Assembly (NCBI GenBank): GCA_021199305.1
Contig: JAJQIH010000020.1
Span: 1 to 49,309 of the forward strand
Origin: Ruminococcus sp.
Lineage (GTDB): Bacteria; Bacillota; Clostridia; Oscillospirales; Ruminococcaceae
Length of the DNA: 49,309 bases
Direction of reading: 5' to 3'
Below the pieces are notes generated by a model, which saw nothing but the letters and a program-made list of their open reading frames with translations, had not been told where the DNA came from and did no database searches. Positions 1 to 49,309 of this stretch are shown one piece after another. The stretch's first letter is position 1. The number at the start of each line of letters is the position of its first letter. The translations under genes were made by a program, and so were the position numbers.

Positions 1-1
1 C

Positions 2-61
2 TTTATCAATCTTGCAATTGTTATTTTTTCAACCCCGGTGATTCTTCACTGGCTTTTTTAA
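2..61 (+). CDS. 3' end of a membrane-protein gene (cut by window edge)
   Basis: An open frame runs in from the left edge and ends at TAA (59-61). The 19 visible residues are almost entirely hydrophobic (NLAIVIFSTPVILHWLF), as expected for the last membrane helix of an integral membrane protein. A perfect hairpin begins 4 bases after the stop, which fits a gene end. Too little is visible to name a family, and a longer open frame without protein-like composition also crosses this stretch. Confidence 0.4.
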   Translation, partial: FINLAIVIFSTPVILHWLF

Positions 62-64
62 TCC

Positions 65-93
65 GCAAAATCCCACAACTCGTGGGATTTTGC
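65..93. terminator. perfect 12-bp hairpin after the left-edge gene
   Basis: GCAAAATCCCAC (65-76) pairs perfectly with GTGGGATTTTGC (82-93) around a 5-base loop. A T-rich run follows only weakly, so it may be a terminator or simply a stable stem at the end of the left-edge gene. Confidence 0.5.
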
Positions 94-167
94 AACCTTT
101 TCAACAATGGCGGTAGCACACACTACTTTCCGCAAACGCTTGCCCCTGACTATTGTAGGGCAGCGGT

Positions 168-209
168 ACGCATTATGCTTCGCCAACCGCTAGGCAGCTT
201 CGCTGCCCC
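168..209 (+). repeat. dispersed repeat, copy 1
   Basis: Copy of a roughly 42-bp element that recurs at 41131, 41419 and (5' part) 41481. It starts with ACGCATTATGCTTCGC and ends in a small hairpin GGCAGC-TTC-GCTGCC. Relative to the other copies the hairpin carries a compensated A-T to G-C pair. The rest of 94-323 shows no gene. Confidence 0.7.
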
Positions 210-323
210 CTGTTATCTCACGAAAATTGAACAATAATGTTAAAATTAGTAAAAATAACAGTAGTACGTAGTAGATTCTAAGTACATAACGACAACAGCA
301 TTTCATCCCCTCTCTATCGAAAT

Positions 324-363
324 AAAACCCCTGCTCTCACTCATAAGTGAGAACAGGGGTTTT
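324..363. terminator. bidirectional terminator after the Cthe_2159-like gene
   Basis: AAAACCCCTG (324-333) pairs with CAGGGGTTTT (354-363), and TCTCAC (335-340) pairs with GTGAGA (347-352), giving a long stem with one mismatch and an A/T-flanked base. It lies 24 bases past the final stop of the minus-strand gene ending at 388. Confidence 0.85.
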
Positions 364-387
364 TATATCCAATTTCCGAGCAGTCGG

Positions 388-2175
388 CTATCTCATTCTG
401 CCGCCGCCCATATCTCCGCCGTTCATTCAGCCGCCATTCATATCGCAGCCCATGCCGCCACCGCCGCTCGATTCGCTGAGTGAACCAGATGAAACGGTTG
501 CCGAATATACGCCGCTTGTAAGCTCAATATCTCCTGACTTTTCGCCATTTAAGTATACACTTACTGTTTCGCCCTCGACAAATTCCTCGCAGCTTACAGC
601 CATTGAGTTGTAACTCTTGGTTCCTGTAAAGCTAAGAATTTCGTTTCCGTCGGAATCTGTAATGCTTACAACGTCGCTGCTTGAAAGCGTGCCGCTAAAG
701 TAAAGCATCAGTCCTGGCTGGGGTGAGCTGTCGCCCGTATCCTGAGACATTCCGCTTGCGCCTGCTGCAACGACTGTGCCTCCCGAAACGGTACAGGATG
801 AACCGTAGTCGAGCGCTCCGTTTGCGCTGTCGGAAGGTCCATAAACTATCGTATAGCCGCCTGTGATTTCAATAGTTCCGTTTGAATCGAGTCCGTCACC
901 GTCTGCATCAATTGTTATTGTTCCGCCGTTTATAATAAGCGTGCCGTAGCCTTCCTCGCTCATTCCTCCGCCGAACGCCTGACGGTTTGTCATATCGTCC
1001 TCTTCGGAGGATTCGTCCTCAACTGCGTTGAAGCCGTCGTCTGAAGCTGTCAGCTCGATAACTCCGTCGTTGATTTCAATAGTTCCACCTTCAAGTCCTT
1101 CGTAGCAGGTTGTAACAAAAATGCTTCCGCCAGAAACTGTCAGATAGTTGTCTGCGTGAACTGCGTCGTCGCCGGCGGAAATGTTAAACTCGCCGCCTGT
1201 TATAGTTATAGTATCGTTTGAATGAACTGCGTCATCATAAGTGTCGATGTTCAGTATTCCGCCTGAAACCTCTATTGCGACCTCCGCTTTAATTCCCTTG
1301 AAGCTCTGCGGCTCGGTGGAATCCTCTTCTGAGTCGGAGTATTGATAGTCGTAATCATAAGACTGCCAACCGCCGCCGAAATCCTGTTCCTGCTTTGTCT
1401 ATGCGTTTGAAGCACCGCCCGCAGTAGTGATGTCAATCGTTCCGCCAGCAATTGTAACTGACGCTAAGTCCGACTGTATTCCGTCGCCTGATGCGTCTAT
1501 GGTGAGCGTTGGCGAGATAAGAGTTATCGTTTCGTTTGCGTGAACGCCGTCAAAAGCCGCGTTTAAATAATATGTGCCTGAATTTATAACAATCTCATCG
1601 TCGCTCGCAACAGCGTGCTTGTAGTTTGCATTTACAGTAAGCGTTCCCTCGCCGTCAAGCACCAGGTCGTCGTTTGAAAAAACTGCTCCCTTGGCGTCGG
1701 TGTCGTCATCATAGCTTTCTCCGTCGGTAAGAGTATTTTCAGTCGACTCCTTGGTATAAACGGTAAGCGTTTTTGCGTCGTCTGAATATATACAGGGTCC
1801 GCTTGAATTTGTAATGCTACAGCCTGACAAAACCAGCACTACCTCGTCTGTTGTTGTAACGCAAATATATCCGTCGGAAAGCGTTCCTGTTATCTCATAA
1901 GTTCCGCCCTGGCTTATTGTTACAACTCCTCCCGCAGCTGTTGCTCCGCTGCCGGAAATTTCAATGCTGTCGCCTAAAGTTATTACGTTTGACGTGTCCG
2001 TATCAACAGTCGTGCTGACTATTTCTTCTGCAAGCTCCGACTTTTCTGCAGAAGTCGCCGTACCGCTGCTTGTACTTCCATTTGATTTCTGAAACACAAA
2101 AAATGCGGTTATAGTCGCTACAATTACAGCTATAGCTATAACTGTCGCCAAAATAATTTTCTTATTAGTGCTCAT
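388..2175 (-). pseudogene. Cthe_2159-family carbohydrate-binding surface protein, two in-frame stops
   Basis: A single minus-strand frame of 596 codons begins at ATG 2175 (ribosome site GGGGGA) and ends at TAG 388-390. It is interrupted by TAG at 1399-1401 (after codon 258) and TGA at 427-429. No frameshift occurs: the frame between the stops reads cleanly and has the same character on both sides. The N-terminus is a lysine-rich start plus one hydrophobic helix (residues about 7-29), a signal anchor. The body consists of beta-helix-like repeats rich in SDD, GG and 'TITGG' turns, and the tail is Gly/Met-rich (GGGMG...MNGGDMGGGRMR). This is the pattern of the Cthe_2159 (DUF4353) polysaccharide-binding beta-helix family. 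It is either a decaying gene with two nonsense mutations or a gene needing readthrough. The first 258 residues alone could still be made and exported. Confidence 0.75.
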
Positions 2176-2362
2176 AATTATCCCCCGATCAATCTATTTG
2201 ACAGTATCAATAATAAATGTGCAGTGTGAAGCTTTTGTGACGGTTGCAAAAAAGTTTAAAGTGCGAAATGACAAATTTATCTATTTTTTACTGATATATG
2301 CGATTTGCTGTCGATTTTTTGCACAATTTGCAAGTTATTACATTTTTTCTGCGTTTCAAACA

Positions 2363-2391
2363 TTGTTTATTTGACTATTTTGGTGTATAAT
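2363..2391 (+). promoter_or_regulatory. promoter of the GHKL kinase gene
   Basis: TTGTTT (2363-2368), 17-base spacer, TATAAT (2386-2391). The start codon is 48 bases further on. A sequence one base off the Spo0A box (TTTGTCGAG, about 2408-2416) lies between promoter and ribosome site. Confidence 0.7.
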
Positions 2392-2439
2392 TGTAGTTGA
2401 AGCAAAATTTGTCGAGGCTTAGAAAACGGAGTATATCAG

Positions 2440-3651
2440 ATGACCATATTTTTCATATCCCTGCTTGTAATTTCAAAAATCATTCTAATTATAAATTCCT
2501 GCTCAATATGCAATCTCTGCTTTATTTCAGGCGAAAAATCGCTTGTTGGAAAAGCAGCTGTGCTCCCCTTGTGCATAATTATGCTTGAGCTTGCGCAAGA
2601 TTCAATAATCAGTCTGCTATGCCTTTTCTTTGCGGAAGGAGAAAAATCCGCTCTTTACATTTCAAGCGTTCTCTCGCTTGTGGCACAGCTACTGGTGCTT
2701 TGTACTCTTTCATTTCCCAGCAGAAACTCTCTTCGCTACGAAATCAGCAGGTCGCTATACAACGGCAAAAGCCTTGCTTTGATATTTCCATTTTTGGTTT
2801 TTGATATTGGCACCATCTGCCTTTTAAAGCTAAAGCTTTTAAAAGAGGACTTTTCATTTGCTCTGTCAGCTCTTATAGTTTTGTGCGTGCTGTCGGCTAC
2901 CGCGATAAGCGCAATAATTTCGGTAAATCTTTCTAAAGCCTTTTTTATGAAAAAGGTTTCCTCTATAAAGCAGCAGCGTCAGATTCAGCGAGAGCATTAC
3001 AAGGAAATCAAATCGCTCACAGACGAGCTTAACGGCTTTCGCCACGACTGGGCAAACCACATTCATTGCCTTCATGCTCTGCTGGCCGCAAAGGAATATT
3101 CAAAGGCAACAGAGTATGTAGAGCAGCTTGACGGCATTAAAGCGTTAGAACACAAGACTTTAAATACAGGAAATCCTGTAAGCGACGCCTGCCTTTCTCA
3201 GAAGCTTGCTTTTGCAAGTGACAAGGGAATCAGCATCGACCTTAACTGTCACTTTTCATCGACTATCGACTCGCTTGATTTATGCTCTCTGCTTTCTAAT
3301 GCACTTGACAATTCAATAGAAGCTTGCGACGAAATCAACGAAAAGCAAATAAAGGTTCTGGCATACACCCGCCACGATTATCAATACATAAAAATCACAA
3401 ATCCGTCAACTCCGAAAAGCGTTGATTTTGAAACGACAAAGAAAGACAAGTCGCTCCACGGAATAGGCGTTTTAAATATGAAGAAAATTGTGCGAAAGTA
3501 CAACGGCACATTCTGCGCCAAAAATGAAAATGGGTTATTCACTCTAAAGATTATATTAAAACTTGATAAATGCGTTACCCCCCCCTGCCGAAATTTTAGT
3601 TTTAAGCGCTTAACGCTTACTTCGAGCAAAGCACCCAAAAAGCTATCCTAG
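2440..3651 (+). CDS. GHKL (AgrC-type) sensor histidine kinase, orphan
   Basis: A 403-residue membrane sensor kinase. The first ~180 residues form about six hydrophobic helices. A linker follows with the phospho-acceptor box FRHDWANHIHCL (His near residue 200), then the ATPase with N box SNALDNSIEAC (about 286) and G box HGIGVLNMKK (about 340). This is the HATPase_c_5 arrangement of peptide-pheromone kinases such as AgrC. ATG 2440 is set by GGAG 8 bases upstream. No response regulator adjoins it; a LytTR regulator, the usual partner class, sits alone at 34938. The gene runs through an 8-C tract (3578-3585) just before its end. A slip there would replace the last ~25 residues, which look non-conserved, so the true C-terminus is uncertain. 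Confidence 0.85.
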   Translation: MTIFFISLLVISKIILIINSCSICNLCFISGEKSLVGKAAVLPLCIIMLELAQDSIISLLCLFFAEGEKSALYISSVLSLVAQLLVLCTLSFPSRNSLRYEISRSLYNGKSLALIFPFLVFDIGTICLLKLKLLKEDFSFALSALIVLCVLSATAISAIISVNLSKAFFMKKVSSIKQQRQIQREHYKEIKSLTDELNGFRHDWANHIHCLHALLAAKEYSKATEYVEQLDGIKALEHKTLNTGNPVSDACLSQKLAFASDKGISIDLNCHFSSTIDSLDLCSLLSNALDNSIEACDEINEKQIKVLAYTRHDYQYIKITNPSTPKSVDFETTKKDKSLHGIGVLNMKKIVRKYNGTFCAKNENGLFTLKIILKLDKCVTPPCRNFSFKRLTLTSSKAPKKLS

Positions 3652-3690
3652 TAATCCTGAATTTTGATTTTCATAAACTCCCTGAAAAGA

Positions 3691-3726
3691 AAAAGCGTCC
3701 CGACGAAACCCGTCCGGGACGCTTTT
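3691..3726. terminator. bidirectional terminator between kinase and copA
   Basis: AAAAGCGTCCCG (3691-3702) pairs perfectly with CGGGACGCTTTT (3715-3726). A-rich on one side and T-rich on the other, it serves two convergent genes. Confidence 0.9.
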
Positions 3727-3737
3727 CTCTTTCACCT

Positions 3738-3947
3738 TCAGTCAATCGATAAAACCTTGTAGTCCTTATCCTCAACGACCTTCTTTAACGCTTCGCTTGA
3801 AACGTCCTTGCTAAGCTTAACTACTGCCTTTCCAGACTTGTGGCTTGCCTTAGCGTCAGTTACTCCATCAACAGACAAAAGCGCATCTTTAACAGCCGCT
3901 TCGCAATGAGAACACATCATTCCTTCGATTTTCATAGTCTTTTTCAT
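3738..3947 (-). CDS. possible internal translation product: free CopZ-like copper chaperone
   Basis: Inside copA, in the same frame, ATG 3947 is preceded by GAGGTGA (3953-3959) with a 5-base spacer, a strong ribosome site placed exactly before the C-terminal HMA domain. Initiation there would give a 69-residue protein, the usual size of CopZ, carrying the CxxC copper site GMMCSHC. What is seen is the start signal and domain boundary. That it is used is inference; it could equally be a fossil of a former separate copZ gene fused to copA. Confidence 0.4.
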
Positions 3948-6245
3948 ACCTGTCACCTCACTTTTTGTATCATTTATTTCAATGACTTTATTCACATTAC
4001 TCCTGCCCTTTGGCTTAAAGAAATTTATTCTGAGGGCGTTTGTGACAACGCAAAAGCTCGAAAGACTCATTGCTGCCGCCGCTATCATCGGGTTAAGCTT
4101 CAATCCAAAAAGTGCTATGAACGCACCAGCGGCGATTGGTATTCCAATTACGTTATAAATAAACGCCCAGAAGAGATTTTCATAAATATTGCGAAGCACC
4201 TTCTTGCTCAAGGCGATAGCAGTCGGTACGTCAGAAAGATTGCTCTTCATCAAAACTACATCGGCGGCATCAATTGCTACGTCTGCGCCTGCGCCGATTG
4301 CAATTCCAACGTCAGCGCTCGTAAGTGCCGGAGCATCGTTGATTCCGTCGCCCACCATAATAACCTTTCCGTCCTCACGAAGCTTATTGACAACGCTTTC
4401 CTTCTCATCAGGCATTACGCCTGAAATTACCTCGTCAACTCCCGCTTCTTCGCCGATTCGCTTAGCGGTTTTCTCGTTGTCGCCTGTAAGCATTACAACT
4501 CTTATTCCCATTTTCTTCAGCTCGTTTACCGCTTCAAAGCTGTCCTCTTTTATAGTGTCGGCAACGGCGATTATTCCCAAAAACGTATTTTCAAGGCAGA
4601 AAAGAAGTGGAGTCTTTCCGCTTTCGGCAAGTGTGTCAGCGGCTTTTTCAGCTTCGCTTGGTACTTTTACCTTCTGGCTTATAAAGTCAAGGCTTCCGCC
4701 GAAAAGCGGCTTTCCATTCAAAGTTCCCTTTACGCCGTTTCCTGAAAGAGCTTCAAATTCCGTAATCTCGCTCTTGTCCGCTTCCGCTTCAAGGGCGGAT
4801 AAAACTATCGCCTTTGCAAGCGGATGCTCGCTTTTAGCTTCAAGCGAAAAGGCGAGTGACAAAAGCTCTTTTTCTGTCACGTCGCCAGAAGGCACAATAT
4901 CCGTAACCTTCGGCTCGCCCTTTGTGATAGTTCCCGTCTTGTCGAGAGCTACAATTTTTGCTTTGCCTGTCTGTTCAAGTGAAACTGCCGTTTTAAACAG
5001 GATTCCATTTTTAGCACCTACTCCGCTTCCTACCATAATAGCTACCGGAGTTGCAAGTCCTAAAGCGCAAGGGCAGCTTATAACCAGAACTGAAATTCCC
5101 CTTGCGAGCGCAAAGCCTGCCGTTTGACCGCAAAGCAGCCAGATTATAATTGTAACTATAGCTATTGTAATAACAGCTGGTACAAAAATTCCTGAAACCT
5201 TATCCGCAGCCTTTGCTATTGGTGCCTTTGTCGCCGCAGCATCGCTTACAAGCTTTATGATATTTGAAAGGGTTGTGTCCTCGCCGACCTTTGTAGCTTC
5301 GCATTTTATAAAGCCTGAAGTGTTTATAGTTCCAGCGCAAACTCCATCGCCGACACTCTTGTCTATAGGAATGCTCTCGCCTGTAAGTGCTGATTCGTCA
5401 ACTGCGCTTTCGCCCTCTGTTACTCTTCCGTCAACAGGTATATTCTCTCCAGGTCTTACTACAAACACATCACCCGTTTTTACCTGCCCAGCGGGAATTA
5501 TTACCTCCTCGCCGTTTTTTATAATACAAGCAGTATCAGGTGCAAGCTTCATAAGTCCCTTCAAAGCGTTGGTTGTTTTTCCCTTCGACCTCGCTTCAAG
5601 CATCTTTCCTACTGTAATAAGCGTCAGTATCATTGCAGCCGATTCAAAATAAAACTCGTGCATATAGCTCATAACAGCACTTGCATCACCCTTCAGCTGA
5701 GCATCGGTCATTGCAAAAAGCGCATAAATGCTATACACAAATGCAGCACTTGAGCCTAACGCTACCAGAGTATCCATATTAGGCGAACGGTTAATGAGAG
5801 CTTTAAATCCGCTTATAAAGAACTTTTGATTTATCACCATAATGATTGCAGAAAGCAGCAGCTCTACAATTCCCATTGCAATATGATTGTCAGCTAATAC
5901 CGTCGGCAACGGCCAGCCCCACATAGTGTGTCCCATTGAAACATACATCAAAACTATTAAAAATCCGAGCGACGCTATAAGCCTTCTTTTAAGCTTTGGC
6001 GTTTCGGTATCTGCCAATGGGTCGTCAGCTTTCGCATTGCTCTTTTCCCCTTCGACGCTTGCGCCATATCCAGCGGCTACTACAGCGGAAATAATTGCGC
6101 TGTCGCTCGCGCTTCCCTGTACTGCCATTGAGTTTGTCAGAAGGCTTACCGAACACTCCTCAACGCCCTCAACTTTGGAAACTGCCTTTTCAACTCTTGC
6201 AACGCAAGCGGCGCAGCTCATTCCAGTTACATTAAATTTTTGCAC
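3738..6245 (-). CDS. copA: copper-exporting P1B-type ATPase with N- and C-terminal HMA domains
   Basis: An 835-residue Cu(I) efflux pump. The N-terminal heavy-metal domain has [14 protein letters not shown] (about residues 9-22). The pump core follows: TGES (about 287), the intramembrane metal site SCPCALG (about 390), the phosphorylated DKTGT (about 435) and [10 protein letters not shown] (about 632). After the last helices the chain continues into a second HMA domain with [15 protein letters not shown] (about residues 775-790). The extra domain makes it longer than the usual one- or two-N-HMA Firmicute CopA. The gene follows csoR by 12 bases and ends 11 bases from a terminator. It is presumably derepressed by Cu(I) through CsoR. 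An in-frame ATG with its own Shine-Dalgarno lies at the start of the C-terminal domain (see separate entry). Confidence 0.95.
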
Positions 6246-6257
6246 ACCACATCTCTC

Positions 6258-6560
6258 CTATTTCATCAGCTTGTAAATTGTCGCTACAAGCTCGTCTACA
6301 ACCTCTTCGTCGCCCTGCTTTATATCTCTGACAACGCACGAATGTATATGATTTGATAAAAGCTCCTTTGAAAATGAGTTCATAGCAGCCGTAACCGCTG
6401 CAGATTGAGTCAATATTTCGGGGCAGTAGGCATTAGCCTCCAACATCTTTTTTATTCCCCTTATTTGTCCCTCTATTCTGTTAAGGCGGTTTACAAGCCT
6501 TTTGTATTCCTCTGCTGTGCGCTCGGTTTTTTTAGCGCTGCATTCACATTTTTCCTTCAA
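6258..6560 (-). CDS. csoR: CsoR-family copper-sensing repressor
   Basis: A 100-residue all-helical repressor of the DUF156/CsoR family. The core RLNRIEGQIRGIKKMLE and the Cys-His-Cys Cu(I) ligand pattern are visible: AYCPEI, then NHIHSC. An extra N-terminal Cys pair (KCECS) is not part of the known site. It is the first gene of the csoR-copA operon, and its own promoter contains a CsoR-type palindrome, so it should repress itself and copA until Cu(I) binds. Related CsoR-family sensors for nickel, sulfide or formaldehyde are possible, but the operon partner favours copper. Confidence 0.92.
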   Translation of the reverse strand: MKEKCECSAKKTERTAEEYKRLVNRLNRIEGQIRGIKKMLEANAYCPEILTQSAAVTAAMNSFSKELLSNHIHSCVVRDIKQGDEEVVDELVATIYKLMK

Positions 6561-6593
6561 AGAAAATCCCTCCCTTTTCTTTTTTCACCAATA

Positions 6594-6622
6594 AGTATAT
6601 ACCCTCTGGGGGTATATGTCAA
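6594..6622 (-). promoter_or_regulatory. csoR-copA promoter
   Basis: On the minus strand TTGACA (6617-6622), 17-base spacer, TATACT (6594-6599). The spacer is filled by the palindromic operator listed next. Confidence 0.85.
6597..6617. promoter_or_regulatory. CsoR operator
   Basis: Palindrome ATATACCC-N5-GGGTATAT with a G/C-rich centre, matching the known CsoR box (TACCCC..GGGGTA type). It lies between the -35 and -10 boxes, so binding would block RNA polymerase. A second palindrome, CAGGT-GTT-ACCTG (6623-6635), abuts the -35 box upstream; its binder is unknown. Confidence 0.85.
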
Positions 6623-6741
6623 CAGGTGTTACCTGAAAGCAACAAAAGTGAGATTATCAATTTCTATTCCTCCTGCATAAACTTAAATTATGAAGCTTCG
6701 AAAGGGCGGGCTTCTTAATATTTTTTGAAAGGGTGGTTATT

Positions 6742-8577
6742 ATGTGTGCGATTGCAGGAGCAATTGGTATGAGCGATATGTTTTACGACGATCCGAAAAT
6801 AGCTATTGATATAAGGAATTGTCTTAAGCACAGAGGACCTGACCAGGACGGCTTTTACATAGACGATGATGCTGTACTGATTCACACAAGGCTTGCAATA
6901 ATTGATATTGAAAACGGCACTCAGCCGATGATTGCAGAAGACAGGGGCGAGGAATACGTTTTAGTCTACAACGGCGAGCTTTACAACACAGACGAAATTA
7001 GAAACGAGCTTATAGCTTTGGGGTACAGCTTTCGGACTCACTCGGATACGGAGGTCGTGTTGAAGGCATTTATCGAATGGCGGGAGGACGCACCAGAACG
7101 CTTTAACGGAATTTACGGCTTTGCTATCTGGGAGAAAAACAAAAAGAGCCTTTTTGTCGCAAGGGATAAGCTTGGCGTAAAGCCGTTTTTCTACGGAATT
7201 TTCGGAGATAAGCTCATATTCTCAAGCGAAATAAAGGGAATACTGAAGTGCCCCCTGGCAAAGCCGAAGGTTGACACTAAGGGAATAGCTGAAATCATTT
7301 TAATAGGCCCTGGAAGAACGAGCGGCTACGGAGTTTTTGAAAATATTTCTGAGCTTCGCCCTGGCGAATGCGGATTTTTCAAGGACGGCAAGCTTAAAAC
7401 TCACCTCTACTTTTCGCTTGAAGAAAAGTCAAGCTCTGAAAGCTTTGAGGAAACGCTTGAGCATACAAAGTTTCTGGTGACCGACGCTATAAAGAGGCAA
7501 ATGGTTTCGGACGTACCTATCGGAACGTTTCTTTCCGGAGGACTTGACTCGAGCGCTATTTCATCGGTCGTTTCTTCCGCTTTAAAGGAAAAGGGCGAGC
7601 GGCTTAAAACCTTTTCAGTCACCTACAAGGACAACGACAAATACTTTACGAAAAATAAATTTCAGCCAAACAGCGACAGCGAGTACATTTTGATTATGCA
7701 GGATTACTTAAACAGCGACCACACCACTGTGACGGTTGATACGCCGCTTTTAGTAGATGCAAACTACCGTGCTGTTGACGCCAGAGATTTGCCAGGAATG
7801 GTAGACGTTGATTCATCGCTGCTGCTGTTTTGCGAAAGAGTCAAGGAGGACAGGTCGGTTGTGCTTTCAGGCGAATGCGCAGACGAAATTTTCGGCGGCT
7901 ATCCGTGGTATCGGGATAAGGAAATAAGAATGACCGACGGTTTCCCCTGGTCGCAGGTTACAGACTTCAGGGCAAGCCTCCTTCGCAAAAACATCGCTAA
8001 AAAAATAAATCCCTCTGCTTTTGTCTATCAGAAGTACCTCGATACAATAGATCAGGTCAGCGGCGAATTTGACAAAACGCCGACAGACAAACGAATGAGA
8101 GAAATGTACCTTTTAAACATCTATTGGTTTATGCAAAACCTGCTTGAGAGAAAGGACAGAATGAGTATGGCTTGCGGACTCGAAGTAAGAGTTCCGTTTT
8201 GCGACTACAGAATAGCTGAATATCTATATAACGTCCCCTGGGAATACAAGGATTACAAGGGACGTGAGAAGGGACTTCTCAGAAAGGTTTTCGAGGATAT
8301 TTTGCCGAGTGAAATAGTCTGGCGAAAGAAAAGCCCCTACCCTAAAACTCACAACCCAAGCTATACCAAAGCGATAGATGAGCAGTTTTTAAAAATGGTG
8401 GATGATAAGACTTCGCCTGTATTTGAAATATTAGAACGTACAGAGCTTTTAAAGCTCGCTCACACAACTGACACAATTTACTGGTATGGTCAACTAATGG
8501 CGACACCGCAAACCAAAGCATATCTCTTGCAGATAAACTACTGGATAAAAAAACTAAACGTCACGTTTGTTGATTGA
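6742..8577 (+). CDS. asnB: asparagine synthetase (glutamine-hydrolysing)
   Basis: A class-II glutamine amidotransferase of 611 residues making asparagine from aspartate, glutamine and ATP. The start must be ATG 6742 so that the nucleophile Cys is residue 2 (MCAIAGAIG); AGGGTGG lies 6 bases upstream. An upstream in-frame GTG at 6733 would bury the nucleophile. The N-terminal Ntn domain includes LKHRGPDQDG (about 29-38) and the synthetase domain has the pyrophosphate loop SGGLDSS (about 266-272). A single-gene unit; no clear upstream promoter was found, and no riboswitch is apparent. Confidence 0.95.
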   Translation: MCAIAGAIGMSDMFYDDPKIAIDIRNCLKHRGPDQDGFYIDDDAVLIHTRLAIIDIENGTQPMIAEDRGEEYVLVYNGELYNTDEIRNELIALGYSFRTHSDTEVVLKAFIEWREDAPERFNGIYGFAIWEKNKKSLFVARDKLGVKPFFYGIFGDKLIFSSEIKGILKCPLAKPKVDTKGIAEIILIGPGRTSGYGVFENISELRPGECGFFKDGKLKTHLYFSLEEKSSSESFEETLEHTKFLVTDAIKRQMVSDVPIGTFLSGGLDSSAISSVVSSALKEKGERLKTFSVTYKDNDKYFTKNKFQPNSDSEYILIMQDYLNSDHTTVTVDTPLLVDANYRAVDARDLPGMVDVDSSLLLFCERVKEDRSVVLSGECADEIFGGYPWYRDKEIRMTDGFPWSQVTDFRASLLRKNIAKKINPSAFVYQKYLDTIDQVSGEFDKTPTDKRMREMYLLNIYWFMQNLLERKDRMSMACGLEVRVPFCDYRIAEYLYNVPWEYKDYKGREKGLLRKVFEDILPSEIVWRKKSPYPKTHNPSYTKAIDEQFLKMVDDKTSPVFEILERTELLKLAHTTDTIYWYGQLMATPQTKAYLLQINYWIKKLNVTFVD

Positions 8578-8602
8578 CTTTTCCTATTCGGTCTGCTACA
8601 AT
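8574..8602 (+). promoter_or_regulatory. promoter of the Thr-rich protein gene
   Basis: TTGACT (8574-8579), 17-base spacer, TACAAT (8597-8602). The -35 box overlaps the asnB stop codon, so the next gene is independently transcribed. Confidence 0.8.
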
Positions 8603-8694
8603 AGGACTTACAAAGAATCATATCAGGCTTTACAAAAGGGGTCTTTGCTTTAAGCCTTGTCGGTTCTTTTAGAATTTTGAAAGGAAGTATTGCT

Positions 8695-9384
8695 ATGAAA
8701 AGATTTTTGGCAATTTTGTTAAGTATATCGGCTCTGGCGTTTTCTGTGTGCGCTATGAACGCTTTTGCCGAAGACGAGGACGTAACTGATGCTGTGGCGG
8801 AGGAAACTACAACAACTACTACCACCACAACACAGGAGCCTACCACAACGACGACAACCACTACCACTACCACGACACAGGAGCCTACCACAACGACTAC
8901 TACCACTACGACAACAACGACTACAACCACCACTACTACAACTTCAACCAGTGCAGCTCAGGCATCTCAGACTACTCAGTCAAACGCTCCGAGAGCAACA
9001 GCTCAGGTAGCGACAACTACTACAACCACGACAGCAGCGCAGGCTGACGAGGACGACGAAGCAGCAGCTGAGGTTGAGGACGAGGACGAAGATGAGGACA
9101 GCGAGGTAGCGCAAGCTACGCCGCAGTATATGAAGCTTTTGGTGCCGATACTTATTATGATGATTATAGTAATTGTAGCGGCGATAATCGTAATTATTGT
9201 CTGGCTCAAGAGAAGAAAGAACCACAAGGACGACGATGATGACGACGAAGGCGAGGAAGGCGTTTACGACGACGAAGGAAACTTCTATCCTGGCTACTAT
9301 GACGAAAACGGTACGTTTATTGAAACTGCCGACGGCTACTATAACGCCAAGGGCAAGTTTATAAAATACGACGATGCAAAGTAA
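8695..9384 (+). CDS. Thr-rich single-pass membrane protein
   Basis: A 229-residue protein with no recognised family. A signal peptide (residues 1-25, cleavage near AFA-ED) precedes a segment of almost pure threonine (about 38-82) broken by two QEP repeats encoded by near-identical DNA. An Ala/Thr region and an acidic stretch follow, then one membrane helix (about 146-172) ending in KRRK. The cytoplasmic tail is rich in Asp/Glu and Tyr, with loose repeats of the type YDDEGNFYPGYYDENG. The signal and stop-transfer helix place the Thr region outside. Such linkers are common in ruminococcal surface proteins and may be O-glycosylated. ATG 8695 has GAAAGGAAG upstream; an earlier TTG at 8677 has no support. 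Confidence 0.75.
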   Translation: MKRFLAILLSISALAFSVCAMNAFAEDEDVTDAVAEETTTTTTTTTQEPTTTTTTTTTTTTQEPTTTTTTTTTTTTTTTTTTTSTSAAQASQTTQSNAPRATAQVATTTTTTTAAQADEDDEAAAEVEDEDEDEDSEVAQATPQYMKLLVPILIMMIIVIVAAIIVIIVWLKRRKNHKDDDDDDEGEEGVYDDEGNFYPGYYDENGTFIETADGYYNAKGKFIKYDDAK

Positions 9385-9409
9385 AAAAGGCAAAAATTTG
9401 CAACAAAAA

Positions 9410-9443
9410 ATCCGCTGCTCAAAAAACGAGCGGCGGATATTTT
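9410..9443. terminator. bidirectional terminator
   Basis: ATCCGCTGCTC (9410-9420) pairs with GAGCGGCGGAT (9428-9438, one wobble), flanked by A6 and ATTTTT. It separates two convergent genes. Confidence 0.85.
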
Positions 9444-9462
9444 TGTGTCAGTATTTAAAAAT

Positions 9463-10842
9463 CTAGTCTGCAAGCGGCTTGATAGTTTTTCTGTAAACAG
9501 ATCTGAAAAACAGCAAGCACAAAATAAGCGAAACGCATTCGGCTATCGGGAATGCAATCCACATTACGTTAATCGTGTTAAATACCTTTGCTAATACAAA
9601 CGCTACAGGAACCAGAACCACAAGCTGTCTGCAGATTGAAACTATCATCGAATAAACTCCGTGACTTAGCGCCTGAAGGGTAGCTATAATTATAATGCTG
9701 AAGCCTGCAAATATAAATGACGGAGCAATCTCCCTGAAGGCGATAGTTCCCATTCTTATCATTTCCTCATCGCTTGTGAAAAGCTTAAGCATCAGGTCAG
9801 GAATCGTTTCAAACAATACAAAGCCCAACAGCAGATATGCTACTGCCATAACAAAGCCGAGTCTCATTGTCGACATAATTCTCTTTTTGTGGTTAGCACC
9901 GTAATTGTAAGCTATAATCGGCGTCATACCGTTGTTAAGTCCGAATACAGGCATAAATACAAACGACTGAACCTTAAAGTAAACGCCTAAAACATTTACT
10001 CCGTTTTTGGCAATATTCTCCGGGAACAGATAGCAGATTTTATTGAGTGCCAGCGTCATAAACGAGGTTATCGACTGCATTATGATTGCGGGAAAACCAA
10101 CTGCGTAAATCTTCTTGATAATACGTCCGTTCGGTCTGAAGCCTTTAAGCGAAAGATGTATTTCCTTGTTGAACCTGATGTTGAATATAAGACCCAGCAG
10201 AGCTGCTATCGTCTGACCGATTACTGTAGCTATTGCTGCTCCTGACGCTCCAAGCTTCGGGAATCCGAAATATCCGAAAATCAGAATCGGGTCGAGGATT
10301 ATATTTATTATAGCTCCGGTTCCCTGAGTTATCATATTGTAGATTGTCTTTCCGGTCGACTGCAAAAGCCGCTCAAAGATTATCTGGAAAAACATTCCCA
10401 CTGAAAACATCATAATTATCGACAGATAATCCTTGCCGTAGCTGCGGATTTCAGCAGTCGGAGTTAAGAATTTATAAAAAATCTCCACGCCGAAAAGTCC
10501 TAACAGGAATGCCGCCAACCAGGATAAGAATGCCAGTAATACAGCGTTCTGAGCCGTTTTTCTTACCTCGTCCATTTTCTTCATTCCAAGGCTTTTTGAA
10601 AGGTAAGCGTTAATTCCGACTCCCGTTCCCGACGCTACCGCAATCATCAACGACTGAACAGGAAACGCCAGCGACACCGCAGCCAATGCGTACTGGTCAG
10701 GGTCTACTCTTGCAACGAAAATGCTGTCTACAATATTGTAAAGCGCCTGTACGAGCATCGATACTATCATCGGCAGCGACATAGTAATGAGCAGCTTGTT
10801 TGTAGACATCGTGCCCATTTTATTTTCTCTTGTTTCTTCCAT
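9463..10842 (-). CDS. MATE-family efflux transporter
   Basis: A 459-residue multidrug/toxin-extrusion transporter with about 12 hydrophobic helices in two homologous halves. The typical N-terminal TMSLPMIVSMLVQALYNIVD and the ADPDQYAL-like loop (VDPDQYALAAVSLAFP) are visible. Such proteins use a cation gradient to export small molecules or, in some Clostridia, unknown metabolites. ATG 10842 fits GAGAAG 5-6 bases upstream; the GTG at 10848 is too close to that site. Single gene; substrate cannot be read from sequence. A possible -10 (TATACT, 10886-10891) has only a weak -35. Confidence 0.9.
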   Translation of the reverse strand: MEETRENKMGTMSTNKLLITMSLPMIVSMLVQALYNIVDSIFVARVDPDQYALAAVSLAFPVQSLMIAVASGTGVGINAYLSKSLGMKKMDEVRKTAQNAVLLAFLSWLAAFLLGLFGVEIFYKFLTPTAEIRSYGKDYLSIIMMFSVGMFFQIIFERLLQSTGKTIYNMITQGTGAIINIILDPILIFGYFGFPKLGASGAAIATVIGQTIAALLGLIFNIRFNKEIHLSLKGFRPNGRIIKKIYAVGFPAIIMQSITSFMTLALNKICYLFPENIAKNGVNVLGVYFKVQSFVFMPVFGLNNGMTPIIAYNYGANHKKRIMSTMRLGFVMAVAYLLLGFVLFETIPDLMLKLFTSDEEMIRMGTIAFREIAPSFIFAGFSIIIIATLQALSHGVYSMIVSICRQLVVLVPVAFVLAKVFNTINVMWIAFPIAECVSLILCLLFFRSVYRKTIKPLAD

Positions 10843-10971
10843 TTCCACTTCTCTTTTCTATCATTTCTTTTTTCATACATCTATAAGTATATCAAAATCC
10901 TGTCGAAATTTAAAGACCTTTGCATATAGAAAAATGACTGTTATTTGCCCTCCTTTTGTTGCAATTTATAC

Positions 10972-11009
10972 AAAAAATTCCGAACGCTTATTACAGCGCC
11001 CGGAATTTT
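10972..11009 (-). terminator. terminator of the YfhO-NUDIX pair
   Basis: Read on the minus strand, AAAATTCCG..CGCT pairs with AGCG..CGGAATTTT (wobbles at two places) and runs into T6. It sits 16 bases past the NUDIX stop. Confidence 0.85.
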
Positions 11010-11025
11010 GCTATATGAACTCACT

Positions 11026-11559
11026 TTACTTGATAAAATTTTTCGCCTTTAAAATCGCAATTTGCGTTTTGGCATCGGGAATTTCATCATCAATCACCAT
11101 CTGATAAGCCTTGTCAAACGGCATTTTTACAACGTCTATAAACTCGCCCTCGTCAAGGTGAGTTTCGCCGAACGACAGGCCAGTTGCAAGATACATATAA
11201 ATAACCTCAGTATCATAAGCTACTGTCGGGTAGAGCTTTCCTAAAGAAACTACGCTTTCAGCCTCAGCGCCGATTTCCTCCTTCAGCTCTCTTATTCCGC
11301 AGGCAAGCGGCTCCTCGCCCGCTTCCCTTTTACCTGCCGGAATTTCAAGAAGCACCGTCTTGAAGGGATAGCGAAACTGCTTTACAAGATATATATTTCC
11401 GTCGTTGTCGACAGGCAAAACGCAAACGCCGCCCGAATGGTAAACGACCTCTCTTATACTCTGCTTGCCGTTTTCAAGCTCGATTTGCTCCTTCGTTATC
11501 CGAATGATTTTTCCGTTGTAAATTTCTTCAACGCCAAGCGTTTTTTCTTCTAAATGCAT
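11026..11559 (-). CDS. NUDIX hydrolase, ADP-ribose pyrophosphatase type
   Basis: A 177-residue enzyme with the complete Nudix box, G-K-R-E-A-G-E then RELKEEIG (about residues 75-97). Upstream lies the YLVKQFRYP strand, and the DTEVIYMYLATGL segment follows, both typical of ADP-ribose/ADP-sugar pyrophosphatases (NudF type) hydrolysing ADP-ribose to AMP and ribose-5-phosphate. GGAGG precedes ATG 11559 by 7-8 bases. Its first 10 bases overlap the end of the YfhO gene, so the two are translationally coupled. The exact substrate is inferred from family. It could also clear ADP-ribose made by the sirtuin/macrodomain cassette, but that is speculation. Confidence 0.9.
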   Translation of the reverse strand: MHLEEKTLGVEEIYNGKIIRITKEQIELENGKQSIREVVYHSGGVCVLPVDNDGNIYLVKQFRYPFKTVLLEIPAGKREAGEEPLACGIRELKEEIGAEAESVVSLGKLYPTVAYDTEVIYMYLATGLSFGETHLDEGEFIDVVKMPFDKAYQMVIDDEIPDAKTQIAILKAKNFIK

Positions 11560-13853
11560 TTTCTTTTCCTCCGTTTATTTATTATCATATATGCTGCAAA
11601 TATCACTACTCCGCAGCCGCTTATTACCGCTCCCTGCTTTACTCCAAAGGTAAAGTAGCTGAACTCGATTTCGCTTTCGCCCTCGTTTACAAAAACTGCG
11701 CAAAGTCCGTTGTCGACCTTTATAATCTCAGCTTCATCACCATTGACAGTAGCCGTAAAGCCGTTGTCGAACGGCACGCTGAACAGCACCAATCCGCTGC
11801 TGTCTGCGTTTATTTTTGCGCTGAATCCGTAAGAATCGTATTCAAAATCATAGCAGGCGGTTTCTCTTAGCTGCTCTGCAGTATTTTTAAGATTATATGT
11901 GTTGTAGGTTGCCTGAACGCTTTCAAGCTCCGTCAGGCCGAGAGCTTCAGCATAATCGTCGTCAAGCACAACCGCTTTTGTAAGCATTTTACACTTCTGG
12001 TCTGTTGTAAGATTCTCAAAAACATCGCTTGAAATATATTCGTCAAAGAACAGTCCCATAGAAACGTAGTTTTCATTTTCGTAAATATCAAAGCCGTTTT
12101 GCGTTTCAAGATATTCAAAGCCGTACTCACTGAAGTCATTTGAATCGTCGTCATCAACCTCGTCGAGGTAATACTTTACCGACAAAAGCGTTCTGAGAGA
12201 TGTATACTGCGTATCAATTCTGCTTGCTACATCTCTTGTAAAGCCGAGCGACTGATAGAACTCCATAATTGAGGTTGACACATTAGTATTAAAGCACCGC
12301 ATTGTTGAATATCCCCAGAGCATTGGGAAGTTGTCGGTGTTTTCGCTTGTATCAATTCTATAAAAGGTATCGCTTTCAGGAAGGGTTATATCGGCGTTTA
12401 TCGTGGCGTCGAGATACTTTTCGGGGTCAGGCCCCTGAGAAATTCCGTAGTAAATATTTACCGCCAGAAACAATCCGCAGCTAAGAGCAGTAACTCCCGC
12501 TACCCGCCTTGTATAACGCTCGTCCTTTTTAACAAAGTAAATAAGCAAAATTGCCGTCAGGAACAAAGCCAACGTAACTGCAACCTGAAGGATAAACAAA
12601 GCGTCGTATTCCGCCATATCGAAAAATACAAGCTCGCCGTCCTCGTTCTTTGGCAGGAAATACACAAGCACAAAGACAAGCGTTATAATCCCAGTCGGCA
12701 CTACTCCCTTTTTTATGTCGACCTCGTCGCTTTTGTCAAAGCAATAGGCTGTCATCAGAGCGGTTATAAGCGAAAGCTCAAAAAACCACCTTGCATAGTA
12801 GGTTGTATTAAAAAGCTGAAAGGCTGAATTTAAAATTGGCACCAGAGCGAACACAAAAAGCGTTAAGCAAAGAGTTTTTATAAAGCTCTTTTTCTTGCTT
12901 CGCAAAAAAGCTATTACGCCAATCATTGAAAACAGCGGCAGATAACCCGCAATCGACGCCCAGTTTGCGCTGTCGGCATTAAAAATATTGCTTCTCGCAG
13001 GAGGGTCTGGCATCATAAAGAACGACTGAATAATTCTGAGTATTCTGTACTTGTCGGAGTATACTATATAGTCAAGTCCGGAAAGCGAATTTTCAAGCCG
13101 AGGGTTGTCTATTATCGCCAATGCGCTCGGCAACAGTAAAACCGCCGCCATTAAAATTCCGACAGCACATTCAAATACTATTCCAAAAAACTTCTTTACG
13201 GTTATGTCGAAGCCTTCGCCCTTATAGATACAGCGTATTACGAGATAGATTATGAAAAATACTCCCTCAGAGATAAAGAAATAGTAGTTTGTAAAGGCGG
13301 CCAGCGCCGTTGTAAGCGCTAATACTCCCCTGTTGCCGTCGTTTACATACATTTCAAGCGCTAACAGCAGCAACGGAAAGAATGCGGCAGCATCATGGAA
13401 ATGATAAAAGAAGAAGTTATAGCATTGCGCCGCCGAAAAGGCATAGAGCATACTTCCTATAAAGCAGGAGCTGTTCTTCTTTAAAAATCTGCCCATGAAG
13501 GCATAAGAGGTAAGCGCAGCTACAGCAGTTTTAAGCGCCATTATTACAGGCATTACATAAACCACTGCACCCTGAGGAACCAACAGAGTGAGATAAAAGA
13601 AAATACTTCCCGTATTATAAAACGAATAGGCTGTAAAAAGACTTGAGCCTAAATCGGTTCCCCAGTCAAAGCCGAAAAGACCGTTTTGCCGAATCTGTTC
13701 GTTTACGTGATAATAAAACGGAATTTCCTGAGAATTGTAATCTCCGTAATAGGTAAAAATACCGCCGTTATATATTATCATCGGAAGCATTGCGATAAGC
13801 ATTATAAAAAACGCTGTAAAGAATACAAACGCATAGCTTCTTTTCTTCGTCAC
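11550..13853 (-). CDS. YfhO-family polytopic membrane protein
   Basis: A 767-residue protein with about 13 membrane helices over the first two thirds. It carries the YfhO signature near the N-terminus (YNGGIFTYYGDYNSQEIPFYYHVN) and a C-terminal extracellular beta-rich domain followed by a last helix and KRRKRK tail. In Bacillus and Listeria YfhO proteins act in glycosylation of wall or lipoteichoic polymers as GT-C-fold glycosyltransferases. The best start is GTG 13853, 7 bases after GGAGGTGA, because the upstream ATG (13904) lies within the leader without a ribosome site. Cotranscribed with the NUDIX gene. Function here is by family only. Confidence 0.88.
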   Translation of the reverse strand: MTKKRSYAFVFFTAFFIMLIAMLPMIIYNGGIFTYYGDYNSQEIPFYYHVNEQIRQNGLFGFDWGTDLGSSLFTAYSFYNTGSIFFYLTLLVPQGAVVYVMPVIMALKTAVAALTSYAFMGRFLKKNSSCFIGSMLYAFSAAQCYNFFFYHFHDAAAFFPLLLLALEMYVNDGNRGVLALTTALAAFTNYYFFISEGVFFIIYLVIRCIYKGEGFDITVKKFFGIVFECAVGILMAAVLLLPSALAIIDNPRLENSLSGLDYIVYSDKYRILRIIQSFFMMPDPPARSNIFNADSANWASIAGYLPLFSMIGVIAFLRSKKKSFIKTLCLTLFVFALVPILNSAFQLFNTTYYARWFFELSLITALMTAYCFDKSDEVDIKKGVVPTGIITLVFVLVYFLPKNEDGELVFFDMAEYDALFILQVAVTLALFLTAILLIYFVKKDERYTRRVAGVTALSCGLFLAVNIYYGISQGPDPEKYLDATINADITLPESDTFYRIDTSENTDNFPMLWGYSTMRCFNTNVSTSIMEFYQSLGFTRDVASRIDTQYTSLRTLLSVKYYLDEVDDDDSNDFSEYGFEYLETQNGFDIYENENYVSMGLFFDEYISSDVFENLTTDQKCKMLTKAVVLDDDYAEALGLTELESVQATYNTYNLKNTAEQLRETACYDFEYDSYGFSAKINADSSGLVLFSVPFDNGFTATVNGDEAEIIKVDNGLCAVFVNEGESEIEFSYFTFGVKQGAVISGCGVVIFAAYMIINKRRKRKCI

Positions 13854-13890
13854 TTCTATCTCACCTCCGCTGATTTTCGTTTCAATATAT

Positions 13891-13920
13891 AGTATACTAC
13901 ACAAAAAGCGAGTTAGTCAA
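13891..13920 (-). promoter_or_regulatory. YfhO promoter
   Basis: Minus strand TTGACT (13915-13920), 18-base spacer, TATACT (13891-13896). It is back to back with the yjbQ promoter; the two -35 boxes are 2 bases apart. Confidence 0.8.
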
Positions 13921-13922
13921 TA

Positions 13923-13951
13923 TTGAAAAAGTGTGAAGTTTATGCTATACT
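13923..13951 (+). promoter_or_regulatory. YjbQ-YdcF promoter
   Basis: TTGAAA (13923-13928), 17-base spacer, TATACT (13946-13951). Confidence 0.8.
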
Positions 13952-13990
13952 TGTATTACAACAAAATTTTCAGATTTCGGGAGGCATATT

Positions 13991-14386
13991 ATGGTATACG
14001 AATACACGCTTAAAACTCAGAAGCAAAACTTTTACAACATTACGTCTTTTGTTAAAAATGCCGTCAAGCAAAGCGGAATTATAAACGGTATTGCGGTAGT
14101 TTACTGCCCTCACACAACGGCAGGAATTACAATTAACGAAAATGCAGACCCTGACGTTGTCACAGACCTTTTGTATGCGCTTGACGTTACATACCCGGAC
14201 CGCCCGGAATTTCGTCACGCCGAAGGAAATACAACCGCTCACATCAAGTCGTCTGTAATGGGCGCTTCTCAGACGGTTATAATCGACAACGGCAGACTTC
14301 TTCTCGGCACGTGGCAGGGAATTTATTTTACTGAATTTGACGGACCGAGAATCAGGAAATACTACGTTAAGGTAATCGAAGGATAA
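13991..14386 (+). CDS. YjbQ/UPF0047 family protein
   Basis: A 131-residue protein of the UPF0047 family. The motifs VVYCPHTTAGITINENADPDV (split about residues 37-57) and the conserved H in RHAEGNTTAHIKSSVMG are both present, and GTWQGIYFTEFDGPR near the end is diagnostic. Family members have a low thiamine-phosphate synthase activity in E. coli, but the real role is unknown. GGGAGG precedes ATG 13991. The stop TAA overlaps the next start (TAATG), so the pair is coupled. Confidence 0.93.
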   Translation: MVYEYTLKTQKQNFYNITSFVKNAVKQSGIINGIAVVYCPHTTAGITINENADPDVVTDLLYALDVTYPDRPEFRHAEGNTTAHIKSSVMGASQTVIIDNGRLLLGTWQGIYFTEFDGPRIRKYYVKVIEG

Positions 14387-15147
14387 TGATTTCAGTAAAG
14401 CTCATTTTACTTTGTGTTGAAGTCTTTTTGCTTGTTCTGTTTTTATTTCCGATTATTCTGGACGTTTTAAACTTCGGAAATATTGCAGGCGGCATAGCTT
14501 GCGCTATAATGCTCATAGTAACTATTTTTGACAAGCAGTTTTTCTCACTTGTCACTTTTCTCTGGCAATCGCCGCCCGGCAGAGTGCTTGTTATTTTTGT
14601 AGGTGCTATAATAGCGGTTGGCGTTGTGCTGGCAGTTGTTTTATCGGCTTTGATGATAAAAGCGCAACACAATAAGAGTGCGGGCGATACAACCGTTATA
14701 GTTTTAGGCTGTAAGGTAAAGGGTAAACGCCCTAGCAGAATGCTTCGCTACAGACTTGACAAGGCTTATGAATATCTGTGTGAAAATGAAGATGCTGTTT
14801 GCATAGTTTCAGGCGGACAGGGTAACGACGAGCTTATTTCAGAAGCTGAATGTATGTATGGTTATCTCGTTGGCAAAGGAATTGAAAGCAAACGAATTAT
14901 CAAAGAGGACAAGGCTACCAGCACAGAAGAAAATCTAAAGCTTTCAAAAAAGATAATAGATGAAAGGTCGCTGACGACAAGCGTTTCGATAGTCACCGAC
15001 GGATTTCACCAGTACAGAGCTTCATATATTGCCAAAAAGTGCGGCTACAAGCGGGTTTACGCTCTTTGCGCTTATACAAAGTGGCAGTATATCCCCTCCT
15101 ACTGGGTCAGAGAGTGGGCAGCGATTTTAAACGAATGGTTAAAATAA
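14386..15147 (+). CDS. YdcF/SanA-type DUF218 membrane protein
   Basis: A 253-residue protein. Four hydrophobic helices (residues about 1-95) precede the DUF218 domain, with TVIVLGCKVKGKRPSRMLRYRLDKA (split at about 101-125), VSGGQG, and the TEENLKLSKKII/VTDGFHQYRA segments. Family members such as SanA and ElyC act in envelope integrity or peptidoglycan precursor supply in other bacteria, without an assigned reaction. Translation is coupled to YjbQ by TAATG. A terminator follows directly. Confidence 0.9.
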   Translation: MISVKLILLCVEVFLLVLFLFPIILDVLNFGNIAGGIACAIMLIVTIFDKQFFSLVTFLWQSPPGRVLVIFVGAIIAVGVVLAVVLSALMIKAQHNKSAGDTTVIVLGCKVKGKRPSRMLRYRLDKAYEYLCENEDAVCIVSGGQGNDELISEAECMYGYLVGKGIESKRIIKEDKATSTEENLKLSKKIIDERSLTTSVSIVTDGFHQYRASYIAKKCGYKRVYALCAYTKWQYIPSYWVREWAAILNEWLK

Positions 15148-15180
15148 AAAAGCAGAGTGAGTAAAATCTCCTCTGCTTTT
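15148..15180. terminator. bidirectional terminator
   Basis: AAAAGCAGAG (15148-15157) pairs perfectly with CTCTGCTTTT (15171-15180); it lies between convergent ydcF-like and spoIIID genes. Confidence 0.88.
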
Positions 15181-15187
15181 CTCTTTG

Positions 15188-15445
15188 TTAAACCTTGTGA
15201 GCGTTTAAATATTTAAGCCTGGTTGCCTGACCGCCTCTTATATGACGCTCAGATTTATTTATCTCAAGCACTTCTTTTACCTGCTTATAAAGTCCGGGAT
15301 TTACCTTTTTAAGCTTTACGGACACGTCTTTATGTACGGTGCTTTTGCTTATTCCAAACTGCTTGGCGCAAGCCCGAACGGTTGCTTTGTTGTTGGCAAT
15401 ATATTCGCCGAAAAGCACGCATCTTGTATCGTCCGACAAATTCAT
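15188..15445 (-). CDS. spoIIID: sporulation transcription factor SpoIIID
   Basis: An 85-residue DNA-binding protein of the mother-cell programme. The helix-turn-helix TVRACAKQFGISKSTVHKDV is followed by NPGLYKQVKEVLEINKSERHIRGGQATRLKY (split), which is the classic SpoIIID tail. The start is ATG 15445 with AGGGGAG 8 bases upstream; the GTG at 15454 would overlap that site. It regulates sigma-E genes and sigK in Bacillus. Upstream, CATATACT (minus strand, near 15475-15482) with ATA about 14 bases before it loosely resembles a sigma-E promoter, as expected for this gene, but the spacing is short. With the Spo0A genes at 48.7 kb it indicates a sporulating organism. Confidence 0.95.
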   Translation of the reverse strand: MNLSDDTRCVLFGEYIANNKATVRACAKQFGISKSTVHKDVSVKLKKVNPGLYKQVKEVLEINKSERHIRGGQATRLKYLNAHKV

Positions 15446-15554
15446 ATAACGCACTCCCCTTGTTCTTTTTGTAAAGTATATGCCACACTTTACTTTTATA
15501 GAACTTTATAGACCACCCCTTTGAAATATCTATGGAAATATTTTTCTTAAATCG

Positions 15555-15583
15555 TTGCATAAACGCTCAAAATATGTTAAAAT
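15555..15583 (+). promoter_or_regulatory. promoter of the DUF6106-acpS-nnr operon
   Basis: TTGCAT (15555-15560), 17-base spacer, TAAAAT (15578-15583). Confidence 0.7.
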
Positions 15584-15626
15584 CATTTTAAGCGCTATGC
15601 TGAAAATCACATTAGGAGATGCTAAG

Positions 15627-16130
15627 ATGGATAATTATAAAGAACAGCTTGTAAAAAAGGGCAAAGACCCTTCGGACACTATGAAACGACTGCTTGTAAC
15701 GCTTGGCGGAATTTTGGTTGCTGCCATTCTTGTGGTTCTGTCAATTCAGTTTTTAGGAAACTTTCTGGTAGGACTTGTTCTGGCTGGTGTTGCACTCTGG
15801 GGAACATATTATATTATCGGCGGTTTTTATACTGAATACGAATATATCTTCACAAACGGCGACTTAGACGTTGACAAAATTATGGGACAGCGAAAGAGAA
15901 AGCGCCTTATTACGGTTGAGCTTAAAACTGCTACTGTCTTTGACAAGGCGGAAAACGCAGAAGAAGCTAATCGTGCAATTGTAGACGTCAGCTACCGTCA
16001 AAGCGATTGCAACTATTACATCGATTTCAATCACAAAGATCTGGGCAACGCCAGAATGATTTTTACGCCGAACGAGGAAATGATAGAAATTATCAATCAC
16101 AGCCTTCCGAGATCCGTTAAAAGGGTATAA
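15627..16130 (+). CDS. DUF6106-like small membrane protein
   Basis: A 167-residue protein starting at ATG 15627 (AGGAG 9-10 bases upstream). Residues 1-20 are polar, about 21-65 form two hydrophobic helices, and the rest is a cytosolic domain with YEYIFTNGDLDVDKIMGQRKRK and a late INHSLPRSV. It resembles the DUF6106 family seen in Clostridia, of unknown function. First gene of an operon with acpS (3 bases downstream), nnr and a lipoprotein gene. Confidence 0.7.
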   Translation: MDNYKEQLVKKGKDPSDTMKRLLVTLGGILVAAILVVLSIQFLGNFLVGLVLAGVALWGTYYIIGGFYTEYEYIFTNGDLDVDKIMGQRKRKRLITVELKTATVFDKAENAEEANRAIVDVSYRQSDCNYYIDFNHKDLGNARMIFTPNEEMIEIINHSLPRSVKRV

Positions 16131-16133
16131 ATT

Positions 16134-16493
16134 ATGTACAAAATCGGAACGGATATTGTTGAGGTTGAAAGAATCAAAAAAAGCGTTTCAAACGAACACT
16201 TTAAGCTTAAGGTCTTTTCTCCCGACGAGTTAAGCTTTATCGAGAAAAAGAAAAACCCGTTTGAATCGTTTGCTGGAAACTGGGCGGCAAAGGAAGCCTT
16301 TTCCAAGGCAATCGGCACGGGTGTGCGTTCCTTTTCGCTTGCTGAGGTTGAGGTTTTAAGAGATAATCTTGGAAAGCCGTATCTGAAGCTTTCAGGAAAT
16401 GCGCTTGCTGCTGCTGATGGCCTTTCCTTTGATGTCAGCATCAGTCACACAAAAACGCTTGCGACCGCAACGGTTATAGCCTTTAAGGAATAA
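16134..16493 (+). CDS. acpS: holo-[acyl-carrier-protein] synthase
   Basis: A 119-residue 4'-phosphopantetheinyl transferase that loads CoA-derived phosphopantetheine onto apo-ACP for fatty acid synthesis. The Mg-binding GTDIVEVERI (residues 5-14), the FAGNWAAKEAFSKAIGTG motif (about 46-63) and the terminal DVSISHTK are all present. The length is that of the AcpS class. It follows the DUF6106 gene by 3 bases with only a weak ribosome site, suggesting coupling. Confidence 0.95.
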   Translation: MYKIGTDIVEVERIKKSVSNEHFKLKVFSPDELSFIEKKKNPFESFAGNWAAKEAFSKAIGTGVRSFSLAEVEVLRDNLGKPYLKLSGNALAAADGLSFDVSISHTKTLATATVIAFKE

Positions 16494-16514
16494 ATTTACT
16501 GAGGATAAATTTTT

Positions 16515-18029
16515 ATGAAGATTATTACCAAAGGACAAATGATACAGGCTGAACAAGGCTCCGTCTTGCACGGAGTTTCTTTGTCACATCTTATGGACAA
16601 TGCAGGCTTTTCACTTTTTACAGCTATTAAGAATTACGCTTACAAAAATATGATAAGCGACTGCCTTTTGATTGTAGGCTCCGGAAACAACGGCGGCGAC
16701 GGCCTGGTTTGCGCAAATTTGCTTTTTGAAGCAGGCATTATACCAACCATCCTGCTGGTATCAGATGTCAAAACGGAGCTTGCAAAAAATGCACTGGCAT
16801 CTCTTAGTCCTGAAATCGAGGTTTTAAGCTGTGAAAATACCGACTTTGAGAAAATAATACAAAGCGCAAATATAATTACAGACTGCGTTTTCGGAACAGG
16901 CTTTCACGGAGAGTTCAGAGATAACGTCAGGCAGATTTTTGAAGCTGTCAGCAATTCAACCGCTTACAAAATAGCTTGCGACCTGCCGAGCGGCGTAAAC
17001 TGCGAAAACGGCTTTGTGGCAAGCGGCACAGTTAAATTTGACAAAACAGTTACCTTCCACGCAGCAAAGCTTGGCTGTCTTATTTCCCCGGCAGGGGAGC
17101 TTTGCGGAGAAATTGAGGTTTTTGATATTGGTATACCGCCTGCTGCTAATTTATCTCTTCCTATAAAGGAAATGAACGCCGACTTAGCACGGGAGTTTTT
17201 GCCAGAAAGGCCCGACAACGCCCACAAGGGTACGTTTGGAAAGGCCTGCCTTTTAGTAGGCTCAGACAAATATATAGGCGCTGCAATTCTTTCAGCTACC
17301 GCCTGTCTCAGAAGCGGAGTAGGACTGGTAAATGTTATGTCGGTGGAGAGCGTTGTAAACGCTATTGCACCGAGCATTCCCGAAGCGATATTTACTCCCC
17401 TCGTCGGTTCAGACGGAGTAATTGCAAAGGAAAATGCAGAGCTTGTTTTAAAGGAAGCTGAAAAGGCAAACGCTTTGCTTATAGGCTGTGGCATACAAAA
17501 AACTCCTGAAACGGTTGAGCTTGTAAAACGGGTGGTTGAAGGCTATAGGGGTACAATAATTCTCGACGCAGACGGAATAAACTCAATTTGCGAGAATATA
17601 GATGTATTAAGAAGCACCGAAGCAAACGTCATTTTAACGCCTCACCCAGCTGAGCTTTCAAGGCTTATTGGACTTAGCGTCGCCGAAACGATTGAAAACA
17701 GAATATCAAGCGTTATGAGCTTTTGCGACGAATATGGCGTTACAATGATTTCAAAGTCAAGAGAGTCGTTTGTATATTCTTCAGATGAGGCTTATCTTGT
17801 TTCAAAGGGAAATTCTGCTCTTTCCAAGGGCGGAAGCGGAGATATGCTCGCAGGAATCTGTACATCTCTTATCGCACAAGGAGTTGAGCCGACAAAGGCG
17901 TTGGCACTTTCCTCTTATATTTCAGGCGAGTGCGCCGAAAGCTTATCCAAAGACAAATCAAAGCGAGGAATAATTGCAAGAGATATTTTAAACGCTCTGC
18001 CCGGTGTTTTCTTTAATATTGAGAATTAA
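16515..18029 (+). CDS. nnr: bifunctional NAD(P)H-hydrate epimerase / ADP-dependent dehydratase
   Basis: A 504-residue metabolite-repair enzyme that restores damaged NAD(P)HX. The N-terminal YjeF_N epimerase (about 1-210) has LIVGSGNNGGDGLVCANLL (split) and DCVFGTGFHGEF. The C-terminal ribokinase-like dehydratase (about 225-500) has HKGTFGKACLLVGS, ILTPHPAELSRL and the nucleotide loop NSALSKGGSGDMLAGI (about 433-448). Fusion of both activities is usual in Clostridia. Its neighbour acpS is a common partner in Firmicutes. Confidence 0.95.
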   Translation: MKIITKGQMIQAEQGSVLHGVSLSHLMDNAGFSLFTAIKNYAYKNMISDCLLIVGSGNNGGDGLVCANLLFEAGIIPTILLVSDVKTELAKNALASLSPEIEVLSCENTDFEKIIQSANIITDCVFGTGFHGEFRDNVRQIFEAVSNSTAYKIACDLPSGVNCENGFVASGTVKFDKTVTFHAAKLGCLISPAGELCGEIEVFDIGIPPAANLSLPIKEMNADLAREFLPERPDNAHKGTFGKACLLVGSDKYIGAAILSATACLRSGVGLVNVMSVESVVNAIAPSIPEAIFTPLVGSDGVIAKENAELVLKEAEKANALLIGCGIQKTPETVELVKRVVEGYRGTIILDADGINSICENIDVLRSTEANVILTPHPAELSRLIGLSVAETIENRISSVMSFCDEYGVTMISKSRESFVYSSDEAYLVSKGNSALSKGGSGDMLAGICTSLIAQGVEPTKALALSSYISGECAESLSKDKSKRGIIARDILNALPGVFFNIEN

Positions 18030-18045
18030 CACTGGAGAGGATTAT

Positions 18046-18537
18046 ATGAGATTAAAAGCATTTGCGCTTGCTTTATCTTTATCTCTTTCGCTTTGTGCCT
18101 GTAATGAAACAGAGCAGGTAAAGCTGAAGGCTCCTTATAGCTGCGAGGTTACAATTTCAACAGACGCTGACACCTATTCGGGAGCTTTAAAAAGAGATGA
18201 AGGAAAGTGGACGTTTACATATTCTGAGCCTGAGGAGATTGAAGGACTTACAATTTGCTATGAAGGCGACGAATACAACGTAAAGCTCGGGGATATTGAG
18301 TTTTCAGACGACAGAGAATCACTTCCCGACAGCGCAATCAGCACGCTTATTATTTCTTCCCTCGACTCGGCAACGCTCTCATCAGACGTTAAGTACACCA
18401 CCAACAACGATACTGTCGTCGCTAAAGGAGTTGTCGGCGAAAGCGCATACACTATAACCTTTAAGGACGACATTCCAAAAAGTCTTTCTGTCGAAGGAAT
18501 TGAGGTTAAGTTTTCAGATTTCAAATCAGAAGAATAG
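18046..18537 (+). CDS. small lipoprotein of unknown function
   Basis: A 163-residue protein from ATG 18046 (GGAGAGG upstream). A lipoprotein signal ends at LSLCAC (lipobox, lipidated Cys about residue 20), and an acidic beta-rich domain follows (SCEVTISTDADTYSGAL, LTICYEGDEYNVKLGDIEF). The pattern of alternating strands recalls LolA-like or outer-surface beta-sheet lipoproteins of Firmicutes, but no family is certain. Last gene of the operon; terminator 16 bases on. Confidence 0.75.
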   Translation: MRLKAFALALSLSLSLCACNETEQVKLKAPYSCEVTISTDADTYSGALKRDEGKWTFTYSEPEEIEGLTICYEGDEYNVKLGDIEFSDDRESLPDSAISTLIISSLDSATLSSDVKYTTNNDTVVAKGVVGESAYTITFKDDIPKSLSVEGIEVKFSDFKSEE

Positions 18538-18553
18538 ATAAATCAAAGCACAA

Positions 18554-18585
18554 AAAGGCACAGAGCAAAATAACTCTGTGCCTTT
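18554..18585. terminator. bidirectional terminator
   Basis: AAAGGCACAGAG (18554-18565) pairs perfectly with CTCTGTGCCTTT (18574-18585). On the minus strand it is followed by TTTTTG, serving pckG; it also closes the acpS-nnr operon. Confidence 0.85.
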
Positions 18586-18612
18586 AGTTGTTTCAAATAA
18601 TTTTTTTGCAAG

Positions 18613-20418
18613 TTACTTGTTGATTCTTGCTTCAATCTTATCAAGCTGGTCGATAAGAGCCTGTGGAATCTTGCCGCCCTTGTCAGCAATATCTTCCTTG
18701 TAGTATCTTCTCATCTCTGCAATTTCCTTTGTCCAAAGGTCCTTGTCAACGTCAAGAAGCTTATCCAGAATTTCAGGTGTAACCTCGTCCTCGATTCCTT
18801 CAAGGTTTAAATCCTCTGGCTTTGGAAGGTATCCGATTGCAGTTTCCTGAGCGTCAACCTCACCGTCACATCTCTTGATAATCCAGTCGAGAACTCTCAT
18901 ATTGTCGCCGAATCCTGGCCAGATGAAGTTTCCGTCCTCGTCCTGCTTGAACCAGTTTACATTGAAAATCTTCGGTGCCTTGTCGCCGAGCTTTTCGCCC
19001 ATTTCAAGCCAATGAGCCCAGTAGTCACCAACATTGTAACCGATAAACGGCTTCATAGCCATTGGGTCGTGACGAAGTACACCAACAGCACCAGTTGCTG
19101 CTGCAGTAGTTTCTGAAGAAACTGCTGAACCCATATAAGTACCATGCGTCCAGTCAAATGACTGATATACAAGCGGAGTTGTTGAAGCTCTTCTTCCGCC
19201 GAAGATAATAGCTGAAATAGGAACTCCCTGAGGATTGTTAAATTCAGGCGAAATGCAAGGACAATTTTCAGCAGGAGCTGTAAATCTTGAGTTCGGATGA
19301 GCAAGAGTATTTCCTTCTGCTATATACTCAGGTCCGTTTACCTTTGCGCCCTTCCATTCAGTAGCGTTTACAGGTGGGTTCTTGTCAAGCTTCTCCCACC
19401 AGACTGTCATATCGTCATTGTTGATAGCAACGTTTGTAAAGATAGCATTCTTTCTTGTGGTTGCCAAAGCGTTGTAGTTGGACTTTTCGTTAGTTCCTGG
19501 TGCAACGCCAAAGAAACCGTTTTCAGGGTTGATAGCGTAAAGACGTCCGTCCTCGCCCTGCTTCATCCATGCAATATCATCGCCGACTGTCCATACCTTA
19601 TATCCCTTGTCTGTATAGGTTTTTGGAGGGATAAGCATTGCAAGATTTGTCTTACCGCAAGCTGACGGGAATGCAGCCGTAATGTATTTAACCTCGCCGT
19701 TTGGCTTCTCGACGCCCAGAATAAGCATATGCTCAGCCATCCAGCCTTCGTTCTTACCCTGGAATGAAGCGATTCTCAAAGCGAAGCACTTCTTACCGAG
19801 CAATACGTTTCCGCCATAAGCCGAGTTAATCGACCAGATTGCGTTATCCTCCGGGAACTGAACGATATATCTCTTTTCAGGATCAACGTCAGCCTTTGAG
19901 TGAAGTCCTCTTACAAAGTCGTTGGACTCGTCTCCGAGGTTCTCGAAAGCCTTAGCTCCCATTCTTGTCATAATATCCATATTCAATACAACATAGATAG
20001 AATCTGTAAGCTCAACTCCTACCTTTGCCAGAGGCGAACCGATAGGTCCCATTGAGTAAGGGATAACATACATTGTTCTTCCCTTCATAACTCCGTCATA
20101 CATTGGAGTAAGCTTAGCATACATTTCGTCAGGATCACACCAGTTGTTAGTTGGGCCTGCGTCCTCCTTCTTCTTGGTGCAGATAAATGTCCTGTCCTCA
20201 ACTCTTGCAACATCGTTTGGAAGAGTTCTGTGGTAAAGACATCCAGGAAGCTTCTCCTCATTAAGCTTAATCATTTCTCCGGTTGCGCAAGCCTCGTCTC
20301 TGAGTGCCTGAAGCTGTTCCTCGCTTCCGTCCATCCAGACAACCTTGTCAGGCTTTGTCAAAGCAATCATTTCTTCAACCCATTTGTTGACATTAGGGTT
20401 CTTGGTCAAACTAGCCAT
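18613..20418 (-). CDS. pckG: phosphoenolpyruvate carboxykinase (GTP)
   Basis: A 601-residue enzyme interconverting oxaloacetate + GTP with PEP + CO2 + GDP. The GTP family is recognised by YVIPYSMGPIGSPLAKVGVE (about 118-137), FPSACGKTNLAML with the P-loop and reactive Cys (about 253-265), and the late FGGRRASTTPLVYQSFDW nucleotide segment. In anaerobic gut Clostridia it can work in the carboxylating direction as the entry to fumarate/succinate formation. AAGGAG lies upstream of ATG 20418. It has a perfect consensus promoter and a 190-base structured leader. Confidence 0.96.
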   Translation of the reverse strand: MASLTKNPNVNKWVEEMIALTKPDKVVWMDGSEEQLQALRDEACATGEMIKLNEEKLPGCLYHRTLPNDVARVEDRTFICTKKKEDAGPTNNWCDPDEMYAKLTPMYDGVMKGRTMYVIPYSMGPIGSPLAKVGVELTDSIYVVLNMDIMTRMGAKAFENLGDESNDFVRGLHSKADVDPEKRYIVQFPEDNAIWSINSAYGGNVLLGKKCFALRIASFQGKNEGWMAEHMLILGVEKPNGEVKYITAAFPSACGKTNLAMLIPPKTYTDKGYKVWTVGDDIAWMKQGEDGRLYAINPENGFFGVAPGTNEKSNYNALATTRKNAIFTNVAINNDDMTVWWEKLDKNPPVNATEWKGAKVNGPEYIAEGNTLAHPNSRFTAPAENCPCISPEFNNPQGVPISAIIFGGRRASTTPLVYQSFDWTHGTYMGSAVSSETTAAATGAVGVLRHDPMAMKPFIGYNVGDYWAHWLEMGEKLGDKAPKIFNVNWFKQDEDGNFIWPGFGDNMRVLDWIIKRCDGEVDAQETAIGYLPKPEDLNLEGIEDEVTPEILDKLLDVDKDLWTKEIAEMRRYYKEDIADKGGKIPQALIDQLDKIEARINK

Positions 20419-20613
20419 TATTTTTTACTCCTTTCACAACATACATTTCAAGCGTAATACTTGAAAAGACTAATATATTATGCCGAGCAAATAAGCTCGG
20501 GTTAGTCTAAAAATTAAAGCAGTAATGTGCAGATGACATTACTATATTCAAAAAGTGGTGTCATATACAAGCTCTAATTTGTGTAAGAACTCGTGCAAAC
20601 CGTATTACTACAC
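20419..20613 (-). promoter_or_regulatory. long structured 5' leader of pckG
   Basis: Between the promoter and the start codon the transcript would carry three clean stems. They are GTAATGT/ACATTAC (20522-20528 with 20536-20542), an AGACTAA/TTAGTCT stem (20467-20473 with 20502-20508) enclosing CCGAGC/GCTCGG (20483-20488 with 20495-20500), and TTCAAG/CTTGAA (20447-20452 with 20460-20465). None matches a riboswitch class I recognise. A T-run terminator is absent, so control of translation or mRNA stability is more likely than attenuation. Confidence 0.5.
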
Positions 20614-20620
20614 CAAGATA

Positions 20621-20649
20621 ATTATACCCAATTTTCCTGATAATGTCAA
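20621..20649 (-). promoter_or_regulatory. pckG promoter (perfect consensus)
   Basis: Minus strand TTGACA (20644-20649), 17-base spacer, TATAAT (20621-20626). Between this and the next promoter (20650-20836) I see no gene. Confidence 0.88.
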
Positions 20650-20836
20650 CAGTATTTTCGTTAAATAATTAACAATGGCGGCACTTCTTTTTGTGCAACT
20701 TTTAAAAAGCGTCAGATTTACACCACAAAAAGCACAAAAACCTGTGATAATATCACTCCTGGCGTCATATTCTTAAGCAGAGAATTCAAAGCCTAAAAAA
20801 ATTCCCTGATTTACAAGCTATTCGCAAAAATATAGT

Positions 20837-20865
20837 TTGACAAAATTCTCTTCTTCTTGTATAAT
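20837..20865 (+). promoter_or_regulatory. promoter of the SH3-domain protein (perfect consensus)
   Basis: TTGACA (20837-20842), 17-base spacer, TATAAT (20860-20865). The leader contains a perfect palindrome AGGGTTTT-GT-AAAACCCT (20889-20906). Confidence 0.88.
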
Positions 20866-20947
20866 AGATGTATATAGAAAAAGAGAAGAGGGTTTTGTAA
20901 AACCCTGACGAGAAACAACAAAAGAAATGAAAAGGAGAACAAAGTCT

Positions 20948-21508
20948 ATGAGCAGCAATTCAAAGAAGAACAACACTGTTGGTCTTATCGTATTTATTGT
21001 CGTGTTTGTAGTAGTGGTTTTTATTATCTTCTTTTTGATGAGAGCCGTATTTTCAAGCTCGTCAAGCACTACAACATCAGGCACCACAGTGTCCTTCCAG
21101 ACAAAGGAAACTACAACAACTACCACAACCACGCAGGCTACTGATTCGGACGACAATTCAGACGATGGTTCAGACAGTGATTCAAGCGATAGCGACAGCT
21201 ACAGCACATATTACGAAATGACAGTAAGCTCAGACGTTAATGTAAGAAGCGGACCGAGCTCAGACTATGAGCAAATCGGAGTTCTTTCAGCAGGAGAAAC
21301 GGTTAAGGTTATCGGCGAATCTTACGGTTGGTATCAGATTGACTACGACGGCAACACCGAAGCTTATGTTTACTCGTCATATCTGACGGGCGATTCACCA
21401 TATACAACCACAACTACTACTGCTTATTACACAACAACTACTACAACCACAACCTATAACTACTACAGCGATGATTATGACAGCGACGACAACTATTATG
21501 TTGAATAG
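20948..21508 (+). CDS. membrane-anchored SH3 (SH3b) protein with Thr linkers
   Basis: A 186-residue surface protein from ATG 20948 (GGAG 10 bases upstream; an earlier ATG at 20927 lies before the ribosome site). A short basic N-terminus and one strong membrane helix (about 10-33) are followed by a Ser/Thr/Asp linker and one bacterial SH3 domain (about 98-155). The SH3 signature is VNVRSGPSSDYEQIGVLSAGE, GWYQIDYDG, YVYSSYL (split). A second Thr run and a Tyr/Asp tail follow. SH3b domains bind cell-wall peptide. The Thr runs resemble those of the 8.7-kb protein, so both may belong to the same surface set. Confidence 0.85.
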   Translation: MSSNSKKNNTVGLIVFIVVFVVVVFIIFFLMRAVFSSSSSTTTSGTTVSFQTKETTTTTTTTQATDSDDNSDDGSDSDSSDSDSYSTYYEMTVSSDVNVRSGPSSDYEQIGVLSAGETVKVIGESYGWYQIDYDGNTEAYVYSSYLTGDSPYTTTTTTAYYTTTTTTTTYNYYSDDYDSDDNYYVE

Positions 21509-21535
21509 TCTTTAAAAAGCTCAATACAAAAATTT

Positions 21536-21565
21536 ACTGCACGAAAAAGCTTCGTGCAGTTTTTT
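21536..21565 (+). terminator. terminator of the SH3 protein gene
   Basis: ACTGCACGAA (21536-21545) pairs perfectly with TTCGTGCAGT (21551-21560), then T5. Confidence 0.92.
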
Positions 21566-21573
21566 GTTGCGTT

Positions 21574-23718
21574 TTAATCCTCAATCTTTTTCACAAAGGA
21601 AAAATCCACATTTCCCTCTGAAATGTTACAGCTTTCGATTTTTACCGTTACCCGCTCGCCGACAGAATAACTGTCTCCCGACGTTTTGCTTTTCAGCGTC
21701 AGAAGATTATCGACGTAATACTCTTCGCCGTCAAGGCTTTTTGTTCTTACCAATCCCTCGCAGGTATTGTCAAGTGTTACAAAAAATCCAAAATCCATAA
21801 CCGAGCAGATAACCCCGTCCGCCTGCTCTCCTGTCATAGTTGAAAGGTACTCCGCCTTATAGCAGTCGTCACAGCTTCGCTCAACGCTTAAAGCTCTGAT
21901 TTCCGCTTCGCTCGAACGACTTGAAGCGGCGTAAACGAACTTGTTGAATCTCGCTCTTGTAAGACCGCTGTCTTTGGTTTCCAGATAGTCGCTCATAATT
22001 CTGTGAACGGCAAGGTCCGGGTATCTTCTTATCGGGGAGGTAAAATGAGCGTAATTGTCAAGCGCCAGTCCGAAGTGGCCCAGCTCCTCCTCGCTGTATT
22101 TTGCCTTTGACATACTTCTTAAAACGAGCGAATTTATGGCAACAGCAGACGGCTTACCCTTTACATATTTAAGCACCTTACTTAAATCCTTCGGCGACAC
22201 GCCGTTTTCAAAGTTGTGCGGAATGTTGAGCAGACTTAATATTTCACCGAGCGTAGATATTTTTTCTCCATCCGGCTTTTCGTGAACTCTGTAAACAAAC
22301 GGCAGCTCGTTATCTCTTGCAAATCTTGCAGCAGATTCATTTGCCATCAGCATAAAGTCCTCGATAATCTCTTCGCTTTCTCCCCGCTCGTGAGGTAAAA
22401 CTCCGACGCAAATATCGTTTTCGTCAATTACAACTGCGCCTTCTGTGCTTTCAATTTGCGGAGCGCCACGTTCAAGTCTGTTTTTCCTGAGTTTAAGAGC
22501 TAACTCTCTCATCACCTCAAAGCAGCCGCTTACCTCTTTATACTTATCTCTCAGGTCGCTTGCTTCACTTCCCGACAAAAGCTCGTTTATCTCGCTGTAA
22601 ACGCCCTTTACCTTTGAGCGAATAACCGTCTTTTTAAAGTCGTAGCTTAAAAGGCGTCCGCCGTTATCGATTTCCATCAGGCAGGAAAAAGCAAGCCTGT
22701 CCTCGCCTTCGTTGAGCGAACAGATTCCGTTTGACAAAACCTTCGGCAGCATTGGCACCACCTTATTTGCGTAATACACGCTTGTGCCTCTGTTAAACGC
22801 TTCGTTGTCAAGCTCGCTTTTTGGCTTGACGTAGTGCGAAACGTCGGCTATATGCACGCCGAGTTTGTAGCCGTTTTCAGTTCTTTCAACGCTGATAGCG
22901 TCGTCAATATCCTTGGTGTGTGCGCTGTCTATCGTGAAGATTTTTTCTTCTCTTAAATCGAGTCTGTTTTTAATCTCGCGGGAAATTTCGTTGTAGTCGG
23001 AAACCTCGTCGGCGTTTTTTAAAACCTCGCCCGAAAATTCAGCGTTAATTCCGTTTACAGCAAGTATTCCCTCGGCGCAGACCGCCGCCTTCTGGGAGCT
23101 TCCCAGATTTGAAACAATCTCGCATCTATGCTCGCTGTGACGCTTGCCACGCTTTATGATTTTTGCAATTACCTTATCTCCTGAGCTCAAATTATATCCC
23201 AGCGGATTTTCAAAAATCATCTCGTATTGAGGAAACATATCGGGAATCAGAAGCGAGAAGTTTTCGCCGATTATAACGCCTGTAAACAGGCTGAAATTCT
23301 CCTCGACAATTTCGACTACCTCGCCCTCTGGCGAATCTCCGCTTGAGCTTTTAAATGTTCTGAGCTTAACCTTGTCGCCTGGCAGCGCTCCCGAAAGGTT
23401 TCTTCCAGCGATAAATATCTCCTCGTCTGTGTCCTCAAGTCTTGCAAATCCAAACGTCTTACCGAGCTTTACAATTTTACCGACAACCGTTTTCTTTTCG
23501 CCTGCAAGCGATATTCCCTTTTGGTCCTCGACTATTACATTCTCCTTTTTCAGCTTTTCCAAAGCCTTGGTGAACTCGACAAAGTCAAACTGCTTTCCTC
23601 TCATATCCTTTAAAAGCGTCTTGTACTTTACCTTTTTTGGCGCACGCTTTTTGAGATATTCTACAATCTTCTTTTGGTAGTTTATCTTTTTTGCGCCCTT
23701 TGATTTTTTCTTTTTCAT
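21574..23718 (-). CDS. rnr: ribonuclease R
   Basis: A 714-residue 3'-5' exoribonuclease. A winged-helix N-terminus and cold-shock OB domains (about 65-210) precede the RNB catalytic domain, with the metal-binding HTKDIDDAISVE (about 263-274), FNRGTSVYY and FTSPIRRYPDL. A C-terminal S1 RNA-binding domain (about 628-710) ends FSFVKKIED. It degrades structured RNA and takes part in tmRNA quality control. The length is normal. It lies downstream of secG, as in many Firmicutes, though a hairpin terminator sits between them. Confidence 0.96.
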   Translation of the reverse strand: MKKKKSKGAKKINYQKKIVEYLKKRAPKKVKYKTLLKDMRGKQFDFVEFTKALEKLKKENVIVEDQKGISLAGEKKTVVGKIVKLGKTFGFARLEDTDEEIFIAGRNLSGALPGDKVKLRTFKSSSGDSPEGEVVEIVEENFSLFTGVIIGENFSLLIPDMFPQYEMIFENPLGYNLSSGDKVIAKIIKRGKRHSEHRCEIVSNLGSSQKAAVCAEGILAVNGINAEFSGEVLKNADEVSDYNEISREIKNRLDLREEKIFTIDSAHTKDIDDAISVERTENGYKLGVHIADVSHYVKPKSELDNEAFNRGTSVYYANKVVPMLPKVLSNGICSLNEGEDRLAFSCLMEIDNGGRLLSYDFKKTVIRSKVKGVYSEINELLSGSEASDLRDKYKEVSGCFEVMRELALKLRKNRLERGAPQIESTEGAVVIDENDICVGVLPHERGESEEIIEDFMLMANESAARFARDNELPFVYRVHEKPDGEKISTLGEILSLLNIPHNFENGVSPKDLSKVLKYVKGKPSAVAINSLVLRSMSKAKYSEEELGHFGLALDNYAHFTSPIRRYPDLAVHRIMSDYLETKDSGLTRARFNKFVYAASSRSSEAEIRALSVERSCDDCYKAEYLSTMTGEQADGVICSVMDFGFFVTLDNTCEGLVRTKSLDGEEYYVDNLLTLKSKTSGDSYSVGERVTVKIESCNISEGNVDFSFVKKIED

Positions 23719-23761
23719 CTTTCCTTTTTACCTCTCTTAAATATCTTTCCCCAAAAATCGC

Positions 23762-23791
23762 AAAAAAAGAAGCTGCCTTATCGACAGCCTC
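23762..23791 (-). terminator. hairpin with T-run between secG and rnr
   Basis: On the minus strand GAGGCTGTC pairs with GGCAGCTTC (two wobbles) and T7 follows. Some readthrough into rnr would be expected, or rnr has its own promoter that I did not locate. Confidence 0.75.
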
Positions 23792-23800
23792 TTAAACTTA

Positions 23801-24052
23801 TCAAAGTCTGTAATCTATAAAGTTTACGACAATCGTTACCACAAAAAGTATTACCGCCGCAATTTTGGTTATGCGGGAAAGCTTTGCGTCACGGGTTCTG
23901 CTCTTATTTGTCGCATAGAACGAGTCGTTTGAACCGCCTCCGATTGCCGAATTAAGTCCCTGCTCCTTACTTTCCTGAACCAAAACGATTATGATAATAG
24001 CAATACAGCTTAACAGCAATAAAATGCCGCTGATAATTTCAAGAGTTGACAT
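23801..24052 (-). CDS. secG: preprotein translocase subunit SecG
   Basis: An 83-residue protein with two membrane helices (about 3-24 and 58-78) joined by the SecG loop: IIVLVQESKEQGLNSAIGG followed by SNDSFYATNK. It joins SecYE in protein export. The start is ATG 24052 with GGAGG 9 bases upstream; a longer frame to 24094 has no ribosome site. Confidence 0.95.
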   Translation of the reverse strand: MSTLEIISGILLLLSCIAIIIIVLVQESKEQGLNSAIGGGSNDSFYATNKSRTRDAKLSRITKIAAVILFVVTIVVNFIDYRL

Positions 24053-24103
24053 ATTTAAAAACCTCCGTAATAATTGTAATCCGCCATTGAACAACTAACA
24101 AAG

Positions 24104-24132
24104 AGTATAGCACATTATTTCGGAAAATTCAA
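24104..24132 (-). promoter_or_regulatory. secG promoter
   Basis: Minus strand TTGAAT (24127-24132), 17-base spacer, TATACT (24104-24109). Confidence 0.78.
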
Positions 24133-24195
24133 GGGTTTTTTCGATTTTTTCAAATTTTCTTAATTTTTGCAAGAAGCAGGCTTTAAAAACACAAA

Positions 24196-24227
24196 AGCCT
24201 GTCTCTTGAAATTTCAAAAGGCAGGCT
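24196..24227 (-). terminator. terminator of the Cys/Asp-rich protein gene, with alternative pairing
   Basis: AGCCTG (24196-24201) pairs with CAGGCT (24222-24227) around the palindromic core TTGAAATTTCAA. A further CAGGCTTT (about 24178-24185) could instead pair with AAAGCCTG (24194-24201), so two exclusive hairpins are possible. Confidence 0.75.
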
Positions 24228-24244
24228 CCTGAAGACATTAAATA

Positions 24245-24481
24245 CTATTCAGCTGTGTCCTCTGTAGCTTCAGCAGGCTTTTCCTCAGACTCGTCAGCAC
24301 AGCACTCGTCGCAATCATCATAGCAATCAGAACAGCAGCAATCGTCGAAGCACTCGTTGTCAAAGTCCTCCTCGTAATCATACTGCTCCTTTTCGTTCTT
24401 CTTCTTAAAGAAAACTGCAACAGCAGCTGCAACTGCAGCTAAAACAGCCAAAAATCCTATAACCTTAAAAAACTTATCCAT
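24245..24481 (-). CDS. Cys/Asp-rich small membrane protein
   Basis: A 78-residue protein not recognised as a family. ATG 24481 follows AGGAG by 8 bases. One Ala/Val-rich helix (about residues 5-24) ends in KKK. The rest is cytosolic and strikingly acidic, with eight cysteines packed in CFDDCCCSDCYDDCDECC and a Glu/Ala tail. The CxxC-like and DxxC spacing suggests metal or redox binding, but this is inference. It has its own promoter and terminator, so it is a real single-gene unit. Confidence 0.75.
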   Translation of the reverse strand: MDKFFKVIGFLAVLAAVAAAVAVFFKKKNEKEQYDYEEDFDNECFDDCCCSDCYDDCDECCADESEEKPAEATEDTAE

Positions 24482-24523
24482 GATTAACACTCCTTTTCGC
24501 CATCTGGCTTGAATTTCAATTTA

Positions 24524-24552
24524 AGTATATCACATCGTTACAAATATTGCAA
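24524..24552 (-). promoter_or_regulatory. promoter of the Cys/Asp-rich protein gene
   Basis: Minus strand TTGCAA (24547-24552), 17-base spacer, TATACT (24524-24529). Confidence 0.75.
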
Positions 24553-24620
24553 GCCGTTTAAAAATCTTTTTGACGCTTTCTATACTATTTTATACACATA
24601 CCCAGCAGTTTATTCTTATC

Positions 24621-25373
24621 TTAAACGTTGCTGCCGCACTTTGTGCAGAACTTTGAATCCTTGGCTAACGGTGCTCCGCAGTTTGTGCAATATGTAAGCT
24701 CTGGCTTTTGTGCTGAAGCTGTCGGCTGAACCACAGCGCTCTGAGCTCCAAAAGCCTTCGCTGGCTCAACCTCCTCTGTAAATCTCTCAAGTGAAAACGA
24801 AAGTGCAACAAGTCCTATACAGAACAAAATGTGAGCTAAAATTCCTGTAATGCTCAAATAGCTTACCGTATCGGTAGCTCCAAGCAAAATTACGCAAATC
24901 AGCTTTACTGTTATTGAAATCAGAATTGTAAAGCCGAGCATTCTTCCATTCTTGATTACCCCGTAGAATGTAAGCGTCATCACCATAATTAAAGCGATAT
25001 GAGCGCACATAACAACGCTTCTGGTAATTATTTCCATAACAGCGTTATCAGGTGTGAAAACAAAGCCGTAAATATCGCCTAAAAGCGCTCCGCCTGCCCA
25101 GATGAAATACGGTATGCTGAGCATCATTCCCTTCTTCTTTGCAAAGCAAATGCTGAACAGCGCAAAACAAATCGGAATCAAGAGCGGTAAATTAAGCGCA
25201 AAGGTTTCAAAAATTCCAAAGCCTGTTCCGTTTACCCGAACTCTTACCTGAACGTCGCCTGATAAAACCACTTCGATTTTTATAATGCTCAAAAACGAAG
25301 CTACCATAAAAATTACGCCGGCGATAATGTCCGTTCTTGAGTCCTTACGCTGACCCAGATATTCCTTCGTCAT
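24621..25373 (-). CDS. multipass membrane protein with C-terminal zinc ribbon
   Basis: A 250-residue protein with about six membrane helices (residues 15-195), a Pro/Ala/Gln linker, and a C-terminal zinc ribbon CTNCGAPLAKDSKFCTKCGS (two CxxC pairs). Zinc-ribbon tails on membrane proteins are frequent in Clostridia and their role is generally unknown. GAGGAGG precedes ATG 25373. Single-gene unit with a perfect consensus promoter. Confidence 0.8.
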   Translation of the reverse strand: MTKEYLGQRKDSRTDIIAGVIFMVASFLSIIKIEVVLSGDVQVRVRVNGTGFGIFETFALNLPLLIPICFALFSICFAKKKGMMLSIPYFIWAGGALLGDIYGFVFTPDNAVMEIITRSVVMCAHIALIMVMTLTFYGVIKNGRMLGFTILISITVKLICVILLGATDTVSYLSITGILAHILFCIGLVALSFSLERFTEEVEPAKAFGAQSAVVQPTASAQKPELTYCTNCGAPLAKDSKFCTKCGSNV

Positions 25374-25428
25374 AGATATTCCTCCTCATATTGAAAATAT
25401 ACTTTTTGCGTTTGAATCTCTTACTTTG

Positions 25429-25457
25429 ATTATACACTCAAAGCTCCCGATTGTCAA
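25429..25457 (-). promoter_or_regulatory. promoter of the zinc-ribbon membrane protein (perfect consensus)
   Basis: Minus strand TTGACA (25452-25457), 17-base spacer, TATAAT (25429-25434). Confidence 0.88.
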
Positions 25458-25494
25458 TATTTCACACAAATTTTAACGAGCTCCACAAAAACGC

Positions 25495-25523
25495 TTGCTT
25501 TTTTCATTTCTTAGTGATATAAT
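25495..25523 (+). promoter_or_regulatory. tRNA-Ala promoter
   Basis: TTGCTT (25495-25500), 17-base spacer, TATAAT (25518-25523), 14 bases before the tRNA. Confidence 0.8.
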
Positions 25524-25537
25524 AAAACACGGCATTC

Positions 25538-25613
25538 GGGCCCATAGCTCAGCTGGGAGAGTGCCGCGTTCGCAATGCGGAGGTCGAGGGTTCGATCCCC
25601 TTTGGGTCCACCA
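25538..25613 (+). tRNA. tRNA-Ala (anticodon CGC)
   Basis: A 76-base cloverleaf with encoded CCA. The acceptor GGGCCCA/TGGGTCC contains the G3:U70 wobble that identifies alanine tRNAs. The D stem is GCTC/GAGT, the anticodon stem CCGCG/TGCGG with loop TTCGCAA, and the T arm GAGGG-TTCGATC-CCCTT. The anticodon CGC reads GCG. Confidence 0.96.
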
Positions 25614-25657
25614 GTAACCGGAGCAAGCTAAATCAGCTTGCTCCGGTTTGTTTTTTC
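25614..25657 (+). repeat. 44-bp direct repeat, left copy (tRNA-Ala terminator)
   Basis: Starts directly after the tRNA CCA and is identical over 44 bases to 30016-30059. It contains the complete terminator listed next. The bases flanking the two copies differ. The 4.4-kb segment between them holds the sirtuin cassette, the HxlR locus and a BrnT-type module. Confidence 0.9.
25616..25655 (+). terminator. tRNA-Ala terminator
   Basis: AACCGGAGCAAGCT (25616-25629) pairs perfectly with AGCTTGCTCCGGTT (25635-25648), then TGTTTTTT. Confidence 0.95.
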
Positions 25658-25661
25658 TTCT

Positions 25662-26531
25662 CTACAAAAGGCTTGTCAGTACCTTGCCGATGTCGGCATT
25701 TATGCAAATCGACCTGTCGGCAATTTCTCTTGCTGTAAATGCTTCGCCAAAATTAACACAGCAATAGGTAGCCTTTGAATTTTTAGCGGTCATTCTCCAG
25801 AACGGATATTTGATAATTACAGGTGTGTTTCCGCCAACGCCAAGCTCCAGAAGCAAAATATGCAAGCCTTCGTGGCGACGTACAAAATCATTGTACCTCT
25901 CGGCTGCCGCATACCAGCCTTCATCCTGAACGAATGTGTCGTCGCACCTCAGATTCATTGTAAGCGGCTTGCCACAAACAGGGCATACTGGCAGCAATTC
26001 GGTCGGAATTTTCATATCCTTTTGTTTTTCTACCATTTTGCGAACGCTCGCTTCGTTGTTATAGGTCTTGTTGTGGCAGGCTGCAGAGCATTGCCACAAG
26101 CCGTAATCGCCCTGAGTATAGAAGAGCCGCTTCTTGTCGAAGCCAGCCTTTTGAAACTGGTGGTCAACATTTGTTGTCAGAACAAAATAGTCCTTGTTTT
26201 CAACGATTTTCAAAAGGTCGCAGTAAGGCTTTCCGACAGGATTGTCATAGCGATTTATTAAAATATGCCTTGACCACCACGCCCAGTATTCCCCAAGGCT
26301 TTCAAACGGATAAAAGCCGCCCGTATACATATCCGTAATTCCGTACTTCTCGTGGAAGTCTGAAAAATACTTTTCAAAGCGTTCGCCGCTATACGAAAAG
26401 CCGGCAGCTGCCGATAAGCCTGCTCCTGCGCCAATTAAAATTGCGTCGGCAGCTTCTATCTCGCTTTTCAGTCTTTTAATCTGCTGCGAGTAGCCTTCTG
26501 TATATATCATAGTCGGTTTGCTTAAAAACAT
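25662..26531 (-). CDS. class M sirtuin (SirTM-like) protein ADP-ribosyltransferase
   Basis: A 289-residue sirtuin fold. GAGAGLSAAAG (residues 34-44) is the NAD loop, TTNVDHQF (119-126) supplies Asn121/Asp123, and the zinc cysteines are C148, C152, C183 and C186. The usual catalytic His is replaced: the motif reads YTQGDYG with Gln140, as described for SirTM, which ADP-ribosylates rather than deacetylates. In Staphylococcus and Streptococcus the target is a lipoylated GcvH-like protein; no such gene is in this window. GAGGTGA lies 6 bases before ATG 26531, and the gene overlaps the macrodomain gene by 56 bases in another frame, so they are tightly coupled. The operon also contains the FMN/ferredoxin protein. 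Confidence 0.9.
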   Translation of the reverse strand: MFLSKPTMIYTEGYSQQIKRLKSEIEAADAILIGAGAGLSAAAGFSYSGERFEKYFSDFHEKYGITDMYTGGFYPFESLGEYWAWWSRHILINRYDNPVGKPYCDLLKIVENKDYFVLTTNVDHQFQKAGFDKKRLFYTQGDYGLWQCSAACHNKTYNNEASVRKMVEKQKDMKIPTELLPVCPVCGKPLTMNLRCDDTFVQDEGWYAAAERYNDFVRRHEGLHILLLELGVGGNTPVIIKYPFWRMTAKNSKATYCCVNFGEAFTAREIADRSICINADIGKVLTSLL

Positions 26532-27255
26532 TGAAAATCACCTCAATTTCGCTGTGCGTCTGCGCTTTATATTCCTTTACAGTCTGTATTGCAATCTCCG
26601 CCGCCCTGTCGTTCGGAAAATGAAACTCACCTGTTGAAATACAGCAAAACGCTACGCTTTTAATTCCTTTCTCGTCGGCAAGCTTCAGGCAGGACAGATA
26701 GCAGGAGCGAAGTTTACTTTCGTCGTGATTTGTAAGTCGCCCGTGTACAATCGGACCTACTGTGTGCAAAACATATTTGCAAGGGAGATTATACGCGTTT
26801 GTTATTTTAGCCTTTCCAGTTGGCTCTTCACACCCTTGCCTTGACATAATTTTTGCACATTCCTGCCTTAGCTCCACTCCCGAAAAGGTGTGGATTGCAT
26901 TGTCTATACAGCCGTGATTCGGGCAAAAGCAGCCGAGCATCTGACTGTTAGCGGCATTTACAATAGCGTCACAAGCAAGCGTTGTTATATCGCCCTTCCA
27001 CAAATATATACCCTGCTCTATCGGCTGTAAGGTATCAAGGGTCGTTATTCCCTTTTGTCTTGTTTCCTCCCGCAGATAAGCGTCCTGAACCTTTAAAAAT
27101 TCATCGCTTACAGGTTTTGGAGGTCGAATATTAAAAAGCGAACGTAGCAGAGCTTTCTGAGCTCGCTCGTCAGCTGGAATTTCTATATCGTGATACTGCG
27201 GCTGCTCTTTCAGCAGAGCCGCTATCAGGTATTTTCTTCTTTCTTCTTGCGTCAT
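26476..27255 (-). CDS. zinc-containing macrodomain ADP-ribosylhydrolase (SirTM partner)
   Basis: A 259-residue protein. An N-terminal helical extension (about 1-75) precedes a macrodomain with GDITTLACDAIVNAANSQML (88-107), the Zn-Macro insert GCFCPNHGCIDNAIH (about 108-122; Cys/His/Cys ligands), YVLHTVGPIV and CCISTGEFHFP. This is the class found next to SirTM, which removes the ADP-ribose the sirtuin adds. ATG 27255 sits 2 bases after the upstream stop, with AGAGG at the right distance; a longer frame to 27291 overlaps the previous gene without support. Together with SirTM it forms a writer/eraser pair. Confidence 0.9.
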   Translation of the reverse strand: MTQEERRKYLIAALLKEQPQYHDIEIPADERAQKALLRSLFNIRPPKPVSDEFLKVQDAYLREETRQKGITTLDTLQPIEQGIYLWKGDITTLACDAIVNAANSQMLGCFCPNHGCIDNAIHTFSGVELRQECAKIMSRQGCEEPTGKAKITNAYNLPCKYVLHTVGPIVHGRLTNHDESKLRSCYLSCLKLADEKGIKSVAFCCISTGEFHFPNDRAAEIAIQTVKEYKAQTHSEIEVIFNVFKQTDYDIYRRLLAAD

Positions 27256-27257
27256 TT

Positions 27258-27881
27258 TTAACCTCTTTTTACGACTGCCTTTTGTGGACAAGCTTCAAAG
27301 CAATTTCCACAACGCAGACAATTTTCTTGTAAAATCACAGCAGGTGTAGTATTAAAATCAATACAGCCTTGCGGGCATACTGCTTCGCACGTTCTGCAAC
27401 CTATACACTCGTTTGTAATCTCATATCCCTGCCCTTTTTCTTTATAGCTTCCAATCGTAAAGTAGCTTCGCTCAATCGGCTTTTTTGAAAGGTCAAACCA
27501 TTCGCCGCTTCCCTCGTAAAGCTGAAATACGACAAGCGCCTGCCTGGAGGCTTCGGTAGGATAGATTTCCTTCATATACGGATTTTTTAAAATCAGGCGT
27601 TCTAGTCTTGCAGAGTCCGTTTCCCGTACCCTTCCCCGAACGGAAACCGCTACGCAGGATAATGTATCCTTGCCCTTCATTCCCGTCAGCGAAATATATT
27701 CTCTTTTCTTAAGACGTTCGCAAAAGCTTTTGCCCTTTGCCATCAGAAAATAAAGTCCGTCCTCATCACTATCCATTATATCAATAGCGCAAGTAATTGG
27801 CAAGCCGTTATCATCAACCGTCGCTACAACGACAGAGTGTATTTCCTTTTCCAGATATGTCAATGCTTTTTTCGTTTCCAT
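27258..27881 (-). CDS. PPOX-type flavin-binding protein fused to a 2[4Fe-4S] ferredoxin domain
   Basis: A 207-residue protein. An N-terminal split-barrel of the pyridoxamine-phosphate-oxidase family (about 1-125: VVVATVDDNGLPITCAIDI, FLMAKGKSFCERLK) is fused to a ferredoxin domain. That domain has CIGCRTCEAVCPQGC (about 157-171) and CLRCGNCFEACP (about 188-199), both complete clusters. It probably binds FMN or F420-like flavin and passes electrons. It lies 2 bases upstream of the Zn-macrodomain gene, so it belongs to the ADP-ribosylation operon. Streptococcal SirTM operons also include flavin enzymes. The reaction is unknown. Confidence 0.85.
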   Translation of the reverse strand: METKKALTYLEKEIHSVVVATVDDNGLPITCAIDIMDSDEDGLYFLMAKGKSFCERLKKREYISLTGMKGKDTLSCVAVSVRGRVRETDSARLERLILKNPYMKEIYPTEASRQALVVFQLYEGSGEWFDLSKKPIERSYFTIGSYKEKGQGYEITNECIGCRTCEAVCPQGCIDFNTTPAVILQENCLRCGNCFEACPQKAVVKRG

Positions 27882-27912
27882 TTAAATTTACCCTTATTCC
27901 ATATCAGTAAAA

Positions 27913-27938
27913 CAGGGCTGCCATTTTCGACAGCCCTG
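27913..27938 (-). terminator. terminator of the metallo-hydrolase-like gene
   Basis: CAGGGCTG (27913-27920) pairs with CAGCCCTG (27931-27938); on the minus strand TTTT follows. It separates this gene from the sirtuin operon, whose own promoter must lie within about 27882-27912 or upstream. Confidence 0.8.
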
Positions 27939-27954
27939 CAATCTTATACAATGA

Positions 27955-28746
27955 TTATGCGAAGAAAAAGCCCGCCGTCATATCCAGATAATTTCCACCG
28001 CTGTATTCTGGATACTGCTTTTGTACTTCCGCCTTGAAGCCTTCTGCATCTGTGCAGTCAGCTGCAATCTTCTTTAAATTTTCGAGATAATCAATCTTGG
28101 TCTGTGCGTCCTTCAGATCCTCTGGAGTATAGTGAGATGTAAGAATCAGGTCATAGTTCTTTTCAATGTAGCTGCGAAGCTCTGCAATTATTGCATCGGC
28201 ATGACCTGCACCTGCAACGATAGAGTGGCAGTCGTGTCCGAGCATATGAGTGTAAACTGCGTTGATTTCAGGAATTTCTACATCAAAAGCGTCAGCTGTC
28301 TGCTTGATTACAAAATCAATGCCACCGATTGTTACCTTGCCTGGCTCAATTACATTTGTGATCTTGTGAACTGATGGGTCAAAGATTTCTCCGAATGCAC
28401 AAGTAAAGTTGTTAATCAGATCCTTACCGCCGCCGTTTTCAGAAAATTCTACTGCATTCTGTGTAGCGTACTTTGCAACATCAGGAAGAAATGTTGCTCC
28501 AGCTCCGTGATAAGCAACGAGCATTCCCTCTACTTGCAAATCCTTGAGGTATTCGGTCAGTTCGCTGATGTTATCGTAAAAGCAAGGTGACTCAATAATA
28601 ACAGCCTTTCCGTTTTTCTCGACGACAAAAACCTCATCATCAATAAAATCATTTGTCTTAAATGCGTGCAGCTTTACGCCGCCAAAATCATAAACATTCA
28701 TTTCGCCTTTAGCGAGTTTTACTGTTGTGTAAGTATTCTTGTTCAT
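27955..28746 (-). CDS. degenerate metallo-beta-lactamase-fold protein
   Basis: A 263-residue protein resembling the MBL fold: strands KLHAFKTNDFIDDEVFVVEKNGKAVIIESP, then GMLVAYHGAGATFLPDVAKYA at the place of the metal motif, and later THMLGHDCHSIVAG. The canonical HxHxDH is not present (YHGAGATF), so metal hydrolase activity is doubtful. GGAGGC precedes ATG 28746. It is divergent from, and probably controlled by, the HxlR regulator at 29079. Confidence 0.65.
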   Translation of the reverse strand: MNKNTYTTVKLAKGEMNVYDFGGVKLHAFKTNDFIDDEVFVVEKNGKAVIIESPCFYDNISELTEYLKDLQVEGMLVAYHGAGATFLPDVAKYATQNAVEFSENGGGKDLINNFTCAFGEIFDPSVHKITNVIEPGKVTIGGIDFVIKQTADAFDVEIPEINAVYTHMLGHDCHSIVAGAGHADAIIAELRSYIEKNYDLILTSHYTPEDLKDAQTKIDYLENLKKIAADCTDAEGFKAEVQKQYPEYSGGNYLDMTAGFFFA

Positions 28747-28821
28747 AGTGATAGCCTCCTGAGCATTTAATATTTTGTGTTTTCGAGCTTTACAGCGGCC
28801 GTCTGTTCAGCTTCTATATAT

Positions 28822-28850
28822 AGTATACACAAGCAAGTTTCTTTTGTAAA
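28822..28850 (-). promoter_or_regulatory. promoter of the MBL-like gene
   Basis: Minus strand TTTACA (28845-28850), 17-base spacer, TATACT (28822-28827). Confidence 0.8.
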
Positions 28851-28872
28851 GTAAGCACTTTTTTGTGGTGTA

Positions 28873-28918
28873 GTTACCAAACGGAAACTATTGGGCGGTT
28901 ACTGAAACGAAACTATTG
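28873..28918. promoter_or_regulatory. tandem HxlR-type operator half-sites
   Basis: Two 21-base direct repeats 25 bases apart (28873-28893 and 28898-28918), both GTTAC-N6-(G)GAAACTATTG in outline. An inverted TAGTTTC (28985-28991) stands just before the hxlR promoter. They lie upstream of both divergent promoters, as expected for the regulator's own sites. Confidence 0.6.
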
Positions 28919-29002
28919 CGAAAAATCGCCGTTTGAGCGGCTTTCAGGCTGAGAAAAATTTTTTGAAAATTTTTCCTCGCCTGGTAGTTTCAATCGGAAA
29001 TC

Positions 29003-29031
29003 TTGACAATTTAAAGGCGGTACTGTATAAT
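29003..29031 (+). promoter_or_regulatory. hxlR promoter (perfect consensus)
   Basis: TTGACA (29003-29008), 17-base spacer, TATAAT (29026-29031). Confidence 0.88.
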
Positions 29032-29078
29032 GAGCTTGTAAATTTCTTTTTGAAACCATTAACGGAGGTGTCTGTAAA

Positions 29079-29411
29079 ATGTCTGAAATCAAAGCTGACG
29101 AGCTTCCCGCTTGTCCTGTTGAAACCACGCTTACTCTTATTGGCGACAAATGGAAGGTTCTTATTCTCCGCGACCTTTTAACCGGAACCAAACGCTTTGG
29201 CGAGCTTAAAAAATCCATCGGAAATGTTTCGCAAAAGGTGCTGACAGCACAGCTTCGTGCAATGGAAGGTAGCGGACTTGTAAACCGCAAGGTATATGCG
29301 GAGGTTCCGCCGAGAGTAGAATATTCACTGACCGAATTAGGGCAAAGCCTTAAGCCTATTCTTGATGCTATGTGGGACTGGGGCGAAGGATATAAAGCTT
29401 CTTTGAAGTAA
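29079..29411 (+). CDS. HxlR-family winged-helix regulator
   Basis: A 110-residue MarR-like regulator. It has the conserved N-terminal Cys in CPVETTLTLIGDKWKVLILR (residues 12-31), the recognition region RFGELKKSIGNVSQKVLTAQLR and the wing RVEYSLTELGQSLKPIL. Several HxlR members sense aldehydes or disulfide stress through that Cys. GGAGG precedes the start. Divergent from the MBL-like gene across a region with repeated operator-like sequences, it probably controls that gene and itself. Confidence 0.92.
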   Translation: MSEIKADELPACPVETTLTLIGDKWKVLILRDLLTGTKRFGELKKSIGNVSQKVLTAQLRAMEGSGLVNRKVYAEVPPRVEYSLTELGQSLKPILDAMWDWGEGYKASLK

Positions 29412-29416
29412 AAGCA

Positions 29417-29448
29417 ATCCCCGACAAGCAAAAATGCCTGTCGGGGAT
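29417..29448 (+). terminator. hxlR terminator
   Basis: ATCCCCGACA (29417-29426) pairs perfectly with TGTCGGGGAT (29439-29448), followed by ATTATTT. Confidence 0.85.
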
Positions 29449-29492
29449 ATTATTTAAAGCTGAGTAAATCGAAATATGCTCGCATAATAATA

Positions 29493-29521
29493 TTGCATTT
29501 TTAAATAGTTTGTGGTATACT
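29493..29521 (+). promoter_or_regulatory. brnT operon promoter
   Basis: TTGCAT (29493-29498), 17-base spacer, TATACT (29516-29521). Confidence 0.8.
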
Positions 29522-29545
29522 AATAGCAGAAATAGGGGTGATGTA

Positions 29546-29824
29546 ATGCAATTTGAATGGGACGAGCAAAAGGAGAAAACCAATATTGCTAAGCACAAGG
29601 TCGATTTTACGACAGCTATGCAAGTGTTTAAAGACCCTAATTATATCGAAATCTATGACGTAGAGCATAGTTTAGTTGAAGACAGATATGCTGCAATAGG
29701 TTCTGTAGGAACAATTTTGTTTGTTGTGTTTACAGAACGAGTTGAAAAAATCAGAATAATATCCGCCAGATTGGCGACTAAGGCTGAAAGGAGATTGTAT
29801 TATGAGCGAAATGGTATATTATGA
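29546..29824 (+). CDS. brnT: BrnT-family ribonuclease toxin
   Basis: A 92-residue type II toxin. The family pattern is clear: FEWDEQKEKTNIAKHKVDFTTA (split, residues 3-24), FKDPNYIEIYD, EDRYAAIGSVG, FTERVEKIRIISARLATKAERRLY (split). BrnT enzymes are RelE-fold RNases that stop translation. Start ATG 29546 has GGGGTGA just upstream; the track upstream to 29510 lacks a site. It overlaps its partner by 23 bases. Confidence 0.9.
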   Translation: MQFEWDEQKEKTNIAKHKVDFTTAMQVFKDPNYIEIYDVEHSLVEDRYAAIGSVGTILFVVFTERVEKIRIISARLATKAERRLYYERNGIL

Positions 29825-30008
29825 GATGAAAAATGATGGTAAGCAGAAATTAACAGAAGAACAGCTCAAAATGCTGGAAGAAGCTGAAAACGAACCAATA
29901 ACTTTTGATGAAGACTGCCCTGAATTGACTCCTGCGATGATAAAAGCATTCAGGTGTTCAGCTGCTTGGCGAAATCGTCACGGACTAAAACCACAAAGAG
30001 AAGATTAA
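29802..30008 (+). CDS. antitoxin-like partner of BrnT
   Basis: A 68-residue acidic protein. AGGAG stands 8 bases before ATG 29802. The N-terminal half is a charged helix (KLTEEQLKMLEEAEN), and then FDEDCPELTPAMIKAFRCSAAWRNR follows. The context (overlap with brnT, own ribosome site, terminator straight after) makes it the antitoxin. It lacks the obvious ribbon-helix-helix of classical BrnA, so it may be a divergent or distinct antitoxin class. Confidence 0.75.
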   Translation: MSEMVYYEMKNDGKQKLTEEQLKMLEEAENEPITFDEDCPELTPAMIKAFRCSAAWRNRHGLKPQRED

Positions 30009-30015
30009 AAACAAT

Positions 30016-30059
30016 GTAACCGGAGCAAGCTAAATCAGCTTGCTCCGGTTTGTTTTTTC
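30016..30059 (+). repeat. 44-bp direct repeat, right copy (terminator of the brnT operon)
   Basis: Identical to the tRNA-Ala terminator segment 25614-25657, including AACCGGAGCAAGCT/AGCTTGCTCCGGTT (30018-30031 with 30037-30050) and TGTTTTTT. Here it terminates the toxin-antitoxin operon. No tRNA fragment precedes it. Confidence 0.92.
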
Positions 30060-30065
30060 GACAAA

Positions 30066-31436
30066 CTATCCCATCTCTTCAAACGCCTGTCTGACGTTTG
30101 TTACACCGACAATCTTAATTGTAAATCTTGATTTGTCAACGCCCTTCAGCGAGCTTCTCGGCACAATACATTTTTCAAAGCCTAAACGCTCAGCTTCTTC
30201 AATTCGCTGAGAAATGTACGATACGTTTCTGACCTCGCCGCCTAAACCTATTTCGCCAAATGCCAGAAGCTTGTCCGAAACTATCTTGTCGGTAACCGAC
30301 GAATAAAGCGCCAGAGCGATTGAAAGGTCGGCTGCCGGCTCGTCAAGTCTTAATCCTCCGACAACGCTTACATAAACATCTAAGTTTGAAAAATGAAGTC
30401 CCAGACGCTTTTCAAGCACCGCAATCAGTATAGAAAGTCTGTTGTAGTCAAATCCCGTAGAGGTTCTTCTCGGAACTGCAAAGCTGCTTTTAGTAACGAG
30501 TGCCTGAACCTCTGCCATTATCGGTCTGCTTCCTTCGATACAGCAAGCCGCACAGCAGCCTGAAACATCGGTCGGTCTGCCTGAAAGCATCATCATCGAC
30601 GGATTTTCAACCTCAACTAATCCCCTGTCGGTCATCTCGAACACGCCGATTTCTGTTGCCCGTCCGAAACGATTTTTGTGAGCGTGAAGAAGTCTGTACG
30701 ACATATTTCTCTGCCCTTCAAAGTACAAAACTGTATCTACTATATGCTCCATAACTTTAGGACCTGCTATCGCTCCGTCCTTGTTGACATGTCCTACTAT
30801 CAAAAACGGAATCTCCTCGCTCTTAGCCGTTCTCATAAACAGATTAGCGCACTCTCTCACCTGAGCTACGCTTCCCTGAGCGGAGGAAAGAGCAGAAATG
30901 CTCATTGTCTGAATCGAGTCGATTATTACAATATCGGGTTTTTCCTTTATTATCGCATCAACTACCGCTTCTGCATCTGTTGAAGTCAGAAGATAAAGAT
31001 TTTCCGTAAACACCCGAAGCCGCTCCGCTCTTAGCTTTATCTGCCTTGCAGACTCCTCGCCCGAAACGTAAAGAACCGTTTTGTCCTTACCGAAGTATTC
31101 GCAAATCTGAAGCAGCAGAGTTGACTTTCCTATTCCAGGCTCTCCGCCAAGAAGAACAAGCGAGCCTTTTACCAGGCCCCCGCCTAATACTCTGTCAAAT
31201 TCCCCCAGTCCCGTTTTATACCTGACATCGTTTGTCTTTGTGTCAACCGACGAAAGCGAGCTTATCATTCCTGTTATATCGGTGACTGCCTTTGATTTTG
31301 TCGTATATCGTTCGCTTGCTGCTGATATTCCCTCCTCAAGCGTATTCCACTCGCCGCAGGATGGACATCTTCCGTTCCACTTTGCGCTTTCATAGCCGCA
31401 TTGCGAGCATATATAAACCTTTGAAGCCTTCGCCAT
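30066..31436 (-). CDS. radA: DNA repair protein RadA
   Basis: A 456-residue branch-migration ATPase. An N-terminal C4 zinc finger (CSQCGYESAKWNGRCPSCG, residues 11-29), Walker A GGEPGIGKST (about 96-105), the RadA-specific KNRFG (about 254-258) and a C-terminal Lon-protease-like domain (about 285-455) are all present. It helps process recombination intermediates. It lies 17 bases downstream of the cwlD-like gene and is probably cotranscribed. Confidence 0.96.
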   Translation of the reverse strand: MAKASKVYICSQCGYESAKWNGRCPSCGEWNTLEEGISAASERYTTKSKAVTDITGMISSLSSVDTKTNDVRYKTGLGEFDRVLGGGLVKGSLVLLGGEPGIGKSTLLLQICEYFGKDKTVLYVSGEESARQIKLRAERLRVFTENLYLLTSTDAEAVVDAIIKEKPDIVIIDSIQTMSISALSSAQGSVAQVRECANLFMRTAKSEEIPFLIVGHVNKDGAIAGPKVMEHIVDTVLYFEGQRNMSYRLLHAHKNRFGRATEIGVFEMTDRGLVEVENPSMMMLSGRPTDVSGCCAACCIEGSRPIMAEVQALVTKSSFAVPRRTSTGFDYNRLSILIAVLEKRLGLHFSNLDVYVSVVGGLRLDEPAADLSIALALYSSVTDKIVSDKLLAFGEIGLGGEVRNVSYISQRIEEAERLGFEKCIVPRSSLKGVDKSRFTIKIVGVTNVRQAFEEMG

Positions 31437-31453
31437 TTTCTCTCTCCTTGTTT

Positions 31454-32191
31454 TTAATTCTCCCCGACAAATTTATTTACTCCCAAAAATATAGCTAACG
31501 CCATTTGCTTCTGATATGTCGTGTCGCTTAAATGCTCAACCTCTTCAGGATTTGACATAAATCCGCACTCAACCATTACTGCTGGATTCTGAGTTGACAG
31601 GACGTACATATCAGAGGTGTTTTTTATTTCCCTGTCGTTTTCCGCCTGAAATTCTATATTTGAAATTACGCTCGTTTGAATTTCCGAGGCTAAAACTTCG
31701 CTAAGCTCGTTTGTGCTGCTGAAAAACATCTGCGAACCCCAATACTGCTCGTCGGTAAACTGATTCTGGTGGATTGACAGACAGACAGCATTATCGCTTG
31801 AATTAAAAAACTCCAGTCTGTGCTTCATATCCGACTGCTTCATATTGAAAATTCCTTCAATGTCGCTGTCGTTGAGCGCTGTGTCGTCCAGACGTAAAGC
31901 TCTTGTCTTGTAGCCGAACACCGAGCATAAATAGTAAACGCTTTTTGTGATTGATAAATTTATTTCCTTTTCAACCTCGCCGTTTACGCCGACGCAACCG
32001 CCGTCAAAGCCGCCGTGCCCCGCATCCAGCAATATCTCAGGCAGCGTATTTTGAGAAGCTGATACAGCTAGAGAATTGTCCTCTGTGACAATTGCATTTA
32101 TATTTTTCGTAACGTAGTAGCATATAATAAAAACGCTCATTACAACAAGCGTCAGTCCCGCTTCCGCAATTTTTTTAATACTCGACCTCAT
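31454..32191 (-). CDS. cwlD: N-acetylmuramoyl-L-alanine amidase, CwlD type
   Basis: A 245-residue Amidase_3 zinc enzyme. An N-terminal membrane/signal helix (about 8-30) precedes the catalytic domain with DAGHGGFDGG (His ligand, about 57-66), KEINLSITK (Glu ligand), SIHQNQF (His) and VECGFMSN (catalytic Glu). Size and architecture match CwlD, which starts muramic-lactam formation in the spore cortex. AAGGGGAAGG precedes ATG 32191. The CwlD assignment rests on size plus sporulation context; another Amidase_3 is possible. Confidence 0.85.
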   Translation of the reverse strand: MRSSIKKIAEAGLTLVVMSVFIICYYVTKNINAIVTEDNSLAVSASQNTLPEILLDAGHGGFDGGCVGVNGEVEKEINLSITKSVYYLCSVFGYKTRALRLDDTALNDSDIEGIFNMKQSDMKHRLEFFNSSDNAVCLSIHQNQFTDEQYWGSQMFFSSTNELSEVLASEIQTSVISNIEFQAENDREIKNTSDMYVLSTQNPAVMVECGFMSNPEEVEHLSDTTYQKQMALAIFLGVNKFVGEN

Positions 32192-32279
32192 AAAGCCTTC
32201 CCCTTTTGATAAGTTTAAAGCGTTTGTCTACCGCCCTTAAAAGCTTATGAGGATAAAAATATTTTAAGACCTGTCCGTT

Positions 32280-32861
32280 TTATTTTTTACGCTTGTAAAC
32301 AAACTTCGACTTCAGGTCCTCGTTGTTGTAACCCATTTTAAAGAAGTAGTAGCAGACTAAAATCATATAAAATGGCAGAATAAGCACAATTATTATCGAC
32401 AGCCACGGAATATCTGCGGCTACTGCCGACGCTGCCGTAGCGTTAGCGTCAGGCGCATTAAAGCTTAAACTGAACAGATTGAATATCGGCGTAAAGAAGG
32501 TGTTTGTCAGGTAATACACCGCAACTGTATTTCCAAGCACGCCGAGCTTTCCCAGAATCAGGAAAATAATTGAAATATAGCTCGGTATTACACTTACAAG
32601 TCCGATGTTAAAGCCGAAGTTTTCACACTCCTCAAGTCCGTGAAACTTCACCTGATTTTTTATTTTTCCGCCTTCCTTCATACAGTAGTCAGCAAGAAGC
32701 ATTCCAACAATCAATACGTTGGCAATGCCGAAAACCACATTGTTTGCAATCCAGTGCGTTCTGTAAAAAACCATCCAGAACAGCAATAATACAAGGCACA
32801 TAAAATCTGCCGTTAAAACCCTCAGTAAAACCTTTGCGGCGCTTTTTCTTTTAAAACTCAT
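32280..32861 (-). CDS. unrecognised multipass membrane protein
   Basis: A 193-residue protein with about four to five hydrophobic helices, Lys/Arg-rich at both ends (MSFKRKS, KFVYKRKK). I do not recognise a family. CGGAGG precedes ATG 32861 and a good promoter lies upstream. It is followed after 88 bases by cwlD, possibly in one transcript. Confidence 0.7.
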   Translation of the reverse strand: MSFKRKSAAKVLLRVLTADFMCLVLLLFWMVFYRTHWIANNVVFGIANVLIVGMLLADYCMKEGGKIKNQVKFHGLEECENFGFNIGLVSVIPSYISIIFLILGKLGVLGNTVAVYYLTNTFFTPIFNLFSLSFNAPDANATAASAVAADIPWLSIIIVLILPFYMILVCYYFFKMGYNNEDLKSKFVYKRKK

Positions 32862-32909
32862 TTTTCTATTCCTCCGAAAAATTGCTATACACGCATTCTG
32901 TCAGAACTA

Positions 32910-32938
32910 ATTATACACGATTTTTAATATAATTACAA
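32910..32938 (-). promoter_or_regulatory. promoter of the 32280-32861 membrane protein
   Basis: Minus strand TTGTAA (32933-32938), 17-base spacer, TATAAT (32910-32915). Confidence 0.78.
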
Positions 32939-33003
32939 TAAATTTTCACGTATTTTTCAATAAAGAGCAGTTCCTCCCTTCTTCACCATTAAACAATATT
33001 TTC

Positions 33004-33088
33004 TGGGGGTAAAGGCGGTAAATTTAAACTAAAGTCCCTATAAAATAAAATATATAAAAGTTTAGTTTGGAATTACCCCTTTGCCCTC
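33004..33088. repeat. imperfect long inverted repeat with A/T-rich loop
   Basis: Inner arms AAACTAAA (33026-33033) and TTTAGTTT (33061-33068) are perfect. The match continues outward imperfectly (GGTAA/TTACC, AAAGG/CCTTT, GGGGT/ACCCC) for arms of about 29 bases around a 27-base A/T loop. There is no T-run, so it is not a usual terminator. The stretch 32939-33245 has no supported gene. A gene-like minus-strand frame from about 33240 down to 33073 lacks any start codon or ribosome site and may be a remnant. Confidence 0.55.
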
Positions 33089-33245
33089 TTGAAATACTGC
33101 TCTTTCATTTGTGAAATTCTGGAAAGCTGTGCGGCAAAAGCCAAAAAATCTTGCAAATCTTTTATTTCATATAACGCTTCTCTTTCGGGAAAAGTAATAA
33201 CAAAGAAATCAGGACTTACAGGCTTTACTCGAAAGGAGGAGAAAA

Positions 33246-33461
33246 ATGAGCAAAGAACAAAACAAACGACGCTTTCCAAGACACACAAGAGAGGTTCACT
33301 TTGACGGAGATGTAAAAATCTACGACCCGAAAAATATCATACCGGCGTTTGAAACCTATATTATTACCGACAATCATACAGACGAAAACGGCAGAGTTTA
33401 CAACAACGACGATGAAAATATAAAGCTTTCAAAGCACTGGGTTGACGAAAATCACAAATAG
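33246..33461 (+). CDS. small hydrophilic protein, possibly DUF3787-like (spore-associated)
   Basis: A 71-residue protein with a very strong ribosome site (GAAAGGAGGAG) before ATG 33246. Highly charged, with no membrane part; basic N-terminus (KEQNKRRFPRH) and an end LSKHWVDENHK. That ending resembles the 'AKEWVDENK' end of the small Clostridial DUF3787 family, some members of which are reported as spore surface proteins. The match is by eye and tentative. The SDR gene follows after 39 bases. Confidence 0.65.
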   Translation: MSKEQNKRRFPRHTREVHFDGDVKIYDPKNIIPAFETYIITDNHTDENGRVYNNDDENIKLSKHWVDENHK

Positions 33462-33500
33462 AGGTAGAATGGTTGTATACTTTAAAAAAGAGGTACAGCT

Positions 33501-34220
33501 ATGAAAACTGCTATTATTACAGGCGCTTCACGAGGAATCGGCAGGCAGACTGCCATTGAATTTTCAAAAGCAGGATATAGAGTTATTATAAATTACAATC
33601 GCTCTGAAAGTGACGCTTTGGCGCTGAAGGCTGAGCTTTCCCACTCGCATATTTTTAAAGCTGATATGAAAGACAACGCTCAGATAAAGGCTATGTTTGA
33701 TTATGTCAAGTCACGCTTTGGCGGCGTTGACGTTCTTGTAAACAATGCCGGAATTTCTCACATCGGCGTTTTTCAGCTGATGAGCGAGGAGGAAATCGAA
33801 GCTTTGATAAAAACAAACCTCACAGCAGCTATCCTTTGCAACAAGTATGCCACCGAGCAAATGGTGCCGAAAAAAAGCGGCTGCATCATAAACATTTCAT
33901 CAATGTGGGGCGAGGTCGGAGCCTCCTGCGAGGTAGTATATTCGGCTTCAAAGGCAGGGCTTATAGGACTCACAAAAGCTCTTGCCAAAGAGGTCGGTCA
34001 AAGCGGAATCAGAGTAAACTCAATTTCGCCAGGAGTTATTGATACTGATATGAACTCATCTCTTGACGACCAGACGCTTGAGGATCTGAAGGCGGACATT
34101 CCGCTTCGCAGAATTGGCACGCCGCAGGAAATTGCAAAAATCGCTCTGTTTTTAGCTTCCCCAGACGCTTCGTATTTAAACGGAATAAATATTGGCGCAA
34201 ACGGCGGCCTTGTAATATAG
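33501..34220 (+). CDS. short-chain dehydrogenase/reductase (FabG/YmfI-like)
   Basis: A 239-residue classical SDR. The Rossmann loop TGASRGIG (7-14), NNAG (about 83-86), catalytic Ser (NISSMWGEVG) and YSASKAG (Tyr and Lys, about 152-158), and PGVIDTDM are present. Family options are 3-oxoacyl-ACP reductase (FabG) or the elongation-factor-P 5-aminopentanone reductase YmfI, which in Firmicutes has this length. No other fatty-acid genes adjoin it, so YmfI-like is at least as likely. It is followed by a terminator. Confidence 0.88.
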   Translation: MKTAIITGASRGIGRQTAIEFSKAGYRVIINYNRSESDALALKAELSHSHIFKADMKDNAQIKAMFDYVKSRFGGVDVLVNNAGISHIGVFQLMSEEEIEALIKTNLTAAILCNKYATEQMVPKKSGCIINISSMWGEVGASCEVVYSASKAGLIGLTKALAKEVGQSGIRVNSISPGVIDTDMNSSLDDQTLEDLKADIPLRRIGTPQEIAKIALFLASPDASYLNGINIGANGGLVI

Positions 34221-34235
34221 TAAAAACAAACGCAA

Positions 34236-34270
34236 AAGTCCCCCTTGTCAGATCCTGACAAAGGGGACTT
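34236..34270. terminator. bidirectional terminator between SDR and YoeB
   Basis: AAGTCCCC..TTGTCAG (from 34236) pairs with CTGACAA..GGGGACTT (to 34270) with a 3-base loop. It contains the left copy of the 32-bp duplicated segment. Confidence 0.88.
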
Positions 34271-34272
34271 AA
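34241..34272. repeat. 32-bp direct repeat, left copy (beside YoeB)
   Basis: Identical to 34897-34928. The two copies enclose exactly the DinJ/RelB-YoeB module. Both include the hairpin TTGTCAG-ATC-CTGACAA with flanking CCCC/GGGG. Confidence 0.9.
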
Positions 34273-34273
34273 T

Positions 34274-34537
34274 TTACTTATCCCTATAGTGCGAACCGCA
34301 TTGAGCAATCTCAATCCTACCATCCTTAATTCGGTAAACTATACGGTTGCACTCATCAATTCGCCTGCTCCAGAATCCGCTCAGATTTCCCTTTAGCGGT
34401 TCAGGCTTTCCTATTCCAACGTATCCGTTGCGGTCAATGTCCTTTAAAAGCAGCAAAATACGCTTAAAGGTCTTTTTATCCTGCCTGGTCCAATATTCAA
34501 AATCCTCCCACGCTTCGTCATGCCAGACCTTAATCAT
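34274..34537 (-). CDS. yoeB: YoeB-family mRNA interferase toxin
   Basis: An 87-residue ribosome-dependent RNase (Txe/YoeB). It shows VWHDEAWEDFEYWTRQDKK (about 4-22), KPEPLKGNLSGFWSRRIDECNRIVYRI (split) with the conserved Glu/Arg, and the terminal catalytic SHY. ATG 34537 overlaps the antitoxin stop by 8 bases, with GAGGTGG as ribosome site; the longer upstream frame is the antitoxin overlap. Confidence 0.93.
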   Translation of the reverse strand: MIKVWHDEAWEDFEYWTRQDKKTFKRILLLLKDIDRNGYVGIGKPEPLKGNLSGFWSRRIDECNRIVYRIKDGRIEIAQCGSHYRDK

Positions 34538-34778
34538 AATCCACCTCGTGGATTTTACCCTTTCCTGCATTTAAGTCATTAACGGCTCTTTGCAAACGCT
34601 TCATATTTTCTTCAGAATAAAACGGGTCGGCGGAAACATCAAAAGGAATGCGCCTTTCCCGACTTAGCTTTTTAAGATATATGTTTATTGCTGTTGACAT
34701 AGAAATTCCAATATCATCGCAGACGCTTTCAGCCAGTCGTTTTGTTTCATCGTCAACTCTGACGCTTATCTGTGCCAT
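34530..34778 (-). CDS. RelB/DinJ-family antitoxin
   Basis: An 82-residue protein with N-terminal ribbon-helix-helix (AQISVRVDDETKRLAESVCDDIGISMSTAINIYLKK, split, residues 2-37) and a C-terminal toxin-binding helix (YSEENMKRLQRAVNDLNAGK). ATG 34778 follows AGGAG by 8 bases. It should neutralise YoeB and repress the shared promoter. Pairing a DinJ/RelB-type antitoxin with a YoeB toxin (normally paired with YefM) is a hybrid arrangement. Confidence 0.92.
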   Translation of the reverse strand: MAQISVRVDDETKRLAESVCDDIGISMSTAINIYLKKLSRERRIPFDVSADPFYSEENMKRLQRAVNDLNAGKGKIHEVDYD

Positions 34779-34827
34779 ATTATCAGCTCCTTTCTGTTTC
34801 AATGAAATGCTCTGTTTGCTATTATTT

Positions 34828-34856
34828 ATTATATTACACTATACAGCGTTTGTCAA
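34828..34856 (-). promoter_or_regulatory. toxin-antitoxin promoter (perfect consensus)
   Basis: Minus strand TTGACA (34851-34856), 17-base spacer, TATAAT (34828-34833). Confidence 0.88.
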
Positions 34857-34896
34857 GCATTTGTCATACATTTGCTTAAAATTTCCAAAAATATAT

Positions 34897-34928
34897 CCCC
34901 TTGTCAGATCCTGACAAAGGGGACTTAA
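34897..34928. repeat. 32-bp direct repeat, right copy (terminator of the LytTR gene)
   Basis: Identical to 34241-34272. On the minus strand it forms CCCC..TTGTCAG stem then ATATATTTTT, terminating the response regulator gene that ends at 34938. Confidence 0.9.
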
Positions 34929-34937
34929 ATCTATTCA

Positions 34938-35672
34938 TTATTCTATCGGGATTACTAGCGAGTCGTCCAGATAATCTGTAAAACTATCAAAAATCTCCTT
35001 CTGATATGCCCGACTTATCGGAATGCTCTCCTCGTTATCCATAACAAATTTTACTCTGGTGTACTTTGAAACGTGATAAAAATTCACTGCGTAGCTTTTA
35101 TGGCAGCGAATAATTTTCTTGTCCTTTACCTTTTCAAGCAGCTCGTCAAACGGCTCATAAGTGCTTATATCGCCCATCAGCGTGTGAAGAACGGTCACTC
35201 TCTTGTCACGTTCAAAGCTTACAATATCTTTAATCGGTATGAGGTTTATTCCCTTACTTCTTATTGCAAGTAGTTCACGGCGTTCGTTTTCCAGGCATTC
35301 AAAAGCCTTGTCAAGCGCCTTGAAAACATTCTCAGAGAATTTTTTGTTTTTAAGCACCAGATATGCGTGGTTTGTTTCGTAGACATCCGTTGCATATTTT
35401 GAATATGCTGTAACATAAATAATTTTACAATCAGGCAACAGCTCGTTAATTTCCTTTACGGCTTCAATTCCATTTACGCCGTCTGAAAATTCAACGTCCA
35501 TAAAAATAATATCGAAATTTCCAGAGAACTCTTCGCAATCATGTAAAATCTCCGATGCGCTTTCATAGCAAGCAACATCGACCGGCATTTTCGTGCTCGC
35601 CCAGGTGACGCACAGACGTTTAAGCTCTTCCCGCTGAGTTTTAACGTCGTCGCAAATGCCTACTTTTATCAT
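34938..35672 (-). CDS. LytTR (AgrA-type) response regulator, orphan
   Basis: A 244-residue regulator. The receiver has acidic pair CDD (about 7-9), phospho-Asp in DIIFMD (about 56), VTAYSKY and VLKNK. The LytTR DNA-binding domain (about 140-235) has LIPIKDIVSFERDKRVTVLHT and RCHKSYAVNFYHVSKYTR. ATG 35672 (MIKVGICDD) follows GGAG by about 9 bases; the longer frame begins inside that site. No kinase adjoins it. The GHKL kinase at 2440 is the right type but 31 kb away. Confidence 0.92.
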   Translation of the reverse strand: MIKVGICDDVKTQREELKRLCVTWASTKMPVDVACYESASEILHDCEEFSGNFDIIFMDVEFSDGVNGIEAVKEINELLPDCKIIYVTAYSKYATDVYETNHAYLVLKNKKFSENVFKALDKAFECLENERRELLAIRSKGINLIPIKDIVSFERDKRVTVLHTLMGDISTYEPFDELLEKVKDKKIIRCHKSYAVNFYHVSKYTRVKFVMDNEESIPISRAYQKEIFDSFTDYLDDSLVIPIE

Positions 35673-35706
35673 CTTACAACACTCCAAAATCTATATAATA
35701 TGGTCA

Positions 35707-35715
35707 CCCCCCCCC
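35707..35715 (+). repeat. 9-C homopolymer in the LytTR leader
   Basis: C9 on the plus strand, G9 in the regulator's transcript, between promoter and start codon. The length is prone to slippage; an 8-C tract also lies in the 3' end of the orphan kinase gene (3578-3585). Confidence 0.8.
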
Positions 35716-35795
35716 GAAAATTGAGGGGTTGCGGCTTTTTTCAAAATCAAGTCTGTATTTTGTGAATTCTGGGAAAATTCTTTAAAATTTACGTA

Positions 35796-35837
35796 CTTAA
35801 TTACCTTAATTATACTACCGAACATTTGTCTTTTCAA
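35796..35837 (-). promoter_or_regulatory. LytTR gene promoter with direct repeats
   Basis: Minus strand TTGAAA (35832-35837), 17-base spacer, TATAAT (35809-35814). Overlapping the -10 region, CTTAATTA occurs twice 9 bases apart (35796-35803, 35805-35812), a possible regulator site. The leader is about 130 bases long. Confidence 0.7.
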
Positions 35838-35949
35838 GTAAAATGTCAAAATTAGCGATAAAATTGTAATATTTGGTATTTGTTGTTTTGTAAAGTTGTT
35901 TTAACAAAATTAGTATGTTCCCTTGATAAAATTTCAGCCGAAGCAATAA

Positions 35950-35977
35950 TAAAAAAGAGACCTCAATAGAAGTCTCT
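35950..35977 (-). terminator. minus-strand terminator
   Basis: On the minus strand AGAGAC pairs with GTCTCT, followed by T6. It lies 126 bases past the EamA stop and 11 bases past the strong hairpin at 35988-36022. Confidence 0.8.
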
Positions 35978-35987
35978 GAACTAAGCT

Positions 35988-36022
35988 GTTTTCTCACCTC
36001 GCCAGCGGCGGGGTGAGAAAAC
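35988..36022 (-). ncRNA. very stable hairpin, possible small RNA or EamA 3' UTR element
   Basis: GTTTTCTCACC (35988-35998) pairs with GGTGAGAAAAC (36012-36022) and the stem continues CGCC/GGCG to a 3-base loop, nearly perfect over 15 pairs. It is followed on the minus strand by a T-run terminator. It is either the 3' UTR of the EamA gene or a separate small RNA; no clear promoter was found. Confidence 0.4.
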
Positions 36023-36102
36023 GCTATAATCTCACTACTCGTAAAATAAGAAAGCTCTAAAAAATTTCTTAAAAATTCAAGTACCCTGGCGTTAAGCTTT
36101 TA

Positions 36103-36984
36103 TCAGCCATTTTCTTTGTGCCTTTTGTTATTGTACCAAAACATAACTATCGCTACACCGATTATGATAACATACCCTAAAACGCTGAGCCCGTCGGGAA
36201 CTTGTCCGAACAGTATAAAGCCTAAAAGCGCTGCAAAGATAATCTGGGAATAATCGTATACTGAAATCTCTCTCGCTGGTGCGTAATAGTATGCGGCTGT
36301 GATTGAAAACTGTCCTCCTGCCGCTGCAAGTCCGGCGCCTAAAAGAGTTAAAAGCTGAACCCACGTCATCGGCTCAAAGCCAATTATCAGAAACGGCAGG
36401 GTTACAAGGCAGGAAAAACCTGAAAAGAAAAAGACTACAAACGGCCCTTTAACCCCTTGGGTTCCGAGCTTTCGCACCATAGTGTATGCCGCTCCGGCAG
36501 CTATTCCTCCGAGAAGTCCCAAAACCGACGGCAAAAGATCCATATTTGAGAGCGTTGGTTTTATGATAAAAAGGCTTCCTACAAAAGCGACAACAACAGC
36601 CGTCGTCTGAAAAGCCGTCAGGCGTTCCTTCAGAAAGATAAACGAGAACAAAATTGTAAAAAACGGCGACATCTTATTTAGCATCGAAGCGTCGCTCAGC
36701 ACCAGATGGTCGACAGCGTAAAAATTACAAAGAATGCCGAGCGTTCCGAAAATTGAACGCAAAAGAAGAAATGGAACGCTTTCCTTAGAAAGAGTAATCT
36801 TCTCCTTCGACCGCAAAAGAATGATAAGTGCGAAGAAAAAGGCTACAAGGTTTCTAAAGAAGCTTTTCTGAATGCTCGGCAGGTCGCCAGCCAATCGCAC
36901 AAACGCATTCATAAACGCAAAGCAGAAAGCTGACAGTATTATGCAAATTACGCCCTTGTATTTTTGATTTATACTAACACTCAA
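36103..36984 (-). CDS. EamA/DMT-family transporter
   Basis: A 293-residue protein with ten hydrophobic helices in two EamA halves (ILSAFCFAFMNAFVRLAG at the start; GGIAAGAAYTMVRKLG opening the second half). Drug/metabolite transporters export amino acids or other metabolites; the substrate cannot be told. The only start near the ribosome site is TTG 36984 with GGAG 9 bases before it. A terminator separates it from dut. Confidence 0.9.
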   Translation of the reverse strand: MSVSINQKYKGVICIILSAFCFAFMNAFVRLAGDLPSIQKSFFRNLVAFFFALIILLRSKEKITLSKESVPFLLLRSIFGTLGILCNFYAVDHLVLSDASMLNKMSPFFTILFSFIFLKERLTAFQTTAVVVAFVGSLFIIKPTLSNMDLLPSVLGLLGGIAAGAAYTMVRKLGTQGVKGPFVVFFFSGFSCLVTLPFLIIGFEPMTWVQLLTLLGAGLAAAGGQFSITAAYYYAPAREISVYDYSQIIFAALLGFILFGQVPDGLSVLGYVIIIGVAIVMFWYNNKRHKENG

Positions 36985-37010
36985 AGACTACATCTCCAGA
37001 CAAACAACAA

Positions 37011-37033
37011 GCGGACGCAAAGTTTACGCCCGC
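37011..37033 (-). terminator. terminator of the nrdD-nrdG-dut operon
   Basis: On the minus strand GCGGGCG pairs with CGTCCGC (one wobble), followed by TTGTTGTTT. Confidence 0.7.
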
Positions 37034-37048
37034 AATTGTTTTAAATTT

Positions 37049-37489
37049 CTACTTCGTTCCAGTAGAGCCGAATCCTCCGACTCCACGAACGGTATCTGAC
37101 AGCTCGTCAGCCTGTTCAAAATCCACCTTCAGAAACGGAGTTACAACAAGCTGTGCTATTCTCTCTCCGTGAGAAATTGTTTGCGGCTCGTTTGAATGAT
37201 TGTGAAGCGCAACCATTACCTCGCCCCGATAGTCGGCGTCAACTACTCCGACCTTATTGGCAGGAGCAAGTCCTCGCTTTGAAGCAAGACCACTTCTTGC
37301 GTAAATAAGTCCGGCATAGCCTTCTGGAATTTCAACAGCCAAACCAGTATGAACAAGGACGGTAGCAGCAGGAGAAATTGTCAGATCCTCGTCTAAAACG
37401 GCATACAAATCGCTTCCTGCTGAATACTCGCTTCCCCTTGTAGGAATTGTTGCTCTTTCATCAAGTTTTTTTATCTTTATCTTTAGCAT
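37049..37489 (-). CDS. dut: deoxyuridine 5'-triphosphate nucleotidohydrolase
   Basis: A 146-residue trimeric dUTPase with all five motifs: AGSDLYA (24-30), ARSGLASKRGLAP, NKVGVVDADYRGE, GERIAQLV and the C-terminal RGVGGFGSTG. It removes dUTP and provides dUMP. It follows nrdG by 27 bases in an operon devoted to deoxynucleotide supply. Confidence 0.96.
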   Translation of the reverse strand: MLKIKIKKLDERATIPTRGSEYSAGSDLYAVLDEDLTISPAATVLVHTGLAVEIPEGYAGLIYARSGLASKRGLAPANKVGVVDADYRGEVMVALHNHSNEPQTISHGERIAQLVVTPFLKVDFEQADELSDTVRGVGGFGSTGTK

Positions 37490-37516
37490 ATTTTATCTCT
37501 TTTCAAAGTGGATTTT

Positions 37517-38053
37517 TTATCTTAGCTTGCTCTCGTCAATCAGCGTTACACTTCCGCCTGAAAGCGTTTTCTTAACATCTATCAGACGCTGATTTTCGCT
37601 TCCTCTGAATTTGATATTGAGGTTTTTAAGCTCTTCCTTAAATTCCCCGTCAACCAGAACGTCGATATATCCTATCATTTCATCGGTATATTCAGTTCTT
37701 ATCTTACTATCCTTATTCAGAATATCCTTATCAAGAGTATACCCCGAATAGCACCAGATTTTCTTTTCAGGGAAACGCTTTTTGATTTTTCTTAAAAGAA
37801 GCGTCAGCGTCGGTTGATTCTGAGGTTCAAACGGCTCACCGCCAAGAAGCGAAAAGCCTTCTATATAATCGGGAATGAGCAGCTCTAAGATTCTGTTTTC
37901 GGCGCTGCTGTCAAACTCCTTGCCGTAGTTAAAGTCCCACGTTTCAGGGTTAAAGCAGCCCTTGCAATGATGTGTACAGCCGCTTACAAACAGCGAAACT
38001 CTTACTCCCGGACCGTTTGCAACATCGCACTTTTTAATCGAACCGTAATTCAT
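37517..38053 (-). CDS. nrdG: anaerobic ribonucleotide reductase activating protein
   Basis: A 178-residue radical SAM enzyme. The cluster motif is CTHHCKGCFNPETW (Cys at about 26, 30, 33), followed by the GGEP SAM-binding motif (LLGGEPFEP). It generates the glycyl radical of NrdD. It lies 27 bases downstream of nrdD; AAAGGA precedes ATG 38053. Confidence 0.96.
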   Translation of the reverse strand: MNYGSIKKCDVANGPGVRVSLFVSGCTHHCKGCFNPETWDFNYGKEFDSSAENRILELLIPDYIEGFSLLGGEPFEPQNQPTLTLLLRKIKKRFPEKKIWCYSGYTLDKDILNKDSKIRTEYTDEMIGYIDVLVDGEFKEELKNLNIKFRGSENQRLIDVKKTLSGGSVTLIDESKLR

Positions 38054-38080
38054 TAAATAATTCCTTTCAGATCAAGCGGT

Positions 38081-40207
38081 TTAGAGGTGAAGAACTCTCG
38101 CCTTGATTTCCTTGGTCTTTCCTTCATTCCAGAAATTCTCGCCCAGATATCCGCAAGTACGTCTTGTTACATTCATCTTGGCGTGATCCTTGTTGTGGCA
38201 CTGTGGGCACTCCCACTCATTATCGTCGTTTATAACAATTTCTCCGTCAAAGCCGCACTCGTGGCAATAATCAGACTTTGTATTAAACTCAGCGTACTGA
38301 ATGTTGTCGTAAATAAACTTGACAACCGACTCGATAGCTTCAAGGTTATTTCTCATATTTGGAATTTCAACATAAGAAATCGCGCCGCCTGATGAAATGT
38401 TCTGGAACTGGCTTTCAAACTTAAACTTTGAAAATGCGTCAATGTCCTCTCTTACATCAATATGGTAGGAATTTGTATAATAACCCTTGTCGGTAACGTC
38501 CTCAATGGTTCCAAACTTCTTCTTGTCGATGCTTGCGAATCTGTAGCAAAGGCTCTCAGCAGGAGTTCCGTAAAGAGCAAAGCCAATACCGGTATCCGCC
38601 TTCCACTTATCGCAGGTATCTCTGAGCTTGTGCATAACACGAAGAGCAAATTCCTGTCCCTCAGGAGTAGTATGTGAAACGCCCTTCATTACCTTTGTAA
38701 CCTCGTAAAGTCCGATATATCCAAGCGAAATTGACGAATAGCCGTTCATCAGGTACTTGTCAATCTTCTCGCCCTTTTTAAGTCTTGCGATAGCTCCGTA
38801 CTGCCAATGGATTGGTGATACGTCGCTCTTTGTGCCCATTAAAGCGTTATGACGGCACATCAGTGCTTCGTAGCAAAGCTCCAGTCTTTCGTCTAAAAGC
38901 TCCCAGAATTTATCCTCATCGCCCTTTGCGATAATTCCAATCTGAGGAAGGTTAATGGAAACGACTCCCTGGTTGAATCTTCCCTCGAACTTGTAATTGC
39001 CGTCCTCGTCACGCCATGGAGCCAAGAATGAACGGCAGCCCATTGGCGAAAATACGTTACCCTCGTAGTTTTCTCTCATCTTCTTTGCAGAAATGTAGTC
39101 AGGGTACATTCTCTTAGCCGAGCATTTAACAGCCATTCTTGTGAGATAGTCGTACTTTCCGCCCTTTAAGCAGTTGTTCTCGTCTAAAACGTAAACAAGC
39201 TTCGGGAAGGCAGGAGTTACATAAACACCCTTCTCGTTTTTGATTCCCTCGTAACGCTGACGCAAAATCTCCTCGATAATCATAGCGTTTTCTTCGATGT
39301 ACTCATCGCCATCTTCAAGATGCAGGAAGAGGGTTACAAACGGTGACTGTCCGTTTGTTGTCATCAATGTATTTATCTGATACTGAATAGTCTGAACGCC
39401 GCTCTTTAACTCGTTTTGCAAACGCTCGTCTACAAGTCTTTCTATAGCTTTCTCTGAAACGCTGTCGTCGCAGGATTCTCTTATAGACTTTTCAAACTTC
39501 TCCTTTGACTTTCTCAGATACTTTCCTAAATGCTTTAAGTCAACCGACTGTCCGCCGTACTGGTTTGAAGCTACTGCTGCGATAACCTGAGTTGTAATAG
39601 TGCAGGCTACCTGAAAGCTCTTCGGGCTTTCAATAAGCTTTCCGTTCATAACAGTTCCGTTATCCAGCATATCGCCGATATTTATAAGGCAGCAGTTGAA
39701 AATCGGCTGCAAAAAGTAATCTGCGTCGTGGAAGTGGAACACTCCGTCAGCGTGCGCCTTGGCAAGCTTTTCCGGAAGCAGGACTCTGTTTGTCAGATCC
39801 CTTGAAACCTCGCCCGCAATATAATCTCTCTGAGTTGAAGCTAAAATAGTATTCTTGTTGGAGTTTTCCTCCGCCAGCTCTTTATTCTCGTTTCTGATAA
39901 GGCTTAAAATAGAATCGTCGGTTGTATTAGCCTTTCTTACCAGAGCTCTCTGGTATCTGTAAATAATGTACGTCTTAGCCAGAACAAACAGATCAAAAGA
40001 CATCAGCTTTTCTTCAATCATATCCTGAATATCTTCAACCAGCATTCTCTTTCTGTTCTTGCCCTCAATATACGACAAGATAGATTCAATCTGTTCGTCA
40101 GAAGCTCTCTCGCTCTCGTCAACCTCTGCGTTTGCCTTCTGAATGGCAACGACAATCTTGCTGCGGTCAAAGTCTACCGTCTGACCGTCTCTTTTTACTA
40201 CCTGCAT
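38081..40207 (-). CDS. nrdD: anaerobic ribonucleoside-triphosphate reductase
   Basis: A 708-residue class III reductase. An N-terminal ATP-cone (about 1-90) precedes the catalytic barrel, a zinc site CHECG...CPQC (about 645-670) and the glycyl-radical loop RRTCGYLGENFW (Gly about 686). It makes deoxynucleotides without oxygen. GGGAGG precedes ATG 40207. It is divergent from a Crp/Fnr regulator. Confidence 0.97.
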   Translation of the reverse strand: MQVVKRDGQTVDFDRSKIVVAIQKANAEVDESERASDEQIESILSYIEGKNRKRMLVEDIQDMIEEKLMSFDLFVLAKTYIIYRYQRALVRKANTTDDSILSLIRNENKELAEENSNKNTILASTQRDYIAGEVSRDLTNRVLLPEKLAKAHADGVFHFHDADYFLQPIFNCCLINIGDMLDNGTVMNGKLIESPKSFQVACTITTQVIAAVASNQYGGQSVDLKHLGKYLRKSKEKFEKSIRESCDDSVSEKAIERLVDERLQNELKSGVQTIQYQINTLMTTNGQSPFVTLFLHLEDGDEYIEENAMIIEEILRQRYEGIKNEKGVYVTPAFPKLVYVLDENNCLKGGKYDYLTRMAVKCSAKRMYPDYISAKKMRENYEGNVFSPMGCRSFLAPWRDEDGNYKFEGRFNQGVVSINLPQIGIIAKGDEDKFWELLDERLELCYEALMCRHNALMGTKSDVSPIHWQYGAIARLKKGEKIDKYLMNGYSSISLGYIGLYEVTKVMKGVSHTTPEGQEFALRVMHKLRDTCDKWKADTGIGFALYGTPAESLCYRFASIDKKKFGTIEDVTDKGYYTNSYHIDVREDIDAFSKFKFESQFQNISSGGAISYVEIPNMRNNLEAIESVVKFIYDNIQYAEFNTKSDYCHECGFDGEIVINDDNEWECPQCHNKDHAKMNVTRRTCGYLGENFWNEGKTKEIKARVLHL

Positions 40208-40287
40208 AATTATGCCTCCCTAAAATTTGTCCTGAAAAACAATAAACTCGCGCGAAATTATCTCTCTTTTATTCGGAAACTTATACC

Positions 40288-40350
40288 AGTATACTTCACA
40301 TTTTGAAAATTTGCAGTTGCATTTGCAACGAAAATGTGATAAAATACAAT
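40288..40350. promoter_or_regulatory. divergent nrdD / Crp-Fnr control region
   Basis: Minus strand for nrdD: CTGCAA (40311-40316), 17 bases, TATACT (40288-40293). Plus strand for the regulator: TTGCAA (40323-40328), 16 bases, TACAAT (40345-40350). Between and overlapping both -35 boxes is a palindrome GTTGCA-TT-TGCAAC (40316-40329), a likely operator for a shared regulator. Confidence 0.6.
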
Positions 40351-40464
40351 ATATGGGGGTAAAAAGCAATTTTAGCACATATATGAGGTATACGAAAATT
40401 TGGACAGTTGCAGTGTGTAAGTCCCTATAATACTAGCTTCAAGGCTTTAAGCGGAGGAAAAATC

Positions 40465-41106
40465 ATGACAAAGATATTCGACGGAATTAACGAAAAAAAT
40501 TTTTTGCAGATGTGCAAATGCTTCAATGCGAAAACCCGCTCGTACAAGGCTGAGGAAACTATAACCAACTATTCAGGGCAGAACGACAGCATTGGCGTGC
40601 TTCTCAGCGGCGAGGCGGTAATTGTAAAATACGACTTTGACGGAAACAGAACCATTCACGAACGACTTTCCAAAAACGATATATTCGGAAAGCTTTTCAC
40701 CTATCTCACCGACGACAGCGACACAAGGGTTGTCTGCTCGAAGGACTGCGAGGTTTTGTTTATCGACTACTACCATATTGTAAAGCGATGCGAAAAGGCG
40801 TGCGAGCATCACTCGGTTCTGGTAAGCAATATGCTCAGCATTTTGTCGGAGCGTTCTATCGACCAGAGCGCAAAAATCGACATTTTAAGTCAGCGAACGC
40901 TAAGGAAAAAGCTTCTGTCGTATTTTAATCTTGAAGCTAAAAAGCAGGGCAAGGCGACCTTTATCCTCCCCTTCTCGCTTGCAAGCCTTGCTGACTATCT
41001 TTGCGTTGACAGGAGCGCTATGCTTCGGGAGATGAAAAAAATGCGAGAGGACGGCATTATCATCTCAAAGGCCAAAAAGATAACGATTTTAAAACAGGAA
41101 GGGTAG
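40465..41106 (+). CDS. Crp/Fnr-family transcription regulator
   Basis: A 213-residue regulator from ATG 40465 (GGAGG upstream; the frame upstream to 40408 lacks a site). An N-terminal cyclic-nucleotide-binding-like barrel (about 25-125: GVLLSGEAVIVKYDFDGN) precedes a C-terminal helix-turn-helix (FSLASLADYLCVDRSAMLREMKK, split, about 170-192). It has N-terminal cysteines (MCKCF) but not the four-Cys pattern of E. coli Fnr. It could sense redox, and its divergence from nrdD suggests control of that operon. Confidence 0.9.
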   Translation: MTKIFDGINEKNFLQMCKCFNAKTRSYKAEETITNYSGQNDSIGVLLSGEAVIVKYDFDGNRTIHERLSKNDIFGKLFTYLTDDSDTRVVCSKDCEVLFIDYYHIVKRCEKACEHHSVLVSNMLSILSERSIDQSAKIDILSQRTLRKKLLSYFNLEAKKQGKATFILPFSLASLADYLCVDRSAMLREMKKMREDGIIISKAKKITILKQEG

Positions 41107-41130
41107 GTTAATGCGTAATTCGTAATGCGT

Positions 41131-41173
41131 AACGCATTAAGCTACGCTTAACGCTAGGCAACTTCGTTGCCCA
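41131..41173 (+). repeat. dispersed repeat, copy 2
   Basis: AACGCATTAAGCTACGCTTA.. through the hairpin GGCAAC-TTC-GTTGCC. A second stem TTAAGC-TAC-GCTTAA lies inside. It is the first of three copies in the 564-bp gene-free stretch 41107-41670. Confidence 0.85.
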
Positions 41174-41369
41174 TATCATCATCTCAAAATGCTTGTTGCC
41201 ACATTCTATCCTGCATTGCGTAATTGGGGCGGTGGGAAGAGAGTAGATATAGGAAATATGATTGGGGTATAGATATGCGAGAAATAGGAAAATAACGCAA
41301 AACTTATTATTAACTTTGCTTTGTTCTTTTCTTCCCTCTCTGTTATATTAGATATAGTAAACCACATCG

Positions 41370-41378
41370 TTCGACAAA
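41370..41378 (-). promoter_or_regulatory. Spo0A-box-like site in the gene-free stretch
   Basis: TTCGACAAA, the exact reverse complement of the 0A consensus TTTGTCRAA. It lies 293 bases before the TetR operon's first gene; function unproven. Confidence 0.4.
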
Positions 41379-41418
41379 AATTACAAACGTAAAAAGGGGT
41401 GGCAAGCGTTTTAATGTA

Positions 41419-41460
41419 AACGCATTAAGCTACGCTTAACGCTAGGCAACTTCGTTGCCC
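41419..41460 (+). repeat. dispersed repeat, copy 3
   Basis: Virtually identical to copy 2 over 42 bases, including both small stems. Confidence 0.85.
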
Positions 41461-41480
41461 ATAATAGTAACACAAACAGA

Positions 41481-41506
41481 ACGCATTATGCTTCGCCAAA
41501 CGCTAA
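41481..41506 (+). repeat. dispersed repeat, copy 4 (5' part only)
   Basis: ACGCATTATGCTTCGCCAAA.. matches the first half of copy 1 and lacks the terminal hairpin. Between it and 41670 only a weak promoter-like TATTAT (about 41620) is seen. Confidence 0.65.
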
Positions 41507-41670
41507 AGAGAAGCAGACAGCTGCTTGATTCGTAATGGGTTGTTTATTGGCTGTGGTTGAATATTTTAAATCAACACAAAACGCAAAACGTGTTGTTCAG
41601 TTTCCTCCTCTGTGCATGGTATTATTAAGCTACAGCGAAGGCTGAAAAAATCTTTAAGGAGAATACTACT

Positions 41671-42030
41671 ATGAACACAGACAAAATTTATGCGGAATCA
41701 ATCGCCAAGGAATATGCACCTAAAGAAACCTCAAAGGTCGTGGCTTTAAAAAAGCTTGACAGAAAGGCAAAAAGCAAGGCAAACATTTTCACATTCACCT
41801 TTGGAATTGTTATGGCGCTTATTCTTGGTACGGGAATGTGCCTGTCGATGAAAATAATCGGCGACGAAAGTTTTTTTCTGACAGCAGTAGGTATTATCGT
41901 TGGAATAATTGGACTTATCGGCGTCAGCATAAACTACCCTATCTACAAAAAACTATTAGAAAATGGCAAAAAGCAATACGCATTTGAAATTATGCAGCTT
42001 GCGAAAGAAATCAGCAGCGAAGCTGAATAG
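41671..42030 (+). CDS. small membrane protein of a TetR operon
   Basis: A 119-residue protein with a basic N-terminal cytosolic part and two hydrophobic helices (about 40-62 and 68-90), ending in an acidic helix. No family recognised. AGGAG precedes ATG 41671. It is followed by the TetR gene after 29 bases. Confidence 0.75.
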   Translation: MNTDKIYAESIAKEYAPKETSKVVALKKLDRKAKSKANIFTFTFGIVMALILGTGMCLSMKIIGDESFFLTAVGIIVGIIGLIGVSINYPIYKKLLENGKKQYAFEIMQLAKEISSEAE

Positions 42031-42059
42031 CATAATTTCAAAAATTCAGGAGGGCGAAT

Positions 42060-42656
42060 ATGAACAAATCAGAAAGTAAATACTGGAGAACTGCTCTCCT
42101 GATGGACGAAGCGTTAATTTCCTTGCTTGAAGTCAAAGGGTTTGAATACATAACCGTTAAGGAAATTTGCGAAAAGGCAGGAGTAAACCGTTCGACTTTT
42201 TATCTGCATTACGAAACGATAGCGGATTTGGTCGACGAAACGTTGGAATTTATAACAAAGCGGTTTTTATCCTACTTTGAGCAGAGCGAGAACACTCTTT
42301 CGGGCAAAATTTCAAGCAGCGAGCTTAGCGAACTCGTGTTTATCAAAAAGGATTATTTGCTTCCATATCTGCAATTTGTTTTTGACAACAAAAACATCTA
42401 CCGGGCAGCATTCCACAACCCGAACGGTATGCAGATTCACAAGCAATATAAGCTGTTGCAGGACTATATTCTTGAGCCAATTTTTGAAAGATTTGAAATT
42501 CCCAATGAATACCACAAGTATTTCGTTGCCTATTATATTGAAGGCATTTCAGCTATTATAAAAGAATGGCTTAATACAAATTGCAGTGAACCTATTGATA
42601 CTATTGCCGCCGTTATCGAAGAATGCGTCAGGCCGACAGATAAACAAAAAATATGA
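42060..42656 (+). CDS. TetR/AcrR-family regulator
   Basis: A 198-residue regulator. The N-terminal helix-turn-helix is EYITVKEICEKAGVNRSTFYLHYE (split, residues 29-52). The C-terminal ligand domain is helical and of the TetR_C_7-like type. GGAGGG precedes ATG 42060. The stop overlaps the next start (ATGA), so it is coupled to the membrane protein it probably controls. Confidence 0.92.
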   Translation: MNKSESKYWRTALLMDEALISLLEVKGFEYITVKEICEKAGVNRSTFYLHYETIADLVDETLEFITKRFLSYFEQSENTLSGKISSSELSELVFIKKDYLLPYLQFVFDNKNIYRAAFHNPNGMQIHKQYKLLQDYILEPIFERFEIPNEYHKYFVAYYIEGISAIIKEWLNTNCSEPIDTIAAVIEECVRPTDKQKI

Positions 42657-43351
42657 AGGATAAAACATTTCGCAACAAGATAAAGCCTGCCTTTTCAAAG
42701 CTCAGAAAAGATTACGTTGTAAGTACCATCGCAAGCTCTGTGCTTTCGTTTTGCACAACGTCGCTATTCGCCCTCTATAACGGCTTTTTAGGAATTTATC
42801 TGCTGTCAGTCTGGCATGGAAGCATTTGCGTGTTTTACCTGCTGCTGGTTTTGATAAGAGGTACTATTTTGCTCGCAGAAAGAAAAGCAAAGCTGAGCAG
42901 AGCTGCCAATAAATCAGAAAAGGAACAAATAAGATACAAAGCTTTTACTATAAGCGGCACTCTTCTTTTGCTTTTAAGTCTTGCGCTGATTTGTCCGATA
43001 GCACTGATGGTACGGCTTGAAAAGCCAGTTGGTTTGAGCCTTATTCCTGCTATCGCTACGGCGGCGTATACAACCTATAAAATCACAATGGCTTTGGTTC
43101 ACGTCCGCCGACAAAAAAGAAAGAAACACCGCAACATTCTGGTCGCCGAGCTTCGTACTATTAATCTCATAGATGCTTTGGTATCAATTTTAACTCTTCA
43201 GAATACGCTGATAATGATTAAAAGCGGCGAAGAAGCTGGTAATATGCTTGTCTTGTCTGCAATTTCAAGTGCTGCCATTTACCTTTTAATTGTGATCATT
43301 ACAGTTTATTTGCTTATTGTCGGCAGAAAACAACACACAGAAAATAACTGA
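42653..43351 (+). CDS. unrecognised polytopic membrane protein coupled to TetR
   Basis: A 232-residue protein with about six hydrophobic helices and Lys/Arg-rich loops (VHVRRQKRKKHRN), so the loops are cytosolic. No family recognised. It shares 4 bases (ATGA) with the TetR stop and ends before a terminator. In this context it may export or sense the TetR ligand. Confidence 0.75.
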   Translation: MKDKTFRNKIKPAFSKLRKDYVVSTIASSVLSFCTTSLFALYNGFLGIYLLSVWHGSICVFYLLLVLIRGTILLAERKAKLSRAANKSEKEQIRYKAFTISGTLLLLLSLALICPIALMVRLEKPVGLSLIPAIATAAYTTYKITMALVHVRRQKRKKHRNILVAELRTINLIDALVSILTLQNTLIMIKSGEEAGNMLVLSAISSAAIYLLIVIITVYLLIVGRKQHTENN

Positions 43352-43363
43352 TAAAAACAAAGC

Positions 43364-43391
43364 CCTTGAAGAAACCCTTCAAGGACTTTTT
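43364..43391. terminator. bidirectional terminator between TetR operon and tRNA-Pro
   Basis: CCTTGAAG (43364-43371) pairs with CTTCAAGG (43377-43384), then ACTTTTT on the plus strand and GCTTTGTTTTT on the minus. Confidence 0.82.
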
Positions 43392-43466
43392 GGTCGGAGT
43401 GACAAGACTTGAACTTGCGACCTCTTGACCCCCAGTCAAGCGCGCTACCACCTGCGCCACACCCCG
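43391..43466 (-). tRNA. tRNA-Pro (anticodon GGG)
   Basis: A 76-base cloverleaf with encoded CCA. The acceptor is CGGGGTG/CACTCCG, the D stem GCGC/GCGC, the anticodon stem CTTGA/TCAAG with loop CTGGGGG, and the T arm GCAAG-TTCAAGT-CTTGT. Confidence 0.96.
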
Positions 43467-43477
43467 ATGTGGATTTT

Positions 43478-43506
43478 ATTATAGCACTTTTCTTCACTTT
43501 TGTCTA
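43478..43506 (-). promoter_or_regulatory. tRNA-Pro promoter
   Basis: Minus strand TAGACA (43501-43506), 17-base spacer, TATAAT (43478-43483). Confidence 0.8.
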
Positions 43507-43542
43507 TACCAAAACCTGAAATTTTAAGGCTCGCACACAACA

Positions 43543-43577
43543 AAGCACCCCAATGAAGTTAATTCATCGGGGTGCTT
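43543..43577 (-). terminator. terminator of the feo operon
   Basis: AAGCACCCC (43543-43551) pairs with GGGGTGCTT (43569-43577), and ATGAA/TTCAT pair inside. T-rich on the minus strand. Confidence 0.82.
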
Positions 43578-43616
43578 CTCAGAGGGGAGATAAATCTTTA
43601 GAAAAATCTTGTAAGC

Positions 43617-43808
43617 TTATTTAGTGGTATCACCTTTAGGGTGACACATTCCTGCACTCGGGCAACCGTCACAGCCGCAACCGCAGCTGCAGGAGGATTT
43701 GCCCTTTTTCTTGTTTACAATCATGCTTCGTACAATCAATGCGACAACCGCCAGAAGAACTATACAAATAATGATTGTAGCGAGATTATCCAAAAGCCAT
43801 GAAAACAT
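43617..43808 (-). CDS. FeoB-associated Cys-rich membrane protein
   Basis: A 63-residue protein. One membrane helix (about 9-29) is followed by a basic segment and SCSCGCGCDGCPSAGMC, the hallmark of the FeoB-associated Cys-rich family. It probably accompanies FeoB at the inner face, perhaps handling Fe(II). Last gene of the feo operon, 16 bases after feoB. Confidence 0.93.
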   Translation of the reverse strand: MFSWLLDNLATIIICIVLLAVVALIVRSMIVNKKKGKSSCSCGCGCDGCPSAGMCHPKGDTTK

Positions 43809-43824
43809 AATTATTACTCCTTTT

Positions 43825-46263
43825 TTACTTTACAACCTTTACAGTCTTTGTGAGCTTGTTAGACTCCTTGTACGGCTTAAAGAGCATATAAATCATAAAT
43901 GCTGCTATTGCAATTGCAACGATCAAGCCGATAATATTGAGGTTTCCTGTAAAGGCACTGCCAATCTGATAAATCATCAATGATACGCAGTAAGCGAATA
44001 CGCATTGGTAACAAATTGCGAAAGCTGTCCACTTACCATTGTTCATTTCTCTCTTCATAGCTCCCATTGCTGCAAAGCACGGTGCGCAAAGAAGATTGAA
44101 TACTAAGAATGAGTATCCTGCGAGTGCGCCAAGTCCTTCAAAGTCAAGAACTCCGAATACTCCGACAACCTCTTCCTTGGCAACAAGACCCATAACAGTA
44201 GCAATTGTAGCTGTAATTCCTGTATCGCCTGAACCAAATCCCAGAGGAACAAATATCCACTTGACTGCTTTGCCGATGTAGCCGAGAATGCTCTGTGAAA
44301 GCTCCATATCTGCGCTGAAGCCGAAGCCGTTTCCAGTATTTCCAAATACCGAACCTGCCCAGATGATGATTGAAGAAAGAAGAATTATAGTTCCTGCTCT
44401 CTTGATAAACGACCAGCCACGCTCCCACATTGAACGTAAAACGCTGCCTACAGTTGGCAAATGGTATGCTGGAAGCTCCATAACGAACGGTGCAGGGTCG
44501 CCTTCAAACGGCTTTGTCTTCTTCAGCATAATACCTGATACGATAATTGCCGCTACGCCGATAAAGTATGCGCTTGGCGCTACCCACCATGTATTGTTAA
44601 ACAAAGCTGCTGCTATCATAGCTATAATCGGAAGCTTAGCTCCGCAAGGAATAAAGGTTGTAGTCATAATCGTCATTCGACGGTCACGCTCGTTTTCTAT
44701 CGTCCTTGAAGCCATAATTCCTGGAACGCCGCAGCCTGTTCCTATAAGCATCGGGATAAAGGATTTACCCGAAAGACCAAATCTTCTGAAATTTCTGTCC
44801 ATTACGAACGCTATACGAGCCATATATCCACAGCCCTCAAGGAACGCTAAGAAGATAAACAGTACGAGCATCTGAGGAACGAAGCCTAAAACTGCTCCGA
44901 CACCAGCTACGATACCGTCGTTTATAAGTCCGCTTAACCACTCAGGAGTGTTAAGAGCTTCAAGTCCGTTTCCGACTAAAACTGGGATACCTGGTACCCA
45001 TACTCCATATTCAGAAGAGTCTGGCATATCAGCAAACTCGCCTTCTTCATCGAGCGGCAGAAGTGAATCAATTTCGTACTTTCCGTCTGCCTTTTCGTTA
45101 AGCTCGTCGTTGTACGAACCATAAGCCTCTTCAAATGCTCCAAAGTCGCCGTCTTCAACTGCTGCTAAAATTTCGTCAGCTCCCGTAATATCTGCGTCAA
45201 CTGCGCCTTCAAGCTGAGCTAAAACCTCTTCGGTGAAGATGTTTTCAGCGGCATACTCGTCAACTGCATCGTTGTAAGCACTTGTTCCGATTCCAAACAG
45301 GTGGAAGCCGTCACCGAACAGTCCGTCGTTCGCCCAGTCTGTTGCCCAGGTTCCGACTGTTACAACTGAAACGTAGTAAACGATTACCATAACAATCGCA
45401 AAAATCGGAAGTGCCAGGATTCTGTTTGTAACTACCTTATCAATCTTATCGGAAACTGTAAGTCCGCCTTTGTTCTTTTTCTTGTAGCAGTCCTTGATAA
45501 TCGAGCCGATGTATATGTATCTTTCATTTGTGATGATACTTTCAGCGTCGTCGTCAAGCTCCTTCTCGCAAGCGTTAATGTCCTTTTCTATGTGCTTCAG
45601 CGTAGCTTCCGGAATGTCAAGCTGCTCTAAAACCTTTTCATCTCTTTCAAAAATCTTTATAGCATACCATCTCTGCTGCTCTTCAGGAATATCGTGAAGG
45701 AACGCTTCCTCGATATGCGCGATAGCGTGCTCAACGCTTCCACTGAAGCTGTGCTGAGGAATTGCAGGGTCGCTCTTCTTTGCAGCTTCTACAGCCTTCT
45801 TAGCTGCTTCTTCGATTCCCGTTCCCTTTAACGCTGAAATCTCAACTACCTCACAGCCAAGCTCCTTTGAAAGCTGCTCGATGTTAATCTTGTCGCCGTT
45901 TTTCTTGACAACGTCCATCATATTGATTGCAACTACTACAGGAATACCAAGCTCGGTAAGCTGTGTTGTCAGATAAAGGTTTCTCTCTAAGTTTGTTCCG
46001 TCAACGATGTTTAAAATTGCATTCGGTCTTTCAGAAATAAGGTAATTTCTCGCAACAACCTCTTCGAGAGTGTATGGAGAAAGTGAATAAATTCCTGGAA
46101 GGTCAGTAATTGTAACGTCCTTACTTCCCTTCAGCTTTCCTTCTTTCTTCTCAACCGTAACTCCTGGCCAGTTTCCTACATACTGACTGGAGCCTGTCAA
46201 TGCGTTAAAAAGCGTTGTTTTACCGCAGTTAGGATTTCCTGCGAGCGCTATTTTAATGTCCAT
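43825..46263 (-). CDS. feoB: ferrous iron transporter FeoB
   Basis: An 812-residue Fe(II) importer. The N-terminal G domain has G1 GNPNCGKTT (8-16), DLPGIYSLSPY and NMMD, and is followed by the helical spacer domain. The membrane core contains two Gate motifs (FIPMLIGTGCGVPGI; the late LLCAPCFAAMGAMKREM). A long acidic loop (about residues 330-430) lies between the first two membrane helices, as in other Clostridial FeoB. AAGGAAG precedes ATG 46263; the longer frame to 46305 has no site. Confidence 0.96.
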   Translation of the reverse strand: MDIKIALAGNPNCGKTTLFNALTGSSQYVGNWPGVTVEKKEGKLKGSKDVTITDLPGIYSLSPYTLEEVVARNYLISERPNAILNIVDGTNLERNLYLTTQLTELGIPVVVAINMMDVVKKNGDKINIEQLSKELGCEVVEISALKGTGIEEAAKKAVEAAKKSDPAIPQHSFSGSVEHAIAHIEEAFLHDIPEEQQRWYAIKIFERDEKVLEQLDIPEATLKHIEKDINACEKELDDDAESIITNERYIYIGSIIKDCYKKKNKGGLTVSDKIDKVVTNRILALPIFAIVMVIVYYVSVVTVGTWATDWANDGLFGDGFHLFGIGTSAYNDAVDEYAAENIFTEEVLAQLEGAVDADITGADEILAAVEDGDFGAFEEAYGSYNDELNEKADGKYEIDSLLPLDEEGEFADMPDSSEYGVWVPGIPVLVGNGLEALNTPEWLSGLINDGIVAGVGAVLGFVPQMLVLFIFLAFLEGCGYMARIAFVMDRNFRRFGLSGKSFIPMLIGTGCGVPGIMASRTIENERDRRMTIMTTTFIPCGAKLPIIAMIAAALFNNTWWVAPSAYFIGVAAIIVSGIMLKKTKPFEGDPAPFVMELPAYHLPTVGSVLRSMWERGWSFIKRAGTIILLSSIIIWAGSVFGNTGNGFGFSADMELSQSILGYIGKAVKWIFVPLGFGSGDTGITATIATVMGLVAKEEVVGVFGVLDFEGLGALAGYSFLVFNLLCAPCFAAMGAMKREMNNGKWTAFAICYQCVFAYCVSLMIYQIGSAFTGNLNIIGLIVAIAIAAFMIYMLFKPYKESNKLTKTVKVVK

Positions 46264-46333
46264 GAATCTCTTCCTTTCCTGATTTTGTCGTGCCTGAGTT
46301 ATCATCTGCTACCTCAAGCTCAAAAAATTTACA

Positions 46334-46552
46334 CTATTCGCATTCGATATTTTCAGCGTCAGCTTTTCTGAGCGACAGCTCATAGCCTCTTACTGTAACC
46401 TCGACAGGGTCGCCGAGCGGCGCTACTTTACGAACATAAACCTCTACGCCCTTGGTAATGCCCATGTCCATAATTCTTCGCTTAATTGCGCCTTCGCCGA
46501 GCAGCTTTTTAACAACTACCGTCTGTCCAATCTTTGCGTCCTTTAACGTCAT
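46334..46552 (-). CDS. feoA: FeoA-domain protein (second)
   Basis: A 72-residue SH3-like FeoA: TLKDAKIGQTVVVKKLLGEGAIKRRIMDMGITKGVEVYV (split) and the late GYELSLRKADAENI. GGAGGAG precedes ATG 46552. FeoA proteins assist FeoB. It is 70 bases before feoB. Confidence 0.93.
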   Translation of the reverse strand: MTLKDAKIGQTVVVKKLLGEGAIKRRIMDMGITKGVEVYVRKVAPLGDPVEVTVRGYELSLRKADAENIECE

Positions 46553-46601
46553 ATCTTCTCCTCCTTCACAATTTAACATAAATCACAAACGACCGATAAT
46601 G

Positions 46602-46814
46602 TTAAACCATAATCTTATTAGCCATTTCTTGACTTATTGCAATTCTGGATTCCTTTACATTAACTATAACGTTTCCACCCATTTTGCTGACTACCGTAAC
46701 AGTAGCTCCTGCTACGAAACCCAGCTCTTCAAGGTGGAGTCTTACTTCAGCGGAGCCGCCAACTCTGCGAATCATATTTTCTTCTCCCTGTGTGGCAAGT
46801 GAAAGCGGCATCAT
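46602..46814 (-). CDS. feoA: FeoA-domain protein (first)
   Basis: A 70-residue second FeoA-type protein: MMPLSLATQGEE, then IRRVGGSAEVRLHLEELGFVAGATVTVVSKMGGNVIV (split). GGAGGG precedes ATG 46814. Two FeoA genes before feoB are common in Clostridia. First gene of the operon behind DtxR-like operators. Confidence 0.92.
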   Translation of the reverse strand: MMPLSLATQGEENMIRRVGGSAEVRLHLEELGFVAGATVTVVSKMGGNVIVNVKESRIAISQEMANKIMV

Positions 46815-46880
46815 AAAAACCCTCCTAAAAGCATAAATCAACAATTAGCACACGATGGCCTGCTAAACAAGTAAGCCAAA

Positions 46881-46923
46881 GCTAACCTAGTAATAGGTTA
46901 GCACACGCTAACCTAAAAGTCAA
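46881..46923 (-). promoter_or_regulatory. feo promoter with DtxR/IdeR-like operators
   Basis: Three half-sites form overlapping palindromes: GCTAACCTA (46881-46889), TAGGTTAGC (46894-46902) and GCTAACCTA (46907-46915). The halves equal those of the DtxR/IdeR iron box TTAGGTTAG-S-CTAACCTAA, but spaced by 4 bases. The minus-strand promoter TTGACT (46918-46923), 17 bases, TAACCT (46895-46900) lies across them, so an Fe(II)-loaded repressor would block it. The rest of 46815-47097 has no gene. Confidence 0.72.
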
Positions 46924-47097
46924 GGCTTTTTTGCATTTTCGTCAAAATAGCCAAAGAATTGCTTTATTTTATTGAAATTATCAGAAAATTGCATAAACGC
47001 CCGATTTATCTTTTCTCTTGATAAAATTATGCTGTCAACTAAGGTTAACGATTTTTCTTGAAGGAATATAAAGTGCTTGATTATGGCAAAATTTTGC

Positions 47098-47126
47098 TTG
47101 CGTTTGTATTTTTAATAGTGTACAAT
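47098..47126 (+). promoter_or_regulatory. GH43 gene promoter
   Basis: TTGCGT (47098-47103), 17-base spacer, TACAAT (47121-47126). Confidence 0.72.
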
Positions 47127-47163
47127 GAGTACAGGAATTTAAAGCAAACAAGGAGTGTCATTT

Positions 47164-48648
47164 ATGAAAGTTAAAAATCCAATTATAAAAGGCTTTTACC
47201 CCGATCCGTCCTGCTGCGCAGCGAATGGAAAATACTATCTGGTATGCAGCACAATGCAGTTCTTTCCTGGGGTTCCGATTTTTGAAAGCGAGGATCTTGT
47301 AAACTGGAAGCAGATTGGAAACTGCTTTACAAGGGACAGTCAGGTAAACTTAAACCGAGTAGCAAGCTCCAGCGGAGTTTTTGCGCCTACTATAAGATAT
47401 TATGACGGCATATTTTATATGACAACCACAAACAACGAAACAGGACAAAATTATTATGTCAGCACATCTGACATTTACGGCGAGTGGTCGGAGCCAATAT
47501 ATGTCGATCAGGACGGAATCGACCCCTCGTTTTACTTTGAGGACGGCAGAGCGTATTTTATGTCGAACGGCTCTGACGACGACGGAGTTCACGGAGTTGT
47601 GCAATGCGAAATTGACATAAAGACAGGCAAAAAGCTTTCAAAGAGCAAAACAATCTGGCAGGGTTCAGGCGGAAGATACCTCGAAGGCCCCCACCTATAT
47701 AAAATAAACGGCAGATATTATCTTGTCGCTGCCGAAGGCGGAACGGAATACGGTCACATGGTTACATACTCTGTTTCGGATTCTATTTTTGGCGAATACA
47801 AAGGCTACCCTGAAAATCCTGTTCTGACAAACAGAAATCTCGGCGGTTATCAGGTTCAGGGCGTCGGTCACGGCGACCTCGTTCAGGACAAAAACGGAAA
47901 CTGGTGGATGGTGCATTTAGGCTTCAGGCAAATTGACAGGTGGCTCACCTACCACCATTTGGGCAGAGAAACCTTTTTAACGCCTGTCAATTTTCACGAG
48001 GACGGCTGGTTCACAGCAGGAATAAACGGAACCACTCCGCTTGAATTTGAAACAGACAGATTGGGCGAAATTGTTCAGGAGGACAAAAAGCTTTATACCT
48101 TTGAAAACACTGACTTTAATATGGAGTGGTGCTATCTTCGTAACCCGAAGCGTGAAAACTATTCTCTTGGAAAAGACAACGTTACTCTGCTGGGAACTGA
48201 CGTAACACTTGACGATGTTGACTCGCCAACATTCATTGGCATTCGCCAGAAGGACTTCAAAGCAGAAATTACCTGCGATGTAGAAATCAACATCGGCGAG
48301 GGCGGAATTACGCTATATATGGATGAAAATCAGCACTATGACGTTGCGATAAGAAAAACTGATAATGGCTACGAGTCGATTTCCCGCCTTAAAATAGGCG
48401 AAGCAGTTTGCATAAAAGGCGCTATCCCGCTCAGCCGCAACAGCGCAAAGCTTAAAATCGTCTGCGACAATTTCAGCTACAAGTTTTTCCTGGTTGGTGC
48501 CGAAGAAAAAGGATTAGGCTGGGCGCAGACAAAGTACCTCTCCACAGAGGTTGCCGGCGGCTTTACAGGCGTTTTCATCGCCCTTTACGCTACCGGCAAC
48601 AACAAAGCCCGCTTTACAGATTTTGAAGTGAAGTATCTGGAGGGGTAG
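47164..48648 (+). CDS. glycoside hydrolase family 43 (beta-xylosidase/arabinofuranosidase type)
   Basis: A 494-residue enzyme without a signal peptide, hence cytoplasmic. The five-bladed propeller (about 5-300) carries the three acidic residues: GFYPDPSCC (base Asp about 14), DGIDPSFYFEDG (Asp about 118) and YLEGPHLYKINGRYYL (acid Glu about 174, split). The C-terminal beta-sandwich (about 320-494) ends in ARFTDFEVKYLEG, as in GH43 subfamilies acting on short xylo- or arabino-oligosaccharides. AGGAG is 8 bases before ATG 47164; the GTG at 47155 lies inside that spacing. The enzyme presumably trims imported plant oligosaccharides, but no transporter lies nearby. Confidence 0.93.
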   Translation: MKVKNPIIKGFYPDPSCCAANGKYYLVCSTMQFFPGVPIFESEDLVNWKQIGNCFTRDSQVNLNRVASSSGVFAPTIRYYDGIFYMTTTNNETGQNYYVSTSDIYGEWSEPIYVDQDGIDPSFYFEDGRAYFMSNGSDDDGVHGVVQCEIDIKTGKKLSKSKTIWQGSGGRYLEGPHLYKINGRYYLVAAEGGTEYGHMVTYSVSDSIFGEYKGYPENPVLTNRNLGGYQVQGVGHGDLVQDKNGNWWMVHLGFRQIDRWLTYHHLGRETFLTPVNFHEDGWFTAGINGTTPLEFETDRLGEIVQEDKKLYTFENTDFNMEWCYLRNPKRENYSLGKDNVTLLGTDVTLDDVDSPTFIGIRQKDFKAEITCDVEINIGEGGITLYMDENQHYDVAIRKTDNGYESISRLKIGEAVCIKGAIPLSRNSAKLKIVCDNFSYKFFLVGAEEKGLGWAQTKYLSTEVAGGFTGVFIALYATGNNKARFTDFEVKYLEG

Positions 48649-48672
48649 AGCGCGGGGTTAGTTTTAAAATTA

Positions 48673-48700
48673 TTGAAATCCCTCCATATCCTGCTAAAAT
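48673..48700 (+). promoter_or_regulatory. promoter of the stand-alone Spo0A-C gene
   Basis: TTGAAA (48673-48678), 16-base spacer, TAAAAT (48695-48700). Confidence 0.6.
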
Positions 48701-48742
48701 AAAATCAAGAAGTAAAAATTATTACCCGAAAGGAGCTCCATT

Positions 48743-49129
48743 ATGCCCCACCACGACGTTTCAGGCCTGAAAAACATAACCACCAACCTCATCCTTCAGC
48801 TTGGCATTCCTGCAAATCTGAAAGGCTATCATTACATTCGTGAGGCTGTTGTGATGAGTGTTTGCGAACCAGAAATGATTGATAATATCTCTGGTAAAAT
48901 CTACGCGGCGATTGCGCAAAATCACGGAGTAACGCCAGCTTGCGTTGAAAGGGCGATTGCGACCGCAATTAAAACCTCTTACAAGCGAGGATGCAAAGAA
49001 ACCTTTGCTGATATTTTTGGCGAAGAGACGGCATCTGAAATTAAGCGGGGCAAAAAGACGATTGCGAATAAGGAATATATTGTTGGGTTGACGGGAGCCG
49101 TAAGAAAAGAGTATGAAATGGAGCAATGA
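48743..49129 (+). CDS. stand-alone Spo0A C-terminal DNA-binding domain protein
   Basis: A 128-residue protein that is only the effector domain of Spo0A. The signatures are LGIPANLKGYHYIREAV (about 26-42), the recognition region GVTPACVERAIATAIKTSY (about 70-88) and a DIFG where Spo0A has SLFG. No receiver domain precedes it, and the start is firm (GAAAGGAGC before ATG 48743), so this is not a truncation by wrong start. Free of phosphorylation control, it could bind 0A boxes constitutively, compete with Spo0A, or dimerise with it. It stands 147 bases upstream of spo0A itself in the same direction. Confidence 0.88.
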   Translation: MPHHDVSGLKNITTNLILQLGIPANLKGYHYIREAVVMSVCEPEMIDNISGKIYAAIAQNHGVTPACVERAIATAIKTSYKRGCKETFADIFGEETASEIKRGKKTIANKEYIVGLTGAVRKEYEMEQ

Positions 49130-49179
49130 GGTATTATGAGCAATTATAAATCGCAAACTTTTTATCTCAACCCCCACAA

Positions 49180-49201
49180 TTCGACAAAAAATTCTGTCAA
49201 T
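49180..49201. promoter_or_regulatory. 0A-like boxes upstream of spo0A
   Basis: TTCGACAAA (49180-49188) is the exact reverse complement of the 0A consensus TTTGTCRAA. TCTGTCAAT (49193-49201) matches 7 of 9 on the other strand. They sit just before a possible spo0A promoter (TGTCAA, 17 bases, TTAAAT), fitting autoregulation. Confidence 0.65.
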
Positions 49202-49227
49202 ATATGGTAAAATATCATTAAATAAAT

Positions 49228-49250
49228 AACCCTTGCCGATAGCGAGGGTT
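49228..49250 (+). promoter_or_regulatory. hairpin in the spo0A leader
   Basis: AACCCTTGC pairs with GCGAGGGTT (one wobble) around CGATA, 26 bases before the start codon. With no T-run it is a leader structure rather than a terminator. Confidence 0.5.
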
Positions 49251-49276
49251 AAAATATTGACGAAAGGAATGGTTTT

Positions 49277-49309
49277 ATGAGCCAGAAAATTAAGGTTTTA
49301 ATTGGTGAC
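49277..49309 (+). CDS. spo0A: response regulator start, probably spo0A (cut by window edge)
   Basis: Eleven codons are visible: MSQKIKVLIGD, matching the first receiver strand of Spo0A (MS.KIKV.I.DDN). GAAAGGA precedes ATG 49277. The upstream 0A-like boxes and the neighbouring Spo0A-C gene support spo0A, but any CheY-like receiver would start similarly. Confidence 0.65.
   Translation, partial: MSQKIKVLIGD

What the first reader, a model, noticed from the sequence alone, without database searches (positions are those of the whole stretch)
48743..49309. Receiver-less Spo0A DNA-binding domain encoded directly upstream of spo0A
A complete gene with its own ribosome site encodes only the Spo0A effector domain, and the next gene starts like full-length Spo0A behind an exact 0A box (49180-49188) and a 7/9 second box. 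A phosphorylation-independent Spo0A paralog next to spo0A could act as a constitutive activator, a competitor, or a brake on sporulation entry. Family facts: Spo0A needs aspartate phosphorylation to dimerise on 0A boxes. Inference: the paralog bypasses or titrates this.
Basis: partly seen in the sequence, partly recalled or inferred. Interest (0 to 1): 0.8.

Follow-up and report, generated by a model that had tools for sequence, protein, structure and literature searches.

The report
Receiver-less Spo0A paralog beside spo0A
A gut Ruminococcus carries, just upstream of one of its several copies of the sporulation master-switch gene spo0A, an intact and conserved gene for only the DNA-binding half of that switch, which could influence when the cell commits to making spores without waiting for the usual phosphate signal.

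Summary
Window 48743-49129 encodes a 128-aa protein that is Spo0A_C only (Pfam 87.8 bits; model 1.3 A from the Spo0A-DNA crystal structure). The next gene is real spo0A: the window is a whole contig whose last 55 bases equal the end of contig C6, which holds a receiver-plus-effector Spo0A. It is one corner of something larger: this genome has nine Spo0A_C matches, the most among the 297 family genomes. They are three receiver-bearing spo0A genes (one cut by a contig end), two receiver-less genes and fragments. The 128-aa gene has an ortholog in one sister species (77% identity; dN/dS 0.19, interval 0.11-0.31), so it is probably a working gene. Its recognition helix keeps E213 and R214 but has R211C, R217A and H218T; R217 is present in 100 of 100 receiver-bearing domains, so plain 0A-box binding is doubtful. 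The kind is not new: short receiver-less ORFs occur in 14 of 20 multi-copy genomes examined, and truncated phage copies are published (PMC10294663). Best reading: a phosphorylation-blind, altered-specificity Spo0A modulator born in a lineage-specific spo0A expansion. The direction of its effect is untested.

The parts
48743..49129 (+). Receiver-less Spo0A gene, 128 aa (Spo0A_C only), stop included
   Evidence: fold; ortholog and dN/dS
48743..48850 (+). Codons 1-36: head shared with the other MPHHD-type receiver-less genes (0.61-0.81 nt identity per 12-codon bin)
48851..49126 (+). Codons 37-128: diverged part with the recognition helix and C-terminal helices (0.28-0.60 nt identity per bin to the other MPHHD genes and to the C33 spo0A)
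48673..48700 (+). Sigma-A-like promoter TTGAAA-16-TAAAAT (TG before second hexamer) of the 128-aa gene; none of the 0A-like heptamers searched for within 250 bp upstream of the start codon
   Evidence: a consensus match only
48730..48735 (+). Ribosome-binding site AAGGAG of the 128-aa gene
49180..49188 (-). Exact 0A box TTTGTCGAA in the spo0A promoter
   Evidence: present in the four aligned spo0A promoters of G000/G001
49193..49201 (+). Second 0A-box-like site, 7 of 9
49227..49251 (+). Predicted stem-loop between spo0A promoter and its ribosome site
   Evidence: 83-nt stretch z -3.97; a similar stem in 2 further spo0A leaders, stretch z -3.86 and -1.85; this segment is missing from the G001 C6 leader
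49264..49268 (+). Ribosome-binding site AAGGA of spo0A
49277..49309 (+). First 11 codons of full-length spo0A, continuing on contig C6
49255..49309 (.). 55-base terminal overlap with the end of contig C6
47155..48648 (+). GH43 glycoside hydrolase gene upstream (context); bases like its last 17 stand before the leader of the C32 receiver-less gene too

Best explanation
The gene encodes a stand-alone Spo0A effector domain that arose inside a spo0A expansion seen in two Ruminococcus species and has been kept by selection. It is transcribed from its own sigma-A-type promoter, in which no 0A box was found, so its level should not follow Spo0A~P. Having no receiver, it should be available to bind DNA at all times. 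It keeps the core of the reading helix (E213, R214) but has lost R211, R217 and H218, so it most likely binds a changed or weaker version of the 0A box. It would act as a phosphorylation-blind modulator at a subset of Spo0A-type promoters, possibly including the 0A-box promoter of the neighbouring spo0A. Shown here: architecture, intact ORF, ortholog, purifying selection, predicted fold, helix substitutions. Inferred: promoter use, DNA binding, changed specificity, targets. Unknown: whether the net effect delays or eases sporulation.
Against: No binding or expression data. The helix changes could equally abolish DNA binding. The gene pair is not conserved. Only two sequences of this subfamily were found (396 family genomes). 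Which recognition-helix residues touch bases is recalled from the crystal-structure literature, not read here.
Confidence: 0.45

Rival explanations
1. Plain competitor or brake: the protein occupies 0A boxes, including the one before spo0A, without activating, and so raises the Spo0A~P level needed for sporulation.
For: Isolated DBD binds 0A boxes without phosphate (PMC3485338 passages); exact 0A box in the adjacent spo0A promoter overlapping a -35-like hexamer; predicted fold intact.
Against: R211C, R217A and H218T in the reading helix make ordinary 0A-box affinity doubtful; nothing is known of how much protein is made.
Confidence: 0.25
2. Constitutive activator of the Spo0A regulon that bypasses phosphorylation.
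For: Receiver-less architecture with an own sigma-A-like promoter.
Against: Changed reading helix and a diverged C-terminal part; an always-on activator beside three spo0A genes would be expected to override the switch (inference).
Confidence: 0.08
3. Duplication debris: one of several spo0A pieces scattered in this genome, not yet decayed.
For: Fragments on C10, C32 and C33 and a frameshifted 113-aa type show that copies do decay here; mosaic structure.
Against: dN/dS 0.11-0.31 and an open frame in both species after dS about 0.7; promoter-like site and ribosome site intact.
Confidence: 0.12
4. Phage-derived anti-dormancy gene, like the truncated spo0A genes reported from gut phages.
For: Such truncated genes are published (PMC10294663, parts 1-2 of 3 read); two PHROG families match; a related fragment in the sister genome lies beside phage head genes.
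Against: One viral-contig scan, with the G001 ortholog as query, confirmed no relative (such a scan finds close relatives only). 13 phage records match the window protein at 31-43% identity; of the 6 inspected, 5 hold receiver-bearing spo0A and the sixth sits by genes that look like a V-type ATPase (by eye), so they look bacterial. The other MPHHD genes group with the host's own spo0A (95*).
Confidence: 0.06

Closest known systems
Spo0A (full-length sporulation response regulator; effector domain 1LQ1/1FC3)
   Different: No receiver, R211C/R217A/H218T, own promoter-like site without a 0A box found, not next to spoIVB
Truncated spo0A homologs of gut phages (Schwartz et al. 2023, PMC10294663; parts 1 and 2 of 3 read)
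   Same: Effector domain without receiver
   Different: Here on a bacterial contig beside spo0A and a GH43 gene; the one viral-contig scan confirmed no relative
   Same: Spo0A_C alone, short ORFs, relaxed positions 211 and 218
   Different: The window gene groups only with its ortholog in the tree, lies next to spo0A, and has lost R217
ChxR, a response regulator that works without phosphorylation (PMC3960148; start of abstract in a search listing only)
   Same: Phosphorylation-independent action
   Different: ChxR has a receiver domain; here there is none

Membership tests
Spo0A_C domain family (PF08769) | Match above the curated cut-off | tested here: met
   87.8 bits against 25, residues 14-114
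Spo0A_C domain family (PF08769) | Spo0A effector fold | tested here: met
Spo0A proper (full-length) | N-terminal receiver with phospho-acceptor Asp | tested here: not met
   128 aa, no Response_reg match; the downstream gene has it
Spo0A proper (full-length) | Recognition helix as in Spo0A (R211, E213, R214, R217, H218) | tested here: not met
   E213 and R214 kept, the other three changed
Spo0A proper (full-length) | Position next to spoIVB, as in the six other primary genus loci inspected | tested here: not met
   no spo0A beside spoIVB in G000 or G001 (in G000 spoIVB lies 1.2 kb from a contig end); adjacent in 6 of 6 other loci
Spo0A proper (full-length) | Binds 0A boxes and controls sporulation genes | not testable with these tools
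   needs a binding assay
Phage-carried truncated spo0A | Effector domain without receiver | tested here: met
Phage-carried truncated spo0A | Encoded on a phage | tested here: inconclusive
   one viral-contig scan with the ortholog confirmed no relative; neighbours are GH43, feoA/feoB-like genes (by eye) and spo0A; the sister genome has phage head genes near a related fragment

The most novel reading that the evidence does not exclude
Ruminococcus-type gut bacteria run a second, phosphorylation-blind Spo0A layer: many genomes carry one to several stand-alone Spo0A effector domains whose reading helix keeps E213/R214/R217 but relaxes 211 and 218. In this species pair the layer lies beside spo0A, exchanges sequence with it by copying and conversion, and sets the sporulation threshold independently of the phosphorelay.
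Probability: 0.3. Interest if true: 0.75.

Novelty: new variant of a known kind. Interest (0 to 1): 0.5.

Why it matters
Spo0A is usually treated as one gene per genome whose output is set by phosphate flow (general knowledge). A conserved effector-only paralog encoded beside it, and a class of such proteins in gut Clostridia, would mean that sporulation thresholds can be set without the phosphorelay. It would also mean that a bare Spo0A_C hit used to call a genome spore-forming can mislead. One survey (PMC6136694, passages only) defined Spo0A by searching for response regulators with this domain; receiver-less copies fall outside such a rule.

Tried and rejected
Phage origin of the window gene: one viral-contig scan, query the G001 ortholog, matched 6 stretches and confirmed none; 13 phage records matched the window protein, but of the 6 inspected 5 hold receiver-bearing spo0A and the sixth looks bacterial by eye. 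The other 7 were not inspected.

Plain recent copy of the local spo0A: rejected for codons 37-128 (0.39-0.56 nt identity per bin to the C33 spo0A). The other MPHHD genes group with the host spo0A (tree).

Naming relatives of the 128-aa protein in named genomes: 56 pattern matches, none confirmed; a second scan with the C6 spo0A named the sister record as a Ruminococcus MAG.

0A box as evidence by count alone: the heptamer is not enriched. The 9-mer TTTGTCRAA is (9 against 2.2 expected), but six of nine read TTTGTCAAA, and whether they lie in coding sequence was not checked, so this was not used. An exact 0A 9-mer within 200 bp upstream of spo0A is uncommon in general (6 of 78 named loci; control 3 of 292 windows), so the box here is a lineage trait and not a family rule.

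Structure of the tandem Spo0A_C protein from G268: given no alignment, model poor (pLDDT 40), not used.

Contact residues of the Spo0A-DNA complex: three searches and passages of two papers did not name them; that E213/R214/R217 form the core is recalled. The per-position query column printed empty because of a naming slip; the query residues were read from the alignments.

Limits: the 50 domains called receiver-less are those without a match to my own receiver model. They include two not proven receiver-less (L105, no start codon in frame; L114, frame open at a contig edge), one more at a contig edge (L199), near-identical copies from G268 and G289, and about ten with roughly 100 or more residues upstream. 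Domains starting after profile position 20 or ending before 85, and exact duplicates, were dropped. The 20 genomes were chosen for high match counts, so they do not measure how common the class is; short receiver-less ORFs (under 180 codons, not at a contig start) were seen in 14 of those 20, G001 among them, and not all weak matches were fetched.

Limits: the 53 matches were picked by me and leave out weaker ones; at least three belong to receiver-bearing frames by my model (L158, L185, L186).

Full report

THE NEIGHBOUR IS SPO0A. The contig ends 11 codons into the next gene. Its last 55 bases occur at exactly one other place in the genome, the end of contig C6. Such an overlap is what a de Bruijn assembly leaves between neighbouring contigs (the k=55 reading is inference). 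C6 continues with a frame holding Response_reg and Spo0A_C. The 147-bp gap between the two genes holds an exact 0A box, a 7-of-9 second box in the opposite direction, a -35/-10-like pair overlapping the exact box and a predicted stem-loop before the ribosome site. The box block is shared by the four spo0A promoters of this species and its sister that could be aligned; the C40 copy has no promoter in the assembly.

A SPO0A EXPANSION. The genome has nine Spo0A_C matches, the highest count among the 297 family genomes (278 of 297 have at least one). They are spo0A on C6 and C33; a third on C40 cut by the contig end; receiver-less genes on C3 (this one) and C32; and fragments on C10, C32 and C33 (two matches). 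Among 14 genus genomes, only this one and G001 have receiver-less forms; the other twelve have one or two matches in frames of 253 codons or more. G001, whose contig lengths equal those of Ruminococcus sp. isolate AH.5_1 (a MAG), has two full-length genes, receiver-less genes of 130, 113 and 120 aa and one fragment. In six other primary genus loci inspected spo0A follows spoIVB. In G000 and G001 spoIVB has no spo0A beside it, though in G000 it lies 1.2 kb from a contig end. So spo0A seems to have left its usual place in this lineage.

HOW THE GENES ARE RELATED. The 130-aa gene of G001 is the ortholog (77% identity). It lies about 1 kb downstream of a spo0A copy and points towards it, not upstream of it. 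The window gene is mosaic: codons 1-36 share 0.61-0.81 of bases per 12-codon bin with the other MPHHD genes, codons 37-128 only 0.28-0.60. In the tree (quick method, few columns, 43 of 83 inner branches open) it groups only with its ortholog (98*), while the other MPHHD genes group with the host spo0A genes (95*). The C32 gene has the leader of the C3 gene at 88% identity together with bases like the last 17 of the GH43 gene upstream of it; the simplest reading is that this copy came from C3 (inference). Upstream of the C33 spo0A lies a leader like that of the G001 receiver-less genes, with no receiver-less ORF between.

IS IT ALIVE. Between the two species dN/dS is 0.19 (bootstrap 0.11-0.31) at dS 0.69 (0.47-1.04), with no stop in either. 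Full-length spo0A pairs have about 0.03-0.05. So it is constrained, though less than spo0A. The frameshifted 113-aa type has a similar ratio (0.14, interval 0.07-0.28), so a low ratio does not by itself prove a full working domain. An oddity: 24 other gene pairs in the fetched stretches have median dS 0.30, maximum 0.574, while spo0A pairs between the species have 0.88-1.24, even at the syntenic locus C40/G001-C6. The two G001 spo0A genes are near-alike (dS 0.115). Within-genome conversion, exchange with other lineages, or loss of different old copies would explain this; I could not tell which. As controls, in four comparisons of other genus members spo0A dS is high but within the range of its neighbours.

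DNA READING. By alignment to 1LQ1 (numbering counted from residue 148, inference) the helix S210-R211-V212-E213-R214-A215-I216-R217-H218 reads A-C-V-E-R-A-I-A-T here. Across 100 distinct receiver-bearing domains R211/E213/R214/R217/H218 occur in 96/100/99/100/96; across 50 domains without a receiver match in 14/43/43/41/12 (caveats under Tried and rejected). That class relaxes 211 and 218; the window protein and its ortholog also lose R217. That E213, R214 and R217 are key contacts is recalled. Fold and core are kept, but consensus 0A-box recognition should not be assumed.

CONTROL LOGIC. None of 5 receiver-less genes in the two species has one of the searched 0A-like heptamers within 250 bp upstream, and 4 of 4 spo0A promoters checked do. 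The three G001 receiver-less genes share a leader with TTGACA (two) or CTGACA (one) at the -35-like place (by eye). So the receiver-less protein is probably made independently of Spo0A~P, while spo0A is probably autoregulated. The isolated domain binds 0A boxes without phosphorylation, and the C. difficile spo0A promoter is a strong target (PMC3485338, passages only).

HOW NEW. Receiver-less Spo0A is a known shape: Schwartz et al. 2023 report it in gut phages (PMC10294663, parts 1-2 of 3 read), and short receiver-less ORFs occur in 14 of 20 multi-copy family genomes examined, beside the window's own. Eight library searches listed, by title and start of abstract, no study of chromosomal receiver-less Spo0A genes; the library lacks most subscription journals. 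Pairing with spo0A looks unusual: of 53 further Spo0A_C matches that I picked, 2 lie within 5 kb of a full-length gene, both in G001. Distance could be judged for only 13 of the 53, and at least three belong to receiver-bearing frames.

VERDICT. Ordinary parts: receiver-less Spo0A_C genes exist widely. Unusual parts: the spo0A amplification, the pairing, the diverged reading helix under selection. Specialists should find it moderately surprising and directly testable.

Noticed in passing
L155:40-813 (+) and 13708-14481 (-), genome G268 contig C45: A 258-aa protein made of two Spo0A_C domains in tandem, no receiver match (Pfam 185 bits, 2 stretches; a near-identical second copy at the other end of the same contig): a possible covalent mimic of the Spo0A dimer.
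   Followed up: partly
L010:9450-9998 and L040:7342-8097; L011, L012, L039 spo0A genes: Synonymous divergence of spo0A between the two species (dS 0.88-1.24) is about three to four times that of 24 other gene pairs (median 0.30), even at a syntenic locus.
   Followed up: partly
L013:8793-9131 and L039:8195-8533: The 113-aa receiver-less type ends alike in both species, with the rest of the domain in another frame, yet dN/dS is about 0.14.
   Followed up: no
L012:6815-6902 (contig C33): Leader like that of a receiver-less gene, without its ORF, just upstream of the C33 spo0A promoter.
   Followed up: partly
window 1-324 against L041:3657-4107: In the sister a 120-aa receiver-less gene follows a guaA-like gene (by eye); synteny with the window begins at window 324, just past that gene, and one search finds no Spo0A_C match there, so this copy is present in one species and absent from this contig in the other.
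   Followed up: partly
L042:6658-9153: A Spo0A_C fragment at the end of a membrane-protein-like ORF (by eye) lies against phage head maturation protease and head morphogenesis genes.
   Followed up: no
L156, L157, L160, L165 (genome G289): Four near-identical receiver-less Spo0A genes on four contigs, suggesting a mobile or duplicated unit.
   Followed up: no
window, 9 sites (8068 to 49188): TTTGTCRAA is enriched in the window: 9 against 2.2 expected, 0 of 100 shuffles reach it; six are TTTGTCAAA.
   Followed up: no
L119-L124 (MT835504, MT835715, MT835737, MT835718, MT835781, MT835743): Records filed as phages carry receiver-bearing spo0A (5 of 6 inspected) or lie by V-ATPase-like genes (by eye), so they may be bacterial fragments.
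   Followed up: partly
L011:2-6473 (contig C6): CRISPR-Cas genes resembling type I-C and a repeat array some 3-9 kb beyond the spo0A copy on C6 (by eye).
   Followed up: no
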